From contig JAFGJS010000046.1 of NCBI GenBank assembly GCA_016928995.1, positions 1 to 37,768 on the forward strand: DNA of 37,768 nt. The letters run 5' to 3'. Each line of letters starts with the position of its first letter. Position 1 is the first letter of the stretch. Source of the stretch: Candidatus Sumerlaeota bacterium (GTDB taxonomy: Bacteria; Sumerlaeota; Sumerlaeia; JAFGJS01). The notes below the pieces were generated by a model that saw only the letters and a program-made list of their open reading frames with translations, was not told the origin of the DNA and did no database searches. Made by a program: the position numbers and the translations under genes. Shown piece by piece: positions 1 through 37,768 of this stretch.

Positions 1-738
1 ACCCGATGCAGCCGAAGCGGCAAAAAGAGGATCACTCTCTTCAGTCAGGTAACCAGCAAGCGAATGGTCGCCCCAACTTAATGCAGTATTCCAGTTGTCA
101 ATGTCCGTAGCGACGACTCCCGACGCCGCCGATGCCGCAAAAAGCGCGTCGCTCTCTTCGGTCAGGTAACCGGCGAGCGAGTGGTCGCCCCAACTTAATG
201 CAGTGTTCCAGTTGCCGATGTCCGTCGCGGCGATTCCCGACGCCGCTGATGCCGTAAATAACGGATCGCTTTCTTCAATATTACCTGCGGCAATGCTGTC
301 GACATAACCTTTTGTCGCCAGGTGCTCGTCGAGGACCGGCGTAATTCCTTTAACGGGTTGAGTGAAAGGAACAGTGCCGTCCGCTCTGACGAATTGGTTC
401 AGAAGCCACCATATGTCGTATATTTGCGTGGTCAGTGAAGTTGAAAGCTCTGTCACCTGCGCTTCCAGCGACGCAATCGCTACTGTTTCGCCTTCATCTT
501 CCGTTTGCTCTTCCGCATCGGATGTTTCTTCCGTCTCATTTTCATTGCCTTTTTTATGCTGCCCCTGATTCTGGCGCCCGTGGTTCTGATTCTGGTTCGC
601 CGGCGCGCCATAACCTGCCGGTGGTCCGCCGTTGCTCGTTTCCCCAAATCCTTGTTGAGTCGCAAAGACAAATGCGATCACTGCAATCCAACACACGAAT
701 TGGCCAAACAATGTTTGCCATCGTTGACAGCTTGACAT
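1..738 (-). CDS. secreted repeat protein with tail-fibre/adhesin-like stalk, 5' part only
   Basis: Open from an ATG at 738 to the window edge (246 codons, no stop), so the C-terminus is missing. The start is supported by GGAGG at 746-750, 7 nt upstream. Visible order: basic N-terminus with hydrophobic signal segment (about residues 14-30); a Gly/Asn/Gln-rich then strongly acidic disordered stretch (about 32-80); a short helical/coiled-coil region; a HLATKGYVD motif typical of tail-fibre and collagen-like stalk proteins; then 39-residue repeats containing WNTALSWGDHSLAGYLTEES. Two full copies are visible, 117 bp apart and nearly identical in DNA, with a third beginning at the edge. Seen: signal, repeats. 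Inferred: an exported surface or extracellular fibrous protein. Function and total length are unknown. Confidence 0.8.
   Translation of the reverse strand, partial: MSSCQRWQTLFGQFVCWIAVIAFVFATQQGFGETSNGGPPAGYGAPANQNQNHGRQNQGQHKKGNENETEETSDAEEQTEDEGETVAIASLEAQVTELSTSLTTQIYDIWWLLNQFVRADGTVPFTQPVKGITPVLDEHLATKGYVDSIAAGNIEESDPLFTASAASGIAATDIGNWNTALSWGDHSLAGYLTEESDALFAASAASGVVATDIDNWNTALSWGDHSLAGYLTEESDPLFAASAASG
13..260 (-). repeat. 117-bp tandem coding repeat (39 aa unit)
   Basis: Direct repeats with a period of 117 bp: the block CCCCAACTTAATGCAG occurs at 71 and again at 188. The repeats keep the reading frame of the minus-strand secreted protein. High DNA identity between units suggests recent duplication or ongoing unit exchange. 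The array continues past the left edge. Confidence 0.85.
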
Positions 739-1518
739 GATTCAGCCTCCTCCCAAAGAGTGATGCAGCACTAAATTATTGGTATTCTCATCTGCCTCCG
801 AACAAAGGAATAAATGAAATGGCCCAATAAATTTAAATACTGTCATGCTTATTCTTAATTTCATAAACTGCGTTAAGATTTGCGGAAAAAGGACATCGTT
901 ACAGACGGCTAGGCGAGCGCCTTCGTCAATACTCACGCACAAAATAGCGCGCTGAAATGTTCTACATTTCAAACTGACGTTAGGCTACTGCGTCTGCAAC
1001 CACACATAAAGACTTTCAGCGGAGGAAAGGACGTTGTCAGGCTGGATGAATCACGAATGTCCTTTGGTAGACCGGCACACCACATACACATAAGCGCTAT
1101 ACTGCCTTAACGATTGTCACTTATGGTTTCCACGCATCACACATATCGGCTGGATTCATTTTGACTTTAATAAAAAAAAGAAAATTTTGAAAAAAAAGAT
1201 CCATCGAACGTCAACATATATTTCGATATGATAAGAGTAGTTATAAATTCATTTTTTTGCGAGTTTGTTATCGTTCTCATCATGAAATAGATAACTACGT
1301 AGCAAATACATCATTTTGAATATGACTCGCTTTGAGGATCGCGCGGAATAAATCGATGCATGATATTGATGGCAGACAACACTATTAAGATCTTCGGTTG
1401 GGCGATGTTTTGCCCCGAAACGAACGTGGTTTTCCTGTTGCATTCGGCTGATGGAGCCGCCATATTGCCATTTCAATCGGTGTGAAACTGGGCGTTGCCA
1501 TGAATCGCAGGTGGGAGA
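739..1518. other. 780-bp intergenic region, no gene recognised
   Basis: Holds divergent upstream DNA for the secreted repeat protein and the LPS kinase. A very A-rich tract lies at about 1165-1200. A small inverted repeat GAAATGT-TCT-ACATTTC sits at 954-970. Short ORFs here (for example 742-972 minus) have no recognisable motif or ribosome-binding site. No RNA gene or convincing promoter was recognised. Confidence 0.5.
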
Positions 1519-2349
1519 GTGTCCGAAACCAACGAGAATCGTTTGACGAGTGAACGGCGTACGCCATGGAGCGTGGTTCGACCCGGATATGAATGGATTT
1601 ATGATTATACGTTTCATTGGGATGAAGCGACGGATCATTCGGCTGTGGTGAAGAACGACCCGGAACGGAGTTCGATCATCCGCATCGAGCATCAAGGGCG
1701 CTCGTATTATGCCAAGCGCTATCCCGTGCCGTGGCGCCGTGTGCCGGGATATCTGCTGATCTCCAGCAAGGCATGGCGTGAATGGCGGGTGCTGGAGCGC
1801 TGCGAAAAGACCGGAATCCTGGCCCCGCTTCCCTTGGCGTTCGGACGGCAATATGGCTTGCGGGAAAACATGGCGTGCCTGGTGATGTCATGCGTCAAGG
1901 GCGTTCCACTGAAGATGAAGGTGAAGGGAAGGCCGTGGGATGATCCGGAATTGCTGCGGATCATGCGGCGCGCGGGAGAAGCGGCGCAGAGTCTGCATGC
2001 GCTGGGATTCTGGCATGCGGATTTGAAACTGCTGCACATCATCGAACAGGACGACGGGCGGCTCGGTTTGATCGATCTGGATGGATCGAAATTTTTCCTG
2101 CGGTTTTTTAGCAAGATGCGCCGGGCACGTAATTTATTCCAACTCTACCGCAATCTCGCGGAGCATCAGCTGTCGCAAGAGGCGGAAGATGAACTCGCCC
2201 GAGGATACCTGGACGCAGGCGGAGCGCCGGCAGCGGTGAAATTGTTCCGGCGCCAGGCCGCGAACTTGCGAGTGGAATTGAAGGATGCGATTCTGGCTCA
2301 GCGCGCGAAGAATCTGGCCGAAGCACAACAAAGGCGGGAAACTCAGTGA
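1519..2349 (+). CDS. lipopolysaccharide kinase, Kdo/WaaP family
   Basis: A 276-aa protein-kinase-like fold enzyme expected to phosphorylate the Kdo/heptose inner core of LPS at the inner-membrane cytoplasmic face. Seen: candidate ATP-binding Lys in SYYAKRYP (K66), catalytic loop HADLKLLHI (166-174) with catalytic Asp168, and the metal-binding Asp of LIDLDG (D186). The His in place of the usual kinase loop Asn is typical of Kdo kinases. Start is GTG at 1519; an in-frame TGA at 1501-1503 excludes extension, and AGGTGG at 1509-1514 is a close Shine-Dalgarno. The stop overlaps the ribF start (GTGA), so the two are translationally coupled. Which sugar is the substrate (KdkA-, WaaP- or InaA-like) cannot be told. 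Confidence 0.82.
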   Translation: MSETNENRLTSERRTPWSVVRPGYEWIYDYTFHWDEATDHSAVVKNDPERSSIIRIEHQGRSYYAKRYPVPWRRVPGYLLISSKAWREWRVLERCEKTGILAPLPLAFGRQYGLRENMACLVMSCVKGVPLKMKVKGRPWDDPELLRIMRRAGEAAQSLHALGFWHADLKLLHIIEQDDGRLGLIDLDGSKFFLRFFSKMRRARNLFQLYRNLAEHQLSQEAEDELARGYLDAGGAPAAVKLFRRQAANLRVELKDAILAQRAKNLAEAQQRRETQ

Positions 2350-3317
2350 TTATTCCGATCAATGATGTTGCACAATTATTGCATCCAGCATTGCCCGCGG
2401 AAGTCCTTGAACGCGGAACGGTTTGCTGCATCGGCGTGTTTGACGGCGTTCATCTGGGACATCAAGAGCTGCTCCGGGCGACGCTGGAGTGCGCGAAGCA
2501 AAAGTCCCTGCATCCGCTGGTGCTGACGTTCTCCAACCATCCGCTTTCCGTGCTGGCGCCTCCATATGCGCCGCAGCTGCTGATGAGCGCGGAAGACAAA
2601 GCTGCGATGATCGCAACGTACGGCGTGGAATACGTGCTGATGGTGGATTTCACGCCGGAATTCTCGCAAACGACGCATAATCATTTCATTCAACGGATGC
2701 TGATGCAAAATCTTGGCATGCGCAAAGTCGTATGCGGATTTAACTTTCACTTCGGGTATCGCGCTGAAGGCGACGTGACATACCTGAGTAAAATGAGCGA
2801 GGCGCTCAATTTCAAGGTTGATGTGCGCGAGCGGGTGTCGCTGCGCGGCATGACGGTGAGCAGCTCGCAAATCCGTGGTTTGCTGGAGCGCGGCCGGGTG
2901 CATGCCGCGGCGGAAATGCTCACGCGCCACTATCGTTTGAGCGGCGAAGTGGTCCAGGGAGAAATGCGCGGACGGACGATGGGGTATCCGACGGCGAACC
3001 TTGTCGTCCCGGAAGAGCGGCTGAAGCCGCGCCCCGGCGTATATGCCGTGCGAGTGAAAGCAGGGGAGCGATGTCACAACGGGATGATCAACATCGGATC
3101 GAGTCCGACATTTGAAGACCGGGCGGAAGGGCTCGAAGCGCACCTGTTTGATTTCACGGGCGACCTGTATGGGCAGCGCATCGAAGTTGAGTTCATTGAA
3201 CGGCTGCGCGAAACGCGCAAATTCGACTCGATCAAGGGTCTGATGGATCAATTAAAAATGGATGAATCCGCCGCACGGGAATATCTGCGCGATTTGGATG
3301 AAAGTGAGAAGCAATGA
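2346..3317 (+). CDS. ribF: bifunctional riboflavin kinase / FAD synthetase
   Basis: Converts riboflavin to FMN, then FMN to FAD, in the cytoplasm. At 323 aa it has the usual RibF length. The N-terminal nucleotidyltransferase domain shows GVFDGVHLGHQ (30-40), with the conserved SSSQIRGLL at 172-180. The C-terminal riboflavin kinase domain shows RGRTMGYPTANL (208-219), the family PTAN motif. It starts with GTG at 2346 within a 4-bp GTGA overlap with the LPS kinase and ends in an ATGA overlap with the Memo-family gene, so the first three genes form a coupled operon. The start matches the family N-terminus. Confidence 0.95.
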   Translation: MIIPINDVAQLLHPALPAEVLERGTVCCIGVFDGVHLGHQELLRATLECAKQKSLHPLVLTFSNHPLSVLAPPYAPQLLMSAEDKAAMIATYGVEYVLMVDFTPEFSQTTHNHFIQRMLMQNLGMRKVVCGFNFHFGYRAEGDVTYLSKMSEALNFKVDVRERVSLRGMTVSSSQIRGLLERGRVHAAAEMLTRHYRLSGEVVQGEMRGRTMGYPTANLVVPEERLKPRPGVYAVRVKAGERCHNGMINIGSSPTFEDRAEGLEAHLFDFTGDLYGQRIEVEFIERLRETRKFDSIKGLMDQLKMDESAAREYLRDLDESEKQ

Positions 3318-4591
3318 ACAACCATGATGACACGGTGACTTTTCGCGCGGATGACCGGCCGAAGGCGCGCGCGATTGAAATGCTGCCCTTTGAACATGAA
3401 GGCGAGGTGCTGGTGATGCTGCGCGATCCGCTGATGTACGTCGAGGAGCCCATGCTGCTTTCTCCGATGGCCGGGATCATTGCGACGTTGATGGATGGCG
3501 AACGAACATTGGAGGAGATTCGCGGAGAGATTCAACAGCAATTCAAAATTGAAGTGCCGTTGCAGGACATCGCCACGCTGGCCTATGAATTGGATCAATG
3601 CCACATGATGGACACGCCCCGTTTCGCCGAACATAAGGCGACGGTGGAACGGGAATATTTCGAGAAAGACTCGCGGCCGGCTTATCTGGCGGGCAAGAGC
3701 TACCCCGACGACGCAGGGGAACTGATGTTGCTGCTGCAATCGTTCTTCCAGGCCGAGGAAGGTCCGGGCAACCTGCCGCCGATGGATGCGGAAGCCGTCG
3801 TGCCGATACGCGGTGTTGTGGCGCCGCATGTGGATTTGCATAAGGGCGGACCGACCTTCGCCCATGCGTATCATCGGCTCGCCCAGTCTCCGCCGGCGGA
3901 TCTATATATCATCCTGGGCACCGGCCACGCCGGTCCTGAAGAGCTCTTCGCCGCGACAGTGAAGAACTTCTCCACGCCGCTGGGCGAGGTTCAGACGGAC
4001 GCGGACTTTGTGCAACGGCTGAATGCGAGACTGCCTTACGATTTGCTGCTTGATGAGGCCATGCATCGCACCGAGCATGTCATTGAATTCCAGGCGCTCT
4101 TTCTGCAATTCATTCTCGGCCAGAAACAGCATCCGTATAAGATCGTGCCGCTGCTTTGCTCATATTCGCCGATCATGACGAACCGCGATGTCATCGAGAA
4201 TTTCCCCGACCATATCGATGCTTTCGCGCAAGCGTTGCGCGAAACGATCGCTGAGACAAAAATGTCAATCTGCACCATCGCAAGCGTGGATTTTTCCCAT
4301 ATGGGGCCGCGCTATGGCGATCCGCGTCCGCTGAACACAAATGAGCTGGAGGAACTCCAGCAAGACGATAGTCAGACGTTGCGCATCATCGCCAGCGGCG
4401 ACGCGGCGGAATTCAACCGGCATGTGATGAGCGACGACAACAATAACCGGCGGCGCATTTGCGGATACCCATGCATCCACACCATGCTGCAATCCGGCGA
4501 TTTCTCCGATGGACAAATTTTAAAGTACGACCTGACGCAAATTGACGAGGCAGGCAGCGTGGTGAGTTTCGCCAGCATGCTGTTTCACTGA
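3314..4591 (+). CDS. amrB: Memo-family protein (AmmeMemoRadiSam system protein B) with N-terminal PqqD-like domain
   Basis: 425 aa. Residues about 30-105 resemble a PqqD-like winged helix (LLSPMAGIIATLMDGERTLEEI). Residues about 160-425 are a Memo domain: APHVDLHKGG (H172), GTGHAG (H205), EHVIEFQALFLQ, VDFSHMG (H329) and ICGYPCIHTML (C383). Memo proteins share the fold of LigB-type iron dioxygenases, and these His/Cys positions correspond to the pocket residues of human MEMO1. The enzymatic role is not established; the family often accompanies an AMMECR1 protein and a radical SAM enzyme, neither of which is in this window. The ATG at 3314 overlaps the ribF stop (ATGA). The gene symbol follows family naming only. 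Confidence 0.85.
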   Translation: MNNHDDTVTFRADDRPKARAIEMLPFEHEGEVLVMLRDPLMYVEEPMLLSPMAGIIATLMDGERTLEEIRGEIQQQFKIEVPLQDIATLAYELDQCHMMDTPRFAEHKATVEREYFEKDSRPAYLAGKSYPDDAGELMLLLQSFFQAEEGPGNLPPMDAEAVVPIRGVVAPHVDLHKGGPTFAHAYHRLAQSPPADLYIILGTGHAGPEELFAATVKNFSTPLGEVQTDADFVQRLNARLPYDLLLDEAMHRTEHVIEFQALFLQFILGQKQHPYKIVPLLCSYSPIMTNRDVIENFPDHIDAFAQALRETIAETKMSICTIASVDFSHMGPRYGDPRPLNTNELEELQQDDSQTLRIIASGDAAEFNRHVMSDDNNNRRRICGYPCIHTMLQSGDFSDGQILKYDLTQIDEAGSVVSFASMLFH

Positions 4592-4599
4592 TTTTCAAA

Positions 4600-5388
4600 A
4601 TGACAGCGCGAAAGAAAAAAATGCTGGCCAGCCATCAACGTTCCTGGGTTTGGGGACGGCGGCTGGTCGAAGAGATCCTGCAAGCGGGACGGTGGCCCGT
4701 GCTCGAGCTGTATCTGGAAGCCGGAATGCCGCCTGCGATCCGTGATCCATTGATTCAGCGAGCGGAAGAACTCGGCTACGTTTGTCATATGGTCGAACGG
4801 CAGCGGCTCGCCGAGCTTTGTCCGCGCGCGGATCACCAGGGCTGTCTGGCGCGAATGGGGGAGTATCCATACGCTTCGCTGAATGACGCGCTGAAGTCAC
4901 GTCCCGGCGAAGCGCCGTTGCTTTGCGCGATGGACGGCGTGCAGGATGCGTTTAACTTCGGCGCGATCGTACGCTCCGCCGAGGTGTTTGGTCTGCATGG
5001 GATGCTGATCGGCGAGCAGGGGCAATGCGGCGTTACGAGCCAGGCGGCGCGGAGTTCCGCGGGCGCAGTGAACCGGTTTCCCATCGTGCGCGGCGAAAGT
5101 TTGCCATCGATGCTGCGTGAATTGCGCGGACAAGAAATTCAAATCATTGGCGCGGCGCCGGAAGCAGCTGTATCGATCCGAACGCTGGATTTGCGACGTC
5201 CGGCGGTCCTGGTTCTCGGCGGTGAAAGCGATGGAATATCAATCGCGACGCGAGAGGAATGCGCCACGCTTGCGGCGATCCCGCAGCAGGGACGCATCGG
5301 TTCGCTGAACGTCGCCGCGGCTGCGGCGGTGTTGTTTTACGAGGCGATGCGCCAGCGCACAGCGGACGCATCAAGCGTAAAGCAATAA
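4600..5388 (+). CDS. rlmB: TrmH/SpoU-family 23S rRNA 2'-O-ribose methyltransferase (RlmB-like)
   Basis: 262 aa. An N-terminal substrate-binding domain opens with WVWGRRLVEEIL. The SPOUT domain has the three classical motifs: DGVQDAFNFGAIVRSAEVFG (motif 1), VLGGESDGIS (motif 2) and IGSLNVAAAAAVLFYEAMRQR (motif 3). The SPOUT knot binds S-adenosylmethionine and methylates a ribose 2'-OH, in RlmB at G2251 of 23S rRNA. The exact target nucleotide is inferred; TrmH-like paralogues target tRNA or other rRNA sites. It starts 8 bp after the Memo-family stop, so it is likely the last gene of the operon. No clear hairpin terminator lies in the 21 bp before the convergent gene. Confidence 0.88.
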   Translation: MTARKKKMLASHQRSWVWGRRLVEEILQAGRWPVLELYLEAGMPPAIRDPLIQRAEELGYVCHMVERQRLAELCPRADHQGCLARMGEYPYASLNDALKSRPGEAPLLCAMDGVQDAFNFGAIVRSAEVFGLHGMLIGEQGQCGVTSQAARSSAGAVNRFPIVRGESLPSMLRELRGQEIQIIGAAPEAAVSIRTLDLRRPAVLVLGGESDGISIATREECATLAAIPQQGRIGSLNVAAAAAVLFYEAMRQRTADASSVKQ

Positions 5389-5409
5389 GCATCTGGTGAA
5401 ATAATCCGA

Positions 5410-5685
5410 TTAGATGTCCCCGTGGTCTTCCAGCCACTCACGGATTTCATCAACGCGATCAAAAAATTTCGTGAAGTCTTCTTTGAAGATCATAATGCGG
5501 TCGCTCTCGTTCTTTGAACCGGTGAGAGTGCGGCGTTTTTCCGCGATAACGATGTATTTATCTTTTTTGGACGTAACTTTGATGTCCAAGTAATATGTTC
5601 TTCGCCCAGCAAAAATTTTACGCGAGAAAATCTCATCAGGCTGATTTTCGTATTGCTGCGTGGCGAATTTCCTATTCTCATTCAT
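5410..5685 (-). CDS. PUR-family nucleic-acid-binding protein (DUF3276)
   Basis: 91 aa, a single PUR repeat: DEIFSRKIFAGRRTYYLDIK, then KYIVIAEKRR, an acidic/serine linker, and MIFKEDFTKFFDRVDEIREWLE. This is the beta-beta-beta-beta-alpha pattern of bacterial Pur-alpha homologues such as Borrelia Bpur, which bind single-stranded DNA and RNA. The start at 5685 has a GAGG-type ribosome-binding site (complement of cctc at about 5692). It is a single-gene unit convergent with the methyltransferase gene and separated from truA by about 285 bp of AT-rich DNA. The regulatory target is unknown. Confidence 0.82.
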   Translation of the reverse strand: MNENRKFATQQYENQPDEIFSRKIFAGRRTYYLDIKVTSKKDKYIVIAEKRRTLTGSKNESDRIMIFKEDFTKFFDRVDEIREWLEDHGDI

Positions 5686-5940
5686 GCTTGAACCTCGTCG
5701 ACAGTCGCATTGGCCTGGCGCAGGCGCTGGTATTTCTTGCTAGTACTGATCAGAAAATGGAAGCCCTAAAACAAACCATGCAATAAAAGAATAAAGAAGT
5801 CTACATGATTTCCTGTTGTTGTGCAAATTTTTTCGTCATCTACGTGCAAAAAATTTGAGCGCACAAAAATGGAACGTTTGCAGATGAAAACGTGAGGATC
5901 AAGCTCGAAATAGCAATATTGTAAAAAATTTTTTATCCCG

Positions 5941-5968
5941 TTTTTACATCGTGCTTTTCATGTAAAAA
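5941..5968 (-). terminator. weak AT-rich hairpin after truA
   Basis: TTTTTACAT (5941-5949) and ATGTAAAAA (5960-5968) form a perfect 9-bp stem with a 10-nt loop, starting 2 bp beyond the truA stop. The stem is almost all A:T, and the following A/T run (about 5921-5935) gives a poor U-tract on the minus strand. It could end the fabF-rnc-truA transcript, but this is weak evidence. Confidence 0.3.
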
Positions 5969-5970
5969 TA

Positions 5971-6723
5971 TTATCTAAGTTCAGCAATATCATATCTAAT
6001 CCCGATTAATGTCAGTCCGCAGGCGGGCGCTGTTGGACCGCCTGAATCGCGCATTCCTGTTTCCAACATCCTTTGTATGCAACAAGGTTCGAGTTTTTTC
6101 CGCCCGATTTCAATCAAAGTTCCAGCCATGATGCGCACCATATTCATTAAGAACGACCTGCATCCGAATTGCAGCAATATTCTTTCGCCAGATGCTGCAA
6201 TTTGCACTTCACTGAGGGTCAATGTCGTGCGCTTGGCCTCGCATAGCGATGAGCGGAAGGCGGAAAAATCATGTTCGCCTTTCAGCAATTCGCATCCTTG
6301 AGCCATCCGATCGAAATCAAGTGGAAACGCTATCCATGCAAGGCGATGCCGGTCAAGCGCAGGGCGGGCAGGGGAGTTATGGATAACGTATTCATAGCGG
6401 CGGAAAATCGCGCTATGACGCGCGTGAAAACCATCAGGGACGATCTCCACATGGCGCAAGGCCACATCCGGAGGAAGCAGCGAGTTGCCGCCGCGTAAAA
6501 GTTCTTCGCATGTGCGCGGCGTTTCGCATTGGAAACTGGCGACCTGACCAAGGGCATGAACGCCTGCATCCGTGCGGCCGGCGCCGTGAATCGTGATTTT
6601 CCGCTGAATGATTTGCGAAAGCGCCGTTTCAAGCTCGCCCTGCACGGTGCGCAGACCAGGTTGCGTCTGCCATCCGCAGAAATCCGTTCCGTCATATTCA
6701 ATGGTTAATTTAAAAGTGGGCAT
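5971..6723 (-). CDS. truA: tRNA pseudouridine(38-40) synthase
   Basis: 250 aa, typical TruA length. It isomerises uridines 38-40 in the anticodon arm. Seen: N-terminal KLTIEYDGTDFCGWQTQPG, where family TruA proteins have (Y)DGT.F.GWQ.Q; the catalytic motif GAGRTDAGVHALGQV with nucleophile Asp52; and the C-terminal FLMNMVRIMAGTLIEIG, matching the family FLhnMVR motif. It lies 21 bp after the rnc stop on the same strand, so it is probably co-transcribed. Confidence 0.95.
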   Translation of the reverse strand: MPTFKLTIEYDGTDFCGWQTQPGLRTVQGELETALSQIIQRKITIHGAGRTDAGVHALGQVASFQCETPRTCEELLRGGNSLLPPDVALRHVEIVPDGFHARHSAIFRRYEYVIHNSPARPALDRHRLAWIAFPLDFDRMAQGCELLKGEHDFSAFRSSLCEAKRTTLTLSEVQIAASGERILLQFGCRSFLMNMVRIMAGTLIEIGRKKLEPCCIQRMLETGMRDSGGPTAPACGLTLIGIRYDIAELR

Positions 6724-6744
6724 GGGAGTTCGCTTAAGGCATGC

Positions 6745-7482
6745 CTATTTCCTGGCGGTTTCCATTTCCGTAAGAGCGGCCAAAGCCTCTCGAGCGGCGT
6801 CATTTTCCGCGGTTTTTTTACGACGGCCCATCCCGCGTCCATATTTTTTGCCGGCCAGAGAGACTTCCACGCAAAATTGCTTGCTGTGATCCGGACCGGT
6901 TTCTTCCACGATGCGGTATTGGGGAATCTGCTGCCAGCGTTTCTGAGCGAGTTCCTGGAGCCGCGATTTGTAGTCGGTGAAATCCTCGCCGACAAGATGC
7001 GTGGAAACTTGATGGATTAAATGCTCACGGATGAACCGGGTTGCAGCTTCAAGTCCGACCTCCAGGAAAACCGCCCCGACAAACGCTTCGAACACGGAGC
7101 CGATCAGCGCACGGCGATGCCGTCCGCCGCTTTTCTCTTCGCCTTTTCCCAGCAACACCAGGGCGTCCATGCCAAGGCTCAGCGCGAGCCGCCCCAGCAT
7201 CGAGCGGCTGACAATCGTCGCCTTCATGCGAGAGAGTTCGCCCTCGCTGGCGGCAGGGTGCTTTTCGAATAAATAGGAAGAAACCTCGAAGCCGATCAGC
7301 GCGTCGCCGAGAAACTCGAGACGTTCGTTGTCCGCGTTGAGTTGGTTTTCGAACGCGTATGAGCGATGGACCAGCGCCAGACGGATCAATTCACCGGGCC
7401 GCACATCAGGCAGATGTTCGTCTAAAAAAGCAACGAGCTGCGCTTCGTGCTCCTCGCCGTTGAGTGTGTATTCATCCGTCAT
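6745..7482 (-). CDS. rnc: ribonuclease III (catalytic Asp replaced by Ser)
   Basis: 245 aa. Endonuclease domain about 15-155 and a double-stranded RNA-binding domain about 168-238 (DYKSRLQELAQKRWQQIPQY; GRGMGRRKKTAENDAAREAL). The signature ERLEFLGDA (53-61) is intact, supplying the first metal ligands. The second catalytic segment reads IGSVFEAFVGA (127-137): the Glu (E132) is present, but the position that is Asp in E. coli (D114) and Aquifex (GDVFEA) is Ser129. The codon is TCC, so the change is not a single-base error from an Asp codon. It should process rRNA and structured mRNAs, possibly with altered metal dependence. The stop lies 21 bp before truA and the start 13 bp after fabF. Confidence 0.92.
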   Translation of the reverse strand: MTDEYTLNGEEHEAQLVAFLDEHLPDVRPGELIRLALVHRSYAFENQLNADNERLEFLGDALIGFEVSSYLFEKHPAASEGELSRMKATIVSRSMLGRLALSLGMDALVLLGKGEEKSGGRHRRALIGSVFEAFVGAVFLEVGLEAATRFIREHLIHQVSTHLVGEDFTDYKSRLQELAQKRWQQIPQYRIVEETGPDHSKQFCVEVSLAGKKYGRGMGRRKKTAENDAAREALAALTEMETARK

Positions 7483-7495
7483 GGCGCTCTCCAGC

Positions 7496-8740
7496 CTATC
7501 CCGCGAAGCGTTTCAATGCGATGGAGCAGTTATGTCCGCCGAAACCGAGGCTGTTGCTCACGGCCACATCGACCCTGGCTTCACGCGCGACGTTCGGCAC
7601 GTAGTCCAGATCGCATTCCGGATCGGGCGTTTCATAATTGATCGTTGGCGTAATGACGCCGTGGTTGATCGTCAGGACGCTCAGAATCGCCTCCACGGCG
7701 CCGCCTGCGCCGATCATATGGCCGGTCATGGACTTGGATGAAGTGACCGGACATTTATAGGCATAGTCGCCCAGCACGGTCTTGATCGCCTGGGTTTCGA
7801 GTTTGTCGTTCAACGGCGTGGACGTGCCGTGGGCGTTGATGTATTGCACGTCCTCCGGATTCAGTCCGGACCAATCGAGGCATTTCTTCAGCGCACGGGC
7901 GCCGCCTTCGCCGCCTTCGGCCGGCGCGGTCATATGATAAGCGTCGCCCGAAGCGCCATACCCGGGAATCTCGGCGTAGATGCGTGCGCCGCGCTTCTTG
8001 GCGTGCTCCAGTTCTTCGAGGATCATCACGCCTGCGCCTTCGGACATAATGAAACCATCGCGATTCAAATCGAACGGACGGCAAGCTGTTTTCGGATCGT
8101 CGTTGTTGGTGAGCGCCTTCATGTTCGCAAAGCCCGCGATGCTCAGCGGAGTCAGGGTTGACTCGGCGCCGCCGGCGACGCAAATCTCGCATTCTCCGCG
8201 GCGAACCAGCCAGGCCGCCTCGCCAAGGGTGTGCGTGCCGGCCGCGCACGCCGTGACGATGCAGAAATTCGGGCCTTTGACCTGCAAGTCGATGGCGACC
8301 ATGCCGGAAGCCATGTTGCAGATCATTTTAGGAATCAGCAGGGGAGAGACGGCGCGATTGCCGCGCTGCAGCAGTTTGGTCTGTTCGTCTTCCACGATCG
8401 TGATGCCGCCCGTGCCCGAACCAATCAGGCATCCGATGTTGTCGCGGTCTTCCTGGTCCAGATCGAGTCCGGAATCCTTCATCGCTTCGCGCGCCGCAAC
8501 AATGCCGTATCGCACGAATGTATCCATGCGCTTGATTTCCTTGCGGTCGAAGTGGTCTTCCGCATTAAAATCCCGCACTTGGCCGACGACCTTGCTCTGG
8601 TAATTCGTGACATCGAACACTTCGTTCTTGACGATGCCGCTGACGCCGTTCGCGGCGTTTTCCCAGAACTTCATCAGTCCCGTGCCCAGAGGAGTGACCA
8701 CTCCCATGCCAGTCACAACAACGCGCTTCAAACCGCTCAT
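7496..8740 (-). CDS. fabF: beta-ketoacyl-ACP synthase II
   Basis: 414 aa, the normal FabF length. It condenses malonyl-ACP with acyl-ACP in fatty-acid elongation. The Cys-His-His triad is complete: TACAAGTHTLGEA (C165), INAHGTSTPLND (H304) and SMTGHMIGAGGAVEA (H341). The C-terminus ends NSLGFGGHNCSIALKR, the usual glycine-rich signature. The order fabF-rnc is common in bacteria, usually with acpP just upstream. Here the upstream gene is mqnD and no acpP is visible. Confidence 0.96.
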   Translation of the reverse strand: MSGLKRVVVTGMGVVTPLGTGLMKFWENAANGVSGIVKNEVFDVTNYQSKVVGQVRDFNAEDHFDRKEIKRMDTFVRYGIVAAREAMKDSGLDLDQEDRDNIGCLIGSGTGGITIVEDEQTKLLQRGNRAVSPLLIPKMICNMASGMVAIDLQVKGPNFCIVTACAAGTHTLGEAAWLVRRGECEICVAGGAESTLTPLSIAGFANMKALTNNDDPKTACRPFDLNRDGFIMSEGAGVMILEELEHAKKRGARIYAEIPGYGASGDAYHMTAPAEGGEGGARALKKCLDWSGLNPEDVQYINAHGTSTPLNDKLETQAIKTVLGDYAYKCPVTSSKSMTGHMIGAGGAVEAILSVLTINHGVITPTINYETPDPECDLDYVPNVAREARVDVAVSNSLGFGGHNCSIALKRFAG

Positions 8741-8819
8741 ACTTTTGCATTCTCCTGAGTCATATTTAAGCCCTTCATTAAGATGAGGCTTTTATCTTTT
8801 TGAAAATGAATGTTTCGTA

Positions 8820-9671
8820 TTAATTAGATTCAACAAATTCAACATTGACTTTTTCCGGGATGAATCCGTGTTCATACCCCTCATCGAGGAAAAGTTGAAC
8901 CGCCTTGCGGCCGCGTTCGCCATAGTCCAAAGTCAATTCGTTCACATACATGCCGACAAAACGATCCGTCAAATCCCGATCCAGATCCCGTCCATACTCA
9001 ATCGCGTAATCCACGGCCGCAGTGCGCTCACGAAGGCTGCAGGCGATGCTTTCGTAAAGATAGCCATTGATCCGCTTGATTAAATCCGCTCCAAGCGCCT
9101 TGCGGATTACATTGCCGCCAAGGGGCAAGGGGAGGCCGCCAGTCCGCTCGTGCCACCAGACGCCCAGATCGACGACAAGTTTCAGACCAAGCTGGGAATA
9201 GGTGAGCTGACCCTCGTGAATCAGCAGGCCGGCGTCGAATTCACCGGACGCCGTCTTGGCCGGGATTTCGTCAAACATCACCTCTGCGTAATCAAACTCG
9301 CCGATGCAGAGCTGCAGCGCAAGAAACGCCGAAGTCATGCGCCCCGGAACGGCGATTTTCCGGCCTTTTAACGCCTCGAGCGCCATCGGTTCTCGCGCAA
9401 CGAGCATCGGGCCATAATTATCGCCCATCGATGCGCCGCAGGGGAGCAGGGCGTACTTATCATGAATTTTGGAAAAAGCGTGAATTGAGACAGCCGTAAT
9501 GTCCAGTTCCTCATCCAGTGCGCGACGATTCAAGGTCTCGATATCCTGCAAGATATGCTGGAAACGCAGCTCGCCGGTGTCGATTTTTCCCTTGGCCAAG
9601 GCATAAAACATGAATGCGTCGTCGGGATCCGGGCTGTGTCCCAAGGTGATCAGTTGAGTGTTATCGATCAT
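8820..9671 (-). CDS. mqnD: 1,4-dihydroxy-6-naphthoate synthase (futalosine menaquinone pathway)
   Basis: About 283 aa. MqnD converts cyclic dehypoxanthine futalosine to 1,4-dihydroxy-6-naphthoate. Seen: LGHSPDPDDAFMFYALAKG near the N-terminus, ILQDIETLNRRALD, and VDLGVWWHERTGGLPLPLGG. The last two match segments of the Thermus MqnD fold, a periplasmic-binding-protein-like lyase. The N-terminal SPDPDDAF differs from the Thermus SPCPNDTF, so this is a divergent subfamily. Two starts are possible: ATG at 9671 (used here) or GTG at 9677. It implies menaquinone-based respiration. No mqnA, mqnB or mqnC is in the window. It lies 79 bp upstream of fabF and may be co-transcribed with it. Confidence 0.85.
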   Translation of the reverse strand: MIDNTQLITLGHSPDPDDAFMFYALAKGKIDTGELRFQHILQDIETLNRRALDEELDITAVSIHAFSKIHDKYALLPCGASMGDNYGPMLVAREPMALEALKGRKIAVPGRMTSAFLALQLCIGEFDYAEVMFDEIPAKTASGEFDAGLLIHEGQLTYSQLGLKLVVDLGVWWHERTGGLPLPLGGNVIRKALGADLIKRINGYLYESIACSLRERTAAVDYAIEYGRDLDRDLTDRFVGMYVNELTLDYGERGRKAVQLFLDEGYEHGFIPEKVNVEFVESN

Positions 9672-9712
9672 CCGCACAATCTCGATCAGTCAGAATCGTG
9701 TTGTTATGTTTC

Positions 9713-9746
9713 GCGTCGCAAGTCAATCAGGCAAATCTTGCGACGC
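9713..9746 (-). promoter_or_regulatory. strong hairpin in the mqnD leader
   Basis: GCGTCGCAAG (9713-9722) and CTTGCGACGC (9737-9746) are perfect 10-bp arms around a 14-nt loop. It ends about 40 nt upstream of the mqnD start. No T-run follows on either strand, so it is not a classical terminator. It could be a leader RNA structure or a protein-binding inverted repeat. Confidence 0.5.
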
Positions 9747-9867
9747 TAAAAACGCTTTGTCAAAAGAGAAAACGAACTTGCCGTAGAACTAATGCCATTC
9801 GCATCAGCATCTCACATAGCCCAATCGAAATCCTGCTATGATATCAATCCCGCGCTCATTTCATAAA

Positions 9868-9891
9868 TTCGTTAAATGCAAATTTAACGAA
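9868..9891. promoter_or_regulatory. 24-bp hyphenated palindrome, candidate operator
   Basis: Arms TTCGTTAAAT and ATTTAACGAA with a 4-nt centre (GCAA). It is perfect over both 10-bp arms and AT-rich, with no T-tract. The size and symmetry suit a dimeric regulator between divergent genes. The cognate regulator is unknown. Confidence 0.45.
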
Positions 9892-10095
9892 TATATAACG
9901 CATTTTGCGCTGGACAATCATAAATAATTGATATTTTGCCGGTTACGCCTATGCTTTGTGGGATTTCGTTCAGGGCGCATGCCCCTGCATTCTTCGTTAA
10001 AAACATAGAACACGCCTCTCCTTTTATGCCTGCTGGCTCTTCGAGTGCGAGAAATACGGGGCTGCATGCCGCGCCAATTGCATGGCATGATAAAA

Positions 10096-10111
10096 CGGCG
10101 ACGCGTCGCCG
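10096..10111. promoter_or_regulatory. 16-bp perfect palindrome CGGCGACGCGTCGCCG
   Basis: Perfectly self-complementary over 16 bp and located about 140 bp upstream of the candidate ECF promoter. It shares GCGACGC/GCGTCGC half-sites with the mqnD-leader hairpin at 9713-9746. It may be an operator; GC-rich palindromes of this size can also be chance. Confidence 0.3.
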
Positions 10112-10252
10112 CACTCTAAAACAAGAAGCAAAGTACAAATTGATCACATGGGATAATGAAGCAAATCCTTCGTTGGAAGACGGATGACTGAATTGCTTGA
10201 AAGAGCTTGCATGACTCCTCCCCTCACGTGCAAAATTTTTTTCAGTTTTGCG

Positions 10253-10280
10253 GGAACCTTTCGGCGAAACGTGTGTCAAA
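10253..10280 (+). promoter_or_regulatory. candidate ECF-sigma autoregulatory promoter
   Basis: GGAACC (10253-10258), then 16 nt, then GTCAAA (10275-10280). This resembles the GGAAC-type -35 and GTC/TCNNA-type -10 of RpoE-like ECF sigma factors, and it lies immediately upstream of an ECF sigma gene. Transcription would begin about 10286-10289, at or just before the ATG at 10290, giving a nearly leaderless mRNA. That fits the lack of a Shine-Dalgarno before that ATG. Confidence 0.45.
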
Positions 10281-10289
10281 TTATTCACA

Positions 10290-10907
10290 ATGAGCATAGC
10301 ATTGGCCTATCATAATAAGGACGCATACGAGGATCTGAAGACGCTGGACGTCGTACGGTGCGTCCAGAACGGCGATCATGAATTGTTTGAAATTCTGGTG
10401 CGCCGGTATCAGGACCGGGTTTACAACACGGCCCTGCGGTTGATCGGCAATGCGGACGATGCGGCGGACATCACTCAGGAGGTGTTTCTGAATTGCTTCC
10501 GGAAAATCGACCTGTTTCGCGGTGATTCGGAGTTTCTCACCTGGCTTTACCGCATCACGGTCAATATGGTCAAAAATCGTTGGACCTATCGTGAGCGCCG
10601 TGGATATGGCAAAACGTATTCGCTGTTTGACGTTGAACACGAAGACGACCGGCCGTTGGAGGCGAAATTGAAAAGCACCTCTCCGGGACCGCACGACTTG
10701 GCGCGCGACCGTGAATTGAAGGACATTTTAATGGAGAAAATGGGGGAAATCGATCCGGATTATCGTGAAGTGCTGGTGTTGCGCTGTGTGGAGCAGTTGT
10801 CGTATGAAGAGATCGCGGACGTTCTGAACACATCGATTGGGACAGTCAAGTCTCGTATTCATCGAGCGCGGGAATTGATCCGGAGGAAAATGGAAAAATA
10901 TATTTGA
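10290..10907 (+). CDS. ECF-type RNA polymerase sigma factor (RpoE-like)
   Basis: 205 aa from the ATG at 10290; an alternative TTG at 10248 would add 14 residues. Region 2 is YQDRVYNTALRLIGNADDAA, then ITQEVFLNCF and FLTWLYRITVNM. Region 4 is YREVLVLRCVEQLSYEEIA, then VLNTSIGTVKSRIHRARELI, a helix-turn-helix. No region 3 is present, as in group 4 sigma factors. The linker is acidic (EHEDDRPLE). It is followed after 62 bp by a membrane protein with anti-sigma features and then a glycosyltransferase. A GGAACC-N16-GTCAAA element just upstream suggests autoregulation. An envelope-stress role is inferred from context. Confidence 0.92.
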   Translation: MSIALAYHNKDAYEDLKTLDVVRCVQNGDHELFEILVRRYQDRVYNTALRLIGNADDAADITQEVFLNCFRKIDLFRGDSEFLTWLYRITVNMVKNRWTYRERRGYGKTYSLFDVEHEDDRPLEAKLKSTSPGPHDLARDRELKDILMEKMGEIDPDYREVLVLRCVEQLSYEEIADVLNTSIGTVKSRIHRARELIRRKMEKYI

Positions 10908-10969
10908 TTGTACGCCGGCATATGCCGCGCCGAAATCACCGGAGGCAGGGAAAGTGAGTTGATTGGAGT

Positions 10970-12076
10970 ATGTTACACGAAAATAATCAAGATATCGATG
11001 AGCTATTGCTCTCGCTTCCGCGCGAAAAAGCGCCGGAAGATATGCCTGATCGCGTGATGAGCGCGATCAGGCAGGAACTGGCGGGAGAAACCGCGGATAT
11101 CGTTCCTGCCGCGGAGGTGAAACCAACGCCGGTCGAACCGCGCTGCATCAGCGGCCGGCCGCTGCATTATCTTGAGGCGGCGGCGGTGTTTCTATTTGTG
11201 GGTCTCAGCGCGGCCATTCTGCATGATGCGATTCTTCAAGAAAATGGCGGCAGCTCGACCATGGCCGTTCCTCGCCCCACGCTGGCCTCGCATCATTCCG
11301 ATAAACCAGCGGCTGCCGCAGCGACAAAAGACACCCAGCAGTTCGATTTGCATTACGGCAGCGCGTTGATCAGCCGTCTGTTCCATGGCTTCGGCCAGGA
11401 GCAACGCAACCAGAATCCGTCAGTGATCATGCCAGTGCCAGTGCATCACGATGCGAGCGTATCGACAGCTGGTATCGACAGAAGCCGATCAATCCCTCAG
11501 GTTTCCAACTCGAACCTCACAGTTTTAGCTTACCCCTTGGAGGAATCCTCCGACGTGGCGCTGGATGGCGCTGTGCTGCAAAGGGGAACCGGCAAAGATC
11601 AACCGGATCCTAGGTTCGGCGTGATTTGGGGCTGGATCGACGAGGTTGTGCGCGTCCAATGCGGCGGATGGATCGCCTCATGGGAATTGCACCAGAGCGC
11701 CGATGCCGCTAAAATGCCGCTGTTTAAGGTGAATTGCATCGTCCCGAAGGAAAACGAGGCGTCCTTCAAGGCATACTTTAACCGGCAGGGATATCTTATT
11801 TTCAACCAGCAAAATGCGAGAACCGGTGAGCAGTCCACCTCGAAACTGCAGCTGCTGGATCCGCATGGCGCGGCGATATTAACCGCGACGAATTTCAATA
11901 CACAGGTGAAGAATCGCCGGCTGGTTAAATCGCTTCACGAATTGGAAGAACTCGGCGAAAGCGGTAAAATATCAGGCAACGCGGAAAAAGAATACATTCT
12001 TTACGAGATAGTCTGCCAACCGGTGGACTTGCAGTTGAACGTAAAGGCCTTAACGGGCAATAATCTTGTTTTCTAA
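10970..12076 (+). CDS. putative membrane anti-sigma factor, no zinc-binding motif
   Basis: 368 aa, not matched to a named family. The N-terminal cytoplasmic part (1-60) has IDELLLSLPREKAPEDMPDRVMSAI, the LPR..AP..L..RVM pattern frequent in anti-sigma proteins. One transmembrane helix follows at about 63-85 (YLEAAAVFLFVGLSAAILHD). The rest would be periplasmic: a low-complexity linker to about residue 210, then a compact domain (about 215-368; WGWIDEVVRVQCGGWIASWE to the C-terminus). The HxxxCxxC zinc anti-sigma motif is absent. GGAG at 10965-10968 is close to the start, with GGAGG further up at 10941. The stop overlaps the glycosyltransferase start (TAATG). The partner role is inferred from position and topology. 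Confidence 0.6.
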   Translation: MLHENNQDIDELLLSLPREKAPEDMPDRVMSAIRQELAGETADIVPAAEVKPTPVEPRCISGRPLHYLEAAAVFLFVGLSAAILHDAILQENGGSSTMAVPRPTLASHHSDKPAAAAATKDTQQFDLHYGSALISRLFHGFGQEQRNQNPSVIMPVPVHHDASVSTAGIDRSRSIPQVSNSNLTVLAYPLEESSDVALDGAVLQRGTGKDQPDPRFGVIWGWIDEVVRVQCGGWIASWELHQSADAAKMPLFKVNCIVPKENEASFKAYFNRQGYLIFNQQNARTGEQSTSKLQLLDPHGAAILTATNFNTQVKNRRLVKSLHELEELGESGKISGNAEKEYILYEIVCQPVDLQLNVKALTGNNLVF

Positions 12077-13269
12077 TGACACCTGAAGCGCAACCGCATA
12101 TTGCTCTCCTGGTCAAGGCCCTCCCCTGCCATCAAGCCGGCGGTTTGGAATTCCATGCGCTGGAACTCGCCCATGGACTGATCCGAATCGGATTCCGAAC
12201 GACAATTTTGACATCCGCCCTTCCGGATCAACCGGCCATCGAGATGGGTGATGCGCCGCTGGAGATTCTCTACGCGGAAGACGGAGCGCCGGGGCGCTAT
12301 TCACGGACCTATTTTCGCGAGACGAACCGGCTGTTGGCGGAACTGCATCAGCGCGATCCGCTCGATCTGATCCATGCGCAGGAGTTTTCCGCGATGTACC
12401 TGCAGCGGCCTGCGCCGGATTTGCCGTTGATTTCCACGATTCATGGCACTTTGTATTCGGAGACTCCCCTCTCGCCGGTCATCTTTCAACGCGGCGCCTG
12501 GTGGCGGCGTTTGCTCTGGCTATGGCAATTCAAACATCGCATCATGCTGCGCGGACGCTACCGGCGTTTATTACAGGAAAGCGATTCGATCATTGTGGAC
12601 AGTGAATTTACGCGCAATGAGTTAATGCTGGAGAACGTGCCGGAACAGAAAATGCATGTGGCTCCCCTGGGCGTTCCACATAGTATCTCGTCCCTCCCCT
12701 CTGCGCATGCCTGTCAAAGCCGCACTAAGTTGGATCGGCCGTATGTGCTGACCGTATCCCGCCTGACCTGGATCAAGGGCGTGGATCTTGGCATTGAGGC
12801 GATGGCGAAGAGCCGTTCGCGCGTGGATTACGTGATCATCGGCGATGGTCCGGAAAAATCGCGATTGGAACGTCTAGCGAAGCGCTATCCAGACTTCCGC
12901 GTGCATTTTCGCTCGAACGTGCCGGTTGCGGATTTGCCGTATTACTATGCCGGTGCGAGGCTGGCGCTGATGCCGGAGCGCAACCAGCCGGCGTTCGGGT
13001 TGACCGCGCTGGAGGCGAACCTAATGGGGACGCCGGTGCTGGCAGCGCGGACGGGCGCCTTGCCGGAAGTGCTGGGTGAGCACGGCGGTTGGTTCTTCGA
13101 TCGCGGCAACGTGCAGCAATGCGCCGGGACGCTGCTGGGGTTGCTGGCGAATCCCAAGGCGTTGCGCGATCAGGGCGTGAAAGCCCGCGAGTCGGCGCTT
13201 CGGCGCTTCTCGGTGGATCAAATGGCGCGAAACACGGCCGAAGCCTATAAAAAACTGCTCAAAAAATAA
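12076..13269 (+). CDS. glycosyltransferase family 4 (GT-B fold)
   Basis: 397 aa. The N-terminal acceptor domain contains GGLEFHALELAHGLIRIGF, and HAQEFSAMYL with ISTIHGT follow. The C-terminal nucleotide-sugar domain has VLTVSRLTWIKGVDLGIEAM, then IIGDGPEKSRLERLA, and the retaining-GT signature around ERNQPAFGLTALEANLMGTP (E-x7-E). It likely transfers a hexose in envelope polysaccharide, LPS or glycolipid synthesis. Its start overlaps the anti-sigma stop (TAATG), so it is under the ECF operon promoter. Donor and acceptor are unknown. Confidence 0.9.
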   Translation: MTPEAQPHIALLVKALPCHQAGGLEFHALELAHGLIRIGFRTTILTSALPDQPAIEMGDAPLEILYAEDGAPGRYSRTYFRETNRLLAELHQRDPLDLIHAQEFSAMYLQRPAPDLPLISTIHGTLYSETPLSPVIFQRGAWWRRLLWLWQFKHRIMLRGRYRRLLQESDSIIVDSEFTRNELMLENVPEQKMHVAPLGVPHSISSLPSAHACQSRTKLDRPYVLTVSRLTWIKGVDLGIEAMAKSRSRVDYVIIGDGPEKSRLERLAKRYPDFRVHFRSNVPVADLPYYYAGARLALMPERNQPAFGLTALEANLMGTPVLAARTGALPEVLGEHGGWFFDRGNVQQCAGTLLGLLANPKALRDQGVKARESALRRFSVDQMARNTAEAYKKLLKK

Positions 13270-13289
13270 GATTTGCGTTCAAAAAGAGG

Positions 13290-13319
13290 TTGACAACCGC
13301 ACGGTGGATTGGCGATTCT
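13290..13319 (+). promoter_or_regulatory. possible rpmB promoter (-35 TTGACA)
   Basis: Perfect TTGACA at 13290-13295. The best -10 at the right distance is GATTCT (13314-13319, 18-bp spacing), a poor match to TATAAT. It lies in the short gap between the glycosyltransferase and rpmB, where a separate promoter for a ribosomal protein gene would be expected. Confidence 0.3.
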
Positions 13320-13375
13320 CTCGCTCCCTTTGCACGAAAATTGCAGATGTAGACTAGCGAAAAGGACTGAAGATC

Positions 13376-13564
13376 ATGGCGAAATGTTATCTTTCCGGCA
13401 AAGGCCCGATGATCGGCAACAACGTGAGTCACGCGAATAATCGTACTCGTCGGCGCTTTAAACCAAACCTGCAGCGTATCCGTATCAAGGATGAAAACGG
13501 GCGGGTGCGTCGTGTGTGGGTGCAGGCCAAGTACATCAAGGCTGGCAAGATCGTCAAGCCGTGA
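13376..13564 (+). CDS. rpmB: 50S ribosomal protein L28
   Basis: 62 aa. Begins [20 protein letters not shown] followed by [17 protein letters not shown], the diagnostic L28 signature ([17 protein letters not shown]). It is a basic, short-form L28 with a single Cys near the N-terminus, so it is not the four-cysteine zinc form. It has its own possible promoter upstream and a strong terminator just downstream, suggesting a monocistronic unit. Confidence 0.95.
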
Positions 13565-13593
13565 CGGCTGAAGGCCTTCGCAAATAGTTTAAG

Positions 13594-13630
13594 TCGGGAG
13601 AGGGAACGTTCAGTCCCTCTCCCGATTTTT
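13594..13630 (+). terminator. Rho-independent terminator of rpmB
   Basis: Stem TCGGGAGAGGGA (13594-13605) pairs perfectly with TCCCTCTCCCGA (13614-13625) around an 8-nt loop, followed by TTTTTATT. It lies 30 bp after the rpmB stop. This is the clearest terminator in the window. Confidence 0.93.
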
Positions 13631-13686
13631 ATTGGATGTTGCACTACGAATAGATTTTTTTCTTTTCGCCGATAGGGATAAGACCA

Positions 13687-14736
13687 CTACTTCGCCACCG
13701 CACCAGCGGCCTTTAATAATTGAACTATACATTCATGGCCCCGTAGTGTGGCAATTGAAAGAGGTGTGTCGCCTTCATCATCAACGGCATTAACGTTCGC
13801 GCCATTTTCGATTAATAGTTTTATCACGTCGGTATGACCTTCATGAGCAGCAATGATCAGCGGCGTGAGACCATACTTCATGACGGCATTCACATTTGCC
13901 TTGGCATCGATCAAGACCATAATCACATCGGTATGATCCTCGATAGCGGCAGCACAAAGTGGCGTGACGCCAAGGTTTGTCGCACCATCTACGTTCGCTT
14001 GGGCGGCGATTAACAATTTGACTATGTCGACACGGCCGTCTTGCGCTGCCATATACAGCGGTGTCGTGCCATCATTCATGACAGTATTGATCTTCGCCTG
14101 AGCTGCGATTAGTTGCTTAACCACGTCAACATGGCCTTGTTGGACGGCTTTATGCAGCGGCGTGGCGCCATCCTTATCTGCGGAATTGACGTTCGCTTTG
14201 GCTGCAACCAACAATTCAACCACGTCGGCATGGCCATCTTGCGCGGCCATATACAACGCTGTAGAGCCATCATTCCTGACGGCATTCACATCTGCTTGAG
14301 CGGCTATCAGCAATTTAACCACGTCGGCATGTCCCTCTTGGGCGGCGATGAAGAGCGGTGTGGCGCCATCGCCCCAAACGACATTGACATTCGCTTGAGC
14401 GCTGATCAGTAATCTGACCACATCATCATAGCCGTTTTGGACGGCGACATATAGAGGCGTAATACCAAGGTTTGTTACGGTGTTAACATTCGCTTGGGCT
14501 GCGATCAGCTGTTTGACTATGTCGGCATGGCCTTTATATGCAGCCACGAATAGTGGTGTGCGACCAACGTCATCTACAGCGTTGATATCCGCACCGGACG
14601 CCAGCAGCAAGCGGACTTCCGCCGCATTATCGTTCATGCAAGCATCCAGCAAGCGGCTGTCAATGGATGTGTCTTCGGCGCCGGCGACATTTATAGCGCA
14701 CACCAGCATTAAGAACATCCTGCAAAACCTTTTCAC
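13687..14736 (-). CDS. secreted ankyrin-repeat protein
   Basis: 349 aa. Starts at GTG 14736 with an AAAGGAGA ribosome-binding site at 14741-14748. A Sec signal peptide (MKRFCRMFLMLVCAINVAGA, cleavage before ED) leads straight into about ten 33-residue ankyrin repeats filling the protein; nine carry the G-x-T-[PA]-L core (GRTPLFVAAYKGHADIVKQL and variants). No other domain is present, so it is a pure protein-binding solenoid in the periplasm or outside the cell. The partner is unknown. The repeats are similar at DNA level (99-bp period). It stands alone between the rpmB terminator and the Pat-like gene. Confidence 0.88.
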   Translation of the reverse strand: MKRFCRMFLMLVCAINVAGAEDTSIDSRLLDACMNDNAAEVRLLLASGADINAVDDVGRTPLFVAAYKGHADIVKQLIAAQANVNTVTNLGITPLYVAVQNGYDDVVRLLISAQANVNVVWGDGATPLFIAAQEGHADVVKLLIAAQADVNAVRNDGSTALYMAAQDGHADVVELLVAAKANVNSADKDGATPLHKAVQQGHVDVVKQLIAAQAKINTVMNDGTTPLYMAAQDGRVDIVKLLIAAQANVDGATNLGVTPLCAAAIEDHTDVIMVLIDAKANVNAVMKYGLTPLIIAAHEGHTDVIKLLIENGANVNAVDDEGDTPLSIATLRGHECIVQLLKAAGAVAK

Positions 14737-14803
14737 CTTATCTCCTTTGACTTAAGAGTAAATCAGCATCTTAAGACCGGATTTCCCGTTACGTTTGCCC
14801 AAC

Positions 14804-17548
14804 CTATTGGATGTTGTACTGCGCGCGGATCAGTTCTTCATCTTCGTCGTAGCGCAGGCGGAAGCCGACTTTTTCGCATACTTTGCGCATCAGCATGTTT
14901 TGCGGGTGGATGATGCCGATGATGTTGCGCACACCCTCGGCCCGGGCGGTTTCGATCAGTTTTTTCAGCAGGAGCGTGCCCAGTCCGCGGTTCTGCCAGT
15001 TGTCGGTGATGAGAATGACGTACTCGACGTAATTGTGTTCGCCGACGCGCGTGAGGCGGACGATGCCCACGATTTCATTTTCGCCGGTCTCCTCGTTTTT
15101 GTGTTCGGCGACGAGCGCAATTTCCCTGGAGTAATCATTGAAACAGATGCGCAGCAGCCGTTCGTGAGCGACGCGGGCGCTGAGGTTGATCATGTGCAGG
15201 AATCGCAGATAGACCGTGCGTTCCGAAAGATTTTCGTGATACTTGGCGACCAGCGGCTCGTCGGAGGCCATGATCGGGCGAATGAGGATCTTGTCGCCGT
15301 CTTCGAGGGTTTCCTCCCAGACGTACTGGCTGGGGTATGGCCGGATCGCGGGTTTCGGCAGGTTTTTTTCTTCAATCTCCGGATCGTGGAGCAGCACGCG
15401 CGCATCGAGCGCGATAATGCGTTCGGGCGAGGCGATCAACGGATTGATATCGATTTCCTTGATCCAGGGATTTTCGACGACCAGGTAGCTGAAGCTGACC
15501 ATGATCTGCTCCAGGGTGGCGATGTCCACCGGTTTGCGCCCACGCACGCCCTTGAGCGCGGTGAAAATCTTGGTGCGTTCCATGATCAGGCGCGCCAGCG
15601 TCGTGGTGAGCGGCGGCAGGCCCAGCGCGCGATCCTTGTAAACTTCAACGAGCTGGCCGCCGGAACCGAAGAGCAGCACAGGGCCGAATTGCGGATCGAT
15701 GCTGCTGCCGATGATGATCTCATAGCCTTCGATTTTTTCCATCGGCTGCACCGTGACGCCGAGGAAATCCTCGGCCTTGGCTTTTTGCGTCACGCTATCG
15801 CGGATCGATTCAAAGGCGCTTTTCACGGCGGCTTCATCTTCAAGATTCAATTTCACGCCGCCGACGTCGGTTTTATGGGTGATGGTCTCCGAGTGGAGTT
15901 TCAGCACGACCGGATAACCGATCTCCTCCGCCGCCTTGACGGCTTCCTCCGCTGTGGTTGCGATTTTTGTTTGTACGGTCGGAAAACCATAGGCCGCGAG
16001 CAGTCGTTTCGATTCGTATTCCGTCAATAGCGAACGCCCTTTGGCCCGCACTTCCTGGATGATCTTGTTAGCTTCGGCCACCCGGTCAGGGCGCTGGAGC
16101 AGATGAGTCGGTTCATGCGGCGTCTCGTAAAGCGCCTGGATGTGGCTGCTGTATTGCCACATGTAGTTGAAGATGTTCGCCGCGGCGTCCGGATAACGAA
16201 AGGCTGGAATGCCCGCCTGCATCAGAATCGAGCGGCCGGCCTCGACGCCGGCGCCGCCCATCCAACTCGCCAGAATCGGCTTGTCTTCCGACTTGGCGTA
16301 AGGCCGTAGTTGTTCGGCGATCTGAGTCGGATCGGTCATATCCTGCGGGGTCAGGATCACCAGCATGCCGTCGCTGTTCGGATCCTTCGCCGCAGTGGCG
16401 ATCGTCCGCGCATACCGTTCGGGCTGCGCGTCTCCGAGAATGTCGATCGGATTATTCCGGCTCCATGCTTCGGGCAGCAACTCATTGTAGATTTTCATGG
16501 AGCTATCGGAAATTTTAGCAAGTTCTCCGCCTTCGACGATCAACTTGTCCGTGGCCAGCACGCCGGGACCGCCGGCGTTGGTCACGATGGTCAAGCGATT
16601 GCCTTTGGGGCGCGGCTGCTTGGACAGCGTGTCGGCCATATGGAAGAGTTCGGCGATTTCCTGCACACGCAACACTCCACAACGCCGGAAGGCGGCGTCA
16701 AGCACTTCATCGCTGCCGGTCAACGATCCGGTATGTGAAGCAGCGGCCTGCGCAGCAGCGGCAGTGCGGCCCGGTTTGATCACGATGATCGGCTGATTGA
16801 GCGCCACTTCGCGCGCGGCTGTGAGAAACGCTCGCGCATTGCCGATTGTCTCCATATAGATCACGATGGCCTGAGTGCGAGGATCATTGCCAAAGTACCA
16901 GATCAAGTCGCCCCAATTGACATCGAGCATGGAGCCAATCGAGACGAAGGCGCTGAAGCCGATGTTGGTGGTGCGCGCCCAATCGAGAACGGCGGTGCAT
17001 AGCGCGCCGCTCTGGCTGATGAAGGCGATGTTGCCCGGACGAGCCATTGTGCCGGCGAAGGTGGCGTTCAAACCAGTCAGGGGGTTCATCGCGCCGAGAC
17101 AGTTGGGGCCGATGATCCGAATCCCATGCTCGCTGGCGATCTTCATGACCTGATGCTCCAGTTCTTCTCCTGGAGGCCCCAGTTCCTTGAAACCGGCCGA
17201 GATGATGATCACGCCTTTGACTCCGGCATCGGCGCATTGCTGGATGATGCCAGGGATCGATGACGCGGGAGTGGCGATCACCGCCAGATCGACCGGCTCG
17301 GGAACCGCGTCAAGTTTGGGATAGGCCTTGATGCCCAGAACGCTTGGTCGTTTGGGATTGATGGGAAACACGGTTCCGCCGAAGGGGCTTGAGATCAAGT
17401 TCCAGAGAATCGTGCGGCCGACACTCCCCTTGGTTTCCGATGCTCCGATCAATGCCACGTTGCGCGGCTTGAAGATTGCGTCCAGAGAATGGGCTTCCGG
17501 ACCAATAAAACGAAATTCGCCTTTAACTTCTTTGGCAGGCTCGCTCAT
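14804..17548 (-). CDS. Pat-like fusion: NDP-forming acyl-CoA synthetase plus GNAT acetyltransferase
   Basis: 914 aa. Order: CoA-binding Rossmann domain (about 25-150, [20 protein letters not shown]), succinyl-CoA-synthetase-like domains (about 160-480, [32 protein letters not shown]), ATP-grasp (about 505-720, [20 protein letters not shown]) and C-terminal GNAT (about 750-905, acetyl-CoA loop [16 protein letters not shown]). Such fusions are lysine acetyltransferases (Salmonella Pat) controlling acyl-CoA synthetases. In classical Pat the synthetase part is thought to be inactive. Here the phosphohistidine motif [12 protein letters not shown] (H272) is kept, so an ADP-forming acyl-CoA synthetase activity is possible. 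Start at 17548 has GGAG 8 nt upstream. Single gene. Confidence 0.88.
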
Positions 17549-17799
17549 AGTAAATGCTCCATGTGGTACGATTTTGATGAACGTCGATGTATGGCGGTCA
17601 ACAGTAATTACACAATCCTGAAAACAAAGGCGTTAACAGGCTCGGCGGACGCCGGTCATGCGTAACACAGCTGAAATATTCCTCCTCCAAATACGCATTG
17701 TCAACTCAACTTCAATCCATTCAGCGTGAAATAAACACAATATTTTTGTTCGTCCAGTGGTCCGGGACGGACTTAATATGGCGGTTATCAGTTTATATG

Positions 17800-19515
17800 C
17801 TAAAATTCCATATTGCGCCAGCGCTGTATGCCGATGTGAAGGGGCGCGATGATCACAATCAGGTTGATCAGCGCCGCAATAATCAGGCTAAGGGCGGGTA
17901 AAAACGCGAACCTGTCAAAAATAAAATTGGAGTCGCCGGTGAAGTAGCGAATGCTGGGATACATCAGACCGATCACAATGCCGATGTAGCTGATCGAGAA
18001 AATGATATTCAACGTTCCGCCCAGCCCATTGGCGATGCGCGCGGGATTGTCTTCGACGAAATTCGGCGAAGCCGCGCCCAGTCCGATGGAGAGGCTGGTG
18101 AGACCGAGCGACATGAGAAACACCGTGCCGATGGAAATGGAGAACAGAAATGGATCGATGTTCAGCATGAATCCGGAAAGCAGCATCAACATCTCGCTGA
18201 CGAAGCAGGCGAAAATCCAGCACAGCCAGTATTTTTCCGAGATCAGCTTGTCGCGCTCCAACGGCGCAAGGCCAATGACCCAATACTGCTTCCCTTCCAG
18301 GCTGAGCATGGGATAGAAAAAGCGCGAGGTGAAAATAGAGAGGATGGTGCAGGTGGCGCCGAGATTGAAGAACGAAACGAGCACCTTCCATCCTTTCAGG
18401 ACATTCTCAACGTCTCGCAGGTTCGCCTGATAGGCGCCGCGGACGGAAAGGATGTAGATCACGAGCAAGCCGAAGAGAATAATGAACTGGGACCACTGGG
18501 CCGGATCGCGCCAGAATGTCTTCATGTCCTTGGTCACGATGGCGCGCACCGGACGTCGAAGAAAGGCGTAACAGCGCTCGAATTTGTCGAAGAGCTGCCA
18601 GCGGACCAATTCCTTGGAGCGGCTGACGGATTCGCGCGAGAGGCACCATCCGCGATAATACAAACTGGGAACGAGCCAGTCGGCCAACAGCAGCAGGGCG
18701 AAGGCGTTGGCCCAGAGCTGCGCCATCCAGTAAAAAGCGCCTTTGTCGCTGAAACTCCAGCGCCCCTGAGCCGCTTCAATGATGCCTTCGGATAGCCAGT
18801 ACGACGGCACAAGCGGCGCCTCGCCCATGTTCAGAAAGGCCTGAATGCGGTTGATATCGAAGCCCTCCCCGATCTGCATCAGACGCGCGCCGCCCATGAA
18901 GCGGAACGTGGCGAGGGTGATGATCAGCACGGCGGCGATGAGCACGACGCTCATCAGACGCATACGCTTGGCCGGAACGAAAGCCGCCAGGATCATCGTG
19001 ACGATGGAGCCAATGGATGACGGGATGATCAGAAAGGGCAGAATCAGCAGCATCGCAAACAGGAAATAACTCACTGGCGCCTCGCGCGTAAGACCGAAGG
19101 AGACGACCAGGGGAAAGGACAGCAGCAAAAAGGCCCATGAGGAATAGAAGATGGACTCGAACAGTTTGATGCTGAAAATCTCCCGCGCGTGCAAAGGCAA
19201 CGAAAAGAGAAATTCGGTTTCCTTCGAGATGTATGTCGTGGTCAGCGTGATGATCAGGTTGCTGAACACCAGCATGGAGAAAAAGACCAGCATCAACATG
19301 CTGAGCATGCTGTCCATCAGCTGTGGACCGAAAATCTCCTGGTTCATCAAGAAATGGAACATGATGTAAAAGAAGCAGATGCCGGCGACAGTGAGTATAG
19401 TAGTGACGCCGAGGAAGACCAGCAGGTGGAAAAATAAATGCTTCTTCATCGTGCGGATCACATTGTCCACAATCGTATATTTCATCAGGCAGATTTCGAG
19501 GACGTTGCGAGTCAT
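17800..19515 (-). CDS. ABC exporter permease (ABC-2-like, large multi-pass)
   Basis: 571 aa with roughly twelve hydrophobic segments, first at about 25-58 and last at about 545-565. Contains KETEFLFSLPLHAREIFSIK, the cytoplasmic coupling-type segment seen in the large 'putative ABC exporter' permeases, and a second WVIGLAPLERDKLISEKYW segment at the start of the second half. Both halves look alike in layout, as expected from an internally duplicated ABC-2 permease. It starts 14 bp after the stop of the ATPase gene (GGGATGG precedes the ATG), so the two form one transporter. The exported substrate is unknown. Confidence 0.82.
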   Translation of the reverse strand: MTRNVLEICLMKYTIVDNVIRTMKKHLFFHLLVFLGVTTILTVAGICFFYIMFHFLMNQEIFGPQLMDSMLSMLMLVFFSMLVFSNLIITLTTTYISKETEFLFSLPLHAREIFSIKLFESIFYSSWAFLLLSFPLVVSFGLTREAPVSYFLFAMLLILPFLIIPSSIGSIVTMILAAFVPAKRMRLMSVVLIAAVLIITLATFRFMGGARLMQIGEGFDINRIQAFLNMGEAPLVPSYWLSEGIIEAAQGRWSFSDKGAFYWMAQLWANAFALLLLADWLVPSLYYRGWCLSRESVSRSKELVRWQLFDKFERCYAFLRRPVRAIVTKDMKTFWRDPAQWSQFIILFGLLVIYILSVRGAYQANLRDVENVLKGWKVLVSFFNLGATCTILSIFTSRFFYPMLSLEGKQYWVIGLAPLERDKLISEKYWLCWIFACFVSEMLMLLSGFMLNIDPFLFSISIGTVFLMSLGLTSLSIGLGAASPNFVEDNPARIANGLGGTLNIIFSISYIGIVIGLMYPSIRYFTGDSNFIFDRFAFLPALSLIIAALINLIVIIAPLHIGIQRWRNMEF

Positions 19516-19529
19516 GACGCCATCCCATT

Positions 19530-20294
19530 CTAGATTACATCAATCACACGCGCTTCATCGGACGTTTCGGTTTCTTCCTGGGTGATTTGCAGGAAGAGGT
19601 CTTCCAGGTTGCCGGAACCGCCTTTTTGTTGCGCGCGAAGCTCGGACAACGTGCCCAAAAAGATCATCGTTCCGTTATGCACCACGGCAATGCGGTCGGC
19701 CAATTCCTCGGCCACGCTCAATGTATGTGTGGAGAGGAAGATGGATTTGCCCTCCTTCACCGCTTCGCGAAACATATTCTTCACCAGCCGGATGCTGCGT
19801 GGATCGAGGCCGACCAGCGGCTCATCGATGATCAGGACTTCGGGATCGTGCATCCAGGTCGCGGCGAAAATCAGTTTTTGCCGCATGCCATGCGAGTAGT
19901 TCTCAATCAGCTGATCCACGGCGTGCGTCAAATTGAACATCTCGAAATATTTTTCCACCGCGGCGTCGAGGCGGGGCTTGTCTACTTCAAACAAATCCGC
20001 GACGAATTTCATGAAGTCACGGCCGGAAAGCTTTTCATAAAGGTATGGGCGGTCTGGGATGTAGCCGATATTGCGTTTCGCGCGGATCGGATCCAATTGG
20101 ATGTCGATGCCTTTGATTTTAGCCCAGCCTTCGGTCGGGCGAAGCAGACCAGTGAGCATTTTGATCGTGGTCGTCTTGCCGGCGCCGTTTGGACCGATGC
20201 ACGCCATCAACTCCCCCGGCTTGACCCGCAGGTTGAGATGCCGCATGCCCCAATTGGCTTCGTAGCGTTTGCCCAAGTCATTAATTTCGATCAT
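19530..20294 (-). CDS. ABC transporter ATP-binding protein
   Basis: 254 aa from the ATG at 20294 (AAAGGAT upstream); a start at 20342 would add 16 atypical residues overlapping the upstream gene. Walker A GPNGAGKTTT, Q-loop region IGYIPDRPYLYEKLSG, signature YSHGMRQK, Walker B VLIIDEPLVGLDPRS, switch His in LSTHTLSVAEE. This is the CcmA/DrrA-type ATPase of drug, lipid or polysaccharide exporters. It energises the permease encoded 14 bp downstream. Its 5' end overlaps by 14 bp the stop of a membrane-anchored protein gene, giving a three-gene operon. Confidence 0.93.
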   Translation of the reverse strand: MIEINDLGKRYEANWGMRHLNLRVKPGELMACIGPNGAGKTTTIKMLTGLLRPTEGWAKIKGIDIQLDPIRAKRNIGYIPDRPYLYEKLSGRDFMKFVADLFEVDKPRLDAAVEKYFEMFNLTHAVDQLIENYSHGMRQKLIFAATWMHDPEVLIIDEPLVGLDPRSIRLVKNMFREAVKEGKSIFLSTHTLSVAEELADRIAVVHNGTMIFLGTLSELRAQQKGGSGNLEDLFLQITQEETETSDEARVIDVI

Positions 20295-21285
20295 TGTTAT
20301 AAAATCCTTTGATGAGATCCGCGATGCCGGGGGTTTGTTCAACGCTGTCGCGACGCGCGCCTTCGATGTATTGACGCGCTTCCATTTCGGGCATCGGCAT
20401 GGGCTTCAACAGACGTTGCATGATTTGATCCGTGGCTGCGGGATCCACGGGACTCCGCACGATCCGTTCGGCTACAAGGTCGGGAATGATCTCCTTGCGG
20501 ACGACCTTGCCCTCGTCATTGACCCAGAACTTGGACTGGATTTCAGACTCCACTCCGCCAAGATTGGTTTTGAAGGATGAATCGATGCGGTAAGCCTGAA
20601 CGTTCAATTGTCCAAAGGTGAGGGTCTCTTCGTTCATCACGTGCAGCGTCAGCTCGCCCTGGTTGCTGTTCCATAGCGGATCGAACACAGGGATGTGGTA
20701 CACATCGCCGACGCGGATGCGCTCGCTGCGGAACAATGTGGGGCTTACGCTGCTCATCAGCGAAGGCGGCTGCTCGATTTCCAGCGAGCCGTATGTGTCG
20801 TTGCCGCCCTGGTGAATGCAGTAGTAAATGCGCTTCTCCGTGACGAAGCCGTCCACATCCCACTCGGCCAGCAATCCTGCGTTGATCTTCATGCGAAAGC
20901 GGTCGAGGACGAAATTTTCGTCGAGAAAAATGCGGGAGCGCCAGCTGATCTTTTGCTGCACCATCATGATGCGAAGGCGCAGTTCCAGACCGTGGTTGAC
21001 TTCGAACGTGCCGTCATCCTGCCGCTTGATCTCCAGGCCGGTGACGCCGATTTCCTTGCCGCGATAAAGCATGCGGTCGAGTTCGGAGACGTCCTCCCAG
21101 TCATTCAATAGCGACTGCGATTCCAGTTGGACTTCCTGGCGCGGCCCCCAGCGTTTCAGGACGCGATCTTTCATCAGGGAGAATGTCATCGCTCCCCAGA
21201 ATACCAGAATCGCTGTGCTGATGATGATTCGTTTCACGTTCGACGCCTTGGTATCATGCGCCTGCAAGCGGCGTGTTTTTTTCAC
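20281..21285 (-). CDS. membrane-anchored protein of unknown function, partner of the ABC exporter
   Basis: 334 aa. Basic N-terminus, one signal-anchor helix (about 18-38, VKRIIISTAILVFWGAMTFS), then an all-soluble, mostly beta-predicted extracytoplasmic region. No catalytic motif recognised. The C-terminal part has a proline/methionine stretch (KPMPMPEMEARQYIEGARRD) followed by TPGIADLIKGFYNN. It is the first gene of an operon with the ATPase (14-bp overlap) and permease, so it may be an accessory or substrate-recognition subunit. The name is deliberately left open. Confidence 0.7.
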   Translation of the reverse strand: MKKTRRLQAHDTKASNVKRIIISTAILVFWGAMTFSLMKDRVLKRWGPRQEVQLESQSLLNDWEDVSELDRMLYRGKEIGVTGLEIKRQDDGTFEVNHGLELRLRIMMVQQKISWRSRIFLDENFVLDRFRMKINAGLLAEWDVDGFVTEKRIYYCIHQGGNDTYGSLEIEQPPSLMSSVSPTLFRSERIRVGDVYHIPVFDPLWNSNQGELTLHVMNEETLTFGQLNVQAYRIDSSFKTNLGGVESEIQSKFWVNDEGKVVRKEIIPDLVAERIVRSPVDPAATDQIMQRLLKPMPMPEMEARQYIEGARRDSVEQTPGIADLIKGFYNNDRN

Positions 21286-21363
21286 AATCTTAAATTGATC
21301 ATCGGGACATGGCCCGTTACACTTCCTGCTATTGCGTTGATTCCGTCACAACGAGATGCGGCC

Positions 21364-21975
21364 ATGTCGATGAACAAATCATATCTTCGCAGCCAGTTTT
21401 TGTCAACTCGCGACGGCGTGCCATCCGCGGACCGGCGCGCGATGAGCCGCGCGATCTGCCGCCGGTTGCTGCGGCATGAGATTTGGCCGCCGCAGGGCCG
21501 CGTGATGTGCTATGTCTCCTTTCGCGGCGAGGTGGAGACGCGGCTCTTGCTCCATGACGCGCTGGACAACGGCCTTACGCTCGCCGTGCCCTACATCGAT
21601 CCTCCTACGGATGAAATGCGCGCGTGCGACATGGACAGCCTGGAAAACGACTGGACGCGCGGCGCCTTCGGCATCCTGGAGCCAGCTCCGGAAAAACGCA
21701 TGGCGATTCAACCGGAGGACATCGACTTATGCATCGTGCCCGGCGTGGCCTGGACCGAAGCCGGTTATCGTATCGGCTATGGCCGCGGTTACTATGACCG
21801 TTTTCTGACCGAGCGTCCGGACGGCATGATTTGCGTGGGGCTGGCGTTTGAATGTCAGCTCTCCAACGATCTGCCGGTGGAGCCGCACGATATTCCGGTG
21901 GATTGGCTGATGACGGAACTGCGAGCCATCCATTGCCGCGATTTTGCCAAAGAACCCAAACCTTTAATTCAATAG
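21364..21975 (+). CDS. 5-formyltetrahydrofolate cyclo-ligase
   Basis: 203 aa from ATG 21364 (ATG 21370 also possible). Longer in-frame extension to 21127 would overlap the divergent gene and adds atypical sequence. Converts 5-formyl-THF to 5,10-methenyl-THF with ATP. Seen: N-terminal KSYLRSQFLSTRDGVPSADR, VMCYVSFRGEVETRLLL, IVPGVAWTEAGYRIGYGRGY and the family GYGRGYYDRFL motif binding ATP/substrate. Length is normal for the YgfA/MTHFS family. Divergent from the ABC operon; convergent with hisD. Confidence 0.92.
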   Translation: MSMNKSYLRSQFLSTRDGVPSADRRAMSRAICRRLLRHEIWPPQGRVMCYVSFRGEVETRLLLHDALDNGLTLAVPYIDPPTDEMRACDMDSLENDWTRGAFGILEPAPEKRMAIQPEDIDLCIVPGVAWTEAGYRIGYGRGYYDRFLTERPDGMICVGLAFECQLSNDLPVEPHDIPVDWLMTELRAIHCRDFAKEPKPLIQ

Positions 21976-22047
21976 ACAATGCTTTGTTTTTCGGGTTGCG
22001 ATATTTTTTCTTCAACCCGCAATCAAGCGTCGTTTGAAAACCAAACA

Positions 22048-23394
22048 TTATTTTTTCAGCCGCACTCGCACGGCTTCGGCGTGGGCATGCAGACCTTCCA
22101 TTTCGGCCATTTCAATGGTCGCCGCTCCGAGCCGCTCCAGCCCTTTCCTGCCGCATTCAATCAATTGGCTGTGCGTCATGTAGTCATCCACCGAGAGCGG
22201 AGAAAAGAACCGGGCCGTGCCGCCGGTCGGCAGCACGTGGTTCGCGCCGACGGTGTAGTCGCCCACCGATTCCGGCGTCCAGGGGCCGATGAAGATCGAT
22301 CCGGCGTTATGGATGGCGGCGGCCAATTCACGCGGCCGTTCGGTTTGGATTGAAAGGTGCTCGGGCGCGCGTTTCTCCGTCAGCGCAACGGCTTCAGCTC
22401 GCGTCTTGACGCGCAGAATCGCCCCTGATTTTTTGAGCGATTGCCGGATCACCGCCTTACGCGGTGCATTTTGCGTCTGGCGCAGCACTTCGTCAGCGAT
22501 CGCCTGTGCGCCGGACTGCGAACCGATGAAGACACAGATCGGAATGGCGTCGGGATCGTGCTCGGCCTGCGAGAGCAGGTCCGAAGCGACGAACGCCGGA
22601 TTGGATTTTTTATCAGCGATGACGAGAATCTCGCTAGGCCCCGCCACGCTGTCGATGTTGATCACGCCGTACAGCAGGCGCTTGGCCAGCGCCACGTAAA
22701 CATTGCCCGGTCCGACGATTTTATCCACGCGCGGAATCGTCTTCGTGCCATACGCCAACGCGGCTACGGCCTGGGCGCCGCCGATCTGGTAGACTTCATC
22801 CACGCCGGCCAGCCATGCGGCGGCGAAATTGGCGGTGTTCAGTCGGCCTTCGCGCGGCGGAGGTGTGATCATCACGATGCGGCGCACTCCGGCGGCCTTC
22901 GCGGGAATGGCGCACATCAACACGGTGGACGGCAACGGCGCCAATCCGCCAGGCACGCAGATGCCGACAGAGTCCAGCGGCAACACGCGTTGCGTGATGC
23001 GCGCTCCGATTTTATCGCTCAGCGTCCAGCTGCGCCGTTTTTGGCGAACATGGAAGGCTTTGATGCGTTGCGCGGCGAGTTTCATGGCCTTGCGCTGATC
23101 CGGAGCGAGCTCATCCCAGCATTCCCGCAAGCGGCTTTGCGGCATGCGGAACTGCGATGGCTTCAGCGTAACGCCGTCGAATTTCCTGGTGAACTCTATC
23201 ACAGCCTTGTCGCCGCTTTTGCGCACGCCGCCCAGGATCGTCTTCACCGCCGATTCGCGCCGGTCGTCGCCGGTTGAGGCGTAAGAGAGGAACTTTTCCG
23301 CCTGTCGCGGATTTTTTTCAGCGTCGATGATTCGCACAAGCTCGCCTTTCGTGGGAAATGCTTTTTCCGTACATGCTAGTAATCTATTTGACAT
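22048..23394 (-). CDS. hisD: histidinol dehydrogenase
   Basis: 448 aa, normal length. Oxidises L-histidinol to histidine with two NAD+ in the last steps of histidine synthesis. Seen: VLPLDSVGICVPGGLAPLPS, MITPPP, QIGGAQAVAALAYGT, DKIVGPGNVYVALAKR, SVAGPSEILVIAD, SQAEHDPDA with the zinc/substrate residues, and the catalytic Glu-His of RAPEHLSIQ. The C-terminus carries SVGDYTVGANHVLPTGGTAR. No other his gene is nearby, so the pathway is dispersed. The gene is divergent from fxsA. Confidence 0.96.
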   Translation of the reverse strand: MSNRLLACTEKAFPTKGELVRIIDAEKNPRQAEKFLSYASTGDDRRESAVKTILGGVRKSGDKAVIEFTRKFDGVTLKPSQFRMPQSRLRECWDELAPDQRKAMKLAAQRIKAFHVRQKRRSWTLSDKIGARITQRVLPLDSVGICVPGGLAPLPSTVLMCAIPAKAAGVRRIVMITPPPREGRLNTANFAAAWLAGVDEVYQIGGAQAVAALAYGTKTIPRVDKIVGPGNVYVALAKRLLYGVINIDSVAGPSEILVIADKKSNPAFVASDLLSQAEHDPDAIPICVFIGSQSGAQAIADEVLRQTQNAPRKAVIRQSLKKSGAILRVKTRAEAVALTEKRAPEHLSIQTERPRELAAAIHNAGSIFIGPWTPESVGDYTVGANHVLPTGGTARFFSPLSVDDYMTHSQLIECGRKGLERLGAATIEMAEMEGLHAHAEAVRVRLKK

Positions 23395-23420
23395 TCCCCA
23401 GCCGTCAAGTAAAGCATATT

Positions 23421-23912
23421 ATGATGTTGGCAAAACTGATATTACTGTTCCTGGTCACAACGCTGGTGGAGTTCGCTCTGATGTTCTGGATCGGCTCCAT
23501 CATCGGATTGTGGGCCACGATTGGCGTCATCATCGTCACCAGCGTGATTGGCGGCGCCATGGCGCGCACCCAGGGAGCGATGATCTGGTTTCGCATTCAG
23601 CAGGAGCTCATGCAGGGACGCCTGCCGGGCGACGCCATGATCGAAGGGCTGCTGATCCTGATGGGAGGTTGCCTGCTGGTGACGCCGGGTTTTCTGACGG
23701 ATTTCATCGGATTTGCCACTTTGATTCCTATCTCTCGCGGCTGGATGCGGCGGCAAGTGAAGAACTTTTTTAAAGGACGGCTTAAGGTCGTCCAAGAATC
23801 GCAACAGCCCTTTATGTTTTTCGGTTCAGGATTTCCTCCCGGCGGCATGGCCAGTCCGGGAGCGCAAAACGATTCCGATGTGATCGACACCGACGATTGG
23901 GAAGAGCGCTAA
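23421..23912 (+). CDS. fxsA: FxsA family inner-membrane protein
   Basis: 163 aa from ATG 23421; a start at 23358 would overlap hisD and is not needed. Hydrophobic N-terminal pair (AKLILLFLVTTLVEFALMFW and GLWATIGVIIVTSVIGGAMA) is followed by the family core ARTQGAMIWFRIQQELMQGR, LLILMGGCLLVTPGFLTDFI and a soluble Gly/Pro and acidic tail. FxsA was named in E. coli for suppressing F-mediated exclusion of phage T7 when overproduced; the normal role is unknown. It ends 11 bp before a membrane-fusion protein gene and likely shares its transcript. Confidence 0.87.
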   Translation: MMLAKLILLFLVTTLVEFALMFWIGSIIGLWATIGVIIVTSVIGGAMARTQGAMIWFRIQQELMQGRLPGDAMIEGLLILMGGCLLVTPGFLTDFIGFATLIPISRGWMRRQVKNFFKGRLKVVQESQQPFMFFGSGFPPGGMASPGAQNDSDVIDTDDWEER

Positions 23913-23923
23913 GGGAGAAGATC

Positions 23924-25243
23924 ATGGAGCAATTTGAAAAGCTTGATCGCGCACGCCGTATTGTTCTTCCTCTGTTGCTGCTGAGCGTGCTGATCGCGGC
24001 GGGGTTATGGAACTGCCGCGAGCCTAAGCCGCCGGAAAAGAAGCCGGTTTGGCGCAATCCAACCGCCCACGTGGAAAAAGGAACGATCCGTGTTGTGATT
24101 GAAGCCAACGGCAGCATCAAACCCGCGGCTTCCGTCAAGGTTAAATCGCGCGTCGCCGGAGCGGTGGAAAAAGTGCACGCGGAATTGGCCGAAGAGGTCA
24201 GGAAGGGCGAACTCCTGATCGCGCTCGATTCGCACGACGCCTCCCGTGAAATGCGCCTGATGCAGGCGCGGGTGAATTTTGAAAAGGCGCGGCTGGCTCA
24301 AACCGAAGAGAAAGTGCGATACGAGGAGAAGAAAGCGGAGACGCAATTAGCCGAGGCCGAAGCGCGCGTCAACTCGCTGGAATCGCAGTTCAGCGCGGCT
24401 CAACAGGCGATGCAGGAAAAGCAGGCGCAGTTTGACCAAAAGCAAATCGAGCAGGCTGAACTCGATGTCGCCGCAAAGACTCTCGCCGACGCCGGAAAAG
24501 AGTTGGAGCGTTCGCGCAACCTGCTGCGCGAACGGAAAGAATCCAATTATGATCTGGAGCTGGCGCGCAAAGAGCGCGACCTGGCCGCCGCCCGGCTCGA
24601 GGAGCAGAACCTGCTCCTCGAAGCGGCTGAGGCGCGGCTTTCGGACACGCAGATCGTCGCGCCGATCGACGGCGTGATCACGGAAAAGCACATCGAAGCC
24701 GGACAGGTCGTGGCTTCGGGCATGTCCGCCGTCGAAGGCCCCCCGCTGCTGGAAATCAGCGATCTCTCGCGCCTTTATGTGGATGCGCTGGTGGATGAAA
24801 TGCAAGTGGGCTATCTCAGCGAAAATCTTTCGGCGAAAATAACACTCACGGCCTGGCCCGACCGCGAGTTTCTCGGCCGGATCGTGCGCATTTCACCGGA
24901 CGCCGTGAAGACTGACGAAAACGGCGTGCATTTCGCGGTTCGCATCGAGATCGACGTTGAAACGAAATCGGAACTGCGGCCGGGCATGACCGCTTCAGTC
25001 AAAATCGTCGCGATTGAAAAAAGCGGCGTGCTCCGCCTGCCCGAGGACGCATTAGTGAAAAACGCTCCGCAACCCGCCGTGCAAAAACTGAGCGGACTGA
25101 ATCAGCGCATCAACGCGCCGGTGAAACTGGGCATCTTCGACGGCGAATATTACGAAGTTCTGGAAGGCCTGGAGGAAGGCGACGAGGTCGTATTGCAGAC
25201 GCCCGTGCAGGTCCGCGAGGAATCGCCGCAACAGGCGAATTAA
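23924..25243 (+). CDS. HlyD/MacA-type periplasmic adaptor (membrane fusion protein)
   Basis: 439 aa from ATG 23924 with GGGAGAAG at 23913-23920. One N-terminal membrane anchor (about 12-30, IVLPLLLLSVLIAAGLWNC). Then lipoyl-like half (VEANGSIKPAASVKVKSRVA with GELLIALDSHDA), a long heptad coiled coil (about 105-235, Ala/Glu/Gln-rich), second lipoyl half (DTQIVAPIDGVITEKHIEAG), beta-barrel (ALVDEMQVGYLSENL) and membrane-proximal domain (LRPGMTASVKI). Adaptors bridge an inner-membrane pump and an outer-membrane channel. No pump or TolC gene lies next to it. Preceded by fxsA. Confidence 0.88.
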   Translation: MEQFEKLDRARRIVLPLLLLSVLIAAGLWNCREPKPPEKKPVWRNPTAHVEKGTIRVVIEANGSIKPAASVKVKSRVAGAVEKVHAELAEEVRKGELLIALDSHDASREMRLMQARVNFEKARLAQTEEKVRYEEKKAETQLAEAEARVNSLESQFSAAQQAMQEKQAQFDQKQIEQAELDVAAKTLADAGKELERSRNLLRERKESNYDLELARKERDLAAARLEEQNLLLEAAEARLSDTQIVAPIDGVITEKHIEAGQVVASGMSAVEGPPLLEISDLSRLYVDALVDEMQVGYLSENLSAKITLTAWPDREFLGRIVRISPDAVKTDENGVHFAVRIEIDVETKSELRPGMTASVKIVAIEKSGVLRLPEDALVKNAPQPAVQKLSGLNQRINAPVKLGIFDGEYYEVLEGLEEGDEVVLQTPVQVREESPQQAN

Positions 25244-25247
25244 CTCA

Positions 25248-26336
25248 TCACTTGGCGACGGACGACGGATCCTTATATCGCTCTTTCAATTCGCGCATTA
25301 AGCGAGCGAGGCAGTCTTCACGAGTGTTGAGTTCGAATTGCTCAAAGGCGGCGCGCATTTGAGCGCGCCCCTCGGTTTCACGGTTCATCGCAATCAGACA
25401 CACACCGCGATAATAATGCCCCATAAAATCATCCGGACCAAAGGGCCGCACTTCCCGCAACACGCTCCAGGCGCGTTCCAATTGCCCGCTGCGAGTCAGC
25501 GCGCAGCCGTACATGCTCCGATGAAACGGCACTTCCTCGCGCACAAGCGGATTGTCGCGCAATTCCAAGGCTTGCTCGTATGCCGCCGCGGCTTCGGCGA
25601 ACCGGTGCAACGTGAAAAGCGTCTCCGCCTTGCCGAACAGCGCCTCGCAATGTTTGGGATCGGCTTCGAGAGCTTGCGCTAAAAAGTCCAGGCACTGCGC
25701 GTAATCATCCTTGTGCGAGGCTTTCTGCGCCAATTTGAAATACTTCGTTGCCAGGCGTGAATTTCCGGCGGACTCAGAACCTGCATCAACTACATTCGCA
25801 TCGCTGCTGGTCTCATCCGCTATCGTCCCGTTTGTCTCGCCTGCGCCTTCCGCCGTCTCAGGAAAATCGCGCATCAACCGCAGCTCCGCAGTCATGCAAA
25901 AATCACAGCTGAAATCCGTATTGCCGGGCAGCGGATCGCCGATCAGGCGTTGCAGCGCTCCAGGCTGATCCTGCAGCCAATGCACCAGTTCGGAGTAACA
26001 TCGCGCGAGCGGATTCGACGGCTGCAATGCCAGGCATCGCGCAAAATGCTCGCCAGCCGCGCTCCAATCGCTGGCGGCAAAGCGATACTTGCCGCGAAAC
26101 AGCAATGCAACCGGATGATCCTCAAAGCGTTCGGTCAACACGACGTCCAGCGCCGCCGCTTGGTCCATGCGGCGCGCTTCGGTCAGCAGTCGCAATCGCT
26201 GAATCAGCGGCCGCGGATCTTGCGGCGCATGCTCCGCGGCCTGCGCAAACATCGCCTCCGCCGCGTCGATATCGCCCCGGCGTTGCGCTTGTTGCGCCTG
26301 TTTCATCAATGCTATGCAGTCCGCCATGCGCGCCAT
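25248..26336 (-). CDS. TPR-repeat protein of unknown function
   Basis: 362 aa, no signal peptide. N-terminal helices AQQAQRRGDIDAAEAMFAQA and ALLFRGKYRFAASDWSAAGE are TPR-like; a second TPR block lies at about 200-345 (AQCLDFLAQALEADPKHCEA, RFAEAAAAYEQALELRD). Between them is a linker with CDFC and a Glu/Ser-rich disordered stretch. Probably a cytoplasmic scaffold. ATG at 26336 or 26327 can start it; no clear ribosome-binding site. It is convergent with the adaptor gene (4-bp gap) and divergent from the next membrane protein. Confidence 0.72.
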   Translation of the reverse strand: MARMADCIALMKQAQQAQRRGDIDAAEAMFAQAAEHAPQDPRPLIQRLRLLTEARRMDQAAALDVVLTERFEDHPVALLFRGKYRFAASDWSAAGEHFARCLALQPSNPLARCYSELVHWLQDQPGALQRLIGDPLPGNTDFSCDFCMTAELRLMRDFPETAEGAGETNGTIADETSSDANVVDAGSESAGNSRLATKYFKLAQKASHKDDYAQCLDFLAQALEADPKHCEALFGKAETLFTLHRFAEAAAAYEQALELRDNPLVREEVPFHRSMYGCALTRSGQLERAWSVLREVRPFGPDDFMGHYYRGVCLIAMNRETEGRAQMRAAFEQFELNTREDCLARLMRELKERYKDPSSVAK

Positions 26337-26509
26337 CCATACAAAAGTGAAGCCAGCATTCCCTGAACCCCGCCGAAAGTCAACCGGAGAGTCGCATCGC
26401 GTTCCATTCGCCTAAAATCGCCGGAGCGAAGGCATGATCGCAGATTCTGATTGTATCGCTCAATGCCGCTCCGATAGGATGCGCACATCAACTCTGGCGA
26501 GAAGCAACA

Positions 26510-27244
26510 ATGGAAATGATCCACATGGTTCAGACGATCGCCGCGATTCTGATCATCATCGGCTTGGTTTTCTGGGCCAGCAACCGCGCGGAAAACAAAC
26601 GCTGGGGCAAGACGCACGAGCAGCTGTGCCGCTTCGTGCGCGGATTGATCCATGACGACGATCCGCTGATCGTGATGGCGGAGTTCGAACGGCGCATCTG
26701 GCACGGACGCAAGTACGGCGACCGATACGTGCTGGCCGGTGTCATTCCGCTGTGCGTGTATCTCGACACCCGCTTCGATGATTTGAAGGAACTCGAACGG
26801 CGCATCGTGCGGCAGATGCCGAGTTTCGAGGAAGAAAACAAGATCCCCATCGACGACGCGGAGCTGCTGATCAAGGACGTGTGGATGGAATTGAAGCGCG
26901 GCACGGCGGAGGAATGGTTCGCCCGGCTTGACGCGGAAGAGGCCGAGGAGCCGATTGAAGATCGTCAGGGGGCTTTCGGCATGGACGTGATCGAGCGCGC
27001 GCTCAAGCGCTACGTGGCGTGCCACTACCTCGCGTGGAAACAGTACTACGAAGAGTTGGACGTCGAGGAGTTCGCGCAACAAGCGTTATCCAAGTCGCGC
27101 GACGTGCACGTTATGTTCCGCAATGACCAACGCATCGTCTTGGTGCGTGGATCCGCCAAAAACGAAAAAGCCCTGGCGGAATACCTGGAACGCGTGATCC
27201 AGCGCCTGCTCGGTCAGCGCTTCGAGGTTGCATTACACGCATGA
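26510..27244 (+). CDS. membrane-anchored protein of unknown function
   Basis: 244 aa. N-terminal helix at about 7-24 (VQTIAAILIIIGLVFWASN) then a charged soluble domain with two cytoplasmic-looking parts: residues 35-115 (FVRGLIHDDDPLIVMAEFER; ELERRIVRQMPSFEEENKIP) and 145-244. The C-terminal block (FRNDQRIVLVRGSAKNEKAL; AEYLERVIQRLL) looks like a small alpha/beta unit. No known family recognised. Starts at ATG 26510 with GAGAAG upstream. Probably a single-gene unit or co-transcribed with the small zinc-ribbon protein. Confidence 0.7.
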   Translation: MEMIHMVQTIAAILIIIGLVFWASNRAENKRWGKTHEQLCRFVRGLIHDDDPLIVMAEFERRIWHGRKYGDRYVLAGVIPLCVYLDTRFDDLKELERRIVRQMPSFEEENKIPIDDAELLIKDVWMELKRGTAEEWFARLDAEEAEEPIEDRQGAFGMDVIERALKRYVACHYLAWKQYYEELDVEEFAQQALSKSRDVHVMFRNDQRIVLVRGSAKNEKALAEYLERVIQRLLGQRFEVALHA

Positions 27245-27311
27245 GGCATGTTGTTTTTTGCAACAAAACCAACTGACGATTGTCAAATCGAATAAAATTC
27301 GGGCGGTTAAT

Positions 27312-27614
27312 ATGAACACTACTTTTATGATTATATTCATCGCAGTAGCGGCATTTATCGTCATCTCGGGTGTCACTACATTTATTATTACCAATATTGC
27401 ATTCTTTAACATCTTCGGCCTGATTCGTAAAAGAATGGAGCAATCATTGGAGCAAAATCAGTCTAATCCAGCAAGCGGCCAAAGCGCTCAAATCGCATCC
27501 TTCCGTAGTGCATGCAAACACTGCAGCTCCGCGATTGAAGACGGCTCTCTGGTCTCCCCCAGCGGCGATTATAAGTGTCCCTATTGCGGTAAATGGTCGA
27601 ATGTCCATGCATAA
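27312..27614 (+). CDS. small membrane protein with C-terminal zinc ribbon
   Basis: 100 aa from ATG 27312. A long hydrophobic segment (about 4-38, MIIFIAVAAFIVISGVTTFI and on) precedes a Gln/Asn/Ser linker and a C-terminal CKHC ... CPYC ribbon (about 70-95) followed by GKWSNVHA. The four cysteines are spaced as in zinc ribbons. No family recognised; such proteins may sense or bind partners at the membrane. The longer reading from 27228 overlaps the previous gene and is less likely. Confidence 0.62.
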   Translation: MNTTFMIIFIAVAAFIVISGVTTFIITNIAFFNIFGLIRKRMEQSLEQNQSNPASGQSAQIASFRSACKHCSSAIEDGSLVSPSGDYKCPYCGKWSNVHA

Positions 27615-27656
27615 GGCTTTGAGACTACAATCATTCTCAATCTCTCAATCAGGCTC

Positions 27657-29876
27657 TTACGAATCTTCAAGGTTGAGTTCAGATTGCTGTGTTTCGGGCT
27701 GATAGACGATGACGCGGTTGCGGCCGGCGTGCTTGGCGCGATAAAGGGCGCTGTCGGCGGCGAGCAACAAGTCCTCTCCAGTCTGTCCATGCTCGGGATA
27801 CACCGCGACGCCCAGCGAGATGGTGATGCGGCGGTCAGTGGTTTTAATCGACTTGATACGCAGAAGCTGCGGGGCCAGTTTGCACAGCATCTCGGCGCGC
27901 TGCTGCGTGGCTTCGAGCGAGGCGTCGGGCATGATGATCAGGAACTCCTCGCCGCCATAACGGCAAGCGATGTCGCCCTGGCGCGTGTGCTTGCTGAGCA
28001 TCGCTCCCATGCTGCGTAGCAGGTTGTCCCCCTCGTCATGGCCGTAGGTGTCGTTGAAACTCTTGAAGTGGTCCACGTCGAGCATGATCACGCCCAGCGG
28101 ATGCTCGCTGCGTTGCGCGCGATGCAGTTCGCGCTTGAGCGACTCCTCCATGTGCCGGCGGTTGAACAGGCCGGTGAGCTGGTCGCGGATCGACTGCCGG
28201 TGCAGCGCCTCGCGCAGGTTCAGGTTGGCCAGCGCCAGGCTGAATTGCTTGGCTACGGTCTGCGCGAGCTGCGCCTTGGCCTCCAGCGCGCTGCTGCGTT
28301 TCTCCTCTTCCTCGAAGGTTTCCGGCGGACCGAATTGCAGATGCAGCATGCCTTGATTCTCGCCCTGGGCGCTCATCGGCAGGCAGAGATACCCATGCTC
28401 CGGCGGCGCAGGAACGTGAGGGCAGATCAGGTCATCATGCGGATCATGGACATGATACGGCTCGCCGCGGCGCATGCCCCAGCAATCATCGAGCGGGAAT
28501 TCGCGCTCGCACGAGATGCCCTCGCCCCAGGAGGCCACGCCTTCCAATTGATCGCGCTCGCCGTTGAAAATCAGCAGCGCTCCCCTGTCATCGGGAAACA
28601 GATTGCGCGCGTGCTTCTCGAACGCCCGGTACGTTTCATCCACGGTGCGGCAGGCTTGCAGGTCGTCGCCCAATTTCCGCAGCCATTCGATCTCGTCCTT
28701 CTTGCGCTCGAGTTCATAGCGCCACTTCGATACGTGATCCAGCCGCTCTTGCAGGCTCTGCTCGTTGAGCCGCGCATCGGAGAGTTGCTCATTTAATTGC
28801 GCGATCCGCTCACGGTGTTTGCGCGCGGTCTTGCGTGTAGAGTGGAAAATCCTGCGCCTCAAGCCGCGCGCAGTGCCGCTTTGTAACAGCCATCCGAATA
28901 GCATTGCGCCCAGCAAAGCCGCCGCAGCCGCCTGATCCAGACGCCGCAACGGGGCAAATGCGATCTTGGGGGTGTAGGTCGTAACGACGATCCAGTGCAA
29001 CTCAGGCATATCACTGAAGATCGCGCCCAGTTTCACCGGCTCGTTCGTCTTCCGGTCCGCCAGTGTGAAATGTATCACGCCCAGCCGTTGCCGCGCGATG
29101 TCCTGGATGAACGGCTTGCCGTTCAAATCGCGCATACCCGTCAGTTCGTCGGCGTTCCAACGCCCTGGAGCGATCGCGCGTCCTTGCTCATCCAGGACGA
29201 ATGGGAATTCCTGTTCACTGGCGGACAGTTTCAATAAGCGTTCATTCAGCTCTTCATGCGGCGTCAGCGTCTCCAGTTCGTCCAACGGCATCGCCGCGCA
29301 AAGCTGCAAATTCCACTCCGGATAAGGGATCGTGTAAATCGCCATTTGACGCCGGCTGACCGAGCCATCCGCCTTCCAGCCATATTCCAGATATCCCTCG
29401 TTCGTTTCGATGATCTTCGCCGCCAGATTCGCCTCTGGCGGATTATACGACGCCATCTTGGGAGAATCCAGCACGCTCCCCGCGTCATCGACGCAAAATA
29501 CTGCGCCCGTTTCACGAATCGATTGCCTTTGCAAGGCGATCATGGCGTCTCGCAGAGCATCCTCGCGGCTGAGCAGCCCCTCGCCCGAGCGGTTGCGATA
29601 GACTTCCAGCACATCGCGCGCCCCTTCCACCCGCGCCCGCAGATAGGCCTGGGCCGAATGGGTCACCGCCGATTGGACGGCCTCTATCGCCAGCCTGTTT
29701 TCCTGCGCCAGCCCCAGCCGCAGATGATTATTGATCCACGTGCGCAGGGAGCCGTAAATCGCGCCCCATCCGAGCAGAATCAGCGCCAACGTCAACATTC
29801 GCGCGCGCCGCGCTGGGGTGTTCAGTCGCAGGAAAGAAAAATGGATCATGCTATCTTGAATACGACGGAAAGTCAT
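27657..29876 (-). CDS. membrane diguanylate cyclase, Cache-GAF-GGDEF
   Basis: 739 aa (ATG 29876; ATG 29849 is an alternative). TM1 about 25-45, periplasmic Cache-like sensor about 50-310 (EGYLEYGWKADGSVSRRQMA; YPEWNLQLCAAMPLDELETL), TM2 about 312-332, coiled coil about 345-400, GAF-like domain about 405-545, GGDEF domain about 570-735. The catalytic loop is RYGGEEF, and an RxxD inhibitory site (RQGD) lies five residues before it, so feedback inhibition by c-di-GMP is expected. The substrate-binding segment LDVDHFKSFNDTYGHDEGD is intact. No EAL domain. It makes c-di-GMP in response to an unknown periplasmic ligand. Confidence 0.93.
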   Translation of the reverse strand: MTFRRIQDSMIHFSFLRLNTPARRARMLTLALILLGWGAIYGSLRTWINNHLRLGLAQENRLAIEAVQSAVTHSAQAYLRARVEGARDVLEVYRNRSGEGLLSREDALRDAMIALQRQSIRETGAVFCVDDAGSVLDSPKMASYNPPEANLAAKIIETNEGYLEYGWKADGSVSRRQMAIYTIPYPEWNLQLCAAMPLDELETLTPHEELNERLLKLSASEQEFPFVLDEQGRAIAPGRWNADELTGMRDLNGKPFIQDIARQRLGVIHFTLADRKTNEPVKLGAIFSDMPELHWIVVTTYTPKIAFAPLRRLDQAAAAALLGAMLFGWLLQSGTARGLRRRIFHSTRKTARKHRERIAQLNEQLSDARLNEQSLQERLDHVSKWRYELERKKDEIEWLRKLGDDLQACRTVDETYRAFEKHARNLFPDDRGALLIFNGERDQLEGVASWGEGISCEREFPLDDCWGMRRGEPYHVHDPHDDLICPHVPAPPEHGYLCLPMSAQGENQGMLHLQFGPPETFEEEEKRSSALEAKAQLAQTVAKQFSLALANLNLREALHRQSIRDQLTGLFNRRHMEESLKRELHRAQRSEHPLGVIMLDVDHFKSFNDTYGHDEGDNLLRSMGAMLSKHTRQGDIACRYGGEEFLIIMPDASLEATQQRAEMLCKLAPQLLRIKSIKTTDRRITISLGVAVYPEHGQTGEDLLLAADSALYRAKHAGRNRVIVYQPETQQSELNLEDS

Positions 29877-29943
29877 GTTTCGTCAAGAAACGAAACGAAG
29901 AATCGAAGCGGAAAAAAAACTCGGCCGTTCCCCCGCTTTAGCC

Positions 29944-29973
29944 TTGACTTTGCCGGAAGGATTTCCCTATTTT
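29944..29973 (+). promoter_or_regulatory. candidate tRNA promoter
   Basis: TTGACT (29944-29949), 18-bp spacer, TATTTT (29968-29973); the tRNA-Thr gene begins 32 bp further on. Both boxes are good sigma-70-like matches, and the position is right for the tRNA pair. Confidence 0.5.
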
Positions 29974-30004
29974 CCAACTCCTTTGCGGCGAACAATCCAG
30001 CAAA

Positions 30005-30080
30005 GCCCACGTAGCTCAGCAGGTAGAGCAACTGCATGGTAAGCAGTAGGTCGGCAGTTCGAGTCTGCCCGTGGGCTCCA
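30005..30080 (+). tRNA. tRNA-Thr (anticodon GGT)
   Basis: Complete cloverleaf: acceptor GCCCACG/CGTGGGC, D-arm GCTC/GAGC with AGCAGGTA loop, anticodon stem ACTGC/GCAGT with loop ATGGTAA (anticodon GGT), T-arm GGCAG/CTGCC with TTCGAGT loop. Discriminator T at 30077 and encoded CCA at 30078-30080. 73 nt without CCA. Confidence 0.97.
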
Positions 30081-30138
30081 GATTTTCACCGCGAAAACAA
30101 TTTCGCCGGAGCAGTTTACCCCTCACGCCAGCGAATCC

Positions 30139-30213
30139 GGGCCACTAGCTCAATGGCAGAGCAACGGACTCTTAATCCGCAGGTTGTAGGTTCGACTCCT
30201 ACGTGGCCCACCA
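30139..30213 (+). tRNA. tRNA-Lys (anticodon CTT)
   Basis: Complete cloverleaf: acceptor GGGCCAC/GTGGCCC, D-arm GCTC/GAGC, anticodon loop CTCTTAA (anticodon CTT) on a stem with four canonical pairs and an A-C at 27-43, T-arm GTAGG/CCTAC with TTCGACT loop. Discriminator A at 30210 and encoded CCA at 30211-30213. It lies 58 bp after tRNA-Thr in what is likely one transcript. Confidence 0.97.
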
Positions 30214-30224
30214 AATTTTCTAAG

Positions 30225-30263
30225 GGCTGCAAGTCGTTTGACAATAATGACTTGCAGCCTTTA
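30225..30263 (+). terminator. terminator of the tRNA-Thr/tRNA-Lys unit
   Basis: GGCTGCAAGTC (30225-30235) pairs perfectly with GACTTGCAGCC (30249-30259); 13-nt loop; then TTTAT. It lies 11 bp after the tRNA-Lys CCA. The U-tract is short but the 11-bp stem is strong. Confidence 0.75.
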
Positions 30264-30442
30264 TCATGAGTTTGTGTCTGATTTATACTATTGCGGCTTA
30301 TATTAAGACGGGATTGCCGTAGCCTCCCTTCGGCGTTCTGAATTTGTTTTTTGCGCTTCGTTAACAGTCTTCAATATTTCGATGCGAGACGATTTGAGTT
30401 CAATACTGGTTGTCTGTGCGTTGAAACCGGACTGTTCATTCC

Positions 30443-30979
30443 TTAGCCGGATACGGCGGGCTGTTTCAGCAGGCGATAGCCGACGCCGCCGAGACGGGTG
30501 GTGACGCGGTCGATACGGAGGAACAGCAGATCCAATTTCCAGACGTGCGTGTCGATGTATTGATTCATGATGCCGTCGGCATTGTGGCTGCGCGCCAGAG
30601 CATTAAACGCCGCGCCAAAGCCGGAATCGCCTTCGGAAACCAGCAGCTCTTCTCCCCCGCCGGTAACCAGACGCAGCCCGGAAGTGACGCTGAAACCGTA
30701 TCGAACCAGCAGGTTGCTGGATTCCGCTTCGCCGTCAATAGGTCCGATGATTTCGATGTCATCGGCGGTGAGTTCGGGAATCTGCCGTTGGTTGGGATGA
30801 ATTGCATTGGGATATCTGGTGTCCGTGAAAACGATGCCGGGTGAAACAGCGCCCGGACCAAGCTGGACGACCTGCGCGCATCCGGCGCCCAAGGCTACAA
30901 GACCGATCAGCGTTCCGCAGAGCGACACGGCCGGCCAGAGCGCTCCCCTTGCATGCTTGTTTTTCATGGCGCGGCACAT
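30443..30979 (-). CDS. TRL-like lipoprotein (paralogue 1, with insertion)
   Basis: 178 aa. ATG 30979 with AAGGAGG 6 nt upstream. Signal peptide with hydrophobic GTLIGLVALGAGC; the Cys is a probable lipidation site although the -3 residue is Gly rather than the usual Leu. Core: QLGPGAVSPGIVFTDTRYPN, ADDIEIIGPIDGEAESSNLL, EGDSGFGAAFNALARSHNAD, GIMNQYIDTHVWKLDLLFL. This is the small TRL-like lipoprotein pattern (a short beta-rich domain with a GDSG-x-(G/A) segment and a 'ADGIMN..VDT' strand). Relative to its neighbour paralogue it carries about 20 extra residues (SVTSGLRLVTGGGEELLVSE). Function unknown. Confidence 0.72.
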   Translation of the reverse strand: MCRAMKNKHARGALWPAVSLCGTLIGLVALGAGCAQVVQLGPGAVSPGIVFTDTRYPNAIHPNQRQIPELTADDIEIIGPIDGEAESSNLLVRYGFSVTSGLRLVTGGGEELLVSEGDSGFGAAFNALARSHNADGIMNQYIDTHVWKLDLLFLRIDRVTTRLGGVGYRLLKQPAVSG

Positions 30980-31019
30980 CGTCCGCCTCCTTGTGGATGG
31001 GTGTGGTTGGCGGATCGCA

Positions 31020-31427
31020 TCAGGGCCGTTTGTAGCGATAAGCCTGTCCTGTCAATTCGGTCGTCGCTTGAAAATAGACAAACAGAATATTCTTGAATGT
31101 GGTGTCCACCGTGATGTTCATCACGCCATCCGCGCCCATTGCGCGAGCCTGCTGGAGCAATTCTCCGTAGCCGGAATCGCCGACGGAAACCAGCCCCAGA
31201 AAATTCTTCGACATTGCTTCCGATCTGACGCTCCCGATCAGTTCGATATCGTCCGCGTCAAAATTAATGCGGTACTCCATGTTGGGATTCAGGTAGTTCG
31301 GGTACGTCGTTTCGGTGAAGATCAAACCCGGCGAGGCCCCTCCAGGGCCGATCCGCATCACATTGGCGCAGCCGCAGATATTGACAATGAATGCGGCCAG
31401 CACCAGCAGTTGTAGAAATCTTTTCAT
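31020..31427 (-). CDS. TRL-like lipoprotein (paralogue 2)
   Basis: 135 aa from ATG 31427, with AAGGAGC 9 nt upstream; an extension to 31727 would overlap the symporter gene and lacks coding character. Lipoprotein signal MKRFLQLLVLAAFIVNICGC. Core RIGPGGASPGLIFTETTYPN, ADDIELIGSVRSEAMSKNFL, VSVGDSGYGELLQQARAMGA, DGVMNITVDTTFKNILFVYF. It aligns along its whole length with the downstream protein, so the pair arose by duplication. It is separated by 40 bp from it and likely co-transcribed. To my knowledge the TRL family (tRNA-associated locus) has no defined function; here it sits next to tRNA genes. Confidence 0.72.
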   Translation of the reverse strand: MKRFLQLLVLAAFIVNICGCANVMRIGPGGASPGLIFTETTYPNYLNPNMEYRINFDADDIELIGSVRSEAMSKNFLGLVSVGDSGYGELLQQARAMGADGVMNITVDTTFKNILFVYFQATTELTGQAYRYKRP

Positions 31428-31641
31428 TGCGCTTGCTCCTTGGCGAAAGATTGACGTCGATATTTCGCGTTTTATATCGTTATTCGAAGAAGGACGGCGG
31501 CTGTCAAGCGATTTCAAGCGCAGCTCCACTGTCATCTCGGCTGACGGATATTGGATTCCAATATTGGATTCCAAGTTTGACATTGAAGACGGGTTTTGGT
31601 TGGTAAGGATGTACATGCATTCTGGATCACAGGTGGCGACG

Positions 31642-33240
31642 ATGGAACAACTGCAAAACTGGGTGAACGCGGTCAATGGCTTTGTCTGGGGGCCGGCGAT
31701 GATCACGCTGCTGGTCGGCACAGGCATTTATCTTACATTGCGGCTGCGTTTCTTGCAGCTGCGTTATTTCGGCCATGCCGTGCGCTGCATCTCGGGCAAA
31801 TACGACAATCCCGATGAACAGGGCGATATCTCGCATTTCCAGGCTCTCTGCGCGGCGCTCTCGGCGACCATCGGCACGGGCAACATCGCAGGCGTGGCGA
31901 CGGCGATTTCGCTGGGCGGCCCTGGCGCCGTGTTCTGGATGTGGGTCACGGCGCTGATCGGCATGGCGACAAAATTCACCAGCTGCTCGCTGGCGTTGAA
32001 GTATCGCGAATTGCATCCGGATGGCAGCGCGTCGGGCGGACCGATGTATTTCCTTTCGCGCGGCGTGAAGCCCTCGCCGTTGGGCAAGTTCCTCGGCGTT
32101 TGCTTTGCGTTGTTCGCCGGACTGGCCTCGTTCGGTATTGGCTGCGCGGTGCAGTCGAACTCGGTGATCGACGGTCTGCGACATGCGTTCGGCGGACCTG
32201 CCTGGGAAGCTACGCTGCCCGAAGGCGTGCCAATGCTGGGCAATGTGGCGTATATGAATCTGGCGCTGGGCATCGCGCTGGCGTTCCTGGTCGGACTGGT
32301 GATTATCGGCGGAATTCGGCGCATCGCGCGCGTTGCGGAAAAGATCGTGCCGTTCATGTGCGTCGTGTATGTGTTCGGCGCATTGATTATCCTGTTCAGG
32401 TATTACTACGCGCTGCCGGCCGCCTTTGGCCAGATCTTCCAATACGCCTTCACGCCGTTCTCCATCGGCGGAGGATTCGCCGGCGTGGTCGTCCAGCAAA
32501 CGGTGCGTTTCGGCGTCGCCCGCGGCGTCTTCAGCAACGAATCGGGACTCGGTTCCGCGCCCATCGCCCATGCAGCGGCAAAGACGCAGGAAATGGCGCG
32601 CGAGGGATTCGTCGCGATGCTGGGGCCGTTCATCGACACGATCATCGTCTGCTCGATGACCGCGCTGGTGATTATCTCAACCGGCGCATGGGAGGTTCGC
32701 TCGGAATCGGATGAATTGATCTATGGACCGGGAGCGCGCAACGCCGTCGAGCCGGTGTCCGGAGTGATGATTTATCCGGCGGACGGCGGCGAGGCATATC
32801 TGGCGGAGGCGTCGATCCGGAGCGTCCGGCATTCGATTGCCGATGCCGGCGGTCAGACTGACGCTTATTATGAAATTCCCACTGGCGCTGCGCTGACCGG
32901 CATGGCGTTCGAGAAAGGCCTGCCGCGATTTGGCCGGTTCATTGTCGCGTTCGGATTGGTGTTCTTCGCCTATTCCACGATGATCTCATGGTCGTATTAC
33001 GGCGACCGCTGCTGGGAATATCTGCTCGGCCCCAAAGCGGTGGCGCCGTATCGCTATCTGTTCTGTGTCTTCGTCGTGATCGGCGCGACGATCAGCCTCA
33101 AACTGGTCTGGGATATCGCCGACACACTGAATGCGATGATGGCGATTCCTAATTTGATCGGACTGCTCGTGCTGTCAGGCGTCGTCGCCAGCGCGACGAA
33201 GGATTACTTGAAGCGCATGAAAGAATCCGGAGATGTTTAA
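31642..33240 (+). CDS. alanine or glycine:cation symporter (AGCS family)
   Basis: 532 aa from ATG 31642 with AGGTGG at 31631-31636; an upstream reading to 31315 overlaps the lipoprotein gene. Multi-pass membrane protein. AGCS signatures: GTGNIAGVATAISLGGPGAV (78-97), ASGGPMYFLSRG (130-141), FSNESGLGSAPIAHAAAKT (297-315), FAYSTMISWSYYGDRCWEY (442-460). Na+-coupled uptake of alanine/glycine is the family role. Unusual: about 60 polar residues (351-413) are inserted between STGAW and TGAALTG, where most members have only a few. Confidence 0.92.
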   Translation: MEQLQNWVNAVNGFVWGPAMITLLVGTGIYLTLRLRFLQLRYFGHAVRCISGKYDNPDEQGDISHFQALCAALSATIGTGNIAGVATAISLGGPGAVFWMWVTALIGMATKFTSCSLALKYRELHPDGSASGGPMYFLSRGVKPSPLGKFLGVCFALFAGLASFGIGCAVQSNSVIDGLRHAFGGPAWEATLPEGVPMLGNVAYMNLALGIALAFLVGLVIIGGIRRIARVAEKIVPFMCVVYVFGALIILFRYYYALPAAFGQIFQYAFTPFSIGGGFAGVVVQQTVRFGVARGVFSNESGLGSAPIAHAAAKTQEMAREGFVAMLGPFIDTIIVCSMTALVIISTGAWEVRSESDELIYGPGARNAVEPVSGVMIYPADGGEAYLAEASIRSVRHSIADAGGQTDAYYEIPTGAALTGMAFEKGLPRFGRFIVAFGLVFFAYSTMISWSYYGDRCWEYLLGPKAVAPYRYLFCVFVVIGATISLKLVWDIADTLNAMMAIPNLIGLLVLSGVVASATKDYLKRMKESGDV

Positions 33241-33263
33241 AGCATCAGATCGATGTGGATGGA

Positions 33264-33992
33264 TTATTTTTCCGGATGCTCAAAGCAGCCGTTTCTAAGA
33301 AAGGCGATGGTTTGCCGGATGGCTTTGCTTTTCTTCATGATGAAGGGATGCGAAGAGTGAATCACGATGAAATCGCGCATGCCATCGAGTTGGGCGCGCT
33401 GGATCGAAACCTTGCCGTCGTCCTTGCCTGGAATCAGCATTGAGTTGATCCAATTGATCGAGCGGTCGCCCGTGATCACGCCAAGCTCGAAATCCGCCGG
33501 ACCGAGCTGCTGCGGCAAGTCGTCCGCGTGCGTGCCCAGCTGCTGGCCAGCCGGGCCGTTGATCCAGTGAAACAGAAAAATCCAACCGAGCTTGTCCACC
33601 AATTCCGAGCCCTGATTCGGCGGACTGAGCATGACCACGCGGCCGAGTTCGGGCACGTTGTGGTCATGCAAATAATACCGCACGAGAATACCGCCCATCG
33701 AATGCGTGACGAAGTGGATTTTCTTCGCGCCCTGATCGCGGCAGGCGGCGATAGCGTCCGGCAGGTTTTCAGCGGAGAGTTCCTGGACCGTCTTTTTACG
33801 CGAGGGGTATTGAATATTCAGCACGCCGTAGCCCTCGCGCTGCAATTGCTTAGCCATTTTTTTCATTGTGGACTTGGAGCGCGCCAGTCCGTGCAGCAGG
33901 ATCACGTACTCCTCCGGCGCCGGCTCCTGTGCGGATGCGCTTTGTGTCAAGGCAAGCGAGAACAAAAGAATCAATGCCAGGATGGATTTCAT
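33264..33992 (-). CDS. secreted alpha/beta-hydrolase (lipase/esterase)
   Basis: 242 aa. Sec signal (MKSILALILLFSLALTQSAS, cleavage about AQ-EP). Oxyanion segment ILLHGLARS (31-39), nucleophile elbow THSMGG with Ser98, acid candidates Asp191/192 (GKDDGKVS), His candidate 212/215 (IHSSHPF). Of the lipase class without N-terminal lid domain. Substrate unknown; it would act in the periplasm or outside. It lies convergent to the symporter and divergent from the response regulator. Confidence 0.88.
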   Translation of the reverse strand: MKSILALILLFSLALTQSASAQEPAPEEYVILLHGLARSKSTMKKMAKQLQREGYGVLNIQYPSRKKTVQELSAENLPDAIAACRDQGAKKIHFVTHSMGGILVRYYLHDHNVPELGRVVMLSPPNQGSELVDKLGWIFLFHWINGPAGQQLGTHADDLPQQLGPADFELGVITGDRSINWINSMLIPGKDDGKVSIQRAQLDGMRDFIVIHSSHPFIMKKSKAIRQTIAFLRNGCFEHPEK

Positions 33993-34208
33993 TGCCGCTT
34001 CAAATTCTCAGTGAAAGTGCTTCCGGAAAGCATTCTAATCACAGCCAGTCTTCCGAATGCAATGACTACTTATCCATGGAATATACTTGCTTTCCTACGA
34101 CGCATCCCATAGTTTCTGCCCCATATGCATAAATTGTTTCACTATGCGTGAAAATTTTCCGATCTATTGTGAAGAAATATTGAACGGATTGAACAGGCTT
34201 CGAGTATC

Positions 34209-35696
34209 ATGCCACGCTTATTGATCGTTGATTCTGAACAAGATGTGTTCTACTGCTTCGAGCGATTGTTTGCCAATGAAGACCTCGATGTGGTCGCCGC
34301 GAACTCTGGTCAAGAGGCTGTGCGGCTTTGCGAGCAGCTGCAACCGGAAGTCGTACTGATGGACGTCGAACTTCCCGGAGACTACGACGGCTTTGAGGCG
34401 CTTAAACGCATTCGCGCCAAGCGTCCACGCCAACTCGTGATCCTGATGGCTGCGTATGGCACGAGCCAGACGGCGATCGAGGCGATGAAAAGCGGCGCTT
34501 ACGATTACATCATCAAGCCTTTTGATGTGAATCAGGCGCGCCGCATGATCCGCCAGGCGATCAAGGCGCACCAGGACATGCAACAAGTCGTGTCGTATCA
34601 GCCGCTGCTCAGCCGCGAACAGCACACCCAGGGCATCATTGGTCAATCGGACAAGATGCAGGCTATCTTCAAGCGCATCGGGCAGCTGGCGCAAAACGAC
34701 CTGCCTGTGCTGATCACTGGTGAATCGGGCACGGGCAAGGAGCTGGTGGCCCGCGCGATTTATCACCATTGTCCCCGCAAGAACAAGCCGTTCCTCGCGC
34801 TGAACTGCGCGGCGATTCCGGATACGCTGCTGGAAAGCGAGCTCTTCGGTTATGAAAAGGGCGCCTTCACGGGCGCGCTGGGCCGCAAACCCGGCAAGAT
34901 CGAACTCTGCGACGGCGGTACGCTTTTCCTCGATGAAATCGGCGACATGCCGTTGCAGACGCAGACCAAGATGCTGCGCGTTTTACAGGAGGGCACCTTC
35001 GAGCGTGTCGGCGGCTCCAGCACGATCCATGTGGACGTGCGCTTTGTCGCCGCAACCAACCAGGATCTGAAAACAATGATCACCGAAGGGCGGTTCCGCG
35101 AGGATCTCTTCTATCGCCTGAACGTGCTGCCGGTGCAACTGCCGCCCTTGCGTGAACGGCTCGATGACGTGCCGTTGCTCACCGAGTACTTCCTGGGCAA
35201 AATGAAGGAGCACTCGCCCAGCGCGGCGAATTCGATCTCCATCGAGGCGATGGAGCACCTGCTGAACTACGGCTGGCCGGGGAATGTGCGCGAGTTGGAA
35301 AATGTGATCAAGAACGCCGCGCTCACGGCCGCGGGCGATACGATTGTTTCGCGCGACTTGATGATTCTCGATAAGGAAGCCGAGCCGCTCACGCCGACAA
35401 TCGAGCCGCGTCAAACCGCTTTTCAGACTGAATCGCCGATCGCCAGCGGCGAACCCGGCGCCATCGAGGACGTGCTCGAGCCGGCTTTCCGCGCCTTGCT
35501 CGAACGCCGGCGCTCGGATCGCGATTACAAGCCGATGGATGAAATCGAGCGGGTGATGCTGATCAAGGCGTTGCAAACCACCAACGGCAATCAGGCCCGT
35601 GCGGCGAAATTGCTCAACATCAACCGCGTCACTCTGCGCAAGCGCATGGAAAAATACAACGTCCGCATCGAAGCCCGCGTGGAGGCGGATTTCTAA
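34209..35696 (+). CDS. NtrC-family sigma-54-dependent response regulator with atypical receiver
   Basis: 495 aa. Receiver 1-120, AAA+ domain about 140-370, Fis-type helix-turn-helix at the C-terminus (NGNQARAAKLLNINRVTLRK). Walker A GESGTGKE (171-178), sigma-54 loop GAFTGA (218-223), Walker B GGTLFLDEIGDMP. Receiver: phosphorylatable Asp52 (VVLMDVELPG) and Lys103 (IIKPFD) are present, but the acidic pair is D8-S9 and the Thr/Ser switch position is Ala81 (LMAAYG). No histidine kinase gene is adjacent. Target genes unknown. Confidence 0.93.
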   Translation: MPRLLIVDSEQDVFYCFERLFANEDLDVVAANSGQEAVRLCEQLQPEVVLMDVELPGDYDGFEALKRIRAKRPRQLVILMAAYGTSQTAIEAMKSGAYDYIIKPFDVNQARRMIRQAIKAHQDMQQVVSYQPLLSREQHTQGIIGQSDKMQAIFKRIGQLAQNDLPVLITGESGTGKELVARAIYHHCPRKNKPFLALNCAAIPDTLLESELFGYEKGAFTGALGRKPGKIELCDGGTLFLDEIGDMPLQTQTKMLRVLQEGTFERVGGSSTIHVDVRFVAATNQDLKTMITEGRFREDLFYRLNVLPVQLPPLRERLDDVPLLTEYFLGKMKEHSPSAANSISIEAMEHLLNYGWPGNVRELENVIKNAALTAAGDTIVSRDLMILDKEAEPLTPTIEPRQTAFQTESPIASGEPGAIEDVLEPAFRALLERRRSDRDYKPMDEIERVMLIKALQTTNGNQARAAKLLNINRVTLRKRMEKYNVRIEARVEADF

Positions 35697-35812
35697 AAAC
35701 GGATGCGCGATTAGATCCTCCGGCGTTAAAATTGTGCTTTCACTTTTCAACTCCAACGTTTATGAATTTTAATCAAGCGTTGTGCGTTGAGAAACTCTTT
35801 TGGGAATGCCTT

Positions 35813-36595
35813 ATGTCCGGATCCGTGAAACAGCAACTTTTTGCTCCGATTGTGGAGATCGACCGATTTGCGGACGGACTGTACCGTTTTGCGCTGAATG
35901 CGCCGTTTGTGGCGCAGCATTGCGCTCCGGGGCAGTTTGTTAATGTGAAGGTGGCGCACGAAAATTATCCCCTGCTCCGCCGGCCGCTGAGCATCCACGA
36001 TAGCGACGGCATACGGCGGATCGACCTGGTTTTCCGCGTCGTGGGCGAAGGCACGGCGATCCTGGCGGAACGGCGCGTGGGGGACGAACTGGACTTGATC
36101 GGACCGCTGGGCAGTCCGTTTCGCATCATCAAGGACAAGCGCGCCCTGCTCGCGGGCGGCGGCGTGGGGATTCCGCCGATCCACTTTCTGTTCCGCGAGA
36201 TCCAGCGTCGTGAATTGCCGCATTTCGTAATCTGCGGCATGCGCAACAAGGATGAGGCGGCGCTGGCCGGAGCGATTCCTTACGAAACCGAGCATTACGA
36301 GCTCTGCACGGATGACGGCAGCCTGGGACGCAAGGGATTGGCGATCGATCCGCTGATCGAACAACTGAACGCCGTCGATCCGGCGAGCGTCGCGGTGTAT
36401 TGCTGCGGGCCGGAGCCGATGTTGCGCGCGGTCATCCGCCTCTGCAACGAGCGCGGTGTGGAATGTCAGGTGTCGTTTGAGCAACAGATGGCCTGCGGAT
36501 TCGGCGCGTGCATCGGGTGCAGCATCGAAACGAAAAAGGGCTATCAGCGCGTCTGCACCGAAGGCCCGGTGTTCTCAGCGTCTGATTTTGAATAG
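35813..36595 (+). CDS. pyrK: PyrK-like dihydroorotate dehydrogenase electron-transfer subunit
   Basis: 260 aa from ATG 35813 (upstream starts at 35762/35732 possible). FAD-binding segment YPLLRRPLSIHD, NAD-binding AGGGVGIPPIHFLF, and a C-terminal [2Fe-2S] cysteine set CGFGACIGC...C. PyrK passes electrons from PyrD flavin to NAD+ in class 1B DHODH. No pyrD is next to it; the following gene is a methyltransferase. Related NAD(P)H:flavin reductases of other complexes have the same layout, so the partner is inferred. Confidence 0.82.
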   Translation: MSGSVKQQLFAPIVEIDRFADGLYRFALNAPFVAQHCAPGQFVNVKVAHENYPLLRRPLSIHDSDGIRRIDLVFRVVGEGTAILAERRVGDELDLIGPLGSPFRIIKDKRALLAGGGVGIPPIHFLFREIQRRELPHFVICGMRNKDEAALAGAIPYETEHYELCTDDGSLGRKGLAIDPLIEQLNAVDPASVAVYCCGPEPMLRAVIRLCNERGVECQVSFEQQMACGFGACIGCSIETKKGYQRVCTEGPVFSASDFE

Positions 36596-36626
36596 ATAAT
36601 GGAAAGACACATCCTTATCGTGTCAT

Positions 36627-36667
36627 CAGCTGTCGGACCGGTCTGACAAGTCCGACGTGTCCGACAA
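36627..36667. repeat. degenerate 9-bp repeat (TCYGACNNG)
   Basis: Tandem units with 9-bp period: GTCTGACAA, GTCCGACGT, GTCCGACAA, with a related inverted unit GTCGGACCG in front. It encodes SDTSDLSDRSD-like peptide on the minus strand, which is not a gene. It lies just upstream of the methyltransferase and resembles small intergenic repeat families. Confidence 0.6.
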
Positions 36668-36710
36668 ACTGAAGCGACGAAAGCCGCCATTTAAAGCGAC
36701 GAGGTTTAAA

Positions 36711-37319
36711 ATGGATGTGGAGCGCTGGGAAAACCGGTACCGCGAGGGGAATCTGCCCTGGGACACCGGAACGCCGGATGAGCATCTGATCGACATCGTG
36801 GCCCGGCATCCGATTCCGCCCGGACGGGCGCTGGAGATCGGCTGCGGCACGGGCACGAACGCGATCTGGCTGGCGACGCAGGGCTTTCGGGTCACCGCGC
36901 TGGACATCTCGACCGAGGCGACCGCGCAGGCCCGCGCCAAGGCCAAGGCAGCCGGGGCGCATTGCGCGTTCGTGGCGTGCGACTTTGTGCGCAATCCGCC
37001 GGAGCAGGATAATTTCGCCTTCGCCTTTGACCGCGGCTGCCTGCACTCCTTCGACGCCGCATGGGATCGCGCGCGCTTCGCATCGAACCTGGCCGCATTG
37101 ATGGCCGATGACGGCCTGTGGCTCAGTTTGATCGGCAGCACGGACGGCCCGCCGCGCGATTCAGGTCCGCCACGGCGGTCCGCGCTTGACGTCGTCGCGG
37201 CCATCGAGCCGCACTTCGAGATTCTCCGCCTCGACGCCATTTTCTTGCGCAAAGACATCGACAATCCCGCGCAAGCCTGGCTCTGTCTCTCGCGCAAACG
37301 CCGCGAGTATGCCGATTAG
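36711..37319 (+). CDS. class I SAM-dependent methyltransferase
   Basis: 202 aa from ATG 36711, with GAGG at 36701-36704; a GTG at 36657 lies in a repeat and would add 18 unusual residues. Begins WENRYREGNLPWDTGTPDEH, has motif I LEIGCGTGTNAIWLA and TALDIS, motif IV-like FDRGCLHSF. This is the thiopurine/TehB-like small-molecule methyltransferase layout. Substrate unknown. Confidence 0.87.
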   Translation: MDVERWENRYREGNLPWDTGTPDEHLIDIVARHPIPPGRALEIGCGTGTNAIWLATQGFRVTALDISTEATAQARAKAKAAGAHCAFVACDFVRNPPEQDNFAFAFDRGCLHSFDAAWDRARFASNLAALMADDGLWLSLIGSTDGPPRDSGPPRRSALDVVAAIEPHFEILRLDAIFLRKDIDNPAQAWLCLSRKRREYAD

Positions 37320-37351
37320 AGCATCTCTTGCCTTGTTGAAAAGCTGTTTTT

Positions 37352-37385
37352 GTACTCGTACTCAGCGCAGCGGTACTCGTACTCG
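37352..37385. repeat. short GTACTC direct repeat
   Basis: GTACTCGTACTC at 37352-37363, 9-bp spacer (AGCGCAGCG), then GTACTCGTACTCG at 37373-37385: two copies of a 21-bp unit, each holding GTACTC twice. It is in the 122-bp gap between two convergent genes. Role unknown. Confidence 0.7.
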
Positions 37386-37441
37386 ATTTGATCGCAACAG
37401 CGCCCGCTGGAAATGTACTATCGAGAGATGCATGAACCGTT

Positions 37442-37768
37442 TTAACTCGCGGCCTTTTTTACACCAGGCTGCTGATCTTTAGTATCAGGCACGCCGAAGG
37501 CCATGATGGGCATTCCGGGAAACGCGGCGGAGAAATCGGCGTGGCCGAGAACGATTGCGTCCTCCAGCGCGGTGATTGTTTCCTGAAGCTTGCCGAAGGC
37601 ATTGACGTTCCGGGCAATGCGCTGGCCTTTTTTCACTATGTCGCCCGGCTTGGCCATGAACCGGAGAATTCCTGTTTTCGATCGAGCTAATTTAAAAATA
37701 GGCCAAACGTCGAATTTTAAAGACATCAATTGGAGAGTCTGCTTGATTCAGCCCCAGCCTTACGCCAA
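37442..37768 (-). pseudogene. C-terminal part of an aspartoacylase/succinylglutamate-desuccinylase family protein, apparently frameshifted
   Basis: The reading frame 37442-37729 gives KTGILRFMAKPGDIVKKGQR, FGKLQETITALEDAIVLGHA and PGMPIMAFGV, the C-terminal beta domain of the AstE/AspA (M14-like zinc hydrolase) family. It stops upstream at TGA 37748-37750. In the next frame an open path runs from the window edge (VRLGLNQADSPIDVFKIRRL), ending at TAA 37692-37694 after the A5 run (37694-37698; T5 in sense). Deleting one base there joins the two frames into YFKLARSKTGILRF. So it is either a real frameshift or a sequencing indel. The zinc-binding domain would lie outside the window. A separate small protein starting at 37726 is the alternative. 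Confidence 0.6.

Follow-up and report, generated by a model that had tools for sequence, protein, structure and literature searches.

A sigma factor operon of Candidatus Sumerlaeota with a putative class I anti-sigma factor that retains only part of its anti-sigma domain

The window, a stretch of 37,768 nucleotides from a Candidatus Sumerlaeota contig, carries three consecutive genes for an ECF sigma factor, a membrane protein (P0002) and a glycosyltransferase (P0003), which raises the question of whether these genes represent a new envelope-stress system, as the original prediction proposed, or an operon of a kind already known (Table 1). We found a real and conserved ECF sigma/anti-sigma operon, but it belongs to a known kind, and the claim of novelty exceeds the evidence; what is unusual is the eroded domain of the anti-sigma factor. 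We consider it likely that the three genes form an autoregulated operon of the SigW-RsiW or RpoE-RseA kind to which a glycosyltransferase has been coupled, and we infer the control of glycan synthesis from gene order. For a little-studied lineage this is a first candidate for an envelope-stress operon, and a predicted promoter comes with it. A limited literature search met no description of a shortened anti-sigma variant of this type and found nothing that combined Sumerlaeota with sigma factors.

Table 1. Features of the operon and its surroundings, numbered by position in the window
Feature	Position	Strand	Basis or remark
Predicted ECF (RpoE-type) promoter, GGAAC-N17-GTCAAA	10253-10280	+	motif upstream of sigma orthologues
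ECF sigma factor, RpoE-like	10290-10907	+	ATG at 10290; 205 aa; Pfam regions 2 and 4
Putative membrane anti-sigma factor P0002	10970-12076	+	ATG at 10970; 368 aa; anti-sigma profile of the class
Putative class I anti-sigma domain remnant, limited to helix 3/4, residues 6-37	10985-11080	+	alignment; low-confidence model
Membrane helix, residues 65-92	11162-11245	+	hydropathy peak at 65-83; helix at 65-92 in low-confidence model
Possible DUF4349-like module, residues 229-281	11654-11812	+	hhalign to 12 segments from the class; tentative
GT4-type glycosyltransferase P0003	12076-13269	+	397 aa; two GT4-type Pfam domains
Short ORF directly after the glycosyltransferase gene	13377-13565		presumably ribosomal protein bL28-like
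Gene with signal-like N-terminus and many ankyrin-like repeats (presumed)	13687-14736	-	

The coordinates, order and strand of the three genes agree with those first given, and the P0002 stop codon (TAA) and the glycosyltransferase ATG overlap by a single base. The prediction of an operon also holds, in that the order of sigma factor, anti-sigma factor and glycosyltransferase is present in nine other genomes of the same taxonomic class, which is more than chance. Our class set comprised 39 genomes, including the one studied here (G000), and 32 of them have a sigma match at E <= 1e-30. In a tree of 40 sigma sequences, 31 sequences from the class form one group (support 97/95); the sigma factor of G005 lies outside this group, among the 8 outgroup sequences, and G005 was therefore excluded from the counts of 31. 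An anti-sigma gene directly follows the sigma gene in 25 of the 28 loci that are readable at this position (contig ends left the second gene uncounted in G011, G015 and G030); at the remaining three, the script selected another reading frame for the second gene. A glycosyltransferase similar to P0003 comes next in 10 of the 25 loci readable to the third gene (G000, G002, G003, G007, G012, G021, G023, G026, G028 and G035), contig ends having left this gene uncounted in G011, G014, G015, G016, G029 and G030. The glycosyltransferase is thus a frequent companion of the pair and not an obligatory part. Among 80 sigma loci of other lineages, which were kept from a sigma-alignment scan and of which 79 have a second gene, none has a P0003-like protein as second or third gene at E 1e-3, so that the trio looks particular to the class, where it is probably an old arrangement that has been lost in places.

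The sigma factor has regions 2 and 4 only (Sigma70_r2, 5.9e-16 at residues 36-103; Sigma70_r4_2, 9.6e-18 at residues 146-195), within the length of about 200 aa that characterizes ECF factors. It scores 103.5 bits against TIGR02937, for which the cut-off is 42.9, and its best PDB sequence match is E. coli sigma-E (1or7; 3.9e-33). The predicted promoter ends 9 bases before the sigma ATG, so its transcript would be almost leaderless. When the 330 bases upstream of each matched sigma core were searched, GGAAC-N17/18-GTC occurred upstream of 15 of the 32 sigma genes, all of them within the orthologous group of 31, and the motif in this form is missing from the other 16 upstream regions of that group. 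Over 500 dinucleotide shuffles, the same upstream regions gave 0.41 matches on average and never more than 3, and reversed and wrongly spaced control patterns gave none. The motif resembles the -35 box of E. coli RpoE, GGAACTT, and the relevant part of the same source describes ECF sigma factors as typically recognising AAC and CGT boxes and as autoregulated (PMC8103513). Its recurrence in 15 of 31 orthologous upstream regions makes autoregulation of the sigma factor likely.

The second gene was predicted to encode a protein with an anti-sigma-like N-terminus, and this identity is supported by homology to anti-sigma factors at the same position, but only the second half of the class I (RsiW-like) domain is present. 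P0002 gave no match at E <= 1 either in Pfam or in a PDB sequence search, and in NCBIfam it matched a single model, for a putative anti-sigmaE, with an E of 0.051. A profile of 22 full-length anti-sigma factors of the taxonomic class (G005 included; L071_G027 dropped beforehand for its wrong reading frame) matched P0002 at E 6e-8 with 28.8 bits, where the best of 1000 shuffled N-termini reached 9.3 bits. Four short anti-sigma factors were matched by this profile at E 9e-12 to 6e-8, P0002 being the weakest. A second profile, built from 15 N-termini of which 3 are short, matched solved RsiW (6.9e-11), ChrR (1.2e-4) and RsrA (1.8e-4), as well as the 3hug membrane protein (3.9e-6), which we take to be RslA. 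The alignment of the class profile with RsiW covers positions 4-77, and the aligned stretch ends in APADFTANVMAKLPKE in RsiW and in APEDMPDRVMSAIRQE in P0002.

P0002 adjoins its cognate ECF sigma gene and has its membrane helix after the domain, as class I proteins do. The prediction of one membrane helix was confirmed by a single hydrophobic helix, and that of a zinc-free protein by the absence of zinc ligands: there is no Hx3Cx2C site, and the sole Cys or His residues among the first 62 are H3 and C59. Only the helix-3/4 part of the four-helix N-terminal domain (ASD/ZAS) aligns, and a low-confidence model has two helices there, at residues 6-14 and 25-37. The part of the literature on class I anti-sigma factors on which we draw places helix 1 on sigma region 4 and helix 4 on region 2 (PMC7406223); it describes the helix-1 contact as conserved, and this contact is missing in P0002. 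Judged by homology, P0002 is a class I (RsiW-type) anti-sigma factor that has lost its first ~40 residues, with helices 1 and 2 and the zinc site, and keeps the helix-3/4 part; it derives from the class I family and is not a complete member of it. A pattern search of the genome contigs for relatives of P0002 gave 56 matches, none of which was confirmed.

The 25 anti-sigma factors at this position in the class fall into three kinds: 8 have the Hx3Cx2C site (G003, G004, G012, G013, G019, G023, G026 and G031), 13 are of full length without it (G001, G006, G007, G008, G010, G014, G017, G021, G022, G028, G032, G035 and G037), and 4 are cut to the last part of the domain (G000, G002, G009 and G016). 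The same N-terminal loss thus occurs in two further families of the class, and all four short proteins retain the helix-4 part. Short forms lie on three branches of the sigma tree, namely G000, G002 (grouped with G011, whose anti-sigma gene is off the contig) and G009/G016, and the sister of the last, G008, keeps a full-length domain (support 88/92). This distribution suggests that the loss probably happened at least twice, on a tree whose backbone is poorly supported. Three genomes of one family (G004, G019 and G031; loci L060, L061 and L065) have anti-sigma factors of about 200 aa that keep the zinc site, are without the large outer domain and have no similar glycosyltransferase next to them.

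The outer part of P0002 was originally described as an unfamiliar periplasmic domain. It does lack a match to any Pfam family or PDB sequence, but it may be a diverged module common to related anti-sigma factors. Foldseek searches with low-confidence single-sequence models of the whole protein (mean pLDDT 43.5) and of residues 213-368 (61.6) found no PDB fold at E <= 0.001; the structure search of residues 213-368, together with Pfam and the PDB sequences, gave no enzyme match, in keeping with the view that this part is not a known enzyme. Several anti-sigma factors of the class have a common short pattern, consisting of GG.I, a strand that ends in P, a helix containing F and L, and G. Twelve segments selected by eye from 26 proteins, P0002 excluded, matched the start of the DUF4349 alignment (probability 91.4, P 9e-7), and P0002 aligned to them in hhalign with a score of 24.4 that none of 300 shuffles equalled, in a test biased in favour because the segments were picked by eye. 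When each segment was left out in turn, 4 of the 12 reached P < 1e-3. A HMMER test of P0002 for the module was negative, a direct comparison of P0002 with DUF4349 gave no match (shuffles scored higher), and P0002 does not pass the curated cut-off of PF14257. Across the class, PF14257 gave two sub-threshold matches (profile positions 9-71), on the gene after the sigma gene in G002 and G029, and three outgroup anti-sigma factors have weak DUF4349 matches (4e-4, 9e-5 and 0.007). Tentatively, the outer part of P0002 may be a diverged, fast-evolving copy of a DUF4349-like module of related anti-sigma factors.

The glycosyltransferase has both GT4-type domains above their Pfam cut-offs, Glyco_transf_4 (PF13439) with 6.4e-20 at residues 22-202 and Glycos_transf_1 (PF00534) with 1.4e-25 at residues 216-372. 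In seven of the nine relatives with a linked glycosyltransferase, the best match to P0003 at E <= 1e-40 is the one in the sigma operon; the linked enzymes of G028 and G035 fall below this threshold. The spacing between anti-sigma and glycosyltransferase genes in the other genomes ranges from overlaps of 1 to 8 bp to short gaps.

In the model that we favor, the helix-3/4 remnant of P0002 would hold the sigma factor at the membrane at rest, chiefly by masking region 2 in the way that helix 4 of class I proteins does, and with no helix 1 to contact region 4. A signal would act on the outer part, and the cleavage or change of shape that follows would free the sigma factor. One gene of the genome encodes a peptidase M50 (site-2 protease family), matched over nearly its full length. 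Once free, the sigma factor would turn on its own operon. This would yield more sigma factor, more anti-sigma factor as feedback, and the glycosyltransferase; the enzyme would contribute to the response by modifying a surface glycan.

This model depends on P0002 being short in reality and still able to bind. It is very improbable that a full domain exists and only looks short through an artefact of the assembly or of the chosen start: the genome is a draft of 161 contigs, but just 62 bases separate the sigma stop from the P0002 ATG, and extending the open frame beyond this ATG gains no more than 4 codons (372 aa), which leaves P0002 without a hidden N-terminus. The same shortening is seen in G002, G009 and G016, and in G009 the anti-sigma gene starts within the end of the sigma gene and has no room for more. 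Given a truly shortened protein, P0002 might no longer be an anti-sigma factor, the sigma factor being unrestrained or controlled by amount only and P0002 kept for another job, such as anchoring or regulating the glycosyltransferase. The loss of the part that contacts region 4 (as that contact is described in PMC7406223) and the divergence of the periplasmic part past recognition by Pfam would fit this alternative, yet we regard it as unlikely, since the helix-4 part, to which the consulted part of that source assigns most of the predicted class I sigma contacts, is the part that all four short proteins have kept, and very short anti-sigma domains function elsewhere. CnrY has two helices (PMC7406223 and PMC4598750, as excerpted), and the domain comprises residues 1-39 in the TolB-type protein of Thermoanaerobacter tengcongensis (PMC3397946, as excerpted).

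A working pair with the glycosyltransferase as a passenger, co-transcribed by gene order and without a role in the response, has more in its favor, and we hold it to be possible, if doubtful. Of the 25 readable loci, 15 have no such enzyme beside the pair, and in G013 it is found on the same contig at a distance of several kb. Against this, six families of the class show the linkage, the genes almost always overlapping or lying close together, and in two genomes more glycan genes follow, a GT87 and a heptosyltransferase family 9 gene further downstream in G026 and further glycan genes downstream in G023.

The operon with a coupled glycosyltransferase can be placed beside several characterized systems. 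SigW-RsiW of B. subtilis and RpoE-RseA of E. coli likewise consist of an ECF sigma gene followed by the gene for a single-pass membrane anti-sigma factor; the present operon differs in that P0002 has neither helices 1-2 nor the zinc site, in an outer part that bears no relation to known sensors, and in the coupled glycosyltransferase. CnrY of Cupriavidus metallidurans, which belongs to class II, also has a very short two-helix domain before its membrane helix. As described in the parts of the two CnrY sources used here, class II proteins place helix one on region 4 and helix two on region 2, and CnrY keeps the first of these contacts, whereas P0002, with two helices in a low-confidence model, is a class I descendant that keeps helix 3/4; the likeness is one of description. 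The anti-sigma factor of T. tengcongensis RpoE1, whose sigma factor is autoregulated, combines a sigma-binding domain of 39 residues with a single membrane helix and a large outer part, but that outer part is a TolB-like domain, and the portion of the report used here notes no glycosyltransferase (PMC3397946). Anti-sigma factors of the zf-HC2 type in Geobacter (L134) and Syntrophomonas (L153 and L155) occupy the same position after a related sigma factor, and their outer parts resemble the start of DUF4349; they keep the zinc finger and have no glycosyltransferase next to them, whereas P0002 has no direct DUF4349 match.

A more far-reaching reading, which we offer as speculation, is that trimming of the class I domain took place repeatedly, in separate branches, and left a helix-3/4 stub that is tethered to the membrane and restrains the sigma factor via region 2 alone. 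Besides sandwich and wrap, this would add another mode of inhibition, one that arose as the sandwich decayed, and the operon concerned would drive an enzyme of surface glycans. Should the stub remain inhibitory, P0002 and its relatives would form a natural deletion series beside orthologous sigma factors, from zinc-binding through zinc-free full-length to half domains, and the series would show which part of the class I domain inhibition requires and whether it can do without the region-4 contact.

Beyond the operon, a genome-wide scan found 24 matches to the promoter pattern and 37 to its reversed control; there is no enrichment, and most matches are thus due to chance. Two are well placed, one before the gene for an NfeD1b-type membrane protease (L223; intergenic, G000:C137, about 23934-23962) and one before a lipoprotein-like gene (L227). 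Neither serves as evidence for a regulon: no clear site occurs in any of the nine relatives in which nfeD is matched (loose matches number two in L235 and one in L237), and a comparison with the other 38 genomes of the class gave no relative of the lipoprotein-like gene at E 1e-10. The scan of this genome and its relatives for the pattern confirmed no regulon members. In G002 and G011, the apparent reading frame of the sigma gene includes the motif, so the sigma starts may be misjudged there. At four other loci (L084, L086, L088 and L089, in G028, G035, G015 and G032, respectively), the -10 part of the motif falls inside the ATGTC of the apparent sigma start, so that a transcript from the motif would miss this start; these genomes may have a second promoter or make a shorter form of the sigma factor.
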